Part shown: piece by piece, positions 1 to 64,000 of the stretch | Numbering within the stretch: position 1 is the stretch's first letter | Layout: each line of letters begins with the position of its first letter | Assembly (NCBI RefSeq): GCF_002803515.1 | Contig: NZ_PHQX01000003.1 | Coordinates: 124,001 to 188,000, forward strand | Source of the DNA: Stenotrophomonas lactitubi | GTDB taxonomy: Bacteria > Pseudomonadota > Gammaproteobacteria > Xanthomonadales > Xanthomonadaceae | Reading direction: 5' to 3' | DNA length: 64,000 nucleotides | Notes under the pieces: model-generated | Database searches by the model: none | The model's input: only the letters and a program-made list of their open reading frames with translations | Told to the model about the DNA's origin: nothing | Made by a program: the position numbers and the translations under genes

Positions 1-1550
1 AGGAACTGGCCTCCGACGCCTACGAAGGCCGCTCACCGGCCACCGCCGGCGAAGAAAAGACCATCGCCTTCCTCAGCAAGCAGTTCGCCGATGCCGGCCT
101 GCAGCCCGGTGGTGACCTGAAGGACGGCAAGCGCCTGTGGACCCAGGCCGTGCCGCTGCGCAAGGGCGACATCGTCGGTACCCCGCAGCTGTCGCTGCAG
201 CAGGGCGGCAAGACCATCACGCTGGAACAGGGCAAGCAGATTGCCGTGCGTGCAGCCATGAACGGCGCCACCAACGTGGATATCAGCAAGGCACCGCTGG
301 TGTTTCTCGGCTATGGCGTGAAGGCGCCGGAGCGCAACTGGGACGACTTCAAGGGCGTGGACCTGAAGGGCAAGATCGCCGTCGTGCTGATCAACGACCC
401 GGACTTCGAGACCGGCAAGGGCGACTTCGATGGCAAGGGCATGACCTGGTATGGCCGTTGGCCGTACAAGTACGAAGAAGGCGCACGCCAGGGCGCACTC
501 GGTGTGCTGATCGTGCATGAGACCGCACCGGCCTCGTATGGCTGGGCCACGGTGGCCGGCTCCAACACCAACACCATGTTCGACGTGGTGCGCGACAACC
601 CGGCCGACAGCCACCCGCTGCTGGAAGGCTGGATCCAGCGCGATCTGGCGGTGGAACTGTTCCGCTCGGCCGGGCAGGATTTCGAAGCATTGAAGAAGAA
701 GGCGCAGCAGCGCGACTTCACTCCGGTCACGCTGACCGGCGCCAGCCTGGATGCGAAGTACGCGGTCAAGACCGAAGTGATCACCTCGCACAACGTGGCC
801 GCGCGCCTGGAAGGCAGCACGCATGCGGACGAGACCATCATCTACAGCGCGCACTGGGACCACATCGGCGTGGGCGAACCGGATGCACGCGGCGACCGCA
901 TCTTCAACGGCGCGCTGGACAATGCCAGCGGCACCGCCTCGCTGATCGAACTGGCGCGCGGTTTCGCCAAGGCCCCGCGTCCGCAGCGTTCGGTCGTGTT
1001 CCTGGCAGTGACGGCCGAGGAGAAGGGCCTGCTGGGTTCGGAGTACTACGCAACGCATCCGCTGTATCCGCTGGAAAAGACCGTGGCGATGATCAACATG
1101 GATGGCATGGCGCCGTTCGGTCCGTCGCGCGATTTCGGCATCTACGGCGCGGCGCGCTTCGAACTGCTGGACCAGTTGAAGGATGTGGCCAAGGGCTGGG
1201 ACATCCGCTACACGCCGGACCCGAAGCCGGAGGCCGGCCTGTTCTTCCGCTCCGACCACTTCCCGTTCGCCAAGCGTGGCGTGCCGGCGCTGTCCTGGTC
1301 GGCAGGGCAGGACTGGGTGGACGGTGGCGTCGCGGCGGGCAAGAAGGCGTCCGAGGACTACACCGCCAAGCGTTACCACCAGCAGGGCGACGAGTGGCAG
1401 CCGGACTGGGTGTTCGCCGGCGCCGCGCGCGACCTGGAAGTGCTGTACACCCTGGGCAACCAGTTGGCCAACTCGCGCAGCTGGCCGAACTGGAGCAAGG
1501 ACGAGGCGTTCCGCGCCGTGCGTGACGCCAGCGCCGACCAGCGCAAATAA
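1..1550 (+). CDS. M28 family metallopeptidase, 5' end outside window
   Basis: The reading frame is open from base 3, so the start lies upstream; about 515 residues are visible. It is probably an exported zinc aminopeptidase. A PA-like insert (about residues 95-200) precedes the peptidase core. The zinc-site motifs of family M28 are visible: SAHWDHIGVG (His), DNASGTAS (Asp), TAEEKGLLGSEYY (catalytic Glu plus Glu ligand), INMDG (Asp) and SDHFPF (His). The signal peptide expected for this family would lie in the missing part. A GC-rich hairpin follows the stop. The family call is firm; the substrate is not known. Confidence 0.93.
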   Translation, partial: ELASDAYEGRSPATAGEEKTIAFLSKQFADAGLQPGGDLKDGKRLWTQAVPLRKGDIVGTPQLSLQQGGKTITLEQGKQIAVRAAMNGATNVDISKAPLVFLGYGVKAPERNWDDFKGVDLKGKIAVVLINDPDFETGKGDFDGKGMTWYGRWPYKYEEGARQGALGVLIVHETAPASYGWATVAGSNTNTMFDVVRDNPADSHPLLEGWIQRDLAVELFRSAGQDFEALKKKAQQRDFTPVTLTGASLDAKYAVKTEVITSHNVAARLEGSTHADETIIYSAHWDHIGVGEPDARGDRIFNGALDNASGTASLIELARGFAKAPRPQRSVVFLAVTAEEKGLLGSEYYATHPLYPLEKTVAMINMDGMAPFGPSRDFGIYGAARFELLDQLKDVAKGWDIRYTPDPKPEAGLFFRSDHFPFAKRGVPALSWSAGQDWVDGGVAAGKKASEDYTAKRYHQQGDEWQPDWVFAGAARDLEVLYTLGNQLANSRSWPNWSKDEAFRAVRDASADQRK

Positions 1551-1555
1551 GGGAA

Positions 1556-1577
1556 GGCGCCGGGTCCGCCCGGCGCC
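1556..1577 (+). terminator. Hairpin after M28 peptidase gene
   Basis: A perfect 9-bp stem, GGCGCCGGG / CCCGGCGCC, with loop TCCG starts six bases after the stop codon. There is no T tract, so it may only stabilise the 3' end or need Rho. Confidence 0.5.
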
Positions 1578-1583
1578 TCCCAG

Positions 1584-1658
1584 GTAGTGCCGGCCGCTGG
1601 CCGGCAACCCTGTGGTGCTTGCGGAGGCAATGGGGAGCCGGCCAGCGGCCGGCACTAC
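1584..1658. repeat. Inverted pair of SMAG/GTAG palindromes
   Basis: Two copies of the GTAG-type REP unit face each other: GTAGTGCCGGCCGCTGGCC at 1584 and its complement ending at 1658. Each is a small hairpin, and together they can form one long hairpin. This matches the SMAG repeats of S. maltophilia. Confidence 0.8.
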
Positions 1659-1761
1659 GTACGGGGCTTCCATCCACCCTTTCCCGCCCTTCGTCGCACA
1701 CCGCTTGTTTGCCCGAAGGGCCGCTCTATGCTCGGCTCACCCCTTCCACCAAGGCGCCGCC

Positions 1762-3021
1762 GTGATCGCCAGCTTCTCCCTCATCATCCGTCACCTGCTG
1801 GCCTGGGCCGCGGCGCTGTTCGTTGCCGGCATGGTCTGGAGCGGCATCTTCAGCGGCATGAACGACGGCCCGGGCTGGGTGTTCGGGCTGCTGGTGATGT
1901 TCCTGATGATCTCCGCGCTGGGCAGCGCGATCACCCACGTGCGCCGGGTCTGGCTGGTGGCCGGTCGCCTCGATGGCGCCACGCTGTCCGGCCGCCAGCG
2001 CCGGCAGATCGAACTGCCGATGGATGCCGGCCAGGCCTTTGCGGTGGTCGAAGCAGCCGTCGGCGAACTGCCACGGGTGGAAGAGGTGGAGAGTTCTGCC
2101 GGCAGCCTGCAGGTGCGTGCCTATGTGCGGCGCGTCGACCTGTGGAACGGTCGGCAACCATCGCGCTGGAACCTGCCTGCGCGGCTGGCGATCAAGCGCA
2201 ACAGCGTGCTGGCCACGGTTACGCCGGGGCAGGGCACCAGCACCGTCACCCTGCTGTTCGAACCGGACGCCGGCTGGTGGGCCGATCTGCTGGCACTGGA
2301 TGAAGGCAGCAACTATGAGAACGCCGAAGCGGTGACCCGTGCGATCAGCCGCCGTGTGGCCGACCAGCGCCGCGACGAGCAGGCCGCCGCCGAACAGACC
2401 CAGGTGGAAAAGGAACTGTCCGTCGCGCGCTTGAACCTGCTGCACGCGCAGGTCGAGCCGCACTTCCTGTACAACTCGCTGGCCAACGCCCAGGTGCTGA
2501 CCCGCACCGACCCCGCGCGCGCCGAGCAGATGCTGGGCCACCTGATCCAGTACCTGCGCAGTTCGCTGCCGCAGGTGGATGAATCGATGTCCACGCTGGG
2601 CGTGGAGCTGGAACGTACCCGCGCCTACCTGGAAATCCTGCGCATCCGCATGGGCGCACGGCTGGCGGTGGAAGTGCAGGTGCCCACCGAACTGCACGAA
2701 GTGAAGCTGCCGGCGATGGCGCTGCAGACATTGGTCGAGAACGCGATCAAGCACGGCCTGGAACCCAAGCCCGGTGGCGGTACGGTCTGGATCCTCGCGC
2801 GCGGTTTCGATGACCACGTCACCGTGACCGTTGCCGACGATGGGCTCGGCTTCGGCCAGGGCACCAGCGGTACCGGCATCGGTCTGAAGAACCTGCGCGA
2901 ACGTTTGCGCCTGACCTGCGGAGAGCAGGCTGGGGTAGCGATCGTGGCCAATTTCCCCAGCGGTGTAGCCGCCACCATGACCCTGCCGCAGTCGGCCAAG
3001 GAACCCCGCCATGCCGCTTGA
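1762..3021 (+). CDS. LytS/AlgZ-type sensor histidine kinase
   Basis: A membrane sensor kinase of about 419 residues. Hydrophobic segments lie near residues 5-25 and 35-58. A linker leads to a His_kinase (PF06580-type) domain with the phospho-acceptor in QVEPHFLYNSL (His about residue 234), then an ATPase domain with an N box (LVENAIKHG, about residue 324) and G box (ADDGLGFG). I chose the GTG at 1762 because the protein then begins just before the first membrane segment; an upstream in-frame TTG at 1612 would translate a SMAG repeat. The stop overlaps the start of the LytTR regulator at 3011, so the two are co-translated. This is the AlgZ/AlgR arrangement. The signal sensed is unknown. Confidence 0.9.
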   Translation: MIASFSLIIRHLLAWAAALFVAGMVWSGIFSGMNDGPGWVFGLLVMFLMISALGSAITHVRRVWLVAGRLDGATLSGRQRRQIELPMDAGQAFAVVEAAVGELPRVEEVESSAGSLQVRAYVRRVDLWNGRQPSRWNLPARLAIKRNSVLATVTPGQGTSTVTLLFEPDAGWWADLLALDEGSNYENAEAVTRAISRRVADQRRDEQAAAEQTQVEKELSVARLNLLHAQVEPHFLYNSLANAQVLTRTDPARAEQMLGHLIQYLRSSLPQVDESMSTLGVELERTRAYLEILRIRMGARLAVEVQVPTELHEVKLPAMALQTLVENAIKHGLEPKPGGGTVWILARGFDDHVTVTVADDGLGFGQGTSGTGIGLKNLRERLRLTCGEQAGVAIVANFPSGVAATMTLPQSAKEPRHAA

Positions 3022-3781
3022 AGCGCTGATTGCCGAAGATGAAGAGCTGCTGCGGCACTCGCTGGTCGAGCAGCTCGGGCGGCTGTGGCCGGAGCTGAAG
3101 CTGGTGGCCGAATGCGAAGACGGTGCCAGTGCGCTGGAACAGCTGGCCGAGAAGCAGCCGGACATCGCCTTCCTCGACATCCGCATGCCCGGCATCAGCG
3201 GCATCGAAGTGGCGCGGTCATTGGCCGAACTGAGCCCGCGAACCCAGGTGGTGTTCGTTACCGCCTACGACCAGTACGCCATCGATGCCTTCGAGCAGGG
3301 CGCGATGGATTACCTGCTCAAGCCAGTCAGCGACGAGCGGCTGCTGGCCACGCGCGACCGCATTCTTTCGCGGCTGCCATCCACGCGCCAGGACGATGCG
3401 GTGCTGGAGCGCCTGCTGCAGCGCCTGGGTGCAGGCCCGGTCGCCAACGATCGGCCGCCGCTGGCCTGGATCACCGCCAGCAACGGTCGCGATACGCAAC
3501 TGATCATGCTCGACGATGTGGTCTATTTCCGCGCTGACAACAAGTACACCACGGTGGTCACCGCTGCCGGCGAAAGCCTGCTGCGTACACCGCTGCGCGA
3601 GCTGCTGGAAGTGCTCGATCCGCAGCACTTCCGCCAGGTGCACCGCTCCACCATCGTCAACATGAAGGCCGTCGCAGCGGTCAGCCGCGATGACACCGGG
3701 CGCGGTGTGCTGCGCCTGCGCCAGCGTGCGGAAACGCTGGTGGTCAGCCAGCCATTCATGAGCCTGTTCCGCGGCATGTAG
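3011..3781 (+). CDS. LytTR (AlgR-like) response regulator
   Basis: 256 residues. The receiver domain (1-120) has the acidic pocket EDEE, phospho-acceptor Asp56 in FLDIRMPG, and KPVS. A LytTR DNA-binding domain follows (about 145-254), with the family signature around FRADNKYTTV and FRQVHRSTIVN. The start codon lies 11 bases inside the kinase gene and uses another frame, so translation is coupled. It is the cognate regulator of the kinase at 1762 and would bind LytTR-type direct repeats. In Pseudomonas, AlgR controls pili and exopolysaccharide; the target set here cannot be read from the window. Confidence 0.92.
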   Translation: MPLEALIAEDEELLRHSLVEQLGRLWPELKLVAECEDGASALEQLAEKQPDIAFLDIRMPGISGIEVARSLAELSPRTQVVFVTAYDQYAIDAFEQGAMDYLLKPVSDERLLATRDRILSRLPSTRQDDAVLERLLQRLGAGPVANDRPPLAWITASNGRDTQLIMLDDVVYFRADNKYTTVVTAAGESLLRTPLRELLEVLDPQHFRQVHRSTIVNMKAVAAVSRDDTGRGVLRLRQRAETLVVSQPFMSLFRGM

Positions 3782-3813
3782 CCGTGGCTTTTGCCATTCA
3801 CCGAGGAACGAAC

Positions 3814-4158
3814 ATGCGCCGTATCCTGCTTGCAGCTGCCGCCGTGCTGGCCATCGCCGGCTGCGAAAACTCCAGCAACACCTCGATCACCCGCACCAAC
3901 GCCAATGGCGTGGACACGCTGTACAGCAAGAGCACGGTGGTCGATGGCGTGGCGCGTTTTGAATGCATCGCCAGCAGCAGTGGGCAATGCCATTACCTGG
4001 TGCTGGCCCCGGGCTGCAGCACCGACACCGCCTGTGCGACGCCGCCGCTGCGCCATTTCGCGGTGGCCGTAGGCAAGACCGAGCAGGTCAGTAACCTGCC
4101 GAAGGACTTCCGCCAGTGCGTCAGCGACGTGCAGAAAGAACAATGCCACCGTGACTGA
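3814..4158 (+). CDS. Small putative lipoprotein
   Basis: 114 residues from the ATG at 3814, preceded by GAGGAACG. The N-terminus is a lipoprotein signal ending in the lipobox AIAGC (Cys about residue 17). The mature part is Ser/Thr/Asn-rich with four further cysteines (ECIASS, GQCHYL, PGCSTDTAC) and another pair near the end (QCVSDVQKEQC), which suggests disulfides in the periplasm. I recognise no family. The last codons lie inside a strong hairpin. Confidence 0.7.
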   Translation: MRRILLAAAAVLAIAGCENSSNTSITRTNANGVDTLYSKSTVVDGVARFECIASSSGQCHYLVLAPGCSTDTACATPPLRHFAVAVGKTEQVSNLPKDFRQCVSDVQKEQCHRD

Positions 4159-4172
4159 GCACGGTGGCATTG
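4141..4172. terminator. 13-bp hairpin at the lipoprotein stop codon
   Basis: CAATGCCACCGTG pairs perfectly with CACGGTGGCATTG across the six-base loop ACTGAG, which holds the stop codon of the lipoprotein gene. There is no clear T tract on either side. It sits between convergent genes and may act in both directions. Confidence 0.5.
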
Positions 4173-4197
4173 TGGCTCCCCCCGGATTGCGTTCGGC

Positions 4198-4812
4198 TCA
4201 GTAAGCCGGCTGCAGCGTCATGTCGTGATGGTGTTCGGTTTCACCGACATGATTCAGGCGACCCACCAGTTCGGAGTGCTGCTTCATGCGCCCGATCTCG
4301 GTCATGATGCGGATGTCCTCGTGGCGCAGCTCGCGCTTGGCGGTGACCGCCTGCTTGTAGTCCAGCACTTCCGGATAGTGTTCAGCCAGGTCCAGCGCTT
4401 CGGCCACGTGCTCGACGCTGTCAGCCTTGGAGGTGATGCGGGCGCGGCTGTTGAAGGCCTTCATCCAGCGCTCGAAGCCGGCGGTGCGGTCGAACATGTT
4501 GGCCATGAACCAGATCACGAACAGGATCGAGATCCACGAGCCGAACACCACGACCACGCGGGTGAAGGTGATGTGGTAATCGTCGCGCCACAGGTAATTG
4601 GTGATCAGGCCGAGGATCAGCAGCGAAGCCGCCTGCCATCCGACGATCGAAGTGATCAGCCATTGGCACTTGGCCTGGGCCAGCACCGCCACTTCATCGC
4701 GGATCTGCTGTTCGCTGAGGGTGCGCCAGTGCGCGACCTGTTTTTCGAACGGGCTGCTGTAGAGCTCGTTGTCGCGAAGCAGTAATCCCAAACCCTTGAA
4801 CAAAGCAATCAT
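4198..4812 (-). CDS. Uncharacterised inner-membrane protein
   Basis: 204 residues. The ATG at 4812 is preceded by AAGGAG at good spacing, which decides the start; the upstream in-frame extension has no site. Two hydrophobic segments (about residues 55-75 and 86-108) follow an N-terminal cytoplasmic-looking stretch with the phrase LSEQQIRDEVAVLAQAKCQW. The C-terminal half is charged and helical and ends in a His cluster (ETEHHHD). I recognise no family. Confidence 0.72.
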   Translation of the reverse strand: MIALFKGLGLLLRDNELYSSPFEKQVAHWRTLSEQQIRDEVAVLAQAKCQWLITSIVGWQAASLLILGLITNYLWRDDYHITFTRVVVVFGSWISILFVIWFMANMFDRTAGFERWMKAFNSRARITSKADSVEHVAEALDLAEHYPEVLDYKQAVTAKRELRHEDIRIMTEIGRMKQHSELVGRLNHVGETEHHHDMTLQPAY

Positions 4813-5122
4813 GGCTGGCTCCTTGGTGGAACGTGCGGCGATCTGCAGTGGACGGTGTGGCGGGTTCAGTTCTAGCACTTCCAGCGAGCGGTGCAATGGC
4901 CTCAAGGCCACGCGGCACAAGGGTTCTGTCTGAACAGGTGAATATTGGTGCGTCGCAACATTGCTCGCGCGGCCTGCGACAAGATGTCGCAGGGTGAAAC
5001 GTGCTGCGCGCGCACATGAAACCGACGCTGAGCGGCCGGGCTCGCCGTGCCTGTCGTGATCGCCCAGAATCGGGGTGGACCGCGCAGGACGCGGTCCGTC
5101 CCTCCGCCGATCTGGACCCGTG

Positions 5123-6052
5123 ATGCCGCCGTTGCTGCACCGTCTTTCCCGCCCCGTCACCGCCCCGATCCGACGCTGGGTACTGGATGCGTTTCCGCGT
5201 GATCAGAGTGGCATCGACTACGACCACCCGCTGGGCGATCCCGGCTGGTTCGGTGCGGACAGCGTGACCTGGCGGATGCACGCCGAACTTCCCTCGATGC
5301 TGGCCGGCGGCCTGTGTGCACTGATGCTGCAGACCCTGCACCCGCGCGCGCTGGCCGGTGTCTACGATCATTCCAATTTCCGCCAGGACCTGGTCGGCCG
5401 CCTGCGCCGTACCACCGCTTTCGTGGCCGGCACCAGCTATGCGCCGGCAGGCGAGGTGGAAGCGCTGGTGGCCAAGGTGCGGCGCATCCACGCGCAGATC
5501 CGCGGTCATACCGCGCAGGGCGAGCCCTATGCCGCTGATGATCCGCACCTGCTGACGTGGGTGCATGTGACCGAGGCCTACGGCTTCCTGCAGGGCTATC
5601 GCCGCTACGGGCGTGAAGTGCCTGCCGCGATCGCCGACCGCTACTACGACGAATACCGCTGCGTGGCCGAAGCGCTGGGAGCGGTGGATGTGCCGCGCAG
5701 TGCGGCGGAAGTGGACGCGTACTTCTGCGCGCGGCAGCCGGAGCTGGTGGTGGACGAACGCTCGCGCGAAGTGCTGCAGGTGCTGTCCGGCGTGCGCCTG
5801 CCGGTGCCGGTGCCGGGCCTGTCACGCGAAATTTTCCTCGGTGCCGGTGCCGCGCTGCTGCCGGACTGGGCCGAGGGCATGCTCGAGCGCAGCACGCGCC
5901 AACGTGCGCAGGCAGCGGCGTCGGCCAAACTGATGCAGGGCATGGCACCGCTGTTCCGCCGCGCGCTGCCCGATGGCTTGGCGACCCGTGCCTGCGCACG
6001 GGTGGGTGTGCCGGTGGACGTGTTGCGCGAGTGGCCAGCATTGCCGCGGTAG
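5123..6052 (+). CDS. MpaB-like oxygenase (DUF2236)
   Basis: 309 residues. Features of the DUF2236 / MpaB / rubber-oxygenase catalytic family are visible: an N-terminal GDPGWFGADSVTWRMH region, LQTLHPRALAGVYDHSNF, and a central helix WVHVTEAYGF. Relatives are heme-binding oxygenases (latex-clearing protein, fungal MpaB). The reaction of this bacterial group is mostly unknown. The ATG at 5123 has only a weak ribosome site; a longer in-frame alternative starts at 5075. The stop codon is embedded in the first of a run of SMAG repeats. Confidence 0.82.
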   Translation: MPPLLHRLSRPVTAPIRRWVLDAFPRDQSGIDYDHPLGDPGWFGADSVTWRMHAELPSMLAGGLCALMLQTLHPRALAGVYDHSNFRQDLVGRLRRTTAFVAGTSYAPAGEVEALVAKVRRIHAQIRGHTAQGEPYAADDPHLLTWVHVTEAYGFLQGYRRYGREVPAAIADRYYDEYRCVAEALGAVDVPRSAAEVDAYFCARQPELVVDERSREVLQVLSGVRLPVPVPGLSREIFLGAGAALLPDWAEGMLERSTRQRAQAAASAKLMQGMAPLFRRALPDGLATRACARVGVPVDVLREWPALPR

Positions 6053-6230
6053 GCGCCGACCTTGGTCGGCGCGCCGCCGCGCGGCGCCGCATCCACGCAT
6101 GGCGTGGATCTACTGCACGCCGGCACCATGCGCCGATGACACGGCGCATCCATGCCATGCGTGGACGGCACACGATAGATCCACGCCATGCGTGGATGGC
6201 CCACAGTAGATCCACGCCATGCGTGGATAG
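6049..6230. repeat. Cluster of SMAG/GTAG repeats
   Basis: At least four hairpin units lie in 180 bp: a GTAG unit with GCGCCGACC and its complement at 6049, then ATCCACGCATGGCGTGGAT at 6091, and two near-identical tagATCCACGCCATGCGTGGAT units near 6176 and 6207. They fill the space between the convergent oxygenase and tetR genes. Confidence 0.85.
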
Positions 6231-6233
6231 GCC

Positions 6234-6821
6234 TTACCCGGTCGACTTCAGCCCACGCAGCAGCATCTCCAGTGCCGCCGTTGCTTGGCGAAGGCGCGCA
6301 TCGCCATCTTCACCTTCCGCTATCCAGAACGCAGCTTCGGCCAAGCTGCCGTAGATCAGCGAAGCCAGTGCCTGCGCATCCACCGGTGCGACCACGCTCT
6401 GCGCGATCAGCTGTTCGATCAATCGCTGCATCGAGTGCACGCAGTGCTGCTGCGATTCCGGTGATGCACCACCGAGCACCGCACGTGCGTCGCGCAGCAC
6501 GATGCGCTGGATCTCCGGTTCCAGCGCCATCTCCAGGTAGGCACCACAGCGCCGCGCGAAGCCGTCCCAGGTATCGGCCGCACCATCGCTGATCGCCTGC
6601 AGGCGCGCGTCCGTCTCGGCGTCGAGCTGGGCGACCACCGCCGCCAGCAGCCCCTTCTTGTCGCCGAAATGGTGATACAGCGCACCGCGGGTCAGCCCAG
6701 CCTGGGCTGTCAGATCGTCCATCGAGGTGGCGGCATAGCCTTGTTCGCTGAACACGCGGCGGGCGGTGGCCAGCAGGCTGGCGCGGGTTTCTTCCATCTC
6801 GGCGCGGGTGCGACGGACCAT
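6234..6821 (-). CDS. TetR/AcrR family repressor
   Basis: 195 residues. The N-terminal helix-turn-helix (about 20-50) reads TSMDDLTAQAGLTRGALYHH, typical of TetR. The C-terminal ligand domain resembles TetR proteins that guard efflux genes. The ATG at 6821 is chosen because AAGGAGT lies five bases upstream. The gene is divergent from two MFS transporter genes, and three near-identical palindromes lie in the shared control region, so it very likely represses both itself and the pumps and is released by a pump substrate. Confidence 0.93.
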   Translation of the reverse strand: MVRRTRAEMEETRASLLATARRVFSEQGYAATSMDDLTAQAGLTRGALYHHFGDKKGLLAAVVAQLDAETDARLQAISDGAADTWDGFARRCGAYLEMALEPEIQRIVLRDARAVLGGASPESQQHCVHSMQRLIEQLIAQSVVAPVDAQALASLIYGSLAEAAFWIAEGEDGDARLRQATAALEMLLRGLKSTG

Positions 6822-6834
6822 CCGGAACTCCTTA

Positions 6835-6903
6835 CATACGAAGTGCATGATTATTTACATACGCGGTGTATGAATGTAGGCTCTTATTCATACGCTCTGT
6901 ATG
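6835..6903. promoter_or_regulatory. Three TetR-type operators between tetR and MFS pumps
   Basis: Three 15-bp palindromes of pattern CATACNNNNNGNATG occur at 6835-6849 (CATACGAAGTGCATG), 6858-6872 (CATACGCGGTGTATG) and 6889-6903 (CATACGCTCTGTATG). The last two have perfect CATAC/GTATG half-sites; the first has one mismatch. The site at 6835 lies just upstream of the tetR ribosome site, fitting autorepression. Confidence 0.8.
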
Positions 6904-6954
6904 TATTGTCGTGGCGCCGCGTGCGCCAGGCAAGTCGCTGCCCTGGAGATTTCG

Positions 6955-8169
6955 ATGGCCACCCCGTACCGCGACCTGTTCGCAGCCCCCGGCACCACCG
7001 GGCTTGCCTTGGCCGGGCTGCTGGCACGCCTGCCGCTGCCGATGACCGGCATCGGCTTCATCACCTTGCTGTCGCAGCTGCGCGGCAGTTATGCGTTGGC
7101 CGGCGCGGTGTCGGCCACCTTCGTGCTCACCTATGCATTGCTGTCGCCGCAGGTGTCGCGCTGGGTCGACCGCCATGGGCAGGGCAGGGTGCTGCCGTGG
7201 GCCACCGCGGCCAGCGCGACAGGTCTGCTGCTCCTGCTGGCCTGTACAGTGCTGCAGGCGCCGGACTGGACCTTGTTCGCTGCGGCGATGCTGGCCGGCT
7301 GCATGCCGAGCGTGTCGGCGATGGTGCGGGCGCGCTGGACCGCGATCCACCGCGGCCGCCCGCAACTGCAGACGGCCTATTCGCTGGAGACGGTGTTCGA
7401 TGAGGTCACCTTCATCGCCGGGCCGCCGTTGTCGGTCGGGCTGTCGGTGGCGGTATGGCCGCAGGCTGGCGTGCTGGCTGCCGCCCTGCTGCTGGTCGTC
7501 GGCGTGGCCTTGCTGGTGCTGCAGCGTGGCACCGAACCGCCGTTGCAGACCTGCGAGGGCGCCGCACCTTCGCGCTCCCTGCTGCGACAACCGGAGATCT
7601 GCCTGCTCGCATTGCTGATGCTGGCGATGGGTGTGATCGTCGGCACGGTCGACATCACCAGCGTGGCCTTTGCCGAACAGCGAGGGCAGCCACTGGCAGC
7701 CAGCGCGGTGCTGTCGGCCTACGCACTTGGCAGCTGCGTGGCAGGCCTTCTGTTTGGTGCGCTGAAGCTGCAGGTGCCATTGCGGCGCCTGTTGCTGCTG
7801 GGTGCAGGAGCCACCGCGTTGACCACATTGCCGCTGCTGTCGGTGAGCACCCTTCCTGCACTGGCCGCTGCGGTGCTGCTGGCTGGGCTGTCCTTCGCGC
7901 CGACGATGATCGTGGCGATGTCGCTGGTGGAACAGCGCGTGCCCGAATGGCGGCTCACCGAAGGCATGACCTGGTTGCTGGCTGGCCTGAACATCGGCGT
8001 GGCACTGGGTGCTGCGTTGTCCGGGCAGAGCGTCGATGCCGGTGGTGTGCGCAGCGGCTTCGTCGTCGCGTTGGTGGCAGGCAGTGTCGTGCTGCTGGTC
8101 GCCCTGCTCGCGCAGGGTGCGCTACGCACTTCTGCTTCGTCCACTTCCTCTGCAGGGATGGTCCCGTGA
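6955..8169 (+). CDS. MFS transporter
   Basis: 404 residues with about 12 hydrophobic segments, the MFS fold. The loop between segments 2 and 3 reads SRWVDRHGQGRVLP, a version of the MFS motif A. The ATG at 6955 follows GGAG at a workable distance. It is the first gene downstream of the triple operator and its stop overlaps the next pump by four bases, so the two are one transcript. It is related to sugar/drug efflux MFS proteins; the substrate is unknown. Confidence 0.87.
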   Translation: MATPYRDLFAAPGTTGLALAGLLARLPLPMTGIGFITLLSQLRGSYALAGAVSATFVLTYALLSPQVSRWVDRHGQGRVLPWATAASATGLLLLLACTVLQAPDWTLFAAAMLAGCMPSVSAMVRARWTAIHRGRPQLQTAYSLETVFDEVTFIAGPPLSVGLSVAVWPQAGVLAAALLLVVGVALLVLQRGTEPPLQTCEGAAPSRSLLRQPEICLLALLMLAMGVIVGTVDITSVAFAEQRGQPLAASAVLSAYALGSCVAGLLFGALKLQVPLRRLLLLGAGATALTTLPLLSVSTLPALAAAVLLAGLSFAPTMIVAMSLVEQRVPEWRLTEGMTWLLAGLNIGVALGAALSGQSVDAGGVRSGFVVALVAGSVVLLVALLAQGALRTSASSTSSAGMVP

Positions 8170-9341
8170 GTACTTCATCGCCCGCGCACGCGGCGCCTGT
8201 GCCCCGCCATCCGTGGTGGGCCATCTCCGCCGTCGGCCTCGCCACCTTCTCCGTAGTCACCACCGAAATGCTGCCGGTCGGACTGCTGACCCCCATTGCC
8301 GACAGCCTCGGTGCGTCCGTAGGCACCGCCGGTCTGATGATCTCGTTGCCGGCACTGCTGGCGGCGCTGTTCGCACCGCTGGTGGTGATTGCAGCCGGTG
8401 GCATTGATCGTCGCCGCATCCTGTGCGCGTTGCTCGGCCTGCTGCTGGTGGCCAACGTCGCCTCGGCACTGGCGCCAGGCATCGCATGGTTGCTGGCCGC
8501 GCGTGTGTTGGTGGGCTTCTGCATGGGCGGCATATGGGCCATCGCCGGCGGACTGGCGGCGCGCCTGGTGCCGTCAGCGCGCATCGGCCTGGCCACCTCG
8601 ATCATCTTCGGTGGCGTAGCCGCGGCCTCGGTGCTGGGCGTGCCGCTGGGTGCGCTGATCGGCGAGGCGCTGGGATGGCGCTGGGCCTTTGTGGTGATGG
8701 CTGCGTTCAGTGCAGCCGTCCTGCTGTTGCACCTGTGGGTGGTGCCGGCGTTGCCGGTGGACGGCTCGGTGCGCGCGCGCCAGTTCGTGCAGCAGCTGGG
8801 CAACCGCGGCCTGCAGCAAGGGCTGCTGCTGACCCTGCTGCTGGTGGCGGGGCACTTCATCGCGTTCACCTATGTGCGGCCGTTGCTCACCACGCTGGCA
8901 CACATCGATGCGACATGGATCGGAGGCCTGCTGTTTGCCTATGGCATGGCCGGCATCGTCGGCAACTTCATGGTTGGCCTGCTGGCGGCGCGACGTCCGC
9001 GCGGGTTGCTGCTGGCCATTGCGCTGGGGTTGCTGCTGACACCGCTGTTGTTCCTGTGGACCGGCGGCACGCCAGCCAGCGGTGTGGTGGTGCTGCTGGT
9101 GTGGGGCCTGGCCTATGGCGGGGTATCGGTGGGGTTGATGACATGGATGATGGCGGCTGCTCCCACGGCCGTGGAGATCGCTACGGCGCTTTACGTGGGC
9201 GTGTTCAACATCGGCATCGCGCTGGGCGCGTGGGGTGGGGGGCTGCTGCTGGATGGCCTCGGGTTGCACGCCAACCTGTGGGCGGCGGCCGGGTTCGCGG
9301 CGGCGGCGACGTTGGTCGTGGCGGGTATGCGCAGGCAATAG
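8166..9341 (+). CDS. MFS transporter, AraJ/sugar-efflux type
   Basis: 391 residues starting at a GTG that overlaps the previous stop (GTGA), so translation is coupled. Twelve hydrophobic segments. The first carries the TTEMLPVGLLTPIA signature common to AraJ/YdhP-like DHA1 transporters; the 2-3 loop is GGIDRRRIL, and RVLVGFCMGGIWAIAGGLA marks segment 4. Together with the preceding MFS gene it forms a TetR-controlled tandem pump operon. The TAG stop is fused to a SMAG repeat. Confidence 0.9.
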   Translation: MSTSSPAHAAPVPRHPWWAISAVGLATFSVVTTEMLPVGLLTPIADSLGASVGTAGLMISLPALLAALFAPLVVIAAGGIDRRRILCALLGLLLVANVASALAPGIAWLLAARVLVGFCMGGIWAIAGGLAARLVPSARIGLATSIIFGGVAAASVLGVPLGALIGEALGWRWAFVVMAAFSAAVLLLHLWVVPALPVDGSVRARQFVQQLGNRGLQQGLLLTLLLVAGHFIAFTYVRPLLTTLAHIDATWIGGLLFAYGMAGIVGNFMVGLLAARRPRGLLLAIALGLLLTPLLFLWTGGTPASGVVVLLVWGLAYGGVSVGLMTWMMAAAPTAVEIATALYVGVFNIGIALGAWGGGLLLDGLGLHANLWAAAGFAAAATLVVAGMRRQ

Positions 9342-9393
9342 ATCCACGCCATGCGTGGATGGCGGAAAAGCGCCAACCAAGGTTGGCGTCTAC
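9339..9393. repeat. SMAG/GTAG repeats after MFS gene
   Basis: TAGATCCACGCCATGCGTGG (9339) contains the stop codon of the MFS gene and forms a hairpin. A second unit, CGCCAACCAAGGTTGGCG followed by TCTAC, lies at 9371-9393 in the opposite orientation. Confidence 0.8.
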
Positions 9394-9405
9394 CTATGAA
9401 AACGA

Positions 9406-9429
9406 AACGGGCGCCTTTTGGCGCCCGTT
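9406..9429 (-). terminator. Terminator of M13 peptidase gene
   Basis: A perfect 10-bp stem, AACGGGCGCC / GGCGCCCGTT, with a four-base loop (TTTT on the plus strand). On the minus strand it is followed by TCGTTTTC. It lies ten bases past the peptidase stop. Confidence 0.7.
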
Positions 9430-9438
9430 CGCGTTACA

Positions 9439-11550
9439 TCACCAGACCTTGACCCGCTTGTCCGGGGCCAGGTACAGCTTCTGGCCTTCCTTCACGTCGA
9501 ACGCCGGGTACCAGGCGTCGATGTTGCGCACCGTCAGCGCGCGGAACTGGCCCGGTGCATGCACATCGGTCAGCAGCGAATTGCGCAGCGCCTGCTCGCG
9601 GCTCTTGCTGCGCCAGGCCTGGGCGAAGCCGAGGAAGAAGCGCTGGTCGGGGGTGAAGCCTTCCAGGGTCTGGCCCGGCTTGCCCTGCAACGACAACTGG
9701 TAGGCGTCGTAGGCGGTGCCAAGGCCGGCGACGTCGGCGATGTTCTCGCCCAGAGTCAGCTTGCCGTTGACGTGCACGCCGGCGAACGGCTCGTAGCTGC
9801 TGAACTGTGCGGCAAGCGCATCACCGGCAGCGTTGAACTGCTTGAGGTCTTCGGCCGTCCACCAGTTGTGCAGCTTGCCGGTGTCGTCAAACAGCGCGCC
9901 CGCGTTGTCGAAGCCGTGGCTGATCTCATGGCCGATCACCGCGCCGATCGCACCGTAGTTCACCGCGTCGTCGGCGGCGCCGTCGAAGAACGGCGGCTGC
10001 AGGATCGCCGCCGGGAACACCAGGCGGTTTTCCAGCGGCACGTTCATCGCATTGATGGTCTGCGGCAGCATCGCCCACTCGCTGTGGTCGACCGGCTTGC
10101 CCAGCTTGGCGATGTTGCGCTGGTACTCGAACAGTTCGGCGCGCTGTGCATTGCCCAGCGGATCATCACGATGGATTTCCAGGCCGCTGTAGTCGCGCCA
10201 CTTGTCCGGATACCCCATGCCCACGGTCAGGCCGGCGACCTTGGCCTTGGCGCTGGCCTTGGTCTGCGGTGACATCCAGGCCAGTGCATCGATGCGCTTG
10301 GCGAAGGCGGCGATGATGTTCTTCGCCATCTCGTCGGCACGTTCCTTGGTCTTGGCATCGAAGTGCTTTTCGACGTAGCGCTTGCCGATGGCCTCGCCGA
10401 CGGCATGGTTGGCGTCATCCACAGCGCGCTTCCAGCGATCGCTCTGCTGCGGCGTACCGCTCAGCGCGGTGCCATGGAAGGCGAAGCGCGCATCTGCGAA
10501 CTTCTTCGGCAGATAGGCGGCGGCACGGTCCAGCGCGTGGAAGGTCATGTAGTCCTTCCAGGCATCCAGCGGCTCGGTGGCCACCAGCTTGGACAGGCCG
10601 GCCACGGCCTTGGGCTGCCACACGATGAAGTCCTGCTGCTTGCCGAGTGCGGCTGCGTCCAGGAACGCGGCCCAGTCCATGCCCGGCGCCTTGGCGTTGA
10701 AGTCGGCCTGGGTCCAGGGGTTGGCACCCTTGGTCACGTCATTGGTTTCTTCCTGGGTGGCATGCGCCTGCGCGATCTTCGTTTCCAGAGCGAGAATGCG
10801 CTGCGCCTTGCCGGCCGGGTCGGCCACGCCGGCCAGCTGCAGCACCTGCGCGATGTAGGCCTGGTACTGCTTGCGCAGGTCGGCCATGCGGCCACCCCCC
10901 AGGTAGAAATCGCGGTCCGGCATGCCCAGGCCGCCCTGCACCAGGTACGGCGCGGTGCGGTCGGGCTGCAGCAGGTCCACCGAGACCCAGAGGCCGAACA
11001 GGCGGTCGGTGTAGAAGTTGGTGGCATTGAGCAGGTCGACATCGGCGCGCACGTCGCCGCCCAGGGCGCGGGCCAGGCCGGCCTTGTCGGCGATCGCATC
11101 GATGTTCTTCAGCTGCGGCTGCACCGGCGCCAGGCCGCGCTGCTCGATGCCTGCCTCATCCATGTAAGCGGCGTAGTAGTCGCCGATCAGCTTGTCTTCG
11201 CCGCTGGCCTGGGCGTTGCCGGCAGCGCCTTCCAGGATCGCGCGGGTATCGGCCTGGGTCTTCTCGGCGATCACGTTGAAGCTGCCGAAGCGCGAGCGGT
11301 CGGCCGGGATCTCGGTGTTCTTCACCCAGCTGCCGTTGGCGAAGCCGAAGAAGTCGTCACCGGCGGCGATGCTGCGGTCCATGCCACTGGCATCGAAACC
11401 AAAGCTGCCCAGCATCGGCTTGGCGGCAGCGGGTGTCGCCTCGGCCGGTGCGGCGGTGCCGGCGGCGGGATCGGCCGGGCGGTCGCAGGCGGCCAGGGAC
11501 AGGCTGGCAACGATGGCCAGTGCCAGGGTGGGGCGGCGCAGCTTGGACAT
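9439..11550 (-). CDS. M13 (neprilysin/PepO) family metallopeptidase lipoprotein
   Basis: 703 residues. The N-terminus is a lipoprotein signal with lipobox SLAAC (Cys about residue 22), so it is anchored in the envelope. The zinc site is complete: HEISH (HExxH, about residue 539) and GENIADVAG (third ligand Glu). The C-terminus ends in Trp as is usual for M13. The N-terminal half (M13_N) is present at full length. It would degrade short peptides in the periplasm or at the surface. It stands alone, with its own terminator. Confidence 0.96.
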   Translation of the reverse strand: MSKLRRPTLALAIVASLSLAACDRPADPAAGTAAPAEATPAAAKPMLGSFGFDASGMDRSIAAGDDFFGFANGSWVKNTEIPADRSRFGSFNVIAEKTQADTRAILEGAAGNAQASGEDKLIGDYYAAYMDEAGIEQRGLAPVQPQLKNIDAIADKAGLARALGGDVRADVDLLNATNFYTDRLFGLWVSVDLLQPDRTAPYLVQGGLGMPDRDFYLGGGRMADLRKQYQAYIAQVLQLAGVADPAGKAQRILALETKIAQAHATQEETNDVTKGANPWTQADFNAKAPGMDWAAFLDAAALGKQQDFIVWQPKAVAGLSKLVATEPLDAWKDYMTFHALDRAAAYLPKKFADARFAFHGTALSGTPQQSDRWKRAVDDANHAVGEAIGKRYVEKHFDAKTKERADEMAKNIIAAFAKRIDALAWMSPQTKASAKAKVAGLTVGMGYPDKWRDYSGLEIHRDDPLGNAQRAELFEYQRNIAKLGKPVDHSEWAMLPQTINAMNVPLENRLVFPAAILQPPFFDGAADDAVNYGAIGAVIGHEISHGFDNAGALFDDTGKLHNWWTAEDLKQFNAAGDALAAQFSSYEPFAGVHVNGKLTLGENIADVAGLGTAYDAYQLSLQGKPGQTLEGFTPDQRFFLGFAQAWRSKSREQALRNSLLTDVHAPGQFRALTVRNIDAWYPAFDVKEGQKLYLAPDKRVKVW

Positions 11551-11724
11551 GGACTTCTCTTGCGGCGGAAAACTCCAAGTCTAATCCGCTGCGGGCCGGC
11601 TGGACGTGCCCGGCAGGGCCAGCACTGTGCGTGATCTGGCTGAACACGCAGCAGCGACCTTCACGCGGTCATCGGCGTGGTGCATGCTGCGGGCTGGATG
11701 TCTGCAGCACCCGGGGGAGGGCGC

Positions 11725-14700
11725 ATGCAGGACAGGTTGAGGCGTCAAGAATGGCGTCCGCCGGCCGTTGAGGTCGGGGACGTGGAGGAATCGTTCGCGC
11801 ATGAAGCCAGCCGACTGCCCAGGGAAGACCGACCGATGCCGGCGCTGAGACACGCGCTGGCCCGGCCGTTGCGTGCCATTACCTGGGGCGGCGTGGTGCT
11901 GGGCGTGCTGCTGGCGGTCGGCCTGGCCGCGATGCTGGCCAACGATTACCAGCGTCGGCTGGAAGCCGCGCAGCGGCAGAGCCGGGCGTTGGCGGTAGGC
12001 AGCGAGCGCCTGTTGGCACTGGAACTGCGCAACCTGGAGCGGGCGATGGGGGGCATCGCCGCCGATGCGGCCGAGTTGTTCCGCACGGTGCCTGCGCAGG
12101 CACCCGCGCTGCTGGATGCCGCCATTGCCGGCGTGCTGCGCCGGCACGCCGAACTGCACAGCATTGTCGTGCTCGATACCTACGGCCGCGCCCTGACGGC
12201 CGGCAAGGGCGACCTGCAGCTGCCGCTGTGGACCGATCCGCAGCGACGCGGGCAGGGAAGCGCGCTGTACATCGGGCCGCCGCAGCGTGCCAACGACGGT
12301 GGCTGGGTGGTGCCGCTGGCGCTGCCGATGGAGGGTGATCGCTGGCTGCTGGCGCGGCTGCGCTGCGGCGAACTGCAGCGGATCGTGGGCGGTCTGGATG
12401 TGGGGCCCAGTGGCCTGGCCTCGATCAGCGACGCCGATGGCTACATGCTGGCCCGTGTCCCCGATCCGCATGGCACCGTCGGCCGCCGTTACACGCTGCC
12501 GGCACGCAAGCTGCTGGGCCGGCAGGCCGTGGTTGAACTGGGCAGCATTCCCGGCGCGGTGGACCACATTCCGCGCATCTCCACCATCAGTACCCTGGAA
12601 CGCAGCCCGTTGGCGGTGCAGGTCGGCCTGGCCAACGAAGATGTGCTGAAGCCCTGGTGGCCGTATCTGCAGGCGGCGATCGTGATCGTGCTGGCGTACG
12701 TGGCGCTGCTGCTGGTGCTGCTGTATGCGGTGCGCCGCAGCACTTACCGGCAGCAGTCGATGGCCGAAGAGCTGCGGACCGGCCACGCCGAGCTGCGCCT
12801 GGCCCATCAGGTGGGCCGCGTATGTACCTGGTATGTCGACGAAGACGCTGCGCTGCTGCGCTGGTCACCGCTGGCGCGTGAGATCTTCGGTGTGCAGACC
12901 GATGCGCTGCCGGTGGCCGATTTCTTCGCCCGCGTGCACCACGATGACAGCGCACGCATGCAGCAGGCCTTCGACCAGGCCTTCGCCGGCACCGCGGTAC
13001 TCGACGAAGAATTCCGCCTGGTGCTGCCCGGCGGTGCCGTGCGCTGGGTGGCCGCGCGCGGCCAGCGGGTGGCGGTGGCCGATCGGCAGCGGCGCATGAT
13101 CGGTGCACTGACCGACCTCAGCGAGCGCTACCAGGCGCGCGAGCAGATGCGCCAGGTCGAGCGCCGCTTCCGCCTGCTGTTCGATCGCAACCCCGCGCCG
13201 TTCTGGGTGTTCGATCCGGACACATTGCGCTTCATCGAGGTCAACGAGGCGGCCGTGCAGCAGTACGGCTACAGCCGCGATGAATTCCTGGAGATGAGCA
13301 TCCTCGACATCCGCCCGCGCGAGGGTTGGGACGAGGTCAAGGGCGCCATCGCGCAGGTGCGCAGTGGTGAACTGCAGGACGCTGCGGTGCGCCTGCACCA
13401 GCGCAAGGATGGCACGGTGTTTGAAGTGCGCGTGCACCTGTCGCAGCTGGATTTCGATGGCCAGCCCGCATGCCTGGTGCTGGCCGAGGATGTCAGCGAG
13501 CGCCTGGCCTACGAACGCGACCTGGCCTATCACGCGCGGCACAACCCGGCCACGGGCCTGCTCAACGTACGCGCGCTGAGCGAACAGCTGGACGAGCAGT
13601 CCGGCGCCTATACCATCGCCTATGTACAGCTGCGCGGCCTGCAGCTGGTGGCCGATACGCTGGGCCGCGAGATCGGCGATGCGGTTCTGCAGTCGATGGC
13701 CTCGCGCCTGGGCGGGCTGGGCGCGCGCTTCGGCCTGCTGGCCTTCCAGCCGGCAGAAGACTTCGTGCTGGCGATCGCCCCGGAACACAACACCCAGCGC
13801 GTGCTGGACGATCTGCTGCAGATCGTCTCGGCACCGATGCGCGGCCAGGATTCGCTGCACCAGTTCGAACCCCGCATTGGTGTGGCGGTACATGACGCCA
13901 ATGCAGGCCACAGTGCGGAACAGGCGATCGGCATGGCCGCGCAGGCGGCGCACGCGGCCCGCGCCGAAGGCAACGTCGTGGCCTGGTTCGATGCGGCGGT
14001 GACCACCCGCCTGGCCGACCGCCTGCGCCTGGCCGGTCGCATCCACGCGGCCATCGACAACGAGTTCCAGCTGTACTTCCAGCCGATCCGGCACGCCAGC
14101 GATGGCAGCCCGGCGTCACTGGAGGCCCTGCTGCGCTGGCCGCAGGCCGACGGCAGTTTCATCCCGCCCAGCGAGTTCATCCAGTTGTGCGAGGACACCG
14201 GCCTGATCCTGGCGTTGGGACGCTGGGTGATCCGCGCGGCGGCACAGGCGCAGCGGCGTCTGGTGGAAGCGGGGTGGGGCGAGCTGTCGATCGCGGTCAA
14301 CGTGTCGGCGGTGCAGTTCTTCAACAGCGATCTGGTGGCCGAGTTCGCCCGCGCGCAACAGGATTTCGGCCTGGCCCGCGGTGCACTGCACGTGGAGCTG
14401 ACCGAGAGCAGCCTGATGCGCAAGCCGGCACAGGCGATGCAGACCATGCAGCGCCTGCACGAGCAGGGCATCAGCGTGTCGCTGGACGATTTCGGTACCG
14501 GCTATTCGAGCATGTCCTATCTGCAGCACCTGCCGCTGGACATCCTCAAGATAGATCGCAGCTTCGTCGCCGACGTGGAGACCAATCCGCGCAACGCGTC
14601 GATCTGCCGGGCGCTGCTGTCGCTGGGCCACAGCATGGGGCTGACGATCATCGCCGAGGGCGTGGAGACGCCGGGGCAGCTGGACTGGCTGGCCGCGCAT

Positions 14701-14787
14701 GGCTGCGACCAGGTGCAGGGCTACCTGCTGGGGCGGCCGGCACCGCTGGAGAAGATCATTGCGCAGCTGGATGAGGTGGCCGCCTAG
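11725..14787 (+). CDS. PAS-PAS-GGDEF(degenerate)-EAL phosphodiesterase
   Basis: About 1020 residues. Two membrane segments (near residues 49-70 and 312-335) bracket a periplasmic sensor region. Then come PAS (about 356-462), PAS (476-592), a GGDEF-like domain (600-752) whose active motif is replaced by FQPAEDF, and EAL (769-1016). The EAL site is complete: EALLRW, NVSAVQF, ELTES, DDFGTGYSS, KIDRSF, EGVE and QGYLLGRP, so c-di-GMP hydrolysis is likely and synthesis is not. The ATG at 11725 has GGGAGG at ideal spacing; an alternative ATG at 11836 sits nearer the first membrane segment. Confidence 0.93.
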   Translation: MQDRLRRQEWRPPAVEVGDVEESFAHEASRLPREDRPMPALRHALARPLRAITWGGVVLGVLLAVGLAAMLANDYQRRLEAAQRQSRALAVGSERLLALELRNLERAMGGIAADAAELFRTVPAQAPALLDAAIAGVLRRHAELHSIVVLDTYGRALTAGKGDLQLPLWTDPQRRGQGSALYIGPPQRANDGGWVVPLALPMEGDRWLLARLRCGELQRIVGGLDVGPSGLASISDADGYMLARVPDPHGTVGRRYTLPARKLLGRQAVVELGSIPGAVDHIPRISTISTLERSPLAVQVGLANEDVLKPWWPYLQAAIVIVLAYVALLLVLLYAVRRSTYRQQSMAEELRTGHAELRLAHQVGRVCTWYVDEDAALLRWSPLAREIFGVQTDALPVADFFARVHHDDSARMQQAFDQAFAGTAVLDEEFRLVLPGGAVRWVAARGQRVAVADRQRRMIGALTDLSERYQAREQMRQVERRFRLLFDRNPAPFWVFDPDTLRFIEVNEAAVQQYGYSRDEFLEMSILDIRPREGWDEVKGAIAQVRSGELQDAAVRLHQRKDGTVFEVRVHLSQLDFDGQPACLVLAEDVSERLAYERDLAYHARHNPATGLLNVRALSEQLDEQSGAYTIAYVQLRGLQLVADTLGREIGDAVLQSMASRLGGLGARFGLLAFQPAEDFVLAIAPEHNTQRVLDDLLQIVSAPMRGQDSLHQFEPRIGVAVHDANAGHSAEQAIGMAAQAAHAARAEGNVVAWFDAAVTTRLADRLRLAGRIHAAIDNEFQLYFQPIRHASDGSPASLEALLRWPQADGSFIPPSEFIQLCEDTGLILALGRWVIRAAAQAQRRLVEAGWGELSIAVNVSAVQFFNSDLVAEFARAQQDFGLARGALHVELTESSLMRKPAQAMQTMQRLHEQGISVSLDDFGTGYSSMSYLQHLPLDILKIDRSFVADVETNPRNASICRALLSLGHSMGLTIIAEGVETPGQLDWLAAHGCDQVQGYLLGRPAPLEKIIAQLDEVAA

Positions 14788-14805
14788 GCCGCGCTGCGCG
14801 CTCGC

Positions 14806-14826
14806 CGGGCATGGCCCGGCGCTACC
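14806..14826. repeat. SMAG repeat
   Basis: CGCCGGGCATGGCCCGGCG followed by CTACC, the reverse orientation of the GTAG unit. A partial GGTAGCGCC lies nearby at 14848. Confidence 0.75.
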
Positions 14827-14855
14827 GTGTCATGGGCGCGTCTCTGGTAGCGCCC

Positions 14856-15737
14856 TCACACCCCGGTTTCCACCAGGTAATCGATGAAGCTGCGCACCTT
14901 CGGCGCGAGGTGGCTGCGGCTGGTGTAGACGGCGAAGATGCCGATCGGCGCGGCTTCCCATTCGGGCAGGATGCGCACCAGGCGGCCATCGGCGAGGGCC
15001 TCGTGCAACAGGAAGTCGGGTTGCAGGATCACGCCCATGCCGGCAATCGCCGCTTCGCGCAGGACATCGCCGTTGTTGGCGCGCAGCAGGGTGGTCACTG
15101 CAACCTTTACTTCGCCGCCGGGTCCCTGCAGTGGCCAGTGGTCGCCGGCTGCCCAGTAGCTGTAGCCGAGGCAGGCATGCGTCTGCAGATCCTCTGGTGC
15201 CTGTGGTGTTCCGTGTGCGGACAGGTAGGCCGGTGCGGCACACAGGCTGATCCGCGATTGGCCCAGGCGCCGTGCGATCAACGTCGGGCCCGGCTCGCGG
15301 GTGATGCGGATGGCCACGTCGTAGCCTTCTTCGACCATGTCCACCAGGCGATCGGACAGTGCCAGGTCCAGTTCGACCTGCGGGAAGCGCTCGCGGTAGC
15401 CGGCCAGCAAGGGGCCGAGGCGGGCGATGCCCCAACTGACCGGCGCATTGATGCGCAGCATGCCGGACGGTTCCAGCGCCTGTGCGCCGATGCTGGCTTC
15501 CAGCGCATCGAACTCGGCCAGCAGGCGCACGCACTGCGCGTAATAGGCGGCGCCGGCACTGGTCGGGCTGACCCGGCGGGTGGTGCGGTGGAGCAGGCGG
15601 GTGGACAGGCGTTTTTCCAGCGCGGCGACCTGGCGGGTGACCCCGGCCGTGGACATGTCCAGCGCCTGTGCGGCGGCGCTGAAGCCGTTGCGTTCGACCA
15701 CCGCGACGAACACGCGCATGGCATCCAGGGTGTCCAT
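14856..15737 (-). CDS. LysR family regulator of the doxX-ygiD operon
   Basis: 293 residues. The N-terminal winged helix (MDTLDAMRVFVAVVERNG, FSAAAQALDMSTAGVTRQ) and a substrate-binding domain are both present. The ATG at 15737 gives the usual LysR length; upstream in-frame codons run through the intergenic palindrome and are not used. It is divergent from doxX-ygiD-esterase with a 94-base gap carrying one strong palindrome, the classic LysR layout, so it very likely controls that operon. The inducer is unknown, perhaps a quinone or catechol given the operon content. Confidence 0.93.
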   Translation of the reverse strand: MDTLDAMRVFVAVVERNGFSAAAQALDMSTAGVTRQVAALEKRLSTRLLHRTTRRVSPTSAGAAYYAQCVRLLAEFDALEASIGAQALEPSGMLRINAPVSWGIARLGPLLAGYRERFPQVELDLALSDRLVDMVEEGYDVAIRITREPGPTLIARRLGQSRISLCAAPAYLSAHGTPQAPEDLQTHACLGYSYWAAGDHWPLQGPGGEVKVAVTTLLRANNGDVLREAAIAGMGVILQPDFLLHEALADGRLVRILPEWEAAPIGIFAVYTSRSHLAPKVRSFIDYLVETGV

Positions 15738-15753
15738 TGTTGCGCCTTTTGAA

Positions 15754-15781
15754 ATAAATACGGTCGATTCATCGTATTTAT
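15754..15781. promoter_or_regulatory. LysR-type palindrome
   Basis: ATAAATACG (15754-15762) pairs perfectly with CGTATTTAT (15773-15781), separated by ten bases. The inner part fits the T-N11-A LysR box. It is strikingly AT-rich for this genome and sits centrally in the divergent control region. Confidence 0.7.
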
Positions 15782-15831
15782 CGGTGGGGAAGAGCGCAAT
15801 AACCTGTGCCCTGTCCCCACCGAGGTGCCCC

Positions 15832-16242
15832 ATGAACGCTACCGCCACTCCCCTGTCCCCGCTTGCCCCGTATGCCGCGACCCTGCTGCGGCTGGCCCTG
15901 GGTGTGTTGTTCCTGGTCCATGCACTGACCAAGCTGCTGGTGTTCACCCCGGCAGGTACCGCTGCCTTCTTCGAGTCGCTGGGCCTGCCCGGCGTCCTGG
16001 GCTACCTCACCATCGCCGTTGAGCTGACGATTTCCGCAGCGCTGCTGCTCGGCATCTACGCGCGCTGGATCGGCCTGCTCGGTGTGCCGCTGCTGCTGGG
16101 CACCATCGTGACGGTGCATGGCGCCAACGGTTTCAGCTTCGCCAACACGGGCGGCGGTTGGGAATACCCGGCGTTCTGGGCGCTGGCCCTGGTGGTGCTG
16201 TTCCTGCTTGGCGATGGCCGCTGGACCCTGCGTTCGCGCTGA
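15832..16242 (+). CDS. DoxX family membrane protein
   Basis: 136 residues with four hydrophobic segments. LRLALGVLFLVHALTKLLVF and the VHGANGFSFANTGGGWEYP stretch are typical of DoxX. DoxX proteins are linked to quinone and thiol redox chemistry and oxidative stress, and commonly sit beside LysR genes and ygiD or pirin. The ATG at 15832 follows GAGG. It is the first gene of a three-gene operon. Confidence 0.92.
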   Translation: MNATATPLSPLAPYAATLLRLALGVLFLVHALTKLLVFTPAGTAAFFESLGLPGVLGYLTIAVELTISAALLLGIYARWIGLLGVPLLLGTIVTVHGANGFSFANTGGGWEYPAFWALALVVLFLLGDGRWTLRSR

Positions 16243-16285
16243 TCGTCCCCTGGCCCGCTGCCTGTTCCTGTCATTGGAGAAGATC

Positions 16286-17095
16286 ATGTCCCGCCTGCCT
16301 TCGCTGTACATCTCCCACGGCTCGCCGATGACCGCCCTGCATCCGGGCCAGGTCGGCGTGCGCCTGGCCGAGCTGGCCCGCGACCTGCCGGCACCGCGTG
16401 CGATCGTCATCGCCTCGGCGCATTGGCTGGCCCGGCAGCCGCTGGTCGGCAGCCATCCACACCCGCCCACCATCCACGATTTCGGGGGCTTCCCACGCGA
16501 ACTGTTCGAACTGCAGTACCCGGCGCCCGGTGATCCGGCGTTGGCCGAAGACGTGGCGGGTCGCATCGCCGCCGCAGGCCTGCCGGTGGCACTCGATCCG
16601 CAACGTGGCCTTGACCACGGCGCGTGGGTGCCACTGCGCCTGCTGCACCCGCAGGCCGACATCCCGGTGGTACCGGTGTCGATCCAGCCGATGCTGGGCC
16701 CGCAGCATCAGTTCGCGCTGGGCCGCGCACTGGCGCCGCTGCGCGAACAGGGTGTGCTGTTGATCGGCTCGGGCAGCATCACCCACAACCTGCACGACTG
16801 GGGCAACTACCACGACGGCAAGGAAGCGCCTTACGTGCGTCCCTTCATCGACTGGGTGGAGCAGCGGCTGGCGGCCAACGACCGCGATGCCCTGTTCGAT
16901 TACCGCCGACAGGCACCGTTTGCGGAGCGTGCGCACCCCACCGACGAGCATCTGCTGCCGTTGTACTTCGCGATGGGCGCGGCGGGCGAGGGCGGCTTTG
17001 GTGCCAAGCGCATCGATGCCGGTATCGATGCCGGCTTCCTGGCGATGGACCTGTACCGCTTCGATGGCGCCGAGCGCGCTCAGGATGCGGCGTGA
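16286..17095 (+). CDS. ygiD: Extradiol ring-cleavage dioxygenase YgiD (4,5-DOPA type)
   Basis: 269 residues of the LigB-like class III extradiol dioxygenase family. Metal-ligand regions are recognisable: SHGSPM at the N-terminus, SAHWL and PPTIHDFGGFP, with SGSITHNL and the H-rich end of the domain (FAERAHPTDEHLLPLYFAMGA shortened here to its ends) near the C-terminus. E. coli YgiD opens L-DOPA and catechols. The ATG at 16286 is preceded by GGAGA. Its stop overlaps the following esterase start (GTGA). Confidence 0.9.
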   Translation: MSRLPSLYISHGSPMTALHPGQVGVRLAELARDLPAPRAIVIASAHWLARQPLVGSHPHPPTIHDFGGFPRELFELQYPAPGDPALAEDVAGRIAAAGLPVALDPQRGLDHGAWVPLRLLHPQADIPVVPVSIQPMLGPQHQFALGRALAPLREQGVLLIGSGSITHNLHDWGNYHDGKEAPYVRPFIDWVEQRLAANDRDALFDYRRQAPFAERAHPTDEHLLPLYFAMGAAGEGGFGAKRIDAGIDAGFLAMDLYRFDGAERAQDAA

Positions 17096-17748
17096 ACCCG
17101 CTGCTGCAACCGGTGCTGGAGCGCCCTGCGCAAGGACCGGCGCAGGGCCTGGTGGTGCTGTTGCACGGGGTGGGCAGCAATGAGCAGTCGCTGCTTCCGC
17201 TGGCCTCGGCCATCGACCCGCGCCTGCACGTGCTGCTGCCGCGCGGTCCTGTGGTCTTCGGGCCACAGGCGTTCGGCTGGTTCACGGTGCGCTTCGATGC
17301 GCAGGGGCCGGTGATCGATCCGGCGCAGGCCGAGACTTCGCGCCTGCTGCTGGCGGATTGGCTGGCTGGCCAACAGCAGCGGTTGGGACTGGATGCGCGG
17401 CAGACTGCGCTGGCCGGCTTCAGCCAGGGCGGCATCATGGCCGCCAGCGTCGCCCTGACCCAGCCGCAGCGGGTGACATCCTTCGCGATCCTGTGCGGGC
17501 GCATCCTGCCGGAAATCGCGCCGAGCATCCCGGCTGATGTGGGCCAGGCCGGGCTGGACGCGCTGGTGGTGCACGGCTACGACGACGACAAGCTGCCCTA
17601 CACCCTGGCCGAAGCCGCATCGCACCGGTTGCAGGCACTGGGCGTGGCCCATCAGCTGCGTGGCTACCCGGTCGGCCATGCGTTGTCCGCGGACATGCAG
17701 CGGGAGACGCTGGCGTGGCTCGAGCGGCGCTTGCTGTCGCGGTCCTGA
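17092..17748 (+). CDS. Carboxylesterase, alpha/beta hydrolase
   Basis: 218 residues from a GTG that overlaps the ygiD stop. LLHGVGSNEQ carries the oxyanion region, GFSQGG the nucleophile Ser, VVHGYDDDK the Asp and VGHALS the His, so the catalytic triad is complete. It belongs to the phospholipase/carboxylesterase group that includes YpfH. Coupled translation suggests it works with the dioxygenase, perhaps on an ester or lactone of the ring-cleavage product; that is inference. Confidence 0.9.
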   Translation: MNPLLQPVLERPAQGPAQGLVVLLHGVGSNEQSLLPLASAIDPRLHVLLPRGPVVFGPQAFGWFTVRFDAQGPVIDPAQAETSRLLLADWLAGQQQRLGLDARQTALAGFSQGGIMAASVALTQPQRVTSFAILCGRILPEIAPSIPADVGQAGLDALVVHGYDDDKLPYTLAEAASHRLQALGVAHQLRGYPVGHALSADMQRETLAWLERRLLSRS

Positions 17749-17858
17749 CGCGCATTCAGATGGCTGGCCGCAGTGGCGGCCTGCTGTGTTAAGTTTTTTC
17801 CCGTCCCCCGGCGCACTCCGGTTTTTCCGGCCCCACGCGCCGCTCCTGTGGAAGAAGC

Positions 17859-19502
17859 ATGCACACCATCGAAGTCGTCCTGGCGATGCTGGTGGCCGTT
17901 GTCGCCAGCGGTTACCTGGTTCGCGTCCTGCCATTCTCGTTGCCGCTGCCGTTGGTGCAGATCGGCCTCGGTGCGGTAATCGCCGGGGTATTCAACCGCG
18001 GCCACGCGCTGGAACCGGAAGTGTTCTTCCTGCTGTTCCTGCCGCCACTGTTGTTCCTCGATGGCTGGCGCATTCCCAAGCAGGGCCTGTTCCGCGACAA
18101 GGGCGCGATCCTCGAACTGGCGTTCGGGCTGGTGGTGTTCACCGTGATCGGCGCCGGCCTGCTGATCCACTGGATGATTCCGGTGATGCCGCTGGCGGTG
18201 TGCTTCGCGTTGGCCGCGATCGTGTCGCCGACCGACCCGGTGGCGGTTGGTGCAATCGCTTCGAAGGCGCCGATCCCCAAGCGCCTGATGCACATCCTGG
18301 AAGGCGAGTCGCTGCTCAACGATGCCTCCGGCCTGGTCTGCTTCCGCTTCGCGGTGGCGGCGGTGATGACCGGCACCTTCTCGTTGGCGACCGCCTCGCT
18401 GACCTTCCTGTGGGTGGCGGTGGCCGGCCTGGCCGTCGGCGTGGCGGTCACCCTCGGCGTGTCCACGTTCCAGCGCTGGCTGTGGCGCCGCTTCGGCGAA
18501 GAGCCGGGCGCGGCGATGCTGGTCAACCTGCTGATCCCGTTCGCGGCGTACCTGCTGGCTGAAGAGATCAACGCCTCGGGCATCCTCGCTGCGGTCGCAG
18601 CGGGTATTTCCATGAGCTACGTGGAAATGACCGGCCGTGTCTCCGGCAGCATGCGCGTGCAGCGCGCCGGCGTCTGGAACATGCTGCAGTTCAGCTTCAA
18701 CGGCATCATGTTCGTGCTGCTGGGCGAGCAGTTGCCGGGCATCGTCGAACGCGCCACCACCACCATGAACGAGAGCGGCCACCAGAGCGCATGGTGGCTG
18801 CTGGTGTACGTGCTGGTGATCAACGCGACGCTGATCGCGCTGCGCCTGCTGTGGGTGTGGCTGTCGCTGCGCTGGAACCTGCTGCGCGCGCGACGCCGCG
18901 GCCTGGAGCATGGCGAGGCACCGAACTGGCGCATCGTGGTGGCCACCTCGGTGGCGGGCGTGCGCGGTGCGATCACCTTGGCCGGCGTGCTGACGCTGCC
19001 GTTGTTCCTGCCCGATGGCAGCCCGTTCCCGGCACGCGACCTGGTGATCTTCCTGGCTGCCGCGGTGATCCTGTGCTCGCTGGTCGGCGCCAGCGTGGCG
19101 CTGCCGCAGCTGTTGAAGGGCCTGCAGCTGCCGGCCGATTCGGGTGAGCGCAAGGAAGAGGATCTGGCCCGCAAGCTGTCCTCGAAGGCGGCGTTGGCGG
19201 GCGTGGAGCGCATGCGCCAGCAGCTGGTGCTGAACCAGAACACCGAAAACGTGCAGCTGTACAACGACGCCGCATCGCGGGTGAGCATGCTGTACCAGCG
19301 GCATCTGGACCGCGACAACCCCGACGTGGACCCGGAGAAAGTGAACCGGATGGAGGTCGGCTACCGCCAGCTGCGCAGCGCCGGCCTCAACGCCGAGCGC
19401 GAGGAACTGTTCCGGCTGACCCGCCGCGGGGTGGTGTCGGACGAGATCGCACGGCGGCTGATCCGCAACCTCGACCTGCTGGAATCGCGCAAGCGCGAGT
19501 GA
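17859..19502 (+). CDS. CPA1 family Na+/H+ antiporter
   Basis: 547 residues. About 12 hydrophobic segments over residues 1-400 with CPA1 hallmarks: FLPPLLFLDGW, IVSPTDPVAVGAI and GESLLNDASGLV (the transport-site Asp). The C-terminal 130 residues form a charged, helical cytoplasmic tail. It exchanges protons for Na+ or K+ at the inner membrane. It appears to be a single-gene unit. Confidence 0.94.
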   Translation: MHTIEVVLAMLVAVVASGYLVRVLPFSLPLPLVQIGLGAVIAGVFNRGHALEPEVFFLLFLPPLLFLDGWRIPKQGLFRDKGAILELAFGLVVFTVIGAGLLIHWMIPVMPLAVCFALAAIVSPTDPVAVGAIASKAPIPKRLMHILEGESLLNDASGLVCFRFAVAAVMTGTFSLATASLTFLWVAVAGLAVGVAVTLGVSTFQRWLWRRFGEEPGAAMLVNLLIPFAAYLLAEEINASGILAAVAAGISMSYVEMTGRVSGSMRVQRAGVWNMLQFSFNGIMFVLLGEQLPGIVERATTTMNESGHQSAWWLLVYVLVINATLIALRLLWVWLSLRWNLLRARRRGLEHGEAPNWRIVVATSVAGVRGAITLAGVLTLPLFLPDGSPFPARDLVIFLAAAVILCSLVGASVALPQLLKGLQLPADSGERKEEDLARKLSSKAALAGVERMRQQLVLNQNTENVQLYNDAASRVSMLYQRHLDRDNPDVDPEKVNRMEVGYRQLRSAGLNAEREELFRLTRRGVVSDEIARRLIRNLDLLESRKRE

Positions 19503-19512
19503 CCGTGCACCT

Positions 19513-19543
19513 CGGGTAGGTGCGGACCTTGGTCCGCACACCT
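19513..19543. repeat. SMAG repeat
   Basis: GTAGGTGCGGACC then GGTCCGCAC, a hairpin unit with a GTAG head between convergent genes. Confidence 0.7.
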
Positions 19544-19551
19544 TTCAGCCC

Positions 19552-19800
19552 TTATTCCGGCTTCTGTTCCAGGAAGTAAGCCTCGACCTTGCCCTTGACC
19601 TTGATGGTCATCGGGTTGCCGCGACGGTCGCGGGCCTTGCCGGCCTGCACGCGGATCCAGCCTTCGCTGACCGAGTATTCCTCGACGTTGTCGCGCTCGA
19701 CATCGTTGAAGCGCACGCCGACGCCGCGCTCCAGGGCCTGCGCATCGTGGAAGGGGCTGGCCGGGTTGATCGCCAGGTGGTCGGGAGGGGTATCGCTCAT
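19552..19800 (-). CDS. DUF3297 family protein
   Basis: 82 residues. The start MSDTPPDHLAINP and the body RGVGVRFN, EEYSVSEGWIRV, KARDRRGNP match the DUF3297 family, small proteins found across proteobacteria without a known role. The ATG at 19800 matches the conserved N-terminus; a longer in-frame extension exists but lies over the promoter of the divergent gene. No signal or membrane segment. Confidence 0.88.
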   Translation of the reverse strand: MSDTPPDHLAINPASPFHDAQALERGVGVRFNDVERDNVEEYSVSEGWIRVQAGKARDRRGNPMTIKVKGKVEAYFLEQKPE

Positions 19801-19890
19801 CGCTTCATTCACAGTGACGGCCACCACGGCCGGCTTCAGCGGTACAGGATAAACCGTAGAATGCCCACCTGCTCCCGAGGATGTTCCGCC

Positions 19891-20433
19891 ATGCCTGACA
19901 ACAGCGACTATTTCGACTTCGAGGAAGACGCCCACGATTTCGACGAGGACGACTTCGAGGCGCGGGTCTGGAATCTGCTCGTGCTGATCAATCCGGGCGA
20001 CGAAGAGCTGGCCCTGCAGCAGTTCAACCGCTGGCGCGAACATCTCTCCGAGGACGGCCAGCCGCTGGAAGCCGACAGCGATTGGCTGCCGGCGCTGTTC
20101 ACCGCCATCGCCTGGCAGTCCGGCTTCGAGGTGGAGCGTGATGACTTCGATTCGCTGCAGTCGGCGGTGAACGAGCTGTCAGCGCGCTTCAACCTGCAGC
20201 TGGATTGGGGTGGCGACCTGGACGATGAGGATTTCGCCGCAGACCTGGACGGCGTGCAGCTGATGAGCACTGCCTTCGACCGCCTGCGCGAGCACAACTA
20301 CACGCTGTGGAGCGTGGATGCCGGCAACGAGGGCTTCAGTGGCTGGATGGCGCTGACCCGCGATGACGACGCCCTGCTGGCGCTGTGCTCGCTGCTGAAC
20401 GTGGAAGTGCGGCTGGGCAGCGACCCGTTCTGA
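19891..20433 (+). CDS. Acidic cytoplasmic protein (DUF6630-like)
   Basis: 180 residues, very acidic at the N-terminus (DYFDFEEDAHDFDEDDFEA). LLVLINPGDEELALQQFN and a Trp-containing core (AIAWQSGFEVERDDF) are followed by a globular end, LLALCSLLNVEVRLGSDPF. It resembles proteins annotated DUF6630, with moderate certainty. No export signal. It is divergent from the DUF3297 gene with a 90-base gap. Confidence 0.75.
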   Translation: MPDNSDYFDFEEDAHDFDEDDFEARVWNLLVLINPGDEELALQQFNRWREHLSEDGQPLEADSDWLPALFTAIAWQSGFEVERDDFDSLQSAVNELSARFNLQLDWGGDLDDEDFAADLDGVQLMSTAFDRLREHNYTLWSVDAGNEGFSGWMALTRDDDALLALCSLLNVEVRLGSDPF

Positions 20434-20449
20434 GAGTCGCCGGTAGCGC

Positions 20450-20725
20450 CTACGGCCGGTACTGCGCCCTGGCATTGGCGATCACCGCTTTCACCTGCGC
20501 GCGATCCACGTGCCGGGAAATGGCCACCGCGCCCAGCGCGAGCGCCTGCGCACGCAGCTCAGCGGTGACATCGTAGTGCGCGCCACTGGCCTTGTTCTGA
20601 AAGGCCCGTGGGGGAATGCCGAGCTGCGCCGCCATCGCGTGCAGCTCGGCCAGGGTATCGGCCATCAGGTGCGCCCAGCGCTGGCCGCGCCAGGGATGCA
20701 CCGCGTCATCGACGTAGACCGACAC
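20450..20725 (-). CDS. DUF4031 domain protein
   Basis: 91 residues. The start MSVYVDDAVHPWRGQRWAHL plus MADTLAELHAMAAQLGIPP and ASGAHYDVT match DUF4031, a small family of unknown function with invariant Asp and His residues. The gene starts 13 bases after the stop of the next upstream gene (20739), suggesting one transcript. Confidence 0.85.
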   Translation of the reverse strand: MSVYVDDAVHPWRGQRWAHLMADTLAELHAMAAQLGIPPRAFQNKASGAHYDVTAELRAQALALGAVAISRHVDRAQVKAVIANARAQYRP

Positions 20726-20738
20726 CGCCGCAGCCGGA

Positions 20739-21263
20739 TCAGGCCTGCGGCTTGCCGTCGGCGTCGGCGGCCGTAGCGGCCTCCGCGTCGGCAGCGCCTT
20801 CGGCGCCGGCAGTATCCGCAGCCGCTTCGTCGGCAGCTTCGCCTTCGGCCGCTGCGTCTTCAGCCGCTGCGTCTTCAGCCTGCTCGCTGGCGAACTCTGC
20901 CACCAGCTTGTCCAGGTACTCCTCGCCGGTCTGGCCTGCTTCTTCGGCCAGGGTGTCGAGCAGCTTCTGCATCAGCTCGGAATATTCCAGGGTGACCTTG
21001 CGGCCTTCGGCTTCCTGCACGTTGGACAGGTGCTTGAGCATGGCCAGCATCGGCACCGGGTTGTCGGCGTTGCCCATGGTCTGGCCACCGATTGCCAGCA
21101 GCCACTCGCGGCCCTGCAGGCCGATGGCGGCCACGGCCTGGCCGTCTTCGTTGACCAGCACGGCATGGTTCTGCACCTGCTGCTGGGCGTTCAGACGGAG
21201 GAACGGGCGCTTGGCCTGCTGCTTCTTGCGCTTGTCGCGCTTGGCCTTGGAGGACTGGGACAT
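20739..21263 (-). CDS. Conserved protein with basic head and Ala/Glu-rich tail
   Basis: 174 residues. A Lys-rich head (SKAKRDKRKKQQAKRP) is followed by a conserved region (NAQQQVQNHAVLVNEDGQ, LSNVQEAEGRKVTLEYSEL). The last 55 residues are low-complexity Ala/Glu/Asp. The head could bind nucleic acid and the tail is probably disordered. I recognise no named family; the layout is familiar from xanthomonads. Confidence 0.7.
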   Translation of the reverse strand: MSQSSKAKRDKRKKQQAKRPFLRLNAQQQVQNHAVLVNEDGQAVAAIGLQGREWLLAIGGQTMGNADNPVPMLAMLKHLSNVQEAEGRKVTLEYSELMQKLLDTLAEEAGQTGEEYLDKLVAEFASEQAEDAAAEDAAAEGEAADEAAADTAGAEGAADAEAATAADADGKPQA

Positions 21264-21308
21264 GGGGAGGGATCACCTGAAATCGGAAAGACCGCCATTG
21301 TACTGGGT

Positions 21309-21388
21309 GCCGCGCTGCGCGCTCGCCGGGCATGGCCCGGCGCTACCTTTGGGCGTTGGGATCCGGTAGCGCCGGGCCATGCCCGGCA
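21309..21388. repeat. Inverted pair of SMAG/GTAG repeats
   Basis: CGCCGGGCATGGCCCGGCG then CTACC at about 21325 faces GGTAGCGCCGGGCCATGCCC near 21365. It forms one long hairpin between two minus-strand genes. Confidence 0.8.
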
Positions 21389-21396
21389 GAAACCGG

Positions 21397-22371
21397 TCAG
21401 GGGGCAGAGCCCTTTCCAGCAGAAAGGGATCCGACCCCGGCCTGCCCCTGCGCGGCCTGCACGTCCGGATCCACGGTGGGCGCCGACAGGCCCACCTGCG
21501 GCCCGGCACCGGCCAGTGCGGCTTCCTCGGCGGCCTTGGTCATCACCACGATGCTGATGCGGCGGTTGATCGGGTTCTGCGGGTCGGTCCTGTCGAACAG
21601 CACCGACGAAGACAGGCCGACCACGCGGGTGATCTTGCTGTCGTCCATGCCGCCATCGATCAGCGCGCGGCGCGCGGCATTGGCGCGGTCGGCGCTCAGT
21701 TCCCAGTTGCCGTAGCCGCGTGCGGCCGAATAGGCGGTGATGTCGGTGTGGCCGGTCAGGCTGATCCGGTTCGGCACGTGGTTCAGGTACTCGGCCAGCT
21801 CGTGCAGGATCTGCTGTGTGTACGGCTTCAGGGTGGCGCTGCCGAGGTCGAACATCGGCCGGTTCTGCTTGTCCACGATCTGGATGCGCAGGCCTTCCGG
21901 GGTCAGGTCCAGCAGCAGCTGGTCCTTGAACGGTTCCAGCGCCTGGCTGCGGCTGATCGCCTCCTGCAGCTCCTTCATCAGCGCTTCCAGCTGCTGCTTG
22001 TCGCGCTGCTGTTCGTCCACCGGCTGCGGTATCGCCTTCTGCTGGTTCTGGAAGGGATCGTTGCTGTTGCCGCGCGAGACGTCGGTGGCGCCGCCCAGCT
22101 TGATCATCGAGGTACTGGCGCCGCCCGGTCCGGCCATGCCCGGTGCAGGCGTCGCGCTGGAGCCGACCAGCGGGCTGGGGTTGCGGAAGTATTCGGAAAT
22201 GGCCGCGCGCTCGGGCTTGCTGGTGCTGGCCATCAGCCACAGCACCAGGAAGAAGGCCATCATCGCGGTCACGAAGTCGGCATAGGCCACCTTCCACGAA
22301 CCGCCGTGGTGGGCGGCGTGGCCGGCCTTCTTGACCCGGCGGACGATGACGGTGGGCTTGGTCTCGGCCAT
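21397..22371 (-). CDS. motB: Flagellar motor stator protein MotB
   Basis: 324 residues. A basic N-terminus leads into one membrane helix, AYADFVTAMMAFFLVLWLM, which contains the proton-binding Asp (about residue 33). The C-terminal OmpA-like peptidoglycan-binding domain has LTGHTD and NRRISIVVM. A Gly/Gln-rich linker lies between. It forms the stator with MotA, whose gene ends three bases upstream. No other flagellar genes are in the window. Confidence 0.96.
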   Translation of the reverse strand: MAETKPTVIVRRVKKAGHAAHHGGSWKVAYADFVTAMMAFFLVLWLMASTSKPERAAISEYFRNPSPLVGSSATPAPGMAGPGGASTSMIKLGGATDVSRGNSNDPFQNQQKAIPQPVDEQQRDKQQLEALMKELQEAISRSQALEPFKDQLLLDLTPEGLRIQIVDKQNRPMFDLGSATLKPYTQQILHELAEYLNHVPNRISLTGHTDITAYSAARGYGNWELSADRANAARRALIDGGMDDSKITRVVGLSSSVLFDRTDPQNPINRRISIVVMTKAAEEAALAGAGPQVGLSAPTVDPDVQAAQGQAGVGSLSAGKGSAP

Positions 22372-22374
22372 GGC

Positions 22375-23229
22375 TTACTTGACCGTCTTCAGGTGCTGCT
22401 CGAAGTCGGAGAACGCCGGGCGCACGTTCGACGGCAGCGTCTTGCGGGCGAACTCCAGCGCGATCTTCGGGTTGTAGCCGCGCAGGCAGGCCAGCAGGGC
22501 GGTCTTCACCGACTCGTAGATGCGGCTGTCCTGCTCGGCGCGGGCTTCCATCGCCGACGCCATCGGGCCGACGAAGCCGTAGCCCAGCAGGATGCCGAGG
22601 AAGGTGCCGACCAGCGCGCCGGCCACATGGCCACCCACTTCGACGATGTCGCCGCCGATCGAGCCCATGGTGATGACGATGCCCAGCACCGCCGCCACGA
22701 TGCCGAAACCGGGCAGGCCGTCGGCAACCTTGGTCAGTACCTGCGACGGCGCCATCGCTTCGGCGTGGTGCTTTTCCAGCTCCAGCTCCAGCAGCGGCTC
22801 CAGCTCGTGCGGCTCGATGTTGCTGCCGATCATCAGGCGCAGGCAGTCGGTGATGAAGTCGATCAGGTGGTGGTCGGCCTGCACCTTCGGGTAGTTGCCG
22901 AACAGCGCGCTTTCGGCCGGACGCTCGACGTGGTCTTCCAGCGCCATGAAGCCTTCACGGCGGGCCTTGTTGAGCAGTTCGTACACCAGGCTGAGGACAT
23001 CGATGTAGTCCTGCTGCTTGTAGCGCGGGCCCTTGAACACGCCGACCATGGCCTGCAGCGTCTGCTTGACCGTCTTGGCCGGGGTGCCGACCAGGAACGC
23101 ACCCAGCGCGGCACCGCCGATGATGACCAGTTCGTAAGGCTGCCACAGCGCCCCAAGGCGGCCGTGTGCGCCGAGGTAGCCGCCCAGCACGCTGATGATG
23201 ACGACCAGGAATCCAACGATGATGAGCAT
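22375..23229 (-). CDS. motA: Flagellar motor stator protein MotA
   Basis: 284 residues, the usual length. Four membrane segments; MLIIVGFLVVIISVLGGYL begins the first, PGFGIVAAVLGIVITMG and GALVGTFLGILLGYGF are segments 3 and 4, and the cytoplasmic loop carries charged residues for contact with FliG. The ATG at 23229 matches MotA starts; a TTG at 23241 would add four residues. There is no clear ribosome site. A sigma-28-like promoter lies 30-56 bases upstream. motB follows directly. Confidence 0.96.
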   Translation of the reverse strand: MLIIVGFLVVIISVLGGYLGAHGRLGALWQPYELVIIGGAALGAFLVGTPAKTVKQTLQAMVGVFKGPRYKQQDYIDVLSLVYELLNKARREGFMALEDHVERPAESALFGNYPKVQADHHLIDFITDCLRLMIGSNIEPHELEPLLELELEKHHAEAMAPSQVLTKVADGLPGFGIVAAVLGIVITMGSIGGDIVEVGGHVAGALVGTFLGILLGYGFVGPMASAMEARAEQDSRIYESVKTALLACLRGYNPKIALEFARKTLPSNVRPAFSDFEQHLKTVK

Positions 23230-23258
23230 GGCGCGACGCAAGGAGGGGGGATATCTCC

Positions 23259-23285
23259 TTGTCGGCCTGACACCGGTGTTTCTGA
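23259..23285 (-). promoter_or_regulatory. Candidate sigma-28 (FliA) promoter for motAB
   Basis: On the minus strand TCAGAAAC (23285-23278), eleven bases, then GCCGACAA (23266-23259). The class 3 flagellar consensus is TAAAGTTT-N11-GCCGATAA, so the -10 matches 7 of 8 and the spacing is exact, while the -35 is weaker. The start site would fall near 23252, leaving a leader of about 23 bases. Confidence 0.5.
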
Positions 23286-23330
23286 AGAGGGAATTCTGTG
23301 AAGTCGGTCAGCGGGCCATTCCGGCGCGTG

Positions 23331-23798
23331 TCAGCCCGCCACGCCGGCTTCCGCGCCGCCACGCTGCAGCGGATCGGGCCACGGCTCGCCGTTGCCGGTG
23401 AATGAAAGTGAGACCGAGTTCAGGCAGTGGCGCTCGTAGGTGGGCGGCGGACCGTCCGGGAATACGTGGCCCAGGTGGCTGCCGCAGCGGGCGCAGGTGA
23501 TCTCGGTGCGGACCATGCCGTGGCTGCTGTCGCGGATCTCGCGCACATGTGCCGGGTCGAACGGAGCGAAGAAACTGGGCCAGCCGGTGCCCGAATCGAA
23601 CTTGGTGCTGGAGCGGAACAGCGGCAGCGCGCACAGCCGGCAGCAGTAGACGCCCTCACGCTTGTTGTCGAGGAACACCCCGCAGAAGGGCGCCTCGGTG
23701 CCGTGCTGCAGCAGCACGCGGCGCTCCTCGGCGCTGAGCCCGGCGACCAGTGCTTCGGTCTGCGTGGCGGTGGGGGGCGTCAGATCGAAAGCGCTCAT
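23331..23798 (-). CDS. msrB: Methionine-R-sulfoxide reductase MsrB (cytosolic)
   Basis: 155 residues without a signal peptide. Two CxxC zinc pairs (CRLC and CARC), the family block [12 protein letters not shown], and the catalytic Cys in [11 protein letters not shown]. It reduces the R form of methionine sulfoxide in proteins using thioredoxin. GGAGAG precedes the ATG at 23798. A second, exported MsrB is encoded at 50770. It lies downstream of no clear operon partner. Confidence 0.95.
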
Positions 23799-23935
23799 GC
23801 CGGCTCTCCGTGGGGTTGTGGCCTGGGATGCCGCAGACGTGGGGGTGTCGGCACGCGCTTGCAAGTGTGATGGCCGTTCATGGCCGGCACACAGGGGCAG
23901 GCGCAGGGTGCATGTGGACCACCCCGGAGCGCGCC

Positions 23936-24310
23936 ATGAAACCCCGCCTTGTCCTGCTGTTGTCGGCCCTGCTGCCTCTGCTCGCCCAGGCGCAGGTTCC
24001 CACCGGCAATCCGACCACTACCCGCAGCAGCTCGACGGTGGCACCGCCGCCTGTAGCCCCGCCACCGCAGGCATCGCGCCCGCAGCCGCAGGTGCTGCCC
24101 TCGCCGCAGCCGGCCCAGCCGATCCGCTCGACCGGCCCGGCCCAGGTGACCCCCACGCCCGCACCGGCACTGCCGGACAAGGTCTACGACCGCAACGGCC
24201 GCATCGTTCCCGGCGTCAAACCGGTCGGCCCCAACCGCGTGTTCGACTCGCGCACCGGCCGCTACTACGACAGCGTACCCACCGGCGACGGCCAGCAGAT
24301 CAAGCGCTGA
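23936..24310 (+). CDS. Secreted proline-rich protein
   Basis: 124 residues. A signal peptide ([20 protein letters not shown]) is followed by about 65 residues rich in Pro, Gln, Ser and Thr, probably disordered, and a short conserved-looking end ([31 protein letters not shown]). The end resembles a small beta motif seen in Xanthomonadaceae exported proteins. No known function. It has its own terminator. Confidence 0.7.
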
Positions 24311-24344
24311 CCCCAGCGCCCGCAACCAATCGCGCAACCCAAAG

Positions 24345-24376
24345 AGAGCGCAGCGACCCGCTGTCGCTCTTTTTTC
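24345..24376 (+). terminator. Rho-independent terminator
   Basis: AGAGCGCAGCG / CGCTGTCGCTCT pair with a one-base bulge and an ACC loop, followed by a run of six T. It lies 35 bases after the proline-rich protein gene. Confidence 0.75.
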
Positions 24377-24413
24377 TTCTTTCCGTGGCTGGAGCCCGCG
24401 TGAACCTGTCAGA

Positions 24414-24517
24414 GGCCGGGCGGGTGGGGGCAGGCGGGGTGTCCGCGGCATGGATGCCGCGGCCAAGCCCCCAAGGACGGGTTCACGGCGTCCCCGCCTG
24501 ACTCCACCCGCCCGGCC
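24414..24517 (+). repeat. Long structured element, family 1, copy A
   Basis: Outer arms 24414-24427 and 24504-24517 are perfect 14-bp complements. After a 3x3 internal loop, a second 9-bp stem (CAGGCGGGG 24431 / CCCCGCCTG 24492) follows. The enclosed 53-base core (24440-24492) holds two hairpins: CCGCGGCA-TGGA-TGCCGCGG (24443-24462) and GGACG-N9-CGTCC (24475-24493). A second copy with the same core length and different arms is at 37366. Together with a terminator it fills the 408-base gap 24311-24718; I see no gene there. It is either a structured RNA or a mobile palindromic element. Confidence 0.7.
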
Positions 24518-24718
24518 AACGCGCAGCGCCGCACCAGGCCCCAGCCACGAGGGGCTCAGCCGTTGGCAGGAAACCCACATGAACGCCGGAAAACAGCCCC
24601 CCACCCTGCACGCCCCGCATCACCCGTTTTTCGCCTGCGATTAACCGTGCCAGGACCACGGTGGACCTGCGCCGGCATCCCCGCCGCCGCGCTTCCCTCG
24701 TCCCCTTGGAATACGATC

Positions 24719-24871
24719 ATGGCCAACCAGCAGAACCGTCATCCCGGCAAGGAACAGCAGGGCAAAACACCGCAGGAACAGCAGCGCCAGCAGCAACAGC
24801 AACAGCAGCCGAACGAGCAGCAGAAGAAGAACCCGCAACAGGGTTCCATGAAGAACCCGCAGCAGCGCTGA
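24719..24871 (+). CDS. Small Gln-rich hydrophilic protein
   Basis: 50 residues from the ATG at 24719. Roughly 40% Gln, with a QRQQQQQQQPNEQQKKNPQQ core, no hydrophobic residues to speak of and no signal peptide, so it is almost certainly disordered. There is no clear ribosome site. Similar short Gln/Lys/Asn-rich proteins are annotated in Stenotrophomonas, some as stress-induced, but I cannot assign a role. It could also be a chance reading frame in a repetitive stretch. Confidence 0.5.
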   Translation: MANQQNRHPGKEQQGKTPQEQQRQQQQQQQPNEQQKKNPQQGSMKNPQQR

Positions 24872-24928
24872 TGCAGCCAGGGGCCAGAGTCCGTGCTACG
24901 GGGTCTGGCCCCGCTGCCGCCCGCCGAC

Positions 24929-25408
24929 TCAATCGGGAATCGGCAGCGACCAGGTCTCCTTGACCTCTTCCATCACGATGTAGCTCTTCGATTCACGCAC
25001 ATGCGGCAGGGTCAGCAGGGTGCTGCCAAGCAGCTTGCGATAGGAGGCCATCTCGCTGATCCGTGCCTTCAGCAGGTAATCGAAATCGCCCGACACCAGA
25101 TGGCATTCCAGTACGTTGGGCAGCTTCAGCGCCGCCCGCCGGAACTCCTCGAAGATGTCACCGGATTTGTAGGCCAGGCTGATCTCCACGAACACCAGCA
25201 GGCTGGCTTTCAGCGCCGACGGGTCCAGGTGGGCGTGATAGCCGGTGATCACCGCTTCGCGCTCCAGCCGGCGCACGCGCTCGGTGCACGGGGTGGTCGA
25301 CAGGCCGACCCGTTCGCCCAGCTCGGTGAAGGAAATGCGGCCTTCGCCCTGCAGGATGCGCAGGATCTTGCGGTCGATCTTGTCCAGTTCGCGGGGGCGG
25401 GTGGTCAT
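24929..25408 (-). CDS. Lrp/AsnC family regulator
   Basis: 159 residues. The helix-turn-helix (LDKIDRKILRILQGEGRISF, TELGERVGLSTTPCTERVRR) and RAM ligand domain (HLVSGDFDYLLKAR) are typical of Lrp. The ATG at 25408 gives the normal length. It is divergent from dadA-alr across a 149-base, AT-rich region carrying two Lrp-like palindromes, so it very probably activates or represses alanine catabolism, as Lrp or DadR does elsewhere, with alanine or leucine as effector. Confidence 0.94.
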   Translation of the reverse strand: MTTRPRELDKIDRKILRILQGEGRISFTELGERVGLSTTPCTERVRRLEREAVITGYHAHLDPSALKASLLVFVEISLAYKSGDIFEEFRRAALKLPNVLECHLVSGDFDYLLKARISEMASYRKLLGSTLLTLPHVRESKSYIVMEEVKETWSLPIPD

Positions 25409-25435
25409 GGCCGTCAACCTTGGGGAATGAATCAG

Positions 25436-25501
25436 AGGAAAATATCCTGCCTGCATTCCTAAAATCAGGCAAATCACCTAGGAACGGAAGAATATACTTC
25501 C
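25436..25501. promoter_or_regulatory. Lrp-like boxes between lrp and dadA
   Basis: AGGAAAATATCCT (25436-25448) and GGAAGAATATACTTCC (25486-25501) are palindromes with AT-rich centres, close to the Lrp consensus YAGHAWATTWTDCTR. Between them TGCCTG (25448) pairs with CAGGCA (25466). Two sites about five helical turns apart would suit a wrapped Lrp octamer. Confidence 0.6.
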
Positions 25502-25557
25502 CCGATTATGGCCCCTGCGCACCCAAATGCAGGGAATGATCGGGTTGGAGAATTTCC

Positions 25558-26862
25558 ATGCGAGTCCTAGTTCTCGGCAGCGGCGTGATCGGCACCACCA
25601 GTGCCTGGTACCTGCGACAGGCCGGGTTTGAAGTCACGGTCGTCGACCGCCAGCCCGGTCCCGCGCTGGAAACCAGCTTCGCCAATGCCGGCCAGCTGTC
25701 CTTCGGCTACACCTCGCCGTGGGCCGCCCCGGGCGTACCGAAGAAGGCCATCGGCTGGCTGTTCGAAAAGCACGCGCCGCTGGCGATCAAGCCGGGCATG
25801 GACCTGGCCCAGTACCGCTGGCTGTGGCAGATGCTGCGCAACTGCACCCACGAGCGCTACGCGATCAACAAGGCGCGCATGGTGCGCATGTCCGAGTACA
25901 GCCGCGACTGCCTGAACGAGCTGCGTGCGCAGATCGGCATCGATTTCGAAGGGCGCGACCTGGGCACCACCCAGCTGTTCCGCACCCAGCAGCAGCTGGA
26001 TGCCTCGGCGCAGGACATCGAGATCCTGGCCCAGTACGGCGTGCCGTACGAAGTGCTGGATCGCGCCGGCATCATCAAGGCCGAGCCCGCGCTGGCCCAC
26101 GTCGATGGCCTGGTGGGCGCGCTGCGCCTGCCGCGCGACCAGACCGGCGATTGCCAGCTGTTCACCCGCCGCCTGGCGCAGATGGCGGCCGAAGCGGGTG
26201 TCGAGTTCCGCTACGACCAGGACATCACCGGCGTGGAATTCGACGGTGACCGCATCACCGGCGTACGCATCGGCGGCAAGCTGGAAACCGCGGACCGCTT
26301 CGTGGTCGCACTGGGCAGCTATTCGCCGGCGCTGGTTGCGCCGCTGGGCATGCGCCTGCCGGTGTATCCGCTGAAGGGCTACTCGTTGACCCTGCCGATC
26401 ACCGACCCGGCGATGGCGCCGACCTCGACCATCCTCGATGAGAGCTACAAGGTTGCGGTGACCCGCTTCGACAACCGCATCCGCGTCGGCGGCATGGCCG
26501 AAGTGGCTGGTTTCGACCTGTCACTGTCGCCGCGCCGCCGCGAGACGCTGGAGCTGGTGGTGCGCGATCTGTACCCGAAGGGCGGTGACCTGGCCAAGGC
26601 CGAGTTCTGGACCGGCCTGCGCCCGGCCACGCCCGACGGTACGCCGGTGATCGGCGCCACGCCGTTCCGCAACCTGTTCCTCAACACCGGCCATGGCACG
26701 CTGGGCTGGACCATGGCCTGCGGCTCGGGCCGCTACCTGGCCGACCTGATGAGCGCGCGTCAGCCGCAGATCAGCACCGAAGGCCTGGATATCTTCCGCT
26801 ACGGCCAGTACCGCCACGCCCCGCAACATGAGAACCGCACATGCGTCCTGCCCGCGCGCTGA
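25558..26862 (+). CDS. dadA: D-amino acid dehydrogenase DadA
   Basis: 434 residues. The FAD-binding motif [15 protein letters not shown] starts at residue 4, [14 protein letters not shown] and [14 protein letters not shown] are family blocks. It oxidises D-alanine to pyruvate and ammonia at the membrane, passing electrons to the respiratory chain. The 3' end overlaps alr by 22 bases. The unit is the dad operon, with the racemase making D-Ala from L-Ala first. Confidence 0.96.
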
Positions 26863-27911
26863 TCGATCTGGGCGCACTGCGCAGCAACTACCGCCTGGCC
26901 CGTGAACTGGGCGGTGGCAAGGCGCTGGCGATCATCAAGGCCGATGCCTATGGCCACGGTGCAGTGCGCTGCGCGCAGGCACTGGAAGGCGAGGCCGACG
27001 GCTTCGGCGTGGCCACGATCGAAGAGGCACTGGAGCTGCGCCAAGCCGGTATCCGTGCACCGATCCTGCTGCTGGAAGGCATCTTCGAGGCCAGCGAAAT
27101 GGCGCTGGTGGCCGAGCATGACCTGTGGTTCTCGGTGGGTTCGCCGTGGCAGCTGGAAGCACTGGCCGCGTTCGACAGCCCGCGTCCGCTGACGGTGTGG
27201 CTGAAGCTGGACAGTGGCATGCACCGGCTGGGCCTGGACGTCGCCGGTTTCCGCGCCGCGCACGCACGTCTGTCTGCATTGCCGCAGGTGGCGCGCATCG
27301 TACTGATGACCCACCTGGCACGCGCCGACGAGCTGGACAGCGAGCGTACCCATGAGCAGGCCGCCACCTTCGTCGAGGCCATCGAAGGCCTGCAAGGTGA
27401 GACCAGCGTCTGCAATTCGCCAGCACTGCTGGGCTGGCCGGACGTACGTAGTGACTGGGTACGCCCGGGCCTGATGCTGTACGGGGCAAACCCGCTGCCG
27501 GACAACAGCGAGCTGACCGCGCGCCTGCGCCCGGTGATGACGATGCAGTCCAAGGTGATCGCCGAGCGCTGGATCGAGGCCGGTGAGCCGGTCGGCTACG
27601 GTGCGCGCTTCGTGGCCAAGGCACGCACACGCGTGGGCGTGGTCGCACTGGGCTATGCCGATGGCTATCCGCAGTTCGCGCCCAATGGCACCCCGGTGCT
27701 GATCGATGGCCAACCCGGTGGGCTGATCGGCCGCGTGTCGATGGACATGCTGACCGTGGACCTGACCGCACATGCGCAGGCCGGCGTCGGCAGCGTGGTG
27801 GAACTGTGGGGCACAGCGCCGACGCTGTCCGAGCTGGCCCCGCGCTGCGGTGTCAGTGCCTACCAGCTGCCGTGTGGCGTCAAACGCGTGGCACGTGTCT
27901 ACCAGGATTGA
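26841..27911 (+). CDS. alr: Alanine racemase (catabolic DadX type)
   Basis: 356 residues. The PLP lysine is Lys33 in [11 protein letters not shown] and the second catalytic base is Tyr253 in VGYGARF. Converts L- and D-alanine, feeding DadA and also supplying D-Ala for peptidoglycan. It overlaps dadA, so the two are co-expressed; this position suggests the DadX role, but if no other racemase gene exists it would be essential. Confidence 0.95.
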
Positions 27912-27920
27912 CCGGCCGCT

Positions 27921-28040
27921 GGTAGCGGCCGACCTTGGTCGGCGCCGTGAATGTGTGTCGACCAAGGTCGACACCTACCGGATCGATCAAACCTTGGTCG
28001 GCGCCGTGAATGTGTGTCGACCAAGGTCGACACCTACCGG
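27921..28040. repeat. Tandem 50-bp duplication containing SMAG units
   Basis: A 50-base block is repeated exactly at 27932-27981 and 27991-28040, 59 bases apart. Each copy contains half of a GTAG hairpin (ACCTTGGTCGGCGCC) and a full GTGTCGACCAAGGTCGACAC hairpin followed by CTACC. A further partial GTAG unit starts at 27921. Confidence 0.9.
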
Positions 28041-28062
28041 TGGGTCGTCGCGCTGCGCGGGG

Positions 28063-28629
28063 TTACCGGGCAGCGGTGACGCGCGAGGTCAGCTGACGCT
28101 TCACCCAGTCGTCGATCAGGCGCTTCTCATAGCGCAACGGATCGGTATCGCTCTTCAGGCCGATGTTGTGCAGGTAGCCGCTGTCGCTCAGGCGGGCGTC
28201 GCCTTCATCGATGATGCGCCCGCTGGCGTCCTTCAGCGTGTACTGCAGGGTGATCCGCGGCGGGTAGATGTCGCGCATGATCCGGATATCGCTGCCACGC
28301 GGGCCGTGCCACGGCTCGTAGTCGCCCGCGCGCTTGATATCGACCAGGGTCACGTCCAGCGTCTGCCCGGCCTGCAGCGGCTTGGCGGCGCTGGTCTGTA
28401 CGTAGCGTGCCAGCTGCTGCACCCAGTCACCGCGTTCAGCCTCGAAGCGGTTGCTGCTCTGGCGGAGCTCGGTGAATTTTGCCGGATCGTCCCACTTCAC
28501 GCTGACCGGGCCATCGGCCTGCAGCGCGCGCGGCGCGTCGGGCGCTGTTACCGTCCGCGGCGCGGCGGCCACGCTGCCCACGGCAAGCATGCCGGCCAGC
28601 AGCAGGGCGGTTGAAAGCGAACCTTTCAT
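28063..28629 (-). CDS. Exported DUF3016 protein
   Basis: 188 residues with a signal peptide (MKGSLSTALLLAGMLAVG, SVAAA cleavage region). The mature protein contains VSVKWDDPAKFTELR, DIKRAGDYEPWHGP, IRIMRDIYPPRITLQY, LSDSGYLHNIG and YEKRLIDDWVK, the DUF3016 pattern. This family is periplasmic and uncharacterised. The ATG at 28629 has GGAGAC upstream; longer in-frame starts are unlikely. Confidence 0.88.
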   Translation of the reverse strand: MKGSLSTALLLAGMLAVGSVAAAPRTVTAPDAPRALQADGPVSVKWDDPAKFTELRQSSNRFEAERGDWVQQLARYVQTSAAKPLQAGQTLDVTLVDIKRAGDYEPWHGPRGSDIRIMRDIYPPRITLQYTLKDASGRIIDEGDARLSDSGYLHNIGLKSDTDPLRYEKRLIDDWVKRQLTSRVTAAR

Positions 28630-28879
28630 GGCAGTCTCCTGCGTCCCCGAAGCGGGGAGGATGATGATCTCGGATCGAGTGTGATCCCGCCGCAGGGCCG
28701 CAGCAATGGCCAAGAGCGTCAAATGCGTCAGCAGTTGCCGCCAATTCATGGTCGTCAACCCTGACTGACGGCGCTTGACGCTGTGAATACGCGCTCTGGA
28801 AGATGCTGTACCTCCATCCGGTCTTTTCTTCCCCACGCCCTTGTCCACATTGCCGCCCCTCGTGGAGCGCTCACCCTTG

Positions 28880-30865
28880 ATGGTGCCGACGCCCGAACCC
28901 GACCTGCACCATGGCGTGCTTGAGCGCATCCACGCAGGTTTCTGTGTGATCCAGGTGCTGTTCGACGGCGACGAGGCGATCGATTACCGCTTCCTCGAGG
29001 TCAACGACGCCTTCGAGCGCCATACCGGCCTGAAGGATGCCTGCGGCAAGCGCATGAGCGCGCTGGAGCCACAGCACGAAGGCGACTGGTTCCGGATCTA
29101 CGGCGAAGTGGCGCGGACCGGGCGACCGGCGCAGTTCGAGATGGACGCCCGTGCCCTCGGGCGTTCGTTCGCGGTGGATGCGGTGCGTGTCGGCCGGCCG
29201 GGCGATGACCTGGTGGGCGTGCTGTTCTTCGATGTGACCGCGCGCAAGCAGATGGAAGTGGAGCTGGGCGAGAGCGAGGCGCGTTTCAGTGCACTGGCCG
29301 ATGGTTTGCCGATGCCGGTGTGGGTGCTGGACGAGCGCGGCCACGCCCGCTTCGTCAACAGTGCCTTCAGCGAGTTCTTCGGCGGCGACGAGAACCGCGT
29401 GCCGGAAGATGTCTGGCGCGGTCTGGTGCATCCCGACGATGCGTCGGTGTTCGAATACGAACTGCAGGAAGCGCTGAAAGCGCAGCGTTCGATGCATGCT
29501 CTGGTACGCGCCCGTCGCGCCGATGGGCAGTGGCGCTGGCTGGAAATGAACGCCCGTCCGCGCTTCTCGCGGATGGGTCGTTTCATCGGTCTGGCCGGTA
29601 GCAGCCCGGACGTCACCGAGCGTCGCGAGATCGAACTGGCGCGTGAGGAGCTGCTGCAGTCCGAGCGCGCCGCACGCAGTGCCGCGGAGAACATGGCGCG
29701 GCTGAAGGATGAATTCCTGGCCACGCTGTCGCATGAGCTGCGCACGCCGCTGACCACGATCCTGGGCTGGAGCGAACTGCTGCTGCAGCGCGTGGATTCC
29801 ACCAGTCCGCTGTACAAGGGCCTGGGCGTGATCGCCAACAGCGCCACCGCGCAGAAGCGGTTGATCTCGGACATGCTCGATCTCAGCAGCATGCTGCTGG
29901 GCAAGGTGCAGCTGGAAGTGGAAGTGCTGGATCTGCGCGACCAGTTGAACGAAGCGATGGGCGCGCAGGAGCTGGTGGCCGAGGGCAAGGCGCTGGACGT
30001 CACCCTGCAGCTGCCGCCGCAGGCGTGCCAGGTGCTGGGCGATGCCACCCGGCTGCAGCAGGTGTTCTGGAATCTGCTGTCCAACGCGATCAAGTTCACC
30101 CCGGCCGAGGGCCGCATCGATGTGCAGCTGCAGGCCGATGGCAACTATTGGACGATCACCGTGCGTGATATCGGCGACGGCATCGCACCGGAGTTCCTGA
30201 ACCATCTGTTCAGCCGCTTCCGCCAGGCCGACGGCACCACCACCCGCCGTCATGGCGGTCTGGGCCTGGGCCTGGCGATCGTGCAGCAGCTGGTAGAACT
30301 GCACGGCGGTACGGTCAGTGCGGCCAGCGATGGCCATGGTCACGGCGCCACCTTCACCGTGCGCCTGCCACAGCACCTGCCCGATGCCGAACGGCGTCCG
30401 CTGCGTGAGGTCGTCAGCGGTCCGATCCTGGAACCGATGGTGGTCGAACCGTACCCGTTGCGCGGCCTGCATGTGCTGGCCGTGGAAGACCAGCCAGAAG
30501 TGCTGGAGTACCTGCGGCGCATGCTGGAAGAGCAGGGCGCCAGCGTGTCCGCGGCCAGCTCTGCGGGCGAGGCACTGGCGCTGCTGGCCGACAATGGCCA
30601 CCTGCAGTACCACGTGCTGCTGACCGACATCGGCATGCCGGGCATGGATGGCTATGGCCTGGTGAGCACGCTGCGCGAGGACCTGGGCGTGGATGCCACG
30701 GCATTGCCTGCGGTGGCGGTGACGGCACTGGCGCGTGCTGATGACCGTCGCCGTGCGTTGGCCTCGGGCTTCCAGGAGCATGTGGCCAAGCCGTATTCGG
30801 TGGCCCAGTTGGTGGGTGTGGTGCGGCGCGTGCAGGCCACGCGCGGGGACAGCCTGCTGCACTGA
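28880..30865 (+). CDS. Hybrid sensor histidine kinase (PAS-PAS-HK-REC)
   Basis: 661 residues, no membrane segment, so cytoplasmic. Two PAS domains (about 10-130 and 135-260), a HisKA domain with ATLSHELRTPLTTILG (His about residue 290), an ATPase domain (NLLSNAIKFTP, IGDGIAPEF, GGLGLGLAIV) and a C-terminal receiver with the acceptor Asp in LLTDIGMPGMDG. The ATG at 28880 is used; a TTG at 28841 would add 13 residues. The receiver suggests intramolecular relay and an output through an Hpt or free regulator elsewhere. The 250 bases upstream, shared with the DUF3016 gene, show no clear element. Confidence 0.92.
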   Translation: MVPTPEPDLHHGVLERIHAGFCVIQVLFDGDEAIDYRFLEVNDAFERHTGLKDACGKRMSALEPQHEGDWFRIYGEVARTGRPAQFEMDARALGRSFAVDAVRVGRPGDDLVGVLFFDVTARKQMEVELGESEARFSALADGLPMPVWVLDERGHARFVNSAFSEFFGGDENRVPEDVWRGLVHPDDASVFEYELQEALKAQRSMHALVRARRADGQWRWLEMNARPRFSRMGRFIGLAGSSPDVTERREIELAREELLQSERAARSAAENMARLKDEFLATLSHELRTPLTTILGWSELLLQRVDSTSPLYKGLGVIANSATAQKRLISDMLDLSSMLLGKVQLEVEVLDLRDQLNEAMGAQELVAEGKALDVTLQLPPQACQVLGDATRLQQVFWNLLSNAIKFTPAEGRIDVQLQADGNYWTITVRDIGDGIAPEFLNHLFSRFRQADGTTTRRHGGLGLGLAIVQQLVELHGGTVSAASDGHGHGATFTVRLPQHLPDAERRPLREVVSGPILEPMVVEPYPLRGLHVLAVEDQPEVLEYLRRMLEEQGASVSAASSAGEALALLADNGHLQYHVLLTDIGMPGMDGYGLVSTLREDLGVDATALPAVAVTALARADDRRRALASGFQEHVAKPYSVAQLVGVVRRVQATRGDSLLH

Positions 30866-30916
30866 GCATTCACGGCCAATCGGCGACCCTGCACGTCTGC
30901 ACGCAGGAGGTTGTCG

Positions 30917-31210
30917 ATGTCCCGTATTGCTCCCCGGATCCATACCGATGCCGCGCAGATCGCGCGCCTGGAAGCCCTGCTGCCGCAGTTGCACGGGGAA
31001 ACTCAGGTGCAGCTGACCCTGCACGACGGCCGCCGCCTACTGGGCACGGTCGCGGTGCAGCCGACGCTGCAGCAGTACCGCAACGAGGCCGGCGACGAAG
31101 GCAGCAACGGCCAGCTGCGGCTGGACGATCTCGATACACCGGTGCAGCAGCATCACGTGTGGCTGGATGAAATCGCCAGCATCCGCGAGCTGCCGCCCAC
31201 GGCGCCTTGA
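30917..31210 (+). CDS. DUF3247 family protein
   Basis: 97 residues. AGGAGG six bases before the ATG at 30917 fixes the start. MSRIAPRIHTDAAQIARLEA, VQLTLHDGRRLLGTV and VWLDEIASIREL fit DUF3247, a small beta-rich, Sm-like fold known mainly in Xanthomonadaceae. No signal. No known partner; function unknown. Confidence 0.85.
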   Translation: MSRIAPRIHTDAAQIARLEALLPQLHGETQVQLTLHDGRRLLGTVAVQPTLQQYRNEAGDEGSNGQLRLDDLDTPVQQHHVWLDEIASIRELPPTAP

Positions 31211-31214
31211 TCCG

Positions 31215-31292
31215 ATGTAGAGCCGAGCCCATGCTCGGCTGCCGTCCGCGCGGCTGCGCCGCCGCCCGAGCATTGGCTCGGGCGCTACAGGC
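31215..31292. repeat. Inverted pair of SMAG/GTAG repeats
   Basis: GTAGAGCCGAGCCCATGCTC at 31216 and GCCCGAGCATTGGCTCGGGC then GCTAC near 31287, in opposite orientation between convergent genes. Confidence 0.8.
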
Positions 31293-31295
31293 CTA

Positions 31296-31559
31296 TCAAT
31301 GCTCGAACAGCGTTGCCGTCGCCTCGAACCTGCGCGCATAGGCGCGCTCCTCGGCTACCCGGGTCACTTCATCGTCTGCCAGGTCCGGCGCGCCATAGAC
31401 GGCGTAGGCCACGCTGCCATCGGCGCCGTGGCCGACCTGGTGCAGGCGGTAGCGGGAATGGCCGCCGCCGGTGTCCTCCGGGTAATGCACGGGGGGATGG
31501 CTGCCTTCCAGGTCCATTTCACTGTTGTCGACAACACCTCCGACGAACAAGGCGCGCAT
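31296..31559 (-). CDS. Small conserved hypothetical protein
   Basis: 87 residues from the ATG at 31559, with GGAGATCC upstream. Contains MRALFVGGVVDNSEMDLEG, PPVHYPEDTGGGHSRYRLHQ and a YARRFEATATLFEH end. No signal peptide or membrane segment. I do not recognise the family; the strong ribosome site and phrase-like composition support a real gene. Confidence 0.65.
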   Translation of the reverse strand: MRALFVGGVVDNSEMDLEGSHPPVHYPEDTGGGHSRYRLHQVGHGADGSVAYAVYGAPDLADDEVTRVAEERAYARRFEATATLFEH

Positions 31560-31715
31560 GCAGGATCTCCAGGAGTTGCGGGGGAGCTTCTACCCTGAAC
31601 GCTGGCATGTTGCTGCGGCATCAAGGCAACGTTGAAGTTTCGCAAAGCGGCGGCCGGGGCCGGGCCGGACAAGCCGGTACAATGGACGGCCCTCACGCTT
31701 CCAGTACCCGCGCCG

Positions 31716-32786
31716 ATGGCATCCAGCGACGACGCCCCCCTGCAGACCTTGTTCCTGCCGTTCTCCAGCGGCGCCCTGCGCTGGCCGGAGGGTCCGGTGG
31801 CCTTCCTGCGCGCCCGTGACGGCTGGCCCCTGCGCGAGCAGGCCGGCGGCCGCGAGGTCGACTGCGAGCAGAGCTTCGCCCCGTTCGCGCAGCCGCTGCA
31901 GCAGGCCGCTGGCTGGACCGTCAGCGGCCAGCTGGATGATGTTGCCGGCCGCGGCCGTTACCCGCTGGTGCTGGTGCTGCCGCCGCGCCAGCGCGAGGAA
32001 GCCCGCGCGCTGTTCGCCCGCGCCCTGGCGCTGGTCGCCGAGGGTGGCCGCATCGTGGCCTGCCAGCACAACAACGAAGGCGCCCGCTCCGGCGAAGGCG
32101 ACCTCAAGCAGTTGGCCGGCCTCGGCGGCAGCCTGACCAAGAACCACTGCCGCGTGTTCTGGACCGCGCCGTTGCAGGGCCAGCACGATGCGGACGTGGC
32201 CAAGCGCTGGGGCAGCCTGGACGCAGTGCGGCCGATCGTCGGCGGCCGTTTCCTCAGCCGCCCGGGCGTGTTCGCCTGGGACCGCATCGACCCGGCCTCG
32301 GCGCTGCTTGCCGAACATCTGCCGGCCGACCTGGCCGGGCGTGCGGCCGACCTCGGTGCCGGTTACGGCTACCTGTCGCGCGAGCTGCTGGAGCGCTGCC
32401 CGAAGATCACCGCGCTGGACCTGTACGAGGCCGAGAAGCGCGCGCTGGACCTGGCCGAACTCAATCTGGCGCCGCCGCCGCGCCCGGTACCGCTGCGCTT
32501 CCTGTGGCGCGACGTCACCGCCGGTATCGAGCCGGACTACGACGTCATCATCAGCAACCCGCCGTTCCACACCCCCTCGCGTGCGGACCGTCCGGACATC
32601 GGCCAGCGCTTCATCGCCGTGGCCGCGCAGGCGCTGCGCCCGGGCGGGCGCCTGTACGTGGTGGCCAACCGTCACCTGCCGTACGAGTACACGCTCAACG
32701 AGAGCTTCGGCGCGGTGCGCGTGGTTGCCGAGCGCGATGGCTTCAAGCTGGTCGAGGCAGTGAAGGGCAAGGGGAAGGCCCGGTGA
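31716..32786 (+). CDS. rsmC: rRNA/tRNA guanine-N2 methyltransferase RsmC-like
   Basis: 356 residues. The C-terminal half carries the SAM motif ADLGAGYGYLS and the N2-guanine/adenine catalytic motif NPPFH, as in RsmC (16S rRNA m2G1207) and related RlmG enzymes. The N-terminal half is a degenerate copy of the fold, typical of RsmC. The ATG at 31716 gives the family length. Stop overlaps the next gene (GTGA). TACAAT lies 33-38 bases upstream of the ATG as a possible -10. Confidence 0.87.
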   Translation: MASSDDAPLQTLFLPFSSGALRWPEGPVAFLRARDGWPLREQAGGREVDCEQSFAPFAQPLQQAAGWTVSGQLDDVAGRGRYPLVLVLPPRQREEARALFARALALVAEGGRIVACQHNNEGARSGEGDLKQLAGLGGSLTKNHCRVFWTAPLQGQHDADVAKRWGSLDAVRPIVGGRFLSRPGVFAWDRIDPASALLAEHLPADLAGRAADLGAGYGYLSRELLERCPKITALDLYEAEKRALDLAELNLAPPPRPVPLRFLWRDVTAGIEPDYDVIISNPPFHTPSRADRPDIGQRFIAVAAQALRPGGRLYVVANRHLPYEYTLNESFGAVRVVAERDGFKLVEAVKGKGKAR

Positions 32787-33484
32787 AACTGGTCAAGCTC
32801 ATCGCCAACCTCGGCTACGGTAGCCGCAAGCAGGTGCAGTGGATGTTCCGCGAAGGCCGCGTCACCGACGCCGACGGCGAGGTGCTGTATGCCGACGACC
32901 AGGTGCCGCATGAAGCGGTGCGCGTCGATGGCGAGCCGCTGGACCCGCCGGTGGGCCTGTCGCTGGCGATGTACAAGCCGGCCGGCTACACCTGTTCGAC
33001 CAAGGACAAGGGCCGCCTGATCTACGACCTGCTGCCGCCGCGCTTCCGCGACCGCGACCCGGTGCTGTCCACCGTCGGCCGCCTGGACCGCGAGACCAGC
33101 GGCCTGTTGCTGCTGACCGACGACGGCAACCTGCTGCACCGGATCATTTCGCCGAAGTCGAAGCTGCCCAAGGTCTACGAAGTGGAGCTGGCCGACGACC
33201 TGCGTGGTGACGAGGTGGCGCTGTTTGCCAGCGGCACGCTGATGCTGGAAGCGGAGAAGACGCCCCTGCTGCCGGCTGAACTGCAGGTGCTCGGGCCGCG
33301 CAAGGCGCGCCTGATACTGCACGAAGGCCGCTACCATCAGGTACGCCGCATGTTCGCTGCCGCAGGCAACCACGTGCAGGCACTGCATCGCAGCCGTGTT
33401 GGTGGCCTGGACCTGCAGGGACTGGCCGAAGGGCAATGGCGGCTGCTGACCTCCACCGACCTGGATACGTTGTTCGCTCCATGA
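32783..33484 (+). CDS. rsuA: 16S rRNA pseudouridine synthase RsuA
   Basis: 233 residues from a GTG overlapping the rsmC stop. An N-terminal S4-like RNA-binding stretch (MVKLVKLIANLGYGSRKQV) precedes the synthase domain with the catalytic Asp in GRLDRETSGLLLLT and the family block LILHEGRYHQVRRM. RsuA modifies U516 of 16S rRNA. The pairing with rsmC makes a small ribosome-modification operon. Confidence 0.9.
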   Translation: MKLVKLIANLGYGSRKQVQWMFREGRVTDADGEVLYADDQVPHEAVRVDGEPLDPPVGLSLAMYKPAGYTCSTKDKGRLIYDLLPPRFRDRDPVLSTVGRLDRETSGLLLLTDDGNLLHRIISPKSKLPKVYEVELADDLRGDEVALFASGTLMLEAEKTPLLPAELQVLGPRKARLILHEGRYHQVRRMFAAAGNHVQALHRSRVGGLDLQGLAEGQWRLLTSTDLDTLFAP

Positions 33485-34164
33485 CCTCCATCGCTGCGCT
33501 GCCGTTCCTGCCCGACGCCGTCATCTTCGACATGGACGGCCTGATGATCGACAGCGAGCGCGTGTCGCTTGCCTGCTGGAGCGAAGCGGCGGAGGAATTT
33601 GGCCTGCCGCTGGATGCCAGCTTCTTCGTGCGCATGGTCGGTCTTGGCGACCGCGACAGCCAGGCGCTGCTGCGCCAGCAGGGCATCGAAGACAGCATGA
33701 TCGAGGCCTTGGCCGCGCGTTGCCATGATCTGTACGAGGAACGCACGCAGACAGGGTTGCCGCTGCGCCCGGGCATCCTGGAACTGCTTGAGTTGTTGAA
33801 GTCGCACGCGGTGCCGCGTGCGGTGGCGACCTCGACCCGACAGCCGCGGGCCAACCGCAAGCTGGCGGCGACCGGGCTGCTGCCGTACTTCGATGCGGTG
33901 ATCGCCGGTGGCGACGTGGCGCGGGCCAAGCCGGCACCGGACATCTACCTGCTGGCCGCGCAGCGGCTGGGCAAGGCACCGGAACGCTGCCTGGCGCTGG
34001 AGGATTCCCCGGCCGGCACGCGTGCCGCACTGGCTGCGGGCATGACCGTGATCCAGGTGCCGGACCTGGTGCATCCCGATGAAGAACTGCGCGCGCTGGG
34101 CCACCGCATCGTCGGCTCGCTGGTGGACGCCCACGCGCTGCTGCTGCCGCTGTTGCCGAGGTAG
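33481..34164 (+). CDS. HAD superfamily hydrolase (beta-phosphoglucomutase-like)
   Basis: 227 residues; the ATG overlaps the rsuA stop (ATGA). HAD motif I is FDMDGLMIDSE, motif II in VATSTRQP, motif III K in AKPAPDIY and motif IV LEDSPAGTRAA. The cap domain is of the small helical type. It is likely a sugar-phosphate or nucleotide phosphatase. Third gene of a translationally coupled operon. Confidence 0.88.
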   Translation: MTSIAALPFLPDAVIFDMDGLMIDSERVSLACWSEAAEEFGLPLDASFFVRMVGLGDRDSQALLRQQGIEDSMIEALAARCHDLYEERTQTGLPLRPGILELLELLKSHAVPRAVATSTRQPRANRKLAATGLLPYFDAVIAGGDVARAKPAPDIYLLAAQRLGKAPERCLALEDSPAGTRAALAAGMTVIQVPDLVHPDEELRALGHRIVGSLVDAHALLLPLLPR

Positions 34165-34258
34165 CTGCCAACCTTGGTTGGCACTGAGCCGAGCATGGGC
34201 TCGGCTCTACATCCATGGCAACCCCTCTGGTGGGTGCCGACCGTTGGTCGGCACGCTT
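34165..34258. repeat. SMAG/GTAG repeats
   Basis: GCCAACCTTGGTTGGC at 34167, GAGCCGAGCATGGGCTCGGC then TCTAC near 34190, and GTGCCGACCGTTGGTCGGCAC near 34236, all hairpins between convergent genes. Confidence 0.75.
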
Positions 34259-34263
34259 TCAGA

Positions 34264-35472
34264 TCACACCCTGCCGAACACCAGCGCCGCGTTGGTGCCA
34301 CCGAAGCCGAAGCTGTTGGACATCACCGTGTCCAGCTTCTGCTCGCGGCTTTCGCGCAGGATCGGGAAGCCTTCCACCCTCGGGTCCAGCTCGCCGATGT
34401 TGGCCGAACCGGCCACGAAGCCGTCGCGCATCATCAGCAGGCAGTAGATCGCTTCATGCACGCTGGCAGCACCCAGCGAATGGCCCGACAGCGCCTTGGT
34501 CGAGGACAGCGGCGGAATCGCATCACCGAACACCTCGCGGATCGCACCCAGCTCGGTCACATCACCCAGCGGGGTGGAGGTGCCGTGGGTGTTGAGATAA
34601 TCCAGCGGACGGTCGACGTTCTGCAGCGCCATCTTCATGCAGCGCACGGCACCTTCACCGGACGGGGCGACCATGTCGGCGCCATCGGAGGTCACGCCAT
34701 AACCGATCAGCTCGGCATGGATATGCGCGCCACGTGCCACGGCGTGGTCGTAATCCTCCAACACCAGCATGCCGCCACCACCGGCGATGACGAAGCCATC
34801 GCGGTCCTTGTCATACGGGCGCGAGGCGCTGGCGGGGGTGTCGTTGAAGCTGGTGGACAGTGCACCCATCGCATCGAACATCACGCTCATCGACCAGTGC
34901 AGGTCTTCACCGCCACCGGCGAACATGATGTCCTGCGCGCCGTGGCGGATGAGGTCGGCAGCCGCGCCGATGCAGTGTGCGGAGGTCGCGCAGGCGGCCG
35001 ACAGCGAGTAGCTGACGCCCTTGATCTGGAATGCGGTGGCCAGGCAGGCCGACACGGTCGAGCACATCGTGCGCGGCACCATGTACGGACCGACCTTGCG
35101 CACGCCGCGGCTGCGCAGCAGATCGACCGCACCCACCTGCCATTCGCTGGAGCCACCACCGGAACCGGCGATCAGGCCGGTGCGCAGGCCACTGACCTGT
35201 TCCGGGGTCAGGCCCGCATCGGTGATGGCATCGGCCATCGCCAGGTAGGCGAAGGCGGCGGCATCGCTCATGAAGCGCTTCTGCTTGCGGTCGATCAGCG
35301 CGTCCAGGTCGAGGTCGACGCGACCGCCGACCTGGCTGCGCAGGCCGGCTTCGGCGTGGTCGGCCAGCGCGGTGATGCCGGCGCGGCTCTCGCGCAGGGC
35401 GGCCGAAACGGTATCCAGATCATTGCCGAGGCAGGACGTGATGCCCATGCCGGTGATGACGACGCGACGCAT
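34264..35472 (-). CDS. fabB: 3-oxoacyl-ACP synthase I FabB
   Basis: 402 residues. The KAS Cys-His-His triad is complete: Cys in SAACATSAH (about residue 161), His in [10 protein letters not shown] and His in [11 protein letters not shown]. Elongates acyl-ACP, including the unsaturated branch. Its ATG overlaps the fabA stop (ATGA), so FabA and FabB are made in step, the standard pairing for anaerobic unsaturated fatty acid synthesis. Confidence 0.97.
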
Positions 35473-35987
35473 CAGAAGCTCCCGGTTTCAGTGAACAGGC
35501 CCACGCGCAGGTCGCGGGCGTTGTAGATCTCGCGGTCGTCCACGTACATGCGCGCGTCGGACTGGGCCATCACCAGCTTGCGGTTGATGACGCGGCTGAT
35601 GTCGATCTCGTAGCGCACCAGCTTGGCATCGGGCAGCACCTGGCCGGTGAACTTCACTTCGCCGCAGCCCAGGGCGCGGCCCTTGCCGGGCGCACCCAGC
35701 CAGGTGAGGAAGAAGCCGGTCAGCTGCCACATGGCATCCAGGCCCAGGCAGCCGGGCATCACCGGGTCGCCGATGAAGTGGCAGCCGAAGAACCACAGGT
35801 CCGGACGGATATCCAGTTCGGCGCGTACCATGCCCTTGCCATGCGGTCCGCCGTCCTCGCGGATTTCGGTGATGCGGTCGAACATCAGCATCGGGTCGTT
35901 GGGCAACCGGCCGGCGGCAGCGCCGAACAGTTCACCGCGTGCGCTGGCCAGCAGCTGGTCGCGGTTGAACGCGTGGAGACGAGTCAT
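35472..35987 (-). CDS. fabA: 3-hydroxydecanoyl-ACP dehydratase/isomerase FabA
   Basis: 171 residues, identical in length to E. coli FabA. The catalytic His is in [18 protein letters not shown] and the Asp in LGLDAMWQ. Dehydrates and isomerises the C10 intermediate to start unsaturated fatty acids. ATG at 35987. The 104 bases upstream include a strong palindrome (36091-36102) that may be the operator of the fabAB operon. Confidence 0.97.
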
Positions 35988-36080
35988 GGAAAGCGCAATC
36001 CTGGAAGCGAAAACAAGGCAACGAGTTCCCGAGGATGCACGACGGATCAGGCGGATATCAAACCGCGTCTCCGTACGCGT

Positions 36081-36109
36081 GCGTAGTGTTTTCAGCTGAA
36101 ACCACGCAT
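36081..36109. promoter_or_regulatory. Palindrome upstream of fabAB
   Basis: TTTCAGCTGAAA (36091-36102) is a perfect 12-bp palindrome and lies inside wider imperfect arms, TGCGT (36081) and ACGCA (36104). It lies between fabA and dinB, nearer fabA, where a FabR/DesT-like repressor site would be expected. The binding protein is not known. Confidence 0.45.
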
Positions 36110-36178
36110 CCCGTTGATGCACAACGACCATACTTCGGCGTCTGGACGGGTACGGTGCAGGTATCATGTGGGCCAACC

Positions 36179-37267
36179 ATGAACGCACTGCGCAAGATCA
36201 TCCACGTCGACATGGACGCCTTCTACGCGTCGGTGGAGCAGCGCGACGATCCGTCACTGCGCGGCAAGCCGGTGGTTGTGGCATGGCGCGGCGCGCGTTC
36301 AGTGGTGTGCGCCGCCTCGTACGAGGCACGCGTGTTCGGCGTGCGTTCGGCGATGCCGGCACTGCGCGCCGAGCGCCTGTGCCCGGACGCGATCTTCGTG
36401 CCGCCGGACTTCGCACGTTACAAGGCGGTGTCGCGCCACGTGCGCGAGATCTTCCTGCGCCATACCGACCTGGTCGAGCCGTTGTCCTTGGATGAGGCCT
36501 ACCTGGACGTGACCGAGCCGAAGAGTGGCATCGAACTGGCCACCGACATCGCCCGCACCATCCGCGCGCAGATCCGCGAGGAAACCCATCTGACTGCTTC
36601 AGCCGGGATCGCGCCGAACAAGTTCCTGGCCAAGATCGCCTCGGACTGGCGCAAGCCTGACGGCCAGTTCGTGATTCCGCCGCAGCGGGTGGACGCATTC
36701 CTGCTGCCACTGCCGGTGAACCGCGTGCCCGGTGTCGGCAAGGTGATGGAAGGCAAGCTGGCAGCGCGCGGCATCGTCACCTGCGGCGATCTGCGGCAGT
36801 GGACGCTGCCGGACCTGGAAGAAGCCTTCGGCAGCTTCGGCCGCAGCCTGTACAACCGCGCACGCGGTGTCGACGAGCGTCCGGTGGAGCCTGACCAGCA
36901 GGTGCAGTCGATCTCCTCCGAAGACACCTTCGCCGAGGACCTGTTGCTGGAAGACCTCGCTGAAGCGATCGTGCAGCTGGCCGAGAAGACCTGGCATGCC
37001 ACGCGCAAGACCGAACGCATCGGCCACACCGTGGTGTTGAAGCTGAAGACCGCGCAGTTCCGCCTCCTCACCCGCAGCTTCACCCCGGAACGCCCGCCGG
37101 AATCGATGGCCGAACTGCGCGACATCGCGCTGTCACTGCGCGCCCGCGTCGACCTGCCCGCCGACACCCGTTACCGCCTGGTCGGCGTCGGCCTCGGCGG
37201 TTTCCGCGAAAAGGAGCCGGTGGTGCAGGGCGAATTGTTCGAGCACACCCCGACCGATCCTCCCTGA
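36179..37267 (+). CDS. dinB: DNA polymerase IV (DinB)
   Basis: 362 residues. Y-family catalytic acids are Asp11 in [13 protein letters not shown] and Asp105-Glu106 in LSLDEAYLD. Helix-hairpin-helix ([15 protein letters not shown]) and little-finger domains are complete. The C-terminus carries QGELF, matching the beta-clamp motif QxxLF. The ATG at 36179 is used. Translesion synthesis enzyme. I see no convincing LexA box upstream, although TATCAT at 36162 could be a -10. Confidence 0.96.
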
Positions 37268-37296
37268 TCGTCCATCCACGCATGTCTGGATCTGCG

Positions 37297-37317
37297 TGTC
37301 GACCAAGGTCGACACCC
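37297..37317. repeat. SMAG-type hairpin
   Basis: GTGTCGACCAAGGTCGACAC, the same hairpin as in the duplication at 27932, between dinB and the long element that follows. Confidence 0.7.
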
Positions 37318-37365
37318 ACCAAGAGCAGGACATGCAGTCCAGACAGGTTGCGGAAAACTGTCGAA

Positions 37366-37467
37366 GGCGGGGTGGGTCCGGTTGCGGGGGCGTGAGCCGC
37401 ATGGATGCGGCGACCGAGCTTACATGGACGTACTTGCAGCGTCCCCCGCAACCGGACCCACCCCGCC
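37366..37467 (+). repeat. Long structured element, family 1, copy B
   Basis: Arms 37366-37390 and 37443-37467 are perfect 25-bp complements. The enclosed core is 53 bases, the same length as in copy A at 24414, with about 36 identical positions. It contains hairpins GCCGCA-TGGA-TGCGGC (37396-37411) and GGACG-N9-CGTCC (37426-37444). In the first hairpin one G-C pair of copy A is a C-G pair here, a compensatory change. The arm sequences of A and B are unrelated. It lies between convergent genes, and the rest of the 286-base gap holds a SMAG hairpin and nothing else I can identify. Confidence 0.75.
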
Positions 37468-37553
37468 AACCCACGGAATGCCCGCTTTTGCTGTTGCCGT
37501 CGCCGTCGATTCGGCGGGTGCAGGGCGCAGCCCTGCAAAAGAAAACCCCTACC

Positions 37554-38465
37554 TTACGGCCACTGCATCTCGCCCTTGGCCACCTTCGCACTCAACTCCA
37601 GCGACGCCACACCCGCCAGCTTCGGATAGCGCGCCTGCATCGCCTTCACCAACGCCGCACTGTCCTTGGCCTTGGCTGTTTCAACATCGAAGGCACGGAT
37701 GTACTCCGCCGTGAAGCGCAGCGCACTGGCATCCAGTGCCGCACCCTCCGCGTAATGACCGGGCACCACCACCTTCGGCTTCAACGCCTGCAGCTGCTGC
37801 AGCGTGCGCAGCCAATCGGCATGCGACTTCGGCGTCTGCGTATCGGCCATCCACACATGCTCGCCGGCCACCACCGGAATGCCACCGACGATCGCGCGCA
37901 GTGACGGCACCCACAGCACGCTGCGGTCCGGCGTCGGTCCATCCAGGCCGATCAACGGCAGGCGCTGGCCTTCCAGCTGCAGTGCATCGCCTTCCAGTAC
38001 CGCCGGCACCACGATGCGTGCGGGAACGTCGGCGCCCATCTTCGGCCCCCAGTACGCCAGCTTGCCGGCCTGGGATTCACGGATATGCGCCACGGTCTGC
38101 GCGGTGGCGACGATGCGCGCCTGCGGGAACGCGTCCTGCACGGTGGCCAGGCCGAAGTAATAGTCCGGATCGCCATGGCTGATGTAGATGGTGGTCAGCT
38201 GCTTGCCGCTGGCGCGGATCTGCTCGACCAGCCGGCGCGCATCGCCGGCAGCGAACTGCGCGTTGACCAGGATCGCATCGTTGCGCCCTTCGATCAGCAC
38301 CGAGGACACCGAGAACATCGCCTGCGGGCCGGGATGGAAGGTCTGCAGGCGCAGCTGGGATTTCGCGGCGCTGGCAGGCGCAGGCGTGGCCGGTGCGGCC
38401 AGCAGCGGGGTGCTGGCGAAACCTGCAGCCAGCGCGAGGGGGAACAGCAGGGCAGCGGTACGCAT
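37554..38465 (-). CDS. Exported metallo-beta-lactamase fold hydrolase
   Basis: 303 residues with a signal peptide (MRTAALLFPLALAAGFAS). The MBL zinc motif appears as ISHGDPDYYFG (HxxxD form), followed by VVAGEHVWM and VVPGHYAEG with further His ligands. The first His of the usual HxHxDH is replaced (SHGDPD), as in several exported MBL-like families, so one metal site may be incomplete. The substrate is unknown and it need not act on antibiotics. ATG at 38465. Confidence 0.85.
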   Translation of the reverse strand: MRTAALLFPLALAAGFASTPLLAAPATPAPASAAKSQLRLQTFHPGPQAMFSVSSVLIEGRNDAILVNAQFAAGDARRLVEQIRASGKQLTTIYISHGDPDYYFGLATVQDAFPQARIVATAQTVAHIRESQAGKLAYWGPKMGADVPARIVVPAVLEGDALQLEGQRLPLIGLDGPTPDRSVLWVPSLRAIVGGIPVVAGEHVWMADTQTPKSHADWLRTLQQLQALKPKVVVPGHYAEGAALDASALRFTAEYIRAFDVETAKAKDSAALVKAMQARYPKLAGVASLELSAKVAKGEMQWP

Positions 38466-38486
38466 GGGAGGTGTCCTTTGGGATAT

Positions 38487-38640
38487 CGAGCCGAGCATCG
38501 GCTATGCCGGGCGTCCTTGCCCGGCCCCCTACGGGCCGTCGCAAGCGACGTTGGCAACGGCTCCTGCCGTTGCCTTCGGCTTTACAGGTGGGTAGCGCCG
38601 GGCCATGCCCGGCGGGCGGGCGGGCAGGCCGGCGGGCGCC
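38487..38640. repeat. SMAG/GTAG repeat cluster
   Basis: Palindromic units near 38487 (ATCGAGCCGAGCATCGGCT), 38510-38535 (a GCCGGGCG-type arm) and 38593-38613 (GGTAGCGCCGGGCCATGCCC) fill the gap between two minus-strand genes. No coding potential seen. Confidence 0.65.
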
Positions 38641-38644
38641 ATGA

Positions 38645-39283
38645 TCAATACGCTGCAGTGATGATCTGCTTCGGGTACTTGCGCGCTTCCAGTTCGGCGA
38701 CGAACGCGGCGCCGTAGTCGGCGTAGCTGATGCGGCTGTGGCCGCTGGCATCGGCGAGGAAGGCCTTGGGCTGCACGCGATACTGCCCACGCTCTTCACC
38801 CGGGCCGATTTCGGCCGCCGGCGAGAAGAAGGTCCAGTCCAGGTCATCCACTGCCTGCAGGCGGTTGAAGGCTTCACGGTGGGCCAGCGCGTAGGGCTTG
38901 TAGGCCTCCGGGAAGGTGGGGGTGTCGACCAGCTGCACGCCGGGGGCGACTTCCAGGCTGCCGGCACCACCGACCACCACCAGGCGCGGCACGTTGGCCT
39001 TGCGGGCGGCGTCTGCAAGCTGCGCGGCAACTTCGCCGACGCGGCCGATGTCGTCGCCCGGGCGCGGGCCGTAGGCGCTGGCCAGCACATCGTGGCCGGC
39101 AATGGCGGCGACCAGGGCATCCTGGTCGTCCAGCGAGGCGATGACCGGATGGGCGCCGGCCAGCTCGGCCGGCAGGTCCTGCGCACTGCGCACGATGACG
39201 GTCAGTTGGTGGCCGTTGGCCAGCGCGTGGCGGGCGATCTGGCGGCCGATATTGCCGGTGGCACCGACGAGGGCGATCTTCAT
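38645..39283 (-). CDS. NmrA-like NAD(P)-binding oxidoreductase
   Basis: 212 residues. Rossmann motif VGATGNIGRQIARHAL at the N-terminus, VVVGGAGSLEVAPG and FFSPAAEIGPGERGQ-like block, as in the atypical SDR/NmrA group (YwnB-like). These bind NAD(P) and may reduce quinones or sense redox state. It is divergent from a LysR gene with a 105-base gap, so the LysR protein probably controls it. ATG at 39283. Confidence 0.88.
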   Translation of the reverse strand: MKIALVGATGNIGRQIARHALANGHQLTVIVRSAQDLPAELAGAHPVIASLDDQDALVAAIAGHDVLASAYGPRPGDDIGRVGEVAAQLADAARKANVPRLVVVGGAGSLEVAPGVQLVDTPTFPEAYKPYALAHREAFNRLQAVDDLDWTFFSPAAEIGPGEERGQYRVQPKAFLADASGHSRISYADYGAAFVAELEARKYPKQIITAAY

Positions 39284-39388
39284 GGCAGGATTCCGTGGGG
39301 TGGGGCTGGGGAATGAGGCCACTGTAGGCCGCTGCAGTCGCTCGAAAAACAGCGTATAACGCGCTTGTTTGTTGCATGGATCGAGTAG

Positions 39389-40318
39389 ATGGACCGATTG
39401 ACCGCCATGACCGTGTTCGTCGAAGTTGCCGAGCGCGGCAGCCTGACCGCCGCCGCCGAGGTGCTGGACATGTCGCGGGCGATGGTCAGCCGCTACCTCG
39501 CCGAGGTGGAGGGCTGGCTGGGCGCGCGGCTGCTGCACCGGACCACGCGGCGGGTCAGCCTGACCGGGGCCGGTGAAGCCGCGCTGGCGCGTTTCCGGCA
39601 GATGCTGGCAATCGGCGAGGAACTGCAGGGCGAGCTGGCCAGCGACGATCCCGAGCCACACGGAACGCTGCGCATTACCGCCAGCGTGTCGTTCGGGCAG
39701 AGCCATCTGGCGCGCGCGGTGGCCGCGTTCGTGCAGCGCCATCCGGCCGCACGCATCGAACTGCTGCTGGTCGACCGCATGGTCAACCTGGTGGAGGAGC
39801 GCGTCGACCTGGCGGTGCGCATCGCAAGGCAGATCGATCCCAGCCTGATCGCACGTCGCTTGGCGATCTGCCGCTCGGTGCTGTGCGCGACGCCGGCCTA
39901 CCTGCAGGCACGTGGCACGCCGACTGCACCCGAACATCTCGCCGCGCACAACTGCCTGACCCATCACTACGTCGGCAAGAGCCTATGGCAGCTGCATCGC
40001 GAAGGGCGTTCGTTGTCGGTTGCGGTGGGCGGCAACATCAGTGCCAATGAAGCGTCGCTGCTGCTGGAGGCCGTGCGCGCCAATGCCGGCATCGCCATGT
40101 TGCCGACCTACCAGGTCGCACCGTTGCTGCGCAGTGGCGAACTGATCGAACTGCTGCCCGCGTACAGCCTTGACGAGCTCGGCATCCATGCGGTGTACGC
40201 GTCGCGTCGACAGCAGCCCGCTATCATGCGGCGATTCCTGGACTTCCTCGCCGAATGCTTCGCGAGCCCGGCCTTCCAGGATCTGGACTGGCGCCCTTCG
40301 GGCAAGGAGAACACATGA
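39389..40318 (+). CDS. LysR family transcriptional regulator
   Basis: 309 residues. Winged helix (MDRLTAMTVFVEVAERGSLT, AEVLDMSRAMVSRYLAEVEG) and LysR substrate domain. Divergent from the NmrA-like reductase. The gap has an imperfect palindrome, AACAGCG/CGCTTGTT near 39348-39369, as a candidate box. The stop overlaps the start of a methyltransferase gene (ATGA), so the two are co-translated. Confidence 0.92.
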   Translation: MDRLTAMTVFVEVAERGSLTAAAEVLDMSRAMVSRYLAEVEGWLGARLLHRTTRRVSLTGAGEAALARFRQMLAIGEELQGELASDDPEPHGTLRITASVSFGQSHLARAVAAFVQRHPAARIELLLVDRMVNLVEERVDLAVRIARQIDPSLIARRLAICRSVLCATPAYLQARGTPTAPEHLAAHNCLTHHYVGKSLWQLHREGRSLSVAVGGNISANEASLLLEAVRANAGIAMLPTYQVAPLLRSGELIELLPAYSLDELGIHAVYASRRQQPAIMRRFLDFLAECFASPAFQDLDWRPSGKENT

Positions 40319-41106
40319 ACCATGGACAGGCGTTGATCGACCACAACCGTGCTGCCTGGGACCGCCAGGCCAGCGAGGTGCGGGAGTGGTCGCGACCGGT
40401 GGATGCCGCAACGATTGCCGCCGCCCGCGAGGGGCGTTGGCAGGTGCACCTGACGCCGCGTGCGCTGCCGCTGGATTGGCTGGGCGATGTGCGGGGCAGG
40501 CGCATCCTGTGCCTGGCCTCGGCCGGTGGCCAGCAGGCGCCCGTGCTTGCTGCGGCAGGCGCCGAGGTGACCGTGTTCGATCTTTCCGACGGGCAGCTGG
40601 CGCAGGACCGCGCTGTGGCCGACCGCGATGGTCTGTCACTGCGCACCGTGCAGGGTGACATGCGTGATCTGCAGGCCTTTGCCGACGACAGCTTCGACGT
40701 GGTGTTCCATCCCATCTCGAACCTGTACGTGCCCGACGTGCGCCCTGTGTGGACCGAGTGCCGCCGGGTGCTGGCGCGCGATGGCCTGCTGATGGCCAGC
40801 TTCTACAATCCGGTGGTGTTCGTCGCTGCGCGTGACGCGCAGTTGAGCGAGCAGGGCCTGATCCGCCCGCAGTACGCGATTCCCTATTCCGACCTGGAAG
40901 ACCTGGAGCCGGCCGCACGCGAGGCCAAGCTGGCCCGTGGCGAAGCGCTGACATTCGGCCACAGCCTGGGTGATCTGATCGGCGGGCAGCTGGATGCAGG
41001 GTTCGTCATCGATCGCTTCATGGAAGACTGGCAACCGCAGCCGCGCTTCCTGATCGACCGCTACCTGCCGACCTTCCTGGCCACCCGCGCACGCCGGGTC
41101 GGCTGA
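40315..41106 (+). CDS. SAM-dependent methyltransferase
   Basis: 263 residues. SAM-binding motif I is LCLASAGGQQAPVLAAAGA, followed by VTVFDLSDGQLAQD, GDMRDLQAF and DVVFHPISNLYVPD, a class I methyltransferase of the UbiE/small-molecule type. The unusual first motif (LASAGG rather than LDxGxG) is common in one uncharacterised subfamily. ATG at 40315 overlaps the LysR stop. Confidence 0.85.
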   Translation: MNHGQALIDHNRAAWDRQASEVREWSRPVDAATIAAAREGRWQVHLTPRALPLDWLGDVRGRRILCLASAGGQQAPVLAAAGAEVTVFDLSDGQLAQDRAVADRDGLSLRTVQGDMRDLQAFADDSFDVVFHPISNLYVPDVRPVWTECRRVLARDGLLMASFYNPVVFVAARDAQLSEQGLIRPQYAIPYSDLEDLEPAAREAKLARGEALTFGHSLGDLIGGQLDAGFVIDRFMEDWQPQPRFLIDRYLPTFLATRARRVG

Positions 41107-41144
41107 AGGCGCGGGCGTACAATGGACGGCCCCACGTTGCACGA

Positions 41145-41825
41145 GTGAGCCGTCCCTTGTCGTATCCCTATCCGCTGGTCGTGTTCGACCTCGATGGCAC
41201 GCTGGTCGACAGCGCCGCCGATATCGCCGAAGCACTGAACCGCACGTTGCAAGACATCGGCCTGGCACGCGTACCCGAAGCCACCGTGCTGGGCTGGATC
41301 GGCGACGGCGTGCGCCGGCTGGTCGAACAGGCGGTGCAGGCTGCCGGGCGCGAGATCGATCTGGCAGCGGTGATGCCGACCTTCATGGTCCACTACCGCG
41401 AATGCCTGCTGCGCAGCCCGCAGCTGTTCGATGGCGTGGTCGAAGCGCTGGCGCAACTGCGCGCGTTGAACGTACCGCTGGCGATCTGCACCAACAAGCC
41501 GGCCGCGCTGGTGCCGCCGTTGCTGCAGCACCTGGGCATCGCCGAGGCCTTCGCGCTGGTGCTGGGCGGTGATTCGCTGCCGCAGCGCAAGCCCAGCGGT
41601 GAGCCGTTGCGGCATATCGCCGCGCACTTCGATCTGCCCGTCGATGCATGCCTGATGGTGGGCGATTCGCTTACCGATTACCGCGCCGCCGAAGACGCCG
41701 GCATGCCGATCGCGCTGGTGCGTTACGGCTATCCGCGCGGACTGGACCTGGACAACGCGCACGCGGTTGCGGTGATCGACGACCTGCGCGAACTGCCGGG
41801 GTTGGCTGCAGGCATTCCGGTGTAG
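41145..41825 (+). CDS. gph: Phosphoglycolate phosphatase Gph
   Basis: 226 residues from a GTG at 41145. HAD motif I FDLDGTLVDSAADI, motif II ICTNKP, motif III KPSGEPL and motif IV MVGDSLTDYRAA, with the Gph-type cap (LGWIGDGVRRLVEQA). Removes 2-phosphoglycolate produced by DNA repair and oxygenase side reactions. TACAAT at 41118 is a plausible -10. Confidence 0.92.
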   Translation: MSRPLSYPYPLVVFDLDGTLVDSAADIAEALNRTLQDIGLARVPEATVLGWIGDGVRRLVEQAVQAAGREIDLAAVMPTFMVHYRECLLRSPQLFDGVVEALAQLRALNVPLAICTNKPAALVPPLLQHLGIAEAFALVLGGDSLPQRKPSGEPLRHIAAHFDLPVDACLMVGDSLTDYRAAEDAGMPIALVRYGYPRGLDLDNAHAVAVIDDLRELPGLAAGIPV

Positions 41826-41912
41826 AGCCGAGCCTGCGCTCGGCTGTTTCGATGCCTGAGCCGAGCATGGGCTCGGCTCTACAAGTAGATCGACGCCATG
41901 CGTCGATGGCAT
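41822..41912. repeat. SMAG/GTAG repeats
   Basis: GTAGAGCCGAGCCTGCGCTC (41822), GAGCCGAGCATGGGCTCGGC then TCTAC (41859), and GTAGATCGACGCCATGCGTC (41885), each forming a hairpin. Confidence 0.8.
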
Positions 41913-41917
41913 CAGGG

Positions 41918-41946
41918 GGCGCCGGGCAATGCCCGGCGCCTCTTTT
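41918..41946 (+). terminator. Terminator of gph
   Basis: A perfect 10-bp stem, GGCGCCGGGC / GCCCGGCGCC, with loop AAT followed by TCTTTT, after three SMAG units. It abuts the btuB stop from the other side. Confidence 0.65.
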
Positions 41947-43787
41947 CACTTTGGCTGGTAACGCACGCTCAGCTGGTACTCGCGGCCGGGCTGGTTGAAC
42001 CACGCCACGGTCTCGTACTCGCGGTCGAACACATTGGCCACCCGCGCCAGCACCGACCATGCCGGGGTCAGCGCGTATTCGGCGCGCAGATCCAGCGTGC
42101 CGTAGCCGCCGACCTTCACCGCGTTGGTGGCATCGTCGTAGCGCTTGCCCGCGCCCTGCACGGTCAGGCCAGTGCGGAAGTCGCCGAAGCGGCGGTCGAT
42201 GTCCAGGCGCGCGGTCTGCTGCGCACGGCGTGCCAGCCAGTTGTCGAACTGCGCGCTGCCGCTGGTGCGGTTGCGCGGATCGGTGAAGCTCAGCTGCGCG
42301 TTGATGTCGAAGCCGGCCAGGGTGGCGCCGCCGGTCAGTTCCGCACCGCGGATGCGTGCCTTTTCCACCTGCTGCATGCGGAAGGTGGCCGCGTCGTAGG
42401 TGATCAGGTCATCGATGCGGGTCTCGTACACATCCAGGCCCCAGCGCCAGCCCTGGCCCTGCTGCGAGATGCCGAGGTTGGCACTCTTGGACTTCTCCGG
42501 GTCCAGCGTCGGCACGCCGCTCCACGGGTCGTACAGGTCGCTGAAGGTCGGCGCCTTGAACGCGGTGCCGTAGCTGGCGTTGACGCGCAGGCCATCGCCC
42601 AGCTCCATCGCCCAGCCGAGGCTGCCGGTGGCGTGGTTGCCGAACTGCTGGTTGTCGTCGTTACGCGCGCTGGCGTGCAGCTGGTGACGGCCGAAGCGCG
42701 CCTGGTACTGCAGGAACACGCCGGTATTGCGGCGGCTGTCGACCAGGTAGCCGGCGCTGCTGCCGTCCAGGTTGTCTTCGCTCCAGTCCACGCCGGCGCT
42801 GAGCAGCTGGCCTTCGGCCACACCGATGTCGGCCTGCAGCGAGGCGCTGTCGCGGTGTGTCTGTGCGCTGCCGCGTGCACCGAAATCGCCGAAGTTGTCG
42901 GACTCGTTGTCGCTGCGGCCGACATTGGCAGTCAGCGTCAGCTGCTCGGACGGGGTGTAGCGCACCTTGCCGGCCAGCACCTGCTGGCGGGTCTCGGAGT
43001 AGTTGTAGTAGCCGTCGTAGTGGTTCTTGCCGTCGGCGCGCAGGGCGCTGCCTTCCACGGTCCACTGGTCGCTCAGGTTGTAGCCACCGCGCAGGCTCTT
43101 GGACAGGTTGCGGTAGCCGTCGCGGTCGGGTTCATCGGCGAAGCAGCCGGCAAACAGCGTGGCCGAGCCACGGCAGGCATCGATGCCGTCCGAATGCTGG
43201 TAGGCGATGTCGGCGCCGAACCAGCCGCGTTCGGTGCCACCGCCGATGCCGCCACTGGCTTCACGCAGTCCGTTGCTGCCGCCGCCCAGCTGGAAGTGCG
43301 GAGCGAAGTCGCCCTGGTTGCGGCGGGTGAAGATCTGGATCACGCCACCGATGGCGTCGGCACCGTACAGGCTGGACTGCGGGCCGCGCACGATTTCCAC
43401 GCGCTCGATCTGCGCCAGCGGCAGATCCTGGTACATCGCCAGGCCGAGGTCGGCGCTGTTGATGCGCACGCCATCGACCAGCACCACGGTGTGCGAGGAG
43501 TTGGTGCCACGCAGGAACAGCGAGCTCTGCTTGCCCAGGCCACCGGCATTGGTCAGGTTGATGCCGGCGCGGCCCTGCAGCAGTTCCTGCAGCGAGGTGG
43601 CCTGGCTGGATTCGATCTGCGCACGGTCGATCACCTGCGCAGGCGCAATGCTGTCCTGCAGGGCGATCGGCGTGCGGGTGGCGGTGACCAGCACCTGATC
43701 GAGGTCGGCGGCGCGATCTTCGGCCAGGGCCAGCGCAGGAAGAGCGGCCAGCACGGCCAGGGACAGCATTCGGGACTGCAGCTTCAT
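41946..43787 (-). CDS. btuB: TonB-dependent vitamin B12 receptor BtuB
   Basis: 613 residues. Signal peptide (MKLQSRMLSLAVLAALPALA), TonB box region DQVLVTATRTP, plug domain with LFLRGTNSSHTVVLVDGVRI and IERVEIVRGPQSSLYGADAI, and a 22-strand barrel ending in an aromatic-rich strand, LSVRYQPK. The cobalamin riboswitch upstream confirms the substrate. CGGAGT precedes the ATG. Confidence 0.96.
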   Translation of the reverse strand: MKLQSRMLSLAVLAALPALALAEDRAADLDQVLVTATRTPIALQDSIAPAQVIDRAQIESSQATSLQELLQGRAGINLTNAGGLGKQSSLFLRGTNSSHTVVLVDGVRINSADLGLAMYQDLPLAQIERVEIVRGPQSSLYGADAIGGVIQIFTRRNQGDFAPHFQLGGGSNGLREASGGIGGGTERGWFGADIAYQHSDGIDACRGSATLFAGCFADEPDRDGYRNLSKSLRGGYNLSDQWTVEGSALRADGKNHYDGYYNYSETRQQVLAGKVRYTPSEQLTLTANVGRSDNESDNFGDFGARGSAQTHRDSASLQADIGVAEGQLLSAGVDWSEDNLDGSSAGYLVDSRRNTGVFLQYQARFGRHQLHASARNDDNQQFGNHATGSLGWAMELGDGLRVNASYGTAFKAPTFSDLYDPWSGVPTLDPEKSKSANLGISQQGQGWRWGLDVYETRIDDLITYDAATFRMQQVEKARIRGAELTGGATLAGFDINAQLSFTDPRNRTSGSAQFDNWLARRAQQTARLDIDRRFGDFRTGLTVQGAGKRYDDATNAVKVGGYGTLDLRAEYALTPAWSVLARVANVFDREYETVAWFNQPGREYQLSVRYQPK

Positions 43788-43911
43788 CGGGGGGACTCCA
43801 GGTGCCGCGCACGCCCGCGCAGCGAAGGGGAGGAGTCACAACAGGCAGGCACGCGCCGATGCCGCGGCCATCGCCACAGACATCCAGCGCCATGCCCACC
43901 GCATCGCGACC

Positions 43912-44110
43912 TGAGGCTTCCGGGCCGGTCTCCGGGCTCGCCGCCGGGTGGCCCGAGGCCACCGTCCAGGCGCCTTCCCATGCCTGCGGCACAGTGGCGG
44001 GTTGCCTGGAACTGACGTGCTTACCGTTGCGGGGGCAGCGCCGGCATGGCGTGTTGTCACGCGTCACCGGCTTCCCGTTTCAACCTGCCGGCAGGGCCGC
44101 AGGTCACCTG
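43912..44110 (-). ncRNA. Cobalamin riboswitch upstream of btuB
   Basis: On the minus strand the conserved cobalamin-aptamer blocks occur in order: GGCAGGTTGAAACGGGAAGC, then CCGGTG, GCCCCCGCAACGGTAAG, CCGCCACTGTGCC, GGCATGGGAAGG, and the B12 box AGCCCGGAGACCGGCC. It lies 125 bases upstream of btuB, so it should reduce BtuB synthesis when adenosylcobalamin is plentiful. The 515-base gap 43788-44302 otherwise holds the btuB leader and the shared promoter zone. Confidence 0.93.
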
Positions 44111-44302
44111 GAAGTGCGCGCAGTCTACGGCATCGCGACCGGCCGGTAGCGTCGAACCTGCTCGGCTGATCAGGTGCGGATGTGCCTGCACGGTGCAGCA
44201 GACCTGCGCCAGCGCCTAGAATGCAGCTCGAATTATCGTGGTGCCGTTGCCGATGTCCGTCTGTTTTCCGCTGTTCCCGCGCCGCCCTGACTGGGCACGC
44301 GC

Positions 44303-44881
44303 ATGATCCTCGACCTGGTCCGCCATGCCGGCAACGGTCGTGATGAGTTCCTCGATGGCCGCAGCGATCCGCCGCAGCTGGCCCGCCTGCCGCAGGAGCT
44401 GGTCGATGCCTATGCCGGGCAGTCGTGGGAACGGGTGATCAGTTCGCCGCGCCTGCGCTCGCTGCATACGGCGATGGCACTGGCCACACCGCGCGCGCTG
44501 GACGTGGAGGCGGACGAGGAGTGGGAAGAGCTGGATTTCGGCGACTGGGATGGCCAATCGCTGTTCGACCTGCCGGAAGACGCATTGGCCGCCTTCCACG
44601 CGGATCCGCACGCGTTTCCGCCGCCGCATGGCGAGAGCTGGGGCCATTTCGAACGGCGCATCGCACGCGCGCTGGATCGACTGCTGGACGACGACGACCC
44701 GGCGCCGACGGTAGTGGTCAGCCACGGTGGTCCGCTGCGCATGGTGCTGTCGCAGGTATGTGGCCTGCCGATGTCGTTGTGCTGGGCGTTGCGCATCGAC
44801 CACGGCACGCGCCTGCGCGTGTGGGTCGAGCGCGGTGAAGCCGGGCTGGTGGGTGAGCTGCTGGAGCTGCAGCAGCCCTGA
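44303..44881 (+). CDS. Histidine phosphatase family protein (CobC-like)
   Basis: 192 residues. The phosphatase His is in MILDLVRHAGNGRDEF, the second in VVVSHGGPLRMVL, with ISSPRLRSLHTA in between, the phosphoglycerate-mutase-like fold. Standing divergent from the cobalamin riboswitch/btuB it may be the alpha-ribazole-5'-phosphatase CobC, but the RHAGNG motif differs from the usual RHGET, so the exact function is uncertain. No other cobalamin genes are here. Confidence 0.8.
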   Translation: MILDLVRHAGNGRDEFLDGRSDPPQLARLPQELVDAYAGQSWERVISSPRLRSLHTAMALATPRALDVEADEEWEELDFGDWDGQSLFDLPEDALAAFHADPHAFPPPHGESWGHFERRIARALDRLLDDDDPAPTVVVSHGGPLRMVLSQVCGLPMSLCWALRIDHGTRLRVWVERGEAGLVGELLELQQP

Positions 44882-44912
44882 GCGCGCTCGCCGGGCATGG
44901 CCCGGCGCTACC
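44882..44912. repeat. SMAG repeat
   Basis: GCGCTCGCCGGGCATGGCCC then GGCGCTACC, a single unit between convergent genes. Confidence 0.7.
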
Positions 44913-44914
44913 GA

Positions 44915-45277
44915 TCAATCCTCGTCGGTGCTTTCGGCCGCGCCTTCTTCGCCGTCGTCCTCGGCGCCGAAGCGCTGCTCATGCACCGGGCCTGATGCCG
45001 GGCCTGCCGCCTTCAGCGGATGCACGGCGATACGTGCTTCGTAGTCCTGCACCAGCGCGGTGCGCTGCGGTTCGCTCAGTTCCTGCCAGTGGCAATCCAG
45101 CAGCGCACCTTCCAGCGAATACAGCAGGTTGAGGCTGGGCTTGAAGCCGGCACGCTTGACCTTGACGAAGGCGCCGACGGCACCGATGGCGACCAGATCC
45201 TCGCGGCTGCGCAGGCCTACCTGGCGCAGCCACGCCGCACTCTTCGGGCCGATGTTGCGCAGCTTGACCGCGCTCAC
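44915..45277 (-). CDS. TfoX C-terminal domain protein
   Basis: 120 residues from a GTG that overlaps the preceding stop. VKLRNIGPKSAAWLRQVGL, LVAIGAVGAFVKVKRAG and LNLLYSLEGALLDCHW match the TfoX C-terminal helix-hairpin-helix domain. An acidic tail ends it. The TfoX N-terminal domain is missing, so it is a stand-alone C-domain protein; DNA binding is possible, a competence role is not shown. Confidence 0.85.
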   Translation of the reverse strand: MSAVKLRNIGPKSAAWLRQVGLRSREDLVAIGAVGAFVKVKRAGFKPSLNLLYSLEGALLDCHWQELSEPQRTALVQDYEARIAVHPLKAAGPASGPVHEQRFGAEDDGEEGAAESTDED

Positions 45278-45756
45278 TTCAACGCCCCGACGAACACGTG
45301 GGCGATGGCTTCCAGACCGGCCTGGTCTTCAGCATCGAAGCGGCTGACGATGGGGCTGTCGATATCGAACACGCCGATCAGCTCCTCACCCCGGACCAAT
45401 GGCACCACCAGCTCCGAGCGCGATGCGGCATCGCAGGCGATATGGCCGGGGAAGGCCTCCACGTCTTCGATGCGCTGGGTCACGCGCTGGCTGGCGGCCG
45501 CACCGCACACGCCCTTGTCCAGCGGAATGCGTACGCAGGCCGGCAGGCCCTGGAACGGACCGACCACCAGTTCCTTGCCGTCATACAGGTAGAAACCCAC
45601 CCAGTTCAGGTCGGGCAGGGCGTGGTAGACCAGAGCAGCGAGGTTGGCCGCATTGGCGATGCGGTCGGACTCGCCGTAGACCAGGCCACGGGCCTGTTCC
45701 AGCAGCTGGGCGTATTGTTCCGGCTTGCTGCCGGTGAGCGAGGCGTTGGCGAACAT
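45274..45756 (-). CDS. msrC: Free methionine-(R)-sulfoxide reductase (GAF type)
   Basis: 160 residues, a single GAF domain. LNWVGFYLYDGKELVVGPFQ, the three Cys residues in PACVRIP, GVCGAA and HIACDAASRSELVVP match fRMsr enzymes. It reduces free Met-R-sulfoxide in the cytoplasm via thioredoxin. Its stop overlaps the TfoX-like gene (GTGA), suggesting one transcript. Confidence 0.93.
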   Translation of the reverse strand: MFANASLTGSKPEQYAQLLEQARGLVYGESDRIANAANLAALVYHALPDLNWVGFYLYDGKELVVGPFQGLPACVRIPLDKGVCGAAASQRVTQRIEDVEAFPGHIACDAASRSELVVPLVRGEELIGVFDIDSPIVSRFDAEDQAGLEAIAHVFVGALK

Positions 45757-45823
45757 GGCCGCAGTCTAGCAAGCGTGCCGGGCCAGCGATAATGCAGGCT
45801 CTGTTGCCCTGCTGGAGCCTGTG

Positions 45824-46510
45824 ATGTCCCTGCCTGCCACGTTGCCGACGGCCCTGTTCGTCACCGGCACCGATACCGAGATCGGCAAGACCGCCGCCAG
45901 TACCGCGCTGCTGCATGCGCTGCGCCGGCGCGGCCTGCGCGCGGTCGGCATGAAGCCAGTGGCCAGCGGCAGCCACGATCTGGGGCAGGGCCTGCGCAAC
46001 GACGACGCGCTGGCACTGCAGGCCGCCAGCCTGCCGGTGCCGGACTATGCCGATCTGAACCCCTACGCATTGCGCCAGCCGTTGGCGCCGGAGCTGGCGG
46101 CGGCAGAAGATGGCGTGCGCATCGAACTGTCCCCGATCGTGGCGGCCTTCGAACGCCTGCGCGCACAGGCCGACGTGGTAGTGGTCGAAGGCGTGGGCGG
46201 CTGGCTGGCGCCGCTGTCGGCGCAGCTGGACCAGCTTGATCTGGTGCGAGCGCTGCGGCTGCCAGTGGTGCTGGTGGTCGGCCTGCGCCTGGGCTGCGTC
46301 AACCACGCGCGCCTGACCACACAATCGCTGCAGGCCAGCGGCGTGGACTGCCTGGGCTGGATCGGCAACCACATCGATCCGTCGATGCAGCGCCAGGACG
46401 AGAATTTCGCGACCCTGCAGCAGCGCCTGCCGATGCCCTGCTGGGGACGGCTGCCGCATCTGCCGGAAGCCGGTGGCGAAGCATTGAGCACACACCTGCA
46501 CGACGCGTGA
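45824..46510 (+). CDS. bioD: Dethiobiotin synthetase BioD
   Basis: 228 residues. P-loop GTDTEIGKTAAS, MKPVASG and VVVEGVGGWLAPLS match BioD. It makes dethiobiotin from DAPA, CO2 and ATP. The ATG at 45824 has GGAG six bases upstream, better than the GTG at 45821. Other bio genes are not in the window. Confidence 0.95.
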   Translation: MSLPATLPTALFVTGTDTEIGKTAASTALLHALRRRGLRAVGMKPVASGSHDLGQGLRNDDALALQAASLPVPDYADLNPYALRQPLAPELAAAEDGVRIELSPIVAAFERLRAQADVVVVEGVGGWLAPLSAQLDQLDLVRALRLPVVLVVGLRLGCVNHARLTTQSLQASGVDCLGWIGNHIDPSMQRQDENFATLQQRLPMPCWGRLPHLPEAGGEALSTHLHDA

Positions 46511-46590
46511 GGGTAGCGCCGGGCCATGCCCGGCGAGCGCTCAGCGCGGCAGGCAGAGAAGCCGCCGGGCATGGCCCGGCGCTACCGATC
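46511..46590. repeat. SMAG/GTAG repeats
   Basis: GGTAGCGCCGGGCCATGCCC at 46512 faces CCGGGCATGGCCCGGCG then CTACC near 46565, an inverted pair between convergent genes. Confidence 0.8.
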
Positions 46591-46592
46591 CA

Positions 46593-48035
46593 TCAGCGCG
46601 CCACCAGCTCCCGCGCGATCGCACCCAACCGTTCCACCGCACCGATGAAGCGCGCGTCCAGGGTCTGGCAACACGACAACCGCAGGCAATGCCGGTACCG
46701 CGCGCCACGCGAATACACCTGGCCCGGCATGAACACGATGTCCTCTGCCAGTGCGCGCTCGAACAGTTCACGGGTGTCCACGCCCGGCAGCTCCAGCCAC
46801 AACAGGAATCCTCCCTGCGGCTCGGTGGCGCAGGTGCCGGCCGGGAAATGTTCGGCGACCAGTTGCCGCAGGCGACCGACCTGCTCGCGGTACAACCGGC
46901 GCATGCGATGCAGGTGGTGCTCGTAGCTGCCTGCTTCCAGGTAAGCGGCCACCGCATCACCGAGCAGCTGCGGTTCGCCGCCGGTGGACTGGAATTTGAG
47001 CAGCGCGATGCGCTCGGCGAAGCGTCCGCCATCAAGCCAGCCGATCCGGTAGTCCGGTGCCAGCGTCTTCGAAAAGCCACCGACCACCATCACCCAACCA
47101 TCGCGGTCGAACGCCTTCAGCAAGGGCGCCGGCGGCTCGCAGAACTGCAGTTCGGCGTACACCGCATCTTCGATCAGCGGCAGCTGGCGTGCGTTGACCA
47201 GCTCGGCCAAGCGTTGCTTGTCGGCGATCGGCATCGTACAGCCCAGAGGGTTGTGTACGGTCGGCATCACCACCAGCGCCGCCAGCGGTGTGTGCTCCAG
47301 CAGTGCTTCCAGCGCATCCACGTCCAGGCCGCGCTGCGGATGGGTGGGCAGTTCGATCGGCTGCAGGCCGAGGGTGGTCAGCAAGGGGTACAGGTTGAAG
47401 TACGAGGGCGCCTCGATGCCGACGGCATCACCGGCCTGGGTGACCGCGCGCAGGGCCAGCTGCAGTGCCTCCATCGCGCCATGGGTCAGCAGCAGGCGCT
47501 CGGCATGGGTATGCAGGCCCAGCCGGGGCCCACGCCGCACGATCTGCGCCAGCAGGCGTTGCGAACCGTTGGGGCGCGCATAGGTCTCCACGGTCTGCTG
47601 GCCATGGCGCAGCACCTGCGCGGTGTGCCGGGCCAGCTGCGCGCCCGGGTAGAACTGTCGTCCGCGCGGGCCGGCAAAGGCCAGGTCGACCACGCCGGGG
47701 CGGCGCTGTGCTTCCAGCACGCGGGCCATCAGCACCTGCTGCAGCGGTGCAGTGGGTGCTGACGGTGTATCGCGCAGCGAACGTTGCGGTGCCGACAGTC
47801 GCGGCGCGACTTCGAAGCCGGCCTTCGGCCGCGGAATGACCAGTCCGGCGTCCTCCAGCTGGCGATAGGCCGCAATCACGGTGTTCAGGCTGAGCTGGCG
47901 CTGCGAAGCCATCTGCCGCAGCGACGGCAACCGGCTGCCGACCGGCAGGCGTCCGCCGTGGATGGCTTCAGCCAGCTCGTCCGACAGCCGCTGGTAGCGG
48001 GGCGGGATCATCGTGGTGGTGTCTTCTGTATCCAT
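46593..48035 (-). CDS. MocR/GntR-type regulator with aminotransferase domain
   Basis: About 480 residues. N-terminal GntR winged helix (YQRLSDELAEAIHGGRLPVG, QRQLSLNTVIAAYRQLEDAG) and a fold type I aminotransferase domain with the PLP lysine in GGFSKTLAPDYRIGW and the Asp in LPLIEDAVYAE. MocR proteins sense PLP or amino acids and often regulate adjacent genes. The start is uncertain: ATGs at 48050, 48035 and 48011 are all possible. The closest gene on that side, msrA, is transcribed toward it. Confidence 0.9.
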   Translation of the reverse strand: MDTEDTTTMIPPRYQRLSDELAEAIHGGRLPVGSRLPSLRQMASQRQLSLNTVIAAYRQLEDAGLVIPRPKAGFEVAPRLSAPQRSLRDTPSAPTAPLQQVLMARVLEAQRRPGVVDLAFAGPRGRQFYPGAQLARHTAQVLRHGQQTVETYARPNGSQRLLAQIVRRGPRLGLHTHAERLLLTHGAMEALQLALRAVTQAGDAVGIEAPSYFNLYPLLTTLGLQPIELPTHPQRGLDVDALEALLEHTPLAALVVMPTVHNPLGCTMPIADKQRLAELVNARQLPLIEDAVYAELQFCEPPAPLLKAFDRDGWVMVVGGFSKTLAPDYRIGWLDGGRFAERIALLKFQSTGGEPQLLGDAVAAYLEAGSYEHHLHRMRRLYREQVGRLRQLVAEHFPAGTCATEPQGGFLLWLELPGVDTRELFERALAEDIVFMPGQVYSRGARYRHCLRLSCCQTLDARFIGAVERLGAIARELVAR

Positions 48036-48133
48036 CGACTCGACCCGCATCTGGCTCTGTACCCATGATGCCGACGAGCCTAGCATGTCGGTGTCGGCCG
48101 GGCCTGATCGGGGCCGGGTCGATACTTCCCAAG

Positions 48134-48164
48134 CGCACGGCCCTGTGGCCGTGCGTCTTTTTTT
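48134..48164 (+). terminator. Orphan Rho-independent terminator
   Basis: A perfect 9-bp stem, CGCACGGCC / GGCCGTGCG, with loop CTGT followed by TC and seven T, reads on the plus strand. No plus-strand gene ends upstream of it within 1.6 kb. It may close a small RNA gene in 48050-48164, although I see no convincing promoter. Confidence 0.7.
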
Positions 48165-48170
48165 GTTGTG

Positions 48171-48237
48171 TGTAGAGCCGAGCCCATGCTCGGCTGCTGT
48201 TGGCGGAAGAGCAGCCGAGCATGGGCTCGGCTCTACA
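48171..48237. repeat. Perfect 28-bp inverted SMAG pair
   Basis: Bases 48171-48198 and 48210-48237 are exact complements with an 11-base spacer. Each arm is a GTAGAGCCGAGCCCATGCTC unit, so the pair can form one 28-bp hairpin or two small ones. Confidence 0.9.
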
Positions 48238-48248
48238 GAAGAGGGGTG

Positions 48249-48986
48249 TCACCGCATCGGCACCAGCGCCGGATCGCGGCGGTACAACGCCGGGAACTGC
48301 TTGCCCAGCGCGGCCAGCTTGGGCGCGTCGTAGTAGCGGATGTACGCGGCCTGCGGGTAGTTGCTCATGTAGTTCTGGTGGTAGCTCTCGGCCGGGTAGA
48401 AGCGCTGGCCACTGCCCACCTGGGTAACGATCGGCGCACGGTAGCTGCCCGCCTGGCCGAGCTGGCCGATGTAGGCGCGGCTTGCTGCCAGCTGGCGCGT
48501 GTCATCGACGAAGATCGCCGAGCGGTACTGGCTGCCGTGATCGGGCCCCTGCCGGTTGAGCTGGGTCGGGTCGTGCACCACCGAGAAGAACACCTGCATC
48601 AGCTGCCCATAGCTGACCTGGCGCGGGTCGTAGTCCACCTTCACCGCTTCGGCGTGGCCGGTGCGGCCACCGCTGACGCGCTCATAGCGGGCGTCGGTGG
48701 CACTGCCACCGATGTAACCGGACACCGCGTTGCTCACGCCTTTGACGTGCTGGAACACGCCCTGCACGCCCCAGAAACACCCACCGGCAAAGACCACGCT
48801 GGCATGGCTGGCGTCATCGCGGAAGGCCGCATCGCCGCTGGGCGCAGGCAACGCCTGCACCTGCGCCGTGGGCTCGGCTGCTGCGGCCACCGCGCCGTGG
48901 TCCACCAGCAGCACACCCGCGACCAGCGCGGTGGCAACCAGGCCGGCGACGCCGGCGGCAATGCCCTGTTCGAAGGAGAGTTTCAT
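48249..48986 (-). CDS. msrA: Exported methionine-S-sulfoxide reductase MsrA
   Basis: 245 residues. An N-terminal membrane segment or uncleaved signal ([20 protein letters not shown]) places the enzyme in the periplasm. The catalytic motif is [11 protein letters not shown], with [31 protein letters not shown] and the [11 protein letters not shown] end. Resolving Cys residues usual in other classes are absent from the C-terminus, so recycling probably uses an external thiol, presumably the thioredoxin domain of DipZ encoded just upstream. The second of two adjacent ATGs (48986) has better spacing from GGGAG. Confidence 0.94.
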
Positions 48987-49000
48987 CATGTGCTCCCGGT

Positions 49001-50770
49001 TCAACCGAAGGTGAAGGCGTAGGCCTGCACGCCTGCGTCGAGGAATTCGATCTCGAAACGATGCGGGCCGATCGTGCCGCGCTGGCGGATCAGCTGGTAC
49101 AGGCGGTGCTCGTTGACGGTGCCGGTGCCATCGGTCGCCACGTCGGCGCCGGCATCGGCCGCTGGCAGTGGCTTACCATCAAGCAGCACGCGGAAGCGCA
49201 CCGGCGTTCCGTCCTCGCCCGGTGCCAGCACCAGATGCAGGTCGCGGGCATGGAACTGGAAGGCGATGCGGCCGCCGGCCTGCTGCAGCTGTGCCGCTTC
49301 ATCGTCGACCCGCCACTGTCCGGACAGGCCCCATTGGTTCAGCGCCAGGGTGGACGGCAACGCGTAGCCGAAAGCTGCGTCGACGCGCTGCCCGCCCGGC
49401 GAGGCGAACTGCTCGGCACGTGCGTGGCCCAGGTAGGTTTCCGGCGAGCGCAGGTTGCCCATGTCGGCCTGCGTGGCTACGCCCTGCAGGTCGGCCGCAG
49501 CGGGGTCTGCAGGCGGTGGCAGGTCGGTCTGGCCGGCTTCCACCAGCAGACGACGGATCACCTGTTCGGAGTGCGCGTAGTTGCCCTCGCCGAACTGGTG
49601 ACCGCGGATGTTGCCCTGCGCGTCGATGAAGTAGTGCGCCGGCCAGTAGCGGTTGTTGAACGCGCGCCAGATCGAATACTGGTTGTCGAGCGCGACCGGG
49701 TACTCGACCTTCAGCTGCTGCACGGCCTTCATCACGTTGCGCGGGTCGCGCTCGAACGCGAACTCCGGCGTATGCACGCCGACCACCACCAGGCCATGGT
49801 CGCGGTAACGCTGCGCCCACTCGTGCACGAATGGCATCGCGCGCAGGCAGTTGATGCAGGAGTAGGTCCAGAAATCGATCAGCACCACCTTGCCGCGCAG
49901 CTGCTCGGCACTCAGCGGTGGGCTGTTGAGCCAGCCGGTGGCGCCGCTCAGCGAAGGCAGTGTGCCTTCCACCGGCAGCGGCGCGCCTGCCTGCCCGGCC
50001 GCCATCATCATCATCGGCGGTGCTGCTGCTGGTTGCGCGTCGGGCACGGCATCCAGCAGGCCCTGTTCGATGCGTGCGGTACTGACCGCGGACAGACGGG
50101 TCAGCAGGCCGGTGTCCCAGCCCAGGCCGATCGCCACTACCGCCAGCAGCGCGGCCACGCCCAGTACCCGACGCACCACATTGCCCAGGCCGAGCCGGGC
50201 CTGCAGCGCCCGGAACACGCGGCCACCCACCCACACCGCCAGCGCCAGCGCGGTGACTGCGCCCAGCGCGTAGGCCAGCAGCAGCGAACTGGTGCCGACG
50301 CTGGCGCCGTTCAGGGCGGCGCCGGTCAGCACCAGGCCGAGAATCGGGCCTGCGCAGGGCGCCCACAGCAGGCCGGTGGCGATGCCGATCAGCAGCGAAG
50401 TCCTGGCGCCGCCACGGCCGGCCGCATCAGCGGCGTCGGCACGCGCGCTCAGGCGCGCACCGATGCGCTGGAACGGCGCCAGCAGATGGTCGGCCAGTGT
50501 CGGCCACAGCAGCGCGATGGCGAACACGGCCATCAGCACCAGTGCCACCCAGCGGCCGATCTGGTTGGCCTGCGCCACCCACTGGCTGCCGACCGCGGCC
50601 AGGCTGGCAACCACGGTGAAGGTCAGCGCCATGCCCAGCAGCAGCGGCAGGGTGCTGCGCAGGAAAGGACGATCGGCGCGTGCGAACACGAACGGCAGCA
50701 CCGGCAGGATGCACGGGCTGAGCAGGGTCAGCACGCCCCCGAGATAGGCAAGCAGCAACAGCAGCATCAT
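49001..50770 (-). CDS. dipZ: DipZ: CcdA-thioredoxin fusion protein
   Basis: 589 residues. Residues 1-260 form a CcdA/DsbD-like membrane domain; its Cys pair lies in LLSPCILPVLPFV and LLWAPCAGPILG. A TlpA-like thioredoxin domain follows, with the active site FWTYSCINCLRAMPF. The last 150 residues are a beta-sandwich domain typical of DipZ. It carries reducing power from the cytoplasm to the periplasm. The ATG overlaps the stop of the exported msrB, and msrA starts 14 bases after its stop, so it is the likely electron donor for both reductases. Confidence 0.94.
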   Translation of the reverse strand: MMLLLLLAYLGGVLTLLSPCILPVLPFVFARADRPFLRSTLPLLLGMALTFTVVASLAAVGSQWVAQANQIGRWVALVLMAVFAIALLWPTLADHLLAPFQRIGARLSARADAADAAGRGGARTSLLIGIATGLLWAPCAGPILGLVLTGAALNGASVGTSSLLLAYALGAVTALALAVWVGGRVFRALQARLGLGNVVRRVLGVAALLAVVAIGLGWDTGLLTRLSAVSTARIEQGLLDAVPDAQPAAAPPMMMMAAGQAGAPLPVEGTLPSLSGATGWLNSPPLSAEQLRGKVVLIDFWTYSCINCLRAMPFVHEWAQRYRDHGLVVVGVHTPEFAFERDPRNVMKAVQQLKVEYPVALDNQYSIWRAFNNRYWPAHYFIDAQGNIRGHQFGEGNYAHSEQVIRRLLVEAGQTDLPPPADPAAADLQGVATQADMGNLRSPETYLGHARAEQFASPGGQRVDAAFGYALPSTLALNQWGLSGQWRVDDEAAQLQQAGGRIAFQFHARDLHLVLAPGEDGTPVRFRVLLDGKPLPAADAGADVATDGTGTVNEHRLYQLIRQRGTIGPHRFEIEFLDAGVQAYAFTFG

Positions 50771-51345
50771 CACGCTCCCGAAGTAGGGGAAGAACCCAGC
50801 GGCACGCGCCAGTCGCCGGCGGCGTCCTGTTGTGCAGCCCCGGGAATGAACGCCATCGCGGCGCCGTTCATGCAGTAGCGCAGTCCGGTCGGGCGCGGGC
50901 CGTCGTTGAACACGTGGCCGAGGTGGCCGCCACAACGACGGCAATGTGCTTCCACCCGCAACATGCCGAAGGTGGTGTCACGGTCCTCGCCGATGGCGTT
51001 GTGCAGCGGCGCCCAGAAGCTGGGCCAGCCGGTGTGGCTCTCGAACTTGGTGGACGACGAGAACAGCGGCAACGCGCAGCCGGCGCAGGCGAACGTACCC
51101 TGCCGGTGTTCCTTGTTCAGCGGGCTGCTCCAGGGGTGTTCGGTGGCCTGCTGGCGCAGCACGGCATACTGCGCCGGGCTCAGCAGCCGGCGCCACTCGG
51201 CATCGCTGCGGGCCACCTCGAACTGTCGCGAAGGCCGTGCCTCGGCAGCGGCGGGGGCAGCGCGGCTGCACGCGCCCAGGCCCAGCAGGCCGGCGGCGGT
51301 GACAGCACCGCCCAGGCCCAGCAGATGGCGGCGGGTGAGGGACAT
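50770..51345 (-). CDS. msrB: Exported methionine-R-sulfoxide reductase MsrB
   Basis: 191 residues. The N-terminus has a twin-Arg signal, TRRHLLGLGGAVTAAG, ending in GLGAC, which also fits a lipobox (Tat lipoprotein). The MsrB domain has CAGC and CRRC zinc pairs, SHTGWPSFWAPL, GHLGHVFNDG and the catalytic Cys in RYCMNGAAM. First gene of an msrB-dipZ-msrA operon; ATG overlap with dipZ shows coupled translation. Confidence 0.94.
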   Translation of the reverse strand: MSLTRRHLLGLGGAVTAAGLLGLGACSRAAPAAAEARPSRQFEVARSDAEWRRLLSPAQYAVLRQQATEHPWSSPLNKEHRQGTFACAGCALPLFSSSTKFESHTGWPSFWAPLHNAIGEDRDTTFGMLRVEAHCRRCGGHLGHVFNDGPRPTGLRYCMNGAAMAFIPGAAQQDAAGDWRVPLGSSPTSGA

Positions 51346-51398
51346 GGTGGACTCCGGGAAGGGGCGACGGGGTCATGCTGCGCCCCCTCCGGTCAACG

Positions 51399-51430
51399 AA
51401 TCCTCACGCAGGATTCAATTTTTCGTGAGG
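51399..51430. promoter_or_regulatory. Inverted repeats between msrB and OmpR-type regulator
   Basis: CCTCACG (51402-51408) and CGTGAGG (51424-51430) are perfect complements 15 bases apart. The overlapping AATCCT/AGGATT (51399 and 51410) is a smaller palindrome. They sit in the 144-base divergent region, a candidate operator for the two-component regulator. Confidence 0.45.
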
Positions 51431-51489
51431 TATCCACGCCGCTCCCGCGCCACAATGCGGGCAGCCTCCCCACTGGCCCGAACCTGCCG

Positions 51490-52209
51490 ATGTCCGCCAA
51501 ACGTGTCCTGATCGTTGAAGACGATGCCCATATCGCCGACCTGCTGCGCATGCACCTGGGTGATGAGGGCTATGAAGTCGCGCACGCCGCCAGCGGCGAT
51601 GCCGGCCTGCGCCTGATCGAACAGGAAGGCCCGTGGGATGCGCTGGTGCTGGACGTGATGCTGCCGGGCGTGGATGGCCTGCAGGTCTGCCAGCGTGCAC
51701 GCGCGATGGCGCGCTATGTGCCGATCATCATCATCAGTGCGCGCGGCAGCGAAACCCAGCGCATCGTCGGCCTGGAACTGGGCGCGGACGACTACCTGGC
51801 CAAGCCGTTCTCGATGGCGGAGCTGGTGGCACGCGTGCGTGCGCTGCTGCGCCGCGCCGAAGCCATGGCACAGAACGCGCGCATCGATGCCGGGGCGATC
51901 GAACTTGGCGGGCTGCGCCTGGACCCGGTCGCGCGTACTGCCGCCGTCGATGGCAATGCACTGGAACTGACACCGCGTGAGTTCGAACTGCTGCTGTTCT
52001 TTGCCCGCCACCCGGACCAGGTGTTTGCGCGGATGGAACTGCTCAACCAGGTCTGGGGCTACCAGCACGATGGTTACGAGCACACGGTCAACACCCACAT
52101 CAACCGCCTGCGCAGCAAGATCGAAACCGACCCGGGCAACCCACGGCGTCTGCTGACGGTATGGGGGCGCGGCTACAAGCTGGTCGACCCGGCCGGGGCG
52201 GCAGCATGA
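51490..52209 (+). CDS. OmpR family response regulator
   Basis: 239 residues. The receiver domain has acidic pocket VEDDAH, acceptor Asp in VLDVMLPGVDG (about residue 54) and KPFS. The winged-helix domain has the usual LTPREFELL, NQVWGYQHDGYEHTVN, HINRLRSKIE and VWGRGYKLV. ATG at 51490; stop overlaps the kinase start (ATGA). Divergent from the exported Msr operon, so control of that operon is plausible, by analogy with E. coli HprRS and msrPQ. Confidence 0.93.
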   Translation: MSAKRVLIVEDDAHIADLLRMHLGDEGYEVAHAASGDAGLRLIEQEGPWDALVLDVMLPGVDGLQVCQRARAMARYVPIIIISARGSETQRIVGLELGADDYLAKPFSMAELVARVRALLRRAEAMAQNARIDAGAIELGGLRLDPVARTAAVDGNALELTPREFELLLFFARHPDQVFARMELLNQVWGYQHDGYEHTVNTHINRLRSKIETDPGNPRRLLTVWGRGYKLVDPAGAAA

Positions 52210-53678
52210 TCAAGCCGAACCTGTGGCAGAAACTGGCGCTGGTGATGTCAGCGCTGATGCTGACGTGCTGCATGGCGCTGCTGGCCTGGCAGATGCGCAC
52301 CAATACCCGGCATGAGCAGGAAGTGGTGCAGCGCCTGTCGCTGGGGCTGGCCGAGCACATTGCCCAGCGCAGTGAACTGATGGACACCAGCGGCATGCGC
52401 GATGCGGCGGTGCGCGCATTGTTCGGCCAGCTGATGGCGGTCAACCCCAGTGTCGAGGTGTACCTGCTGGACGACCAGGGCCGCATCCTCGGCCACGATG
52501 CGCCCAGCGGCCACCTGATGCGCAGCCAGGTGGACGTGGCACCGCTGCGGCGCCTGTTGTCCGGCGCGGCGCTGCCGATCCTCGGTGACGATCCGCGCAG
52601 CACCGATGGTCGCAAGGTGTTCAGTGTCGCGCCGCTGGTGGTGCAGGGGCGCCAGGCCGGCTACGTGTACGTGGTGCTGGTGGGCGAACACCGGCAGATG
52701 CTGGCCGATGATCTGGCCGCCGGCAGTCAATGGCACACCACGCTGTGGTCGGTGCTGTTGATAGGCGGGCTGGGCCTGCTTGCCGGCCTGGTGGCCTTCT
52801 ATTGGGTGACCCGACCGCTGCGCCAGGTCACCCGGCGCATACAGGCCTTCGACATCGACGCACCGACGCCGCTGCCCGCGCCGGTACCGCTGCGCGCGGG
52901 CGAGCGCGATGAACTGAAGATCCTCGAACATGCCCATGCACAGATGGCACAACGGCTGGGCGAACAGTGGCAGCAGCTGCGCCAGCAGGACCTGCAGCGC
53001 CGCGAACTGGTGGCCAACATCTCGCACGACCTGCGTACGCCGTTGTCCTCGCTGCACGGTTACCTGGAAACGCTGGCGCTGAAGGAAGCCACGCTGTCGC
53101 CGCAGGAGCGCCGTCGCTATCTCGGTATCGCGCTGGCGCAGAGCGCCAAGGTCGGCCGTCTTGCCCGCGCACTGTTCGAACTGGCGCGGCTGGAACACGG
53201 CGAAGTGCGGCTGGAGTGGGAAGTGTTCGCGCTGCCGGAACTGCTGCAGGACGTGCTGCAGAAATTCGAACTGGCCGCACAGGCACGCGGGCAGCGCCTG
53301 CATGCTGAGTTCCCGCCGGGCCTGCCGCTGGTACGCGCCGATCTTGGCCTTGTGGAGCGCGTGCTGACCAACCTGCTCGACAACGCGCTGCGGCATGCAC
53401 CGGACGGTGGCCGCGTGCAGGTGCAGCTGTACGCACTGCCCGACAGTGTGCAGGTGGCGGTACAGGACGATGGCCCCGGGGTGCCGCCAGCGCTGCGTGG
53501 GCAGCTGTTCCAGGCGCCGGCGGCACTGGGGGCACGGCGTGGCGAAAACGGCGGGCTCGGCCTGCTGATCGTGCAGCGCATCGTGCAGCTGCACGGCCGC
53601 CGCATCGATCTGCGCGAAAGCGAGCAGGGTGCGCTGTTCGTGTTCGCCTTGCCACGCGCGGATGCGGAGACGAACTAG
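52206..53678 (+). CDS. Membrane sensor histidine kinase
   Basis: 490 residues. Two membrane segments (about 10-30 and 180-205) flank a 150-residue periplasmic sensor; the first contains a Cys pair (LTCCMALL). HAMP, HisKA with VANISHDLRTPLSSLHG (His about 280), and ATPase domain with NLLDNALRHAP, DDGPGVP and GGLGLLIVQ follow. Cognate of the regulator at 51490. It converges on the next kinase gene and the two stops share a CTAG. Confidence 0.92.
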   Translation: MIKPNLWQKLALVMSALMLTCCMALLAWQMRTNTRHEQEVVQRLSLGLAEHIAQRSELMDTSGMRDAAVRALFGQLMAVNPSVEVYLLDDQGRILGHDAPSGHLMRSQVDVAPLRRLLSGAALPILGDDPRSTDGRKVFSVAPLVVQGRQAGYVYVVLVGEHRQMLADDLAAGSQWHTTLWSVLLIGGLGLLAGLVAFYWVTRPLRQVTRRIQAFDIDAPTPLPAPVPLRAGERDELKILEHAHAQMAQRLGEQWQQLRQQDLQRRELVANISHDLRTPLSSLHGYLETLALKEATLSPQERRRYLGIALAQSAKVGRLARALFELARLEHGEVRLEWEVFALPELLQDVLQKFELAAQARGQRLHAEFPPGLPLVRADLGLVERVLTNLLDNALRHAPDGGRVQVQLYALPDSVQVAVQDDGPGVPPALRGQLFQAPAALGARRGENGGLGLLIVQRIVQLHGRRIDLRESEQGALFVFALPRADAETN

Positions 53679-55018
53679 ACGTCTTCTGCCGGTGGCGCGA
53701 CACCGCTTTCCATCGGCAGCAGCAGCCGGATGCAGGCACCACCGAGCGCCGAATCAGCCACTTCCACGTGGCCGCGATGCTTGTCCGCCACCACCTGCAC
53801 CAGCGCCAGCCCCAGCCCGAAACCCGGGCTGGCCTGGTCCAGCCGCACGTAGGGCTGCAATACCTGGCTGCGCAGTTCAACAGCGATGCCGGGGCCGTCG
53901 TCCTCCACCTGCAGGCACAGCCATCCCTCGTTGAGCGTGCTGACAATGCGGATCTGCCGACGCGCATAACGCAGCGCGTTGCCCAGCAGGTTGCGCAGCG
54001 CCAGTTCCAGCATGTGCCGGTTGACGTTGACCAGCCCTGCGGGTGACAGGTCCAGCTGCACCGGGATCGTCAGTGGTGCGAACTGGTCGACCACCCCGCG
54101 TACCAGTGCGGCCAGTTGCAGGCGCTGACGGGTGAGCTGATGGCAGCGCCCGAGTGCCGCATATTCAACGCCGGCGTCGGTCAGGTGCTGCAGCCGGTCC
54201 ACATCGATGCGCAGCCCCGACAGTGCATCGCGCTGGGCATCATCCAGTCCGGTTTCTTCCAGGTCTGCAAGGCCGAAGCGCATCCGTGCCAGCGGCGTGC
54301 GTACTTCGTGCGCCACCGCCTGGGCCAGCACGCGCTGGCTTTCCAGCAGCAACTGCAGCTGTTCGGCCATGTGGTTGAACGCCTTGGCCAACGGGCGCAC
54401 CAGCGCGGTACCGGCGCGCGGCGCACGGCTGTCGAGCTGACCATCGCGCATCCGTCGCGCGGTCTGCGCCAGTTGCGAGACATCCCGCCACAGCCGGTAG
54501 ACCATCACATACATCGGCAGCGCCACCGCCACCATCAGGATCAGCAGGATGATGGCCACGCCGGAGGCTTCGCTGTCCTGCCAGCCTTCCTCGGGCAGGG
54601 CCTGGTCCAACGGTCCCAGGATCAGCGCACTGCTGCTGTTGCCGACGCGCTGCAGGCTGCGCATGCTGTCCAGCTCGATCTGCACGTGTCCGTTGAGCAA
54701 GCCCTTGCGCTGTTTCGCCGGCAGTATCGCGGCAGCCTCGGTCAGCGGCATCAGCTGCAGCGGATAGGCGAAATCGCTGTCCAGCTGTTGTGCCAGGGCT
54801 GGCCACTGCGCCGGCGGCGTTTCGGCGAAGCGATGTTGCAGCATCGCATGTGGGCCGCGCATTTCCGCCTGCAGGCTGGCCTCGGTGCGATCTTCCAGCA
54901 GCGCATCCCAGGCCCACAACCCGGCGACGATCAGCAGAAGGTGGACGACGAGGAAGCCGATGCCGTAGCGCAGGAAGTGGAAGGCGTGGCCACGCATGGC
55001 CGAAGATGGGTGCTTCAT
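53675..55018 (-). CDS. RstB-like sensor histidine kinase
   Basis: 447 residues. Membrane segments near residues 15-38 and 152-172 with a periplasmic sensor between, HAMP, HisKA with AVAHEVRTPLARMRFG (HEVRTP as in RstB), and an ATPase domain with NLLGNALRYAR, DDGPGI and GFGLGLALVQ. The start at 55018 overlaps the regulator stop (ATGA); an ATG at 55024 would add two residues. Its stop overlaps the stop of the convergent kinase gene by four bases (CTAG). Confidence 0.9.
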   Translation of the reverse strand: MKHPSSAMRGHAFHFLRYGIGFLVVHLLLIVAGLWAWDALLEDRTEASLQAEMRGPHAMLQHRFAETPPAQWPALAQQLDSDFAYPLQLMPLTEAAAILPAKQRKGLLNGHVQIELDSMRSLQRVGNSSSALILGPLDQALPEEGWQDSEASGVAIILLILMVAVALPMYVMVYRLWRDVSQLAQTARRMRDGQLDSRAPRAGTALVRPLAKAFNHMAEQLQLLLESQRVLAQAVAHEVRTPLARMRFGLADLEETGLDDAQRDALSGLRIDVDRLQHLTDAGVEYAALGRCHQLTRQRLQLAALVRGVVDQFAPLTIPVQLDLSPAGLVNVNRHMLELALRNLLGNALRYARRQIRIVSTLNEGWLCLQVEDDGPGIAVELRSQVLQPYVRLDQASPGFGLGLALVQVVADKHRGHVEVADSALGGACIRLLLPMESGVAPPAEDV

Positions 55019-55704
55019 CCCCATGCCGATCGGCTGAACAGGTAACCACGGCCGCGCACGGTCTTGATCCGCTCGGGCTGTTCCGGGTTGTCGCCCAGCT
55101 TGCGCCGCAGGCGCGAGATGCGTGCATCGATCGAGCGGTCCAGGCCATCGAAGGCGATGCCGCGCAGGCCGCGCAGCAGCGCATCGCGGTCGAGGATCTG
55201 GCCCGCGTTGCCGGCCAGCAGGAACAGCAGGTCGAATTCGGCGGTGGTCAGCTCCAGCAGGCGGCCCTGCAGGTGCACGTTGCGGGTGGACGGATCGATG
55301 CTCAGTTCACCGAAACGCAGCGCTTCATCGCGTGGCTCGACCCGACGGTGGCGGCGCAGATGGGCGCGCAGCCGGGCCAGCAGCACCCGCGGTTCGATCG
55401 GCTTGCCGATGTAGTCGTCGGCGCCCAGTTCCAGCCCCAGCACCTGGTCGATGTTGTCGGTACGGGCGCTCAGCACGCAGATGATCCCGTCATAGTGGGG
55501 CCGGATCTGCCGACACACTTCGAAACCATCCTGGCCCGGCAGGCCGATGTCGAGCAGGACCAGCGCCGGCTTTTCGCTGAGGATCCGGGCGATCGCGCGC
55601 TGGCCGCAGCGCTCATGGGCGACCTGGTAACCGTGGCGCTGCAGGTAGTCGCTGACCATCGTGCCCAGCCGAGCGTCGTCTTCAACCAGTACGATATCCA
55701 GCAT
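55015..55704 (-). CDS. RstA-like OmpR family response regulator
   Basis: 229 residues. Receiver with VEDDARL, acceptor Asp in LLDIGLPGQDG and GKPIEPRVL; winged helix with LTTAEFDLLFLLA, GLDRSIDARISRLRRKLG and VRGRGYLF. This pattern (RstA type) with the HEVRTP kinase suggests the RstAB group. A GTTAC direct repeat lies upstream. Confidence 0.9.
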   Translation of the reverse strand: MLDIVLVEDDARLGTMVSDYLQRHGYQVAHERCGQRAIARILSEKPALVLLDIGLPGQDGFEVCRQIRPHYDGIICVLSARTDNIDQVLGLELGADDYIGKPIEPRVLLARLRAHLRRHRRVEPRDEALRFGELSIDPSTRNVHLQGRLLELTTAEFDLLFLLAGNAGQILDRDALLRGLRGIAFDGLDRSIDARISRLRRKLGDNPEQPERIKTVRGRGYLFSRSAWG

Positions 55705-55875
55705 TTACAAGGCCTCCGGGGCGCTTCCGTACCGCCGTGGCACGAGCGCGGCGATGCTATCCCAGCTGTCGGGCCGCCCGGGTCCTGGGGGCGGGCGCCA
55801 TTCAGCCGGGGTTGCTGGCGCACGGGCCGGGCCTCAGGCCGGGCAATGACTTGGCTGCAGGGTAGCAATCCGGTT

Positions 55876-55890
55876 GTTACAAAACGTTAC
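55876..55890. promoter_or_regulatory. GTTAC direct repeat (RstA-box-like)
   Basis: GTTACAAAACGTTAC, two GTTAC half-sites ten bases apart, sits between the rstA-like gene and the asparagine-synthetase homologue. OmpR-family proteins bind direct repeats at this spacing and the E. coli RstA box includes GTTACA. The rest of the 345-base gap 55705-56049 shows nothing else I can identify. Confidence 0.5.
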
Positions 55891-56049
55891 GCAAGGCGCG
55901 CCTGCGGTGACGGTCGCTGACAGCGCTACGACTGACGTGGCGCGCGGCGGGGCGGAGCATGGCAGCTCTCCCCATCCGCGTGCCGCCCTCATGCCGTCCG
56001 CCTCCTGTCCCGTGCTTTCCCTTGATTGCCATTGCCATGGAGGCCAGCG

Positions 56050-57951
56050 ATGAGCGGCGTGGTCGGGGCCTGGCTGCCGCCTGCCGACGACGAGCAGCTG
56101 CTGCAGCAGCTGGCGCCGATGCTGCGGGCGCTGCAGCAGCGCGGCCGCGGTCGCATCGGTTACTGGACCGATGCCGACGCAGGACTGGCCCTTGGTCATT
56201 GCCGCGCGCCGACCGACATGCCGTTGCAGCCGCTCAGTTCCAGCTGTGGGCGTTACGTGCTGTGCCTGGATGGCCGCATCTACAACAGGGCGGCGCTGCA
56301 GTCGCAGCTGCGCGATCTGCCGCGCAGCTGCACCGATGCACGCCTGCTGCTGCAGGCCATCGTCGAGTGGGGCGTGCAGCGTGCGCTGTCGCGCATCGAA
56401 GGGGCGTTTGCGTTCAGCGTCTGGGACCGCCATGCGCATGAACTCTGGCTGGCGCGCGACCCGGTCGGCGAACGGCCGTTGTATTACGGGTGGTACCAGG
56501 GCCAGTTCCTGTTCGCTTCGGAGTTGAAAGCGCTGCAGGCCTTCGCCGGGTTCGCTCCCAGCATCGACCAGGATGCATTGAGCCTGCTGCTGCGCCATGA
56601 CTATGTGCCTGCGCCGCATACCATCTATCGCGGCATCCACAAGCTGGTGGCCGGGGCGATGCTGCGCGTGGACCTCAACGACCATGCCGCCGGCGGATCA
56701 ACGCAGGCGACGCAGGGAGGCCATCGCTACTGGTGCGCGCGCGATGCGATGCAATCAGCGCTGCAGGAGCCGTTGCAGCCGGCGCCCAGCCTGGAGCAGG
56801 CCACCGACCAGTTGGAGGTGGTGCTGCAGCAGGCGATCGCCGCGCGCATGCATTCACCCGTGGCCTGCGGTGCGTTCCTGTCCGGCGGTACCGATTCGTC
56901 GCTGGTGGTGGCGATGATGCAGGCGCAATCGGCGTTGCCGGTCGAAGCATGGACGGTGGGTTTCGATGACCCCGGTCACGACGAGAGCGACTGGGCCTCG
57001 CAGGTCGCCCGCCATCTGGGCGTGCATCACCACCTGCACAGGATGGACAGCCGGCAGGGTCTGGATCTGCTGCAGCGCTTGCCGCAGGTCTGGTGCGAAC
57101 CGTTCGCCGATGCCTCGCAGCTGCCCACCTTGCTGGCCAGCGAGCTGCTCGGCGCGCGCAAGCCGGTGGCGTTGACCGGCGACGGCGGCGATGAACTGTT
57201 CTTCGGCCACCCAAGCTACGGCCGCGCGTTGCGCAATGCGCGCCTGTGCGGTGGCCTGCCGGACTGGGTGCGTGATCTCGCGCGGCGTGGCAGCAGCCGC
57301 TTGAACGTGGAGCGGGGGCGGCTTGGCGGTTGGCGGGCACTGGTGGCCGAAGTGGCGGCCAACGATGTGGAGGGGCATTACCTGCAGCGCGTCACCCGCT
57401 GGCGGCAGCCGACCCAGGTGGTGTTGGGCGCACGCGAGCCGGCGACGATCTTCCAGCAGCAGGACACCGCACTGCCGGCAGAAGCACGCATCCAGCTGCT
57501 GGATTTCCGCATGGATCTGGCCGAAGGCATCCTTGCCAAGGTCGACCGTGCAGGCATGGCGGCCGGCGTGGAAACGCGCTCGCCGCTGCTGGACATGGAG
57601 GTGGTGCGCCTGGCCTGGCGCCTGCCGCAGCACCTGAAATACCACGACGGTGAGCACAAGCGGATCCTCAAGCATCTGCTGTCGCGCTATCTGCCCGCAC
57701 CGCTGGTCTATCGTCCCAAGCGCGGTTTCGGCCCGCCGATGGCGCGCTGGCTGGCCGGCCCACTGCGCGACTGGGCGGAAGCACTGCTCGATCCGCAACT
57801 GCTGCGCAACCAGGGCTGCTTCGATGCGGTGCGCGTGCGCGCGATCTGGGAGGCGTTCCTGCGCGGCGAGCGCAAATGGCATACGCACCTGTGGAACGTG
57901 TTGATGTTCCAAGCGTGGTACCAGCACTGGCACGGCAACCGCGGGCGCTGA
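56050..57951 (+). CDS. Asparagine synthetase homologue without nucleophile Cys
   Basis: 633 residues. The N-terminal glutaminase-like domain begins MSGVVGAW where active AsnB enzymes have MCGI: the catalytic Cys is replaced by Ser, RGRGRIG replaces HRGPD, and DGRIYN replaces NGEIYN. The C-terminal synthetase is intact, with the PP-loop FLSGGTDSS, WCEPFADASQLPT, LTGDGGDELFFGH and RSPLLDMEVV. GGAGG before the ATG at 56050 fixes the start, so the missing Cys is not an annotation artefact. Glutamine use is unlikely; ammonia-dependent or amide/lactam-type chemistry is possible. No obvious biosynthetic neighbours. Confidence 0.9.
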   Translation: MSGVVGAWLPPADDEQLLQQLAPMLRALQQRGRGRIGYWTDADAGLALGHCRAPTDMPLQPLSSSCGRYVLCLDGRIYNRAALQSQLRDLPRSCTDARLLLQAIVEWGVQRALSRIEGAFAFSVWDRHAHELWLARDPVGERPLYYGWYQGQFLFASELKALQAFAGFAPSIDQDALSLLLRHDYVPAPHTIYRGIHKLVAGAMLRVDLNDHAAGGSTQATQGGHRYWCARDAMQSALQEPLQPAPSLEQATDQLEVVLQQAIAARMHSPVACGAFLSGGTDSSLVVAMMQAQSALPVEAWTVGFDDPGHDESDWASQVARHLGVHHHLHRMDSRQGLDLLQRLPQVWCEPFADASQLPTLLASELLGARKPVALTGDGGDELFFGHPSYGRALRNARLCGGLPDWVRDLARRGSSRLNVERGRLGGWRALVAEVAANDVEGHYLQRVTRWRQPTQVVLGAREPATIFQQQDTALPAEARIQLLDFRMDLAEGILAKVDRAGMAAGVETRSPLLDMEVVRLAWRLPQHLKYHDGEHKRILKHLLSRYLPAPLVYRPKRGFGPPMARWLAGPLRDWAEALLDPQLLRNQGCFDAVRVRAIWEAFLRGERKWHTHLWNVLMFQAWYQHWHGNRGR

Positions 57952-57985
57952 GTATTCCTTGCGCGACGAACTCATTCTGCGCGGC

Positions 57986-58079
57986 GCAGGGCGGAGGCCC
58001 TTGCGTGCGAATGTCCTCCGGCGCCGGCCGGTGGCCGTCACCTCCCCCTTTACTTCGCACGCAAGGGCCTCCGCCCTGC
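57986..58079. repeat. Long hairpin element, family 2, copy C
   Basis: Arms 57986-58011 and 58054-58079 are perfect 26-bp complements enclosing a 42-base core (58012-58053) that starts TGTCCTCCGGCGCCGG and ends CCCCCTTTAC. The same 42-base core, with 36 matches, recurs inverted at 58176-58217 within quite different arms. No coding potential. Confidence 0.8.
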
Positions 58080-58155
58080 ATGGGGAGATCTTCGGTGGCC
58101 TCGGGAAAAGCAGCGATCTGCGCGCCTGGGCCCCGCAAGCCGAGCGTCGTCGTGG

Positions 58156-58237
58156 CCGGTAAGGGTTTGGACAAAGTAAAGGAGGAGGGGGCGGCCGCAG
58201 GCCGGCGCCGGGGGACATTTGTCCAAACCCTTACCGG
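58156..58237. repeat. Long hairpin element, family 2, copy D (inverted)
   Basis: Arms 58156-58175 and 58218-58237 are perfect 20-bp complements enclosing a 42-base core (58176-58217), GTAAAGGAGGAGGGGG to CGCCGGGGGACA, the reverse complement of the copy C core with six changes. Arm sequences share nothing with copy C. Confidence 0.8.
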
Positions 58238-58298
58238 ACACGGCGAGGCCCATCCGGTCGCGGCTGATCCAGGCGAAGAAGCCTGCCTGGCGGAGGCG

Positions 58299-58428
58299 AA
58301 AAAAAAGACCCGGCAGAGGGAGGGATCTGCCGGGTCCGGATTGCATGGGGGGAGGGACCCATGCAATGAGCGTGGGCGTCGCGCCAGTGGCTGTTGCCAG
58401 TCGCATCCGCCGTGCATTTGTATTGATG
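58299..58428 (-). ncRNA. Candidate small RNA with two C-rich hairpin loops
   Basis: Minus-strand RNA of about 130 bases, between queD and the hairpin elements. Its 3' half has two hairpins with unrelated stems but the same eight-base loop, TCCCTCCC: ATTGCATGGG/CCCATGCAAT (58367-58340) and GACCCGGCAGA/TCTGCCGGGTC (58336-58307). The second is followed by eight T (58306-58299) and is a textbook terminator. A promoter lies just upstream. Repeated C-rich loops are the hallmark of sX13-type RNAs of Xanthomonas, which bind G-rich ribosome sites; homology to sX13 itself cannot be tested here. Confidence 0.75.
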
Positions 58429-58434
58429 CAATGC

Positions 58435-58462
58435 AGCATACGCCGATCATGCGGCATTGCAA
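58435..58462 (-). promoter_or_regulatory. Promoter of the C-rich small RNA
   Basis: On the minus strand TTGCAA (58462-58457), a 16-base spacer, then TATGCT (58440-58435). Both fit sigma-70 hexamers, and a start near 58428 precedes the RNA hairpins. Confidence 0.55.
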
Positions 58463-58463
58463 C

Positions 58464-58494
58464 AAAAAATATGAAGGCGCCGTTTCCGGCGCCT
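58464..58494 (-). terminator. Terminator of queD
   Basis: A perfect 8-bp stem, AGGCGCCG / CGGCGCCT, with a four-base loop lies 27 bases past the queD stop. On the minus strand it is followed by TCATA and six T. Confidence 0.6.
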
Positions 58495-58520
58495 GGATTC
58501 CTTTCAGATCAGTGGGTTGA

Positions 58521-58883
58521 TCAGGCGGCAGGGCCGCGGTAGCGGCAGCCCGAGGTGCAGGTTTCGTGCACCGTGATCTCGCTCAATGCCGGCAGGACGG
58601 GCTTGAGCTCGTTCCATATCCACACTGCCAGATTCTCGCTGGTCGGGTTCTCCAGGCCGGGGATGTCATTGAGATAGTGGTGGTCCAGGCGGTCGTAGAT
58701 CGGCTGGAAAGCCGCCTTCACATCGCCGAAATCCATGATCCAGCCGGTCTGCGCACCCGGCTCGCCCTCCACCTTCAGTTCCACCCGGAAGGAGTGGCCG
58801 TGCAGGCGCGCGCATTTGTGCCCCGGCGGCACGTTGGGGAGGCGGTGCGCCGCCTCGAGCATGAAGACTTTGAAGATTTCCAT
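58521..58883 (-). CDS. queD: 6-carboxytetrahydropterin synthase QueD
   Basis: 120 residues, the normal length. Zinc His residues lie in FMLEAAHRL and RLHGHSF, the catalytic Cys in [10 protein letters not shown], and the pair His in LDHHYLND with the Glu in VHETCTSG. Second step of queuosine (7-deazaguanine) synthesis from GTP. ATG at 58883. Other que genes are not in the window. The same frame stays open upstream for nearly 3 kb, but that is the shadow of the receptor gene. Confidence 0.95.
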
Positions 58884-58954
58884 GTCGCGATTGTACGCCG
58901 CAGGCGCCCGATCAGCCCGGTCCCGCGTTGTCCTTTCGTGAAGAAATTCTTTCC

Positions 58955-59002
58955 ATCCGGATGAAGAGATGATAGTTTCTCTTATATCCGTATGAAGAGA
59001 TG
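58955..59002. promoter_or_regulatory. Tandem 17-bp repeats upstream of TonB receptor
   Basis: ATCCGGATGAAGAGATG (58955-58971) and ATCCGTATGAAGAGATG (58986-59002) differ by one base and lie 31 bases apart, three helical turns. Each is the right half of an imperfect palindrome centred on TCC/GG (ideal TCTCTTCATCC and its complement). AAGAGA-N8-TCTCTT spans the gap. They look like two operators controlling the receptor gene; the regulator is unknown. Confidence 0.6.
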
Positions 59003-59078
59003 TTATTGGCCGCAGCCCGGCCAGGCATGGATTACTGCGGAACTTACCTCGTCCTTCCACTACCTCCCCCACATCGTC

Positions 59079-61706
59079 ATGCCCCAGCACACCCTGCTCG
59101 TGGCGGCCCTGGCCGTCGCTCTGGCCGCGCCTTTGTCTGCCGCCGCCGAAACCACCGCCGACGCCAGTACCCTGGCTGCCGTGCGCGTCACCGGTTCCAA
59201 CATCAAGCGCGCCGATACCGAAGCCTCCAACCCCGTGCAGGTGATCGGCCGCCAGCAGCTGGAACAGACCGGCAAGGCCACCGTGGCCGATGTGCTGCGC
59301 TCGATCTCGGCCAACACCGGCAACGCCAGCAACGAGACCACCAACAACGGTTGGGCATCGGGCTCGGCCGGCATCGGTCTGCGCGGCCTCTCGCAGAAGA
59401 ACACGCTGGTGCTTCTCAACGGCCGGCGCCTGGCCAACTACGGCTTCCCGGCCGGCGGCCTGTCGGACACCTTCGTCGATCTCAACGCGCTGCCGCTGGT
59501 GGCTGTCGAACGCATCGAAGTGCTCAAGGACGGTGCATCCGCGGTGTACGGCAGCGATGCAGTGGCCGGCGTGGTCAACATCATCACCCGGCAGAACTTC
59601 GAAGGCGCCGAGATCGGCGGCAGCTTCGGTGGCGCCGACCAGGGCGGCCTGCACGAGCAGAACCTGAAGTTCGTCGGCGGTCTGGGCGACATCGACAAGG
59701 ATGGCTACAACATCCTCTTCAGCCTGCAGGCCTACAACCGCGAGCGACTGGACCAGGACGAGCGCAACCTGACCAAGAGCGGCATCTACAGCGACCAGCC
59801 CGGCGGCCGCTGGAACGGCTGGTCGGCCAAGGGCGCACGCTATCTGGTCAATGGCACCTCCGTGCCGATGCTCGATGCCAACGGCAACTGCCCCACCGGC
59901 ACCACCCGCGTGGCCAGCGCGCCGATCGACGGTCTGGCCGGTGATACCTGCGGCTTCAACCAGGCCCCGTTCACCACCCTGATTCCCTCGACCAAGCGCT
60001 ACCAGGCCTACGCCAACGGCACCTTCCGCCTTGGCGACAACGTCGAAGCGTTCGGCGAAGTGCTGTACAGCCAGATCAAGAGCGCTGCCTGGTTCGGCAG
60101 CAGCCCGTTCTTCACCCTGGAAAGCGGTCGCTTCGCACTGAACGCGCAGACCGGCCTGGCCGAGCCGGTGTCGTCCAACCTGCCGGCCGGCAATCCGTAC
60201 AACCCGTACGGCCGCGCGATTCCGATCGAATACACCTTCTTCGACCTCGGCGGCACCATCAAGACCAACCGCTCCACCGCCTATCGCGGTGTGTTCGGGC
60301 TGCGTGGCAACACCGAGAAGTGGGACTGGGAAGTGGCCGCATTCGGCGCGCGCAGCAGCGAGCGCGAAACTGTCTCCGGCGGCTTCGCCAACCGCTGGGC
60401 GCTGGCCAACGCACTGGCGACCGGCAGCTACAACCTGCTGAACCCGGCGGCCACGCCGCAGTCGGTACGCGATTCGATCAACATCGCCACCCTGCGTCCA
60501 GCCGAGTCGGTGCTGCAGGGCATCGATGCGAAGATCTCCGGCAGCCTCGGCCACACCTGGGCCGGCGACATCGGCTTCGCCGCCGGTGCCGAATGGCGCC
60601 GCGAGAAGCTCGATTCGAACAACCCGTGGCAGATCGACGCCGGCCTGCAGGTGCGCCCGGCGATTGCCGAAGTGCACGGCGAGCGCAAGGTCAGCGCCGC
60701 CTATGCCGAGGTCAACGTGCCGCTGGCATCGACCCTGGAGCTGTCCGCCGCCGCCCGCGCCGATCATTACGATGATTTCGGCGACGCGTTCTCGCCCAAG
60801 CTCGGCCTGCGCTGGCAGCCGCTGGATTTCCTGCTGGTGCGAGCCTCGGCGTCGAAGGGCTTCCGTGCGCCGTCGCTGTCGGAGAACTCCAACAGCACCA
60901 GCATCGCCTACGGCAGCGTGGTCGACCCGCGTGATCCGGACGTGCCGGGCTCGCGGCAGAACCCGACCTTCTTCACCGTCGGCAACAACGACCTGAAGCC
61001 GGAGCGTACCAAGAGCGTGAACTTCGGCGTGGTGCTGTCGCCGTGGTCGAACACCAACCTGAGCATCGACTACTACCGCATCCAGCTGGACAACCTGGTC
61101 GGTACCAACAACACCCAGACCCTGGTCAACGACAACGTCGCCGGTGCCGTGCAGCGCGATGAGCGCGGAAAGCTGCAGGCGGTCTACAACCGCTACCAGA
61201 ACCTGAGCGAGCTGAAGACTTCGGGCATCGACGTCGAGCTGCGCCAGCGCATCCCGACCACCGCCTTCGGTGACTTTACCCTGACCTCGGCCTACACCCA
61301 CGTACGCGACTACCGGCGCCCGACCGTGGTCGGCGGCCCGTTGGTGGACTATGCCGGCAGCAACCTCGGCGCCACCCTGCCGAAGAACAAGGCCACCACC
61401 ACCCTCGACTGGAAGTACAGCGACTACACCGCTGCGGTGACCTGGTACTACACCAGTGGCTACGACCAGAAGGCCAGCACCGCCGCCGCCGCGGTGCAGA
61501 GCCGCGTCGATGCCTACAACCAGTTCGATCTGTACCTGGGCTACACCGGCATCGAGAACCTGACCGTGTATGCCAAGGTGCAGAACCTGGGTGACAAGAC
61601 GCCGCCGTACGACGCGTCGTTCCCGGGCATCCGTGCGCCGTACGACTTCAGCCAGTACGACCTGCGTGGCCGCTACTTCACGCTGGGCTTCGATTACCGC
61701 TTCTGA
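59079..61706 (+). CDS. TonB-dependent outer-membrane receptor
   Basis: 875 residues. Signal peptide ([20 protein letters not shown]), TonB-box zone [14 protein letters not shown], plug domain with [20 protein letters not shown] and [20 protein letters not shown], and a large beta-barrel ending in FTLGFDYRF, the aromatic end needed for outer-membrane insertion. The [13 protein letters not shown] opening is typical of oligopeptide/carbohydrate receptors of xanthomonads. It is followed by an exported M14 peptidase, so peptide uptake is a fair guess. ATG at 59079 is used; an upstream ATG at 58992 lies within the operator. Confidence 0.94.
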
Positions 61707-61770
61707 TCCACCCGCCGCGGCCGACCACCCCGTGTGGCCGGCCGTGTTGCCATGTTTCTGGGGAGTCACC

Positions 61771-64000
61771 GTGTCCTTCCACCGCCGTGCTGTTTTCCCG
61801 CTGTTGCTTGCCGTCGCCACCGCCGTATCGCTGCCGTCTGCGGTGCATGCGCAGAGCGCCTATTTCTTCCCGAAGACTACCGATGCAGCGGCATTCGATA
61901 CCGCCATTCCCACGCCGGAGCAGTTCCTCGGCTATCCGATCGGCAGCCGTTACACCCGCCACGACCAGCTGGTGGCTTACTTCCAGGAGCTGGCCAAGCA
62001 CTCGGACAGGATCAGCGTGCGCGAGATCGGTCGCAGCTATGAAGGCCGCCCGCTGCTGATTGCCACGGTCACCGCTGCCGGCAACCACGCGCGGCTGGAA
62101 CAGATCCGCCAGCAGCACGCGACCCTGGTCGATCCGGCACAGCCGCGCAGCGCTGCCGGTGACAGTCCGGTGGTGGTGTGGCTGGGCTACAGCGTGCACG
62201 GCAATGAGACCTCCAGCGGCGAAGCGGCGATGCTGACCGCGTACTACCTGGTGGCCAATCGCAGCGCGGAAACGCAGCAGTGGCTGCAGCAGGCGGTGGT
62301 GCTGTTCGATCCGGCGCAGAATCCCGATGGCCGCGACCGCGCCGCCAACTGGCACAACGCCTGGGCGTCAGATCCGGCCTCGGCCGATCCGGCTGACAAG
62401 GAGCACGTAGAACCGTTCCCGCAGGGCCGCACCAACCACTACTTCACCGATCTCAACCGCGATTGGCTGGCGCTGACCCAGCAGGATTCGCGGCCCAAGG
62501 TGGCGCAGTTCCACCAGTGGTACCCGAACGTGCAGATCGACTTCCACGAGATGGGCAAGGACAGCACGTACTACTTCGAGCCATCGCCGAAGAGCATGCA
62601 TAGTCCGTTGATCCCGGCGGCATCGTACGAGTTCAACAAGACCCTGGCCAAGTACCACGCCCAGGCGCTCGATGCGCTGGGTTCGCTGTACTACACCGGT
62701 GAGAACTTCGACAATTTCTCGCCCGTGTACGGCTCGACCTATCCGGACTTCCACGGCGCGGTCGGCGTCACCGTCGAACAGGCCAGCTCGCGTGGTCGCG
62801 TGCAGGAATCGGTGAATGGCCTGTTGACGTTCCCGTTCACCATCCGCAACCAGGTTGCCACCGGCTTGGGCACGGTGCGCGGTGCAGTGACCGAACGCAA
62901 CGCCCTGTTCGATCTGCAGAAGCAGTTCTTCCAGAGCGCGCTGAAGCAGGCCGCACAACAGCCGGTGAAGAGCTTCGTATTCGGCGACGCGCATGATCCG
63001 GCATTGACCCGACGCCTGCTGGAACTGCTGTTGCTGCACAGGATTGAAGTGCATGCGCTGGATCGCGCCGTCACCGTGGATGGCCAGCGTTTCGAAGCGG
63101 GCAGCGCCTACGTGGTGCCGGTGCAGCAGGCGCAGTTCCGGCTGGTCCATTCGATCTTCGCCGAGACCCCGCCGATCAAGGGCGACGTGTTCTACGGCAG
63201 CACCAGCTATGCGATCGCCCCGGCCTACGGCGTGGCCTCTGCCGGCAGCCGCAGCCGCATCGACGGCGGCGCCCGCGTGCTCGAGGTTCCCGAAGTACAG
63301 GGCGGGGTGATTGGTGGTGAAGCGGGCTTCGCCTACGTGATCGACTGGCGCGACTACAACGCGGGCCGCGCACTGGCCGGCCTGCAGGCCAAGGGCTTGT
63401 CCACACGTGCCACCTTCCAGCCGTTCACCGCCAGCACCGCACAGGGTGACGTGGCCTTTGCCGGTGGCAGCATCGTGGTACCGGTGGCCGGGCAGCCACT
63501 GCAGGGCGCGGTGCTGCAGGAAGCGGTCGCCGCCGCAGCGCGGGCAGCCGACGTGCAGGTGCATGCGCTGTCCAGTGGCCGCAGCCGCGATGGCATCGAC
63601 CTTGGCAGTGACGGCGTCAAGGCACTGCGCAAGCCAGCAGTGGCGCTGGTGATGGGCGAGGGCGTGGCCGCCACCGAAATCGGTTCGGCCTGGTTCCTGC
63701 TCGACCAGCAGCTGCGCCTGCCGGCCAGCAAGCTGGACCCCCAGCAGCTGGGCAAGGTATCGCTGGACCGCTACACCACGATCGTGCTCTCCGGCGGCAC
63801 CTACACGGGCATCGACGCAACCGCGGTAGCGGCATTGAAACGCTGGATCCAGGCCGGCGGCTCACTGGTCACCTATGGCAGCGCTTCAAAGTGGGCGATC
63901 GAACAGAAGCTCGCCGACGGCGAGAAGCTGGGCAAGGAAGAGGACGCGGGAGACACCGCGCGCCGCGCCTTCGGTGACCAGCGTGATATCGCCGCGATCG
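61771..64000 (+). CDS. Exported M14 family zinc carboxypeptidase, 3' end outside window
   Basis: 743 residues are visible and the frame is still open at the window edge. The GTG at 61771 is five bases after GGGGAG. Signal peptide ([23 protein letters not shown] cleavage region). M14 zinc motifs: [14 protein letters not shown] (HxxE) and the later His in [10 protein letters not shown]. Past about residue 400 it continues into a beta-rich region and then a GATase1-like fold ([30 protein letters not shown]). It lies 65 bases after the TonB receptor and is probably co-transcribed: the peptidase would trim substrates for the receptor, or process the imported peptides. Confidence 0.9.

Follow-up and report, generated by a model that had tools for sequence, protein, structure and literature searches.

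A dispersed family of twin hairpins with a conserved purine-rich internal loop in two bacterial families

Twin hairpins in the window

The 64,000-nucleotide stretch of the Stenotrophomonas lactitubi genome that was analyzed here (G000:C3:124001-188000, referred to below as the window) contains two adjacent hairpins, alpha and beta, with closely similar loops in opposite orientation and dissimilar arms. How can hairpins share a loop and not the arms that enclose it, and would such a structure act as RNA or as DNA? The element is located between a plus-strand gene that ends at 57951 and a minus-strand reading frame that ends at 58521. Judging by their protein sequences, we take the former to be asparagine synthase-like and the latter to be 6-pyruvoyl-tetrahydropterin synthase-like. 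The parts of the element and its surroundings are as follows.

57986..58079, minus strand: alpha hairpin, with a 26-bp perfect outer stem and the core on the minus strand; covariance model match G000:C3:181996-182069:-
58012..58053, minus strand: alpha core, 42 nt, consisting of the GTAAAGGGGGA loop strand, the inner hairpin, and the GGAGGACA loop strand
58043..58053, minus strand: 5' strand of the alpha internal loop, R = G form, from position conservation and joint R counts
58012..58019, minus strand: 3' strand of the alpha internal loop, GGAGGACA, R = A form
58080..58143, no strand: spacer between the hairpins, without a sigma70-like promoter
58133..58144, plus strand: CCGCAAGCCGAG; by eye, further copies in the genus have it or a near variant on the 5' side of their beta-type arms
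58144..58249, plus strand: beta hairpin, with a 20-bp perfect stem and an imperfect extension; covariance model match G000:C3:182160-182233:+
58176..58217, plus strand: beta core, 42 nt, consisting of the GTAAAGGAGGA loop strand, the inner hairpin, and the GGGGGACA loop strand
58176..58186, plus strand: 5' strand of the beta internal loop, R = A form
58210..58217, plus strand: 3' strand of the beta internal loop, GGGGGACA, R = G form
58306..58337, minus strand: terminator-like site between beta and the right-hand gene

The hairpins have the geometry that had been ascribed to them in a sequence-only reading of the window. The arms of alpha (57986-58011 and 58054-58079) form 26 bp and those of beta (58156-58175 and 58218-58237) form 20 bp, 100% paired in both cases around a loop of 42 nt. 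The two loops are identical in 36 of 42 positions in inverse orientation, or in 40 of 46 with the flanking AA/TT included. The beta helix extends imperfectly to 58144-58249, with 29 of 32 positions paired. The arms had been said to have no common sequence, which holds for the window pair, where the best local match between the 5' arms is just 4 nt, but not among orthologous copies, which resemble each other in arms of a given type. Elsewhere in the window, the arms recur only as words of at most 9 to 10 nt.

Folded as RNA, the strand that carries the AAAGGRGGA motif (the core-plus strand) reaches -75.4 kcal/mol (z -10.3) in alpha and -70.9 kcal/mol (z -8.9) in beta. The respective values for the complement are -73.0 kcal/mol (z -10.6) and -57.3 kcal/mol (z -7.4), so that the core-plus strand has the lower folding energy in both window hairpins. 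Within 57850-58550, neither alpha nor beta forms a terminator-like site, i.e., a stem-loop followed by a U-tract. At the position of 58338-58520, between the terminator-like site and the next gene, several relatives have an extra stretch, presumably a phasin-like gene, that is missing from the window.

Conserved internal loop and variable helices

In an alignment of 55 representatives (A3, made up of 53 of the 64 picked copies and the two from the window), each unit consists of a variable outer helix, a 5-bp helix that is mostly GCGAA/TTCGC, an internal loop with RTMAAGGRGGA opposite GGRGGACA, and a variable inner stem-loop. Each G of the internal loop is kept in at least 53 of the 55 arm clusters. 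The 42-nt core, previously described as fixed, proved to be a lineage-specific form: elsewhere, the inner hairpin varies in sequence and length, and the purine internal loop is the conserved part. The purine run GTAAAGGAGGAGG, to which the sequence-only reading had drawn attention, corresponds to one conserved strand of this loop plus the beginning of the inner stem. The palindrome CCGGCGCCGG, also pointed out there, is located mostly within the variable inner hairpin and is not kept as such.

The two variable purines of the loop are linked. Among 276 copies, 229 have the A/G combination, 39 have G/A, 6 have A/A, 2 contain a C, and none has G/G, so that exactly one R is an A in 268 of them; the G/G state is found in at least two copies outside this set. 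Since GGRGGA is present on both strands of the loop, the A/G and G/A states are mirror images of a single loop. Many Comamonadaceae-type copies and the alpha copies of part of the genus contain, as judged by eye, a 3x3 internal loop (GNA/GGA) 5 to 6 bp further out. The purine loop invites comparison with CsrA sites, with Shine-Dalgarno pairing, and with G-quadruplexes, and might form a (GGA)4-like G-quadruplex. Four loci (L344, L354, L366, and L377) have CATGAGC in place of CATTCGC after the loop, a recurrent break of the 5-bp helix.

Distribution of the family

The proposal of a dispersed family with a common core is borne out by searches beyond the window. With up to 3 mismatches allowed, the 42-nt core pattern has 5 matches in the same genome (none for the reversed pattern) and is found in 52 of 91 genomes of the genus, with no match of the reversed control in any of them. 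A shorter exact pattern is present in 43 of 395 genomes of the family, covering 7 of 54 genera, again with no matches of the reversed control, and has no matches in a collection of viral contigs. Genera among the matches listed in a scan of named genomes include Stenotrophomonas, Lysobacter, Luteimonas, Variovorax, Hydrogenophaga, Rhodoferax, Ramlibacter, and others; contig matches without arms (L325, L342, and L358) were dropped. Seven records titled Bacillus subtilis SK7B5 (L322, L327, L333, L346, L353, L373, and L389) contain Stenotrophomonas-type copies and are probably contaminated or mislabeled.

A covariance model was built on the 55 representatives and used with strict search filters and with at most 12 (phylum sample) or 19 (family f6) scored candidates per genome, so that the resulting genome and copy counts are lower bounds. 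It identifies at least 6 copies in the S. lactitubi genome, arranged as three divergent pairs. In a sample of the phylum, it has matches in at least 11 of 398 genomes, which belong only to families f1 and f6 among the matches listed. In family f6, which the named matches suggest to be Burkholderiaceae/Comamonadaceae-like, at least 112 of 250 sampled genomes and at least 74 of 141 genera are represented. Copy numbers can be high, with 89 pattern matches in one genome and at least 19 covariance model matches in several f6 genomes.

Arrangement and gene context

Neighboring cores less than 330 nt apart show a strongly preferred arrangement: of 134 such cases, 116 are divergent (-+), 8 are +-, 6 are --, and 4 are ++. 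The median gaps in three lineages are 118, 122, and 124 nt, and the spacers, compared by eye, are unalike between lineages. In a second pass, 26 neighbors with arrangements other than -+ comprised 18 in arrays and 8 isolated ones; L079 and L081 are isolated same-orientation cases. By pattern, 34 of 85 clusters are single, some of them with a diverged partner.

None of the 85 clusters is found inside a called gene. Their neighbors are convergent in 34 cases, tandem in 42, divergent in 4, and missing or unknown on one side in 5, counts that include 51 of the 80 listed loci of the named-genome scan and depend on a home-made, crude gene caller, which missed both inter-hairpin frames of L462 and placed some named neighbors kilobases away. 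The inverted doublets, fixed spacing, and extragenic position that characterize REP/REPIN sequences are thus all found here. At a site common to many species (site 1), the same upstream gene was recognized in 18 of the 20 relatives examined; G086 has this gene without the core.

An autonomous version of the element, with a gene between the hairpins, was considered. Among the loci examined, a single case was seen (L462:860-3728), in which hairpins 2.9 kb apart enclose a frame for an ORC/AAA-type ATPase and a 290-amino-acid frame without an assigned family; it includes no transposase domain and no PADLOC match. The ATPase frame as listed overlaps the beta hairpin, making its start uncertain, and the enclosed genes are possibly cargo inserted into the spacer. 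Another candidate, L463, turned out to be two pairs flanking transporter and flavin genes.

Selection on base pairing

The idea that the arms evolve fast under a pairing constraint is supported by paired substitutions between orthologous copies, whose arms are related. Neither of the outcomes that the sequence-only reading had named as refuting it was obtained, since the core is present elsewhere and the arms at orthologous sites are similar without being identical. Dispersed alpha copies (n = 25) have double changes at 15 base pairs, compared to 5.3 in shuffles; their alignment (A1) includes 25 of 31 copies, leaving out L077, L080, L081, L089, L090, and L092 as recombinant, base shifted, or much diverged. 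L092 is a hybrid in which the 5' arm is of the alpha type and the 3' arm of the beta type, a product that recombination via the common core would yield. In the site-1 beta copies (n = 20; alignment A2, 20 of 22 copies), double changes are found at 9 base pairs, compared to 1.8 in shuffles. The 55 representatives contain 265 double-changed cells versus 77.8 in shuffles, with a score of 0.668 versus 0.174, and are 93.8% paired versus 33 to 40% in slid controls, although their selection for at least 11 of 16 paired arm positions inflates the percentage paired and, to a lesser extent, the double changes. The element thus shows covariation beyond controls, as structured RNAs do, which by itself does not distinguish RNA from single-stranded DNA.

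As far as the alignments indicate, what is conserved is base pairing together with a small purine-rich loop, and the sequence of the stems is free to change. A structure can apparently be inherited and spread while nearly all of its stem sequence turns over.

The folded strand

Pure palindromy predicts equal numbers of G.T and A.C mismatches in the arms. Counted on the core-plus strand, the arms of 214 of 215 distinct copies contain 348 G.T and 122 A.C mismatches. The excess is seen in the genus for both alpha (107:24) and beta (211:79), in genus g4 (67:18), and in g51 (19:6), with the same lean in g3, g11, g20, and g29, where the counts are too small to judge. At the level of 55 clusters, G.T is in excess in 39, A.C in 4, and 12 are ties. 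In 77 copies from Comamonadaceae-type loci, the ratio is 190:31. The G.T excess on the core-plus strand of both hairpins, whatever the direction of the genes, indicates that what has been under selection in each hairpin is one folded strand, with a polarity particular to that hairpin: the selected fold is that of the strand carrying AAAGGRGGA, in both units. Because the active strands of alpha and beta are on opposite DNA strands, an asymmetry of replication or transcription at the locus is an unlikely cause.

The same counts bear on neutral palindrome correction, in which template switching between the arms would keep them paired without selection. It could explain why the arms are long and nearly perfect and yet unlike from copy to copy; however, it predicts equality of G.T and A.C, not the 348:122 and 190:31 that were found, and we regard it as very improbable. 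Among the comparison hairpins, the set with the GATG tag is balanced (15:17), although the set with the tag CTAC, likewise intended as a control, leans (14:4), which means that small sets can lean for other reasons; these sets, including GTAG (12:4) and terminators (22:13), are too weak to separate RNA from DNA.

At tandem-gene sites, hairpins that are antisense to both neighbors show a ratio of 72:8 (38 copies) and sense hairpins one of 59:7 (32 copies; Fisher p = 1). This equality speaks against the hairpins simply serving the upstream gene's mRNA. The intergenic location, with just 4 of 85 clusters between divergent genes, would suit ordinary 3' untranslated region hairpins that stabilize or terminate that mRNA, as in the role of BIMEs, but at tandem genes the antisense hairpin is constrained as strongly as the sense one and the window hairpins have no terminator-like site, so that this option appears unlikely. 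If the spacer contained a promoter from which two small RNAs were transcribed outward, this would explain why both core-plus strands face outward and why the fold of each is under strand-specific selection. However, a sigma70-like scan of all pairs found no excess of outward promoters in the spacers (score 6.26 versus 6.49 in shuffles; spacer GC, 0.67), and no such site is present in the window region of the element, which leaves little room for this possibility.

Mobility and ISL3-type ends

Several genomes of the genus carry the pair within elements of approximately 385 to 480 bp that end in GGTTCTTC(G/T)CCC and are located beside terminator T-tracts. An ISL3-like end with at most 2 mismatches is found within 260 nt of the core at 14 of 18 loci in G030 and 15 of 20 in G056, compared with a chance expectation of about 0.14 per locus. 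A run of at least 5 T/A just outside the end accompanies 32 of 43 distinct end matches near cores versus none of 6 far from cores. Among 13 two-ended candidates, one (L156) has an exact 8-bp target duplication, TTTTTTCA, and another has one of 7/8, with T-runs blurring the rest. Sites without the core, which the sequence-only reading had suggested comparing with filled ones, are present in G008 and G058, where the match continues across the joined flanks with the terminator kept and the sequence right of the junction diverged, as well as in G086. These comparisons of sequences indicate that the pair is mobile in relatives.

The ends resemble those of intact insertion sequences of the genus. 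Of 14 ISL3-family loci, 8 (in G007, G008, and G023, encoding proteins of 418 to 427 amino acids in approximately 1.3 kb) have GGTTCTTCTCCCATCTGAGGGGAG at one end and target bases that match in 7 to 8 of 8 positions and are mostly T-rich; the remaining six have different ends or no clean ends. Of the 91 genomes of the genus, 9 have an above-cut-off match to the ISL3 transposase domain (Pfam ID PF01610), among them the carriers G007, G008, and G023. No PF01610 transposase was found in the carriers G030, G028, G056, G072, G074, and G026, several of which have high copy numbers, and ISL3 enzymes, if they are the movers, would therefore now be gone from these six carriers or reside in other strains. 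In G008, two intact ISL3 copies are located within about 100 nt of twin-hairpin cores (L226 and L245).

Such ends are not found everywhere. There is an end match at 1 of 20 loci of site 2 and at 1 of 18 loci in g4, and 12 of 20 loci of site 1 have only GCGTCTTCGTCC-like strings with 2 mismatches that do not abut a T-tract. The window copy has no clean ISL3 ends and contains a comparable GCTTCTTCGCCT string; the strings at site 1 and in the window could be either decayed ends or chance matches. When nine loci were aligned, the Variovorax copies proved to have different ends, TTCAGGGCGCG.

The sequence-only reading had also considered that the arms are gained from the target. Copying of the arms from the insertion site would explain why the two window hairpins differ in theirs, but the dispersed copies have a common 36-bp arm consensus, orthologous copies have related arms, and the flanks of insertions are mostly T/A runs, leaving this explanation with a negligible likelihood.

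Relation to known systems

The element resembles REPINs and BIMEs, which sections of two papers (PMC3116915 and PMC3686654) describe as extragenic hairpins in many copies; the former reports inverted doublets with a fixed spacer length and compensatory changes for REPINs. It differs from them in the stems, which in the window are perfect over 20 to 26 bp as opposed to the 8 to 9 bp given for stenotrophomonads in parts of PMC3686654, and in that its conserved part is an internal loop. The GTAG/GTGG tetranucleotide, described there as the REP tag, is absent from the base of the hairpin among the conserved columns of the element. Genes for the Y1 transposase (RAYT; Pfam ID PF01797) were detected in 11 of 15 carrier genomes and not in the other 4, and none of 27 Y1 loci has the motif within approximately 1.5 kb. 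Mobilization by RAYTs is thus unsupported in the carriers tested. The twin-hairpin element is REPIN-like in its logic and, by its tag, stem size, and Y1 association, is not a REPIN.

With ISL3-derived miniature elements (MITEs), the family shares, in part of the genus, ends similar to those of the intact ISL3 copies and T-rich targets; it differs from them in the ends of the Variovorax copies and the lack of clean ends in g4. The 14 ISL3 loci that were examined contain no core, suggesting, from a comparison of cores only, that the twin hairpins are not a simple ISL3 deletion derivative. The SMAG/GTAG palindromes are likewise intergenic hairpins of Stenotrophomonas but have another architecture as well as a different sequence, length, and tag; neither GGGGGACA nor "internal loop" is found in the main text of the GTAG/CGTC paper.

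Structured RNA motifs of the Rfam class also have conserved internal loops between covarying helices and differ from the element by its paired outward arrangement. At the gathering score, Rfam 15 has no match at the window element or at 18 Comamonadaceae-type loci, and a permissive search yields only subthreshold matches. A title and abstract search of the literature, which mostly did not extend to subscription papers and also took in parts of PMC9208149, PMC3733652, and PMC12306157, found no description of the element. It is a family of dispersed hairpin doublets without a match in the RNA library or the literature searched. Although it is abundant and strongly structured and extends over two bacterial families, it matches no Rfam 15 family.

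Possible functions

The reading that we tentatively favor is that of a mobile, dyad-symmetric twin-hairpin element whose folded strand is RNA, which acts at the ends of transcripts and is moved by transposases of insertion sequences. The observations themselves comprise selection for the fold of one strand in each hairpin, an outward-facing dyad that is mostly fixed, a location between genes that avoids divergent promoters, and mobility in relatives; action as RNA at transcript ends goes beyond them and is a tentative inference. In the proposed mechanism, the dyad symmetry of the pair would cause a transcript from either direction to exit via a correctly oriented hairpin, and the purine loop might bind a host factor. 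The element would serve behind genes as a direction-independent end, processing point, or insulation point for transcripts and would be carried along by the transposases. A more specific formulation is possible, if with considerable doubt: the units might represent a class of twin RNA motifs, in which a pseudo-two-fold-symmetric purine loop, with GGRGGA on both strands, faces outward on both DNA strands independently of orientation and which, having been spread by unrelated IS transposases, is retained behind genes in two families as a transcript insulator or protein landing site.

Some observations sit uneasily with the favored reading. They include the six carriers without a PF01610 transposase, the loci that lack clean ISL3 ends, the single exact target duplication, the single clusters, the neighbors arranged other than -+, and the lean of the CTAC set. 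The wobble bias of antisense hairpins is not predicted by a plain mRNA role, although it is compatible with RNA, as mobile copies may still reflect the sites that they occupied before and antisense read-through does occur. In the window, the terminator-like site lies between the element and the right-hand gene, which, together with the lack of promoter excess in the spacers, suggests that the element may be little transcribed.

The main rival is a REPIN-like role at the DNA level, in which each folded DNA strand would be the substrate of a transposase or nuclease acting in trans, the unit acted upon being the inverted pair with its fixed spacing. A fixed spacing of units with opposite functional strands fits such a DNA-level unit at least as well. 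This alternative stands because spacing and the divergent orientation are mostly fixed and the wobble bias ignores gene direction; it would also accommodate the up to 89 copies in some genomes and the features noted above for REPINs from PMC3116915. Few of the genes next to the copies were identified, so that another cognate gene may exist. Against it are the missing link to PF01797 genes and the pairing kept at site 1, which is common to many species and lacks clean mobile ends. On balance, the DNA-level role appears somewhat doubtful, and RNA action at transcript ends is preferred. Since the active strand can be read from the wobble asymmetry, and since both strands are displayed at once by the pair, the element offers a clean system for the question of RNA versus DNA.

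Other structured features of the window

The window contains further hairpins. One of them, at 37366-37467, has 25-bp perfect arms and a 52-nt loop, is presumably a member of the family listed first in the sequence-only reading, and has no Rfam match at the gathering score. Perfect inverted repeats at 1584-1658, 21325-21387, 46512-46586, and 48171-48237 resemble paired GTAG-type palindromes, which we assume to be of the SMAG/REP type. A cobalamin riboswitch is found on the minus strand at 43906-44126, with a score of 91.3 bits.
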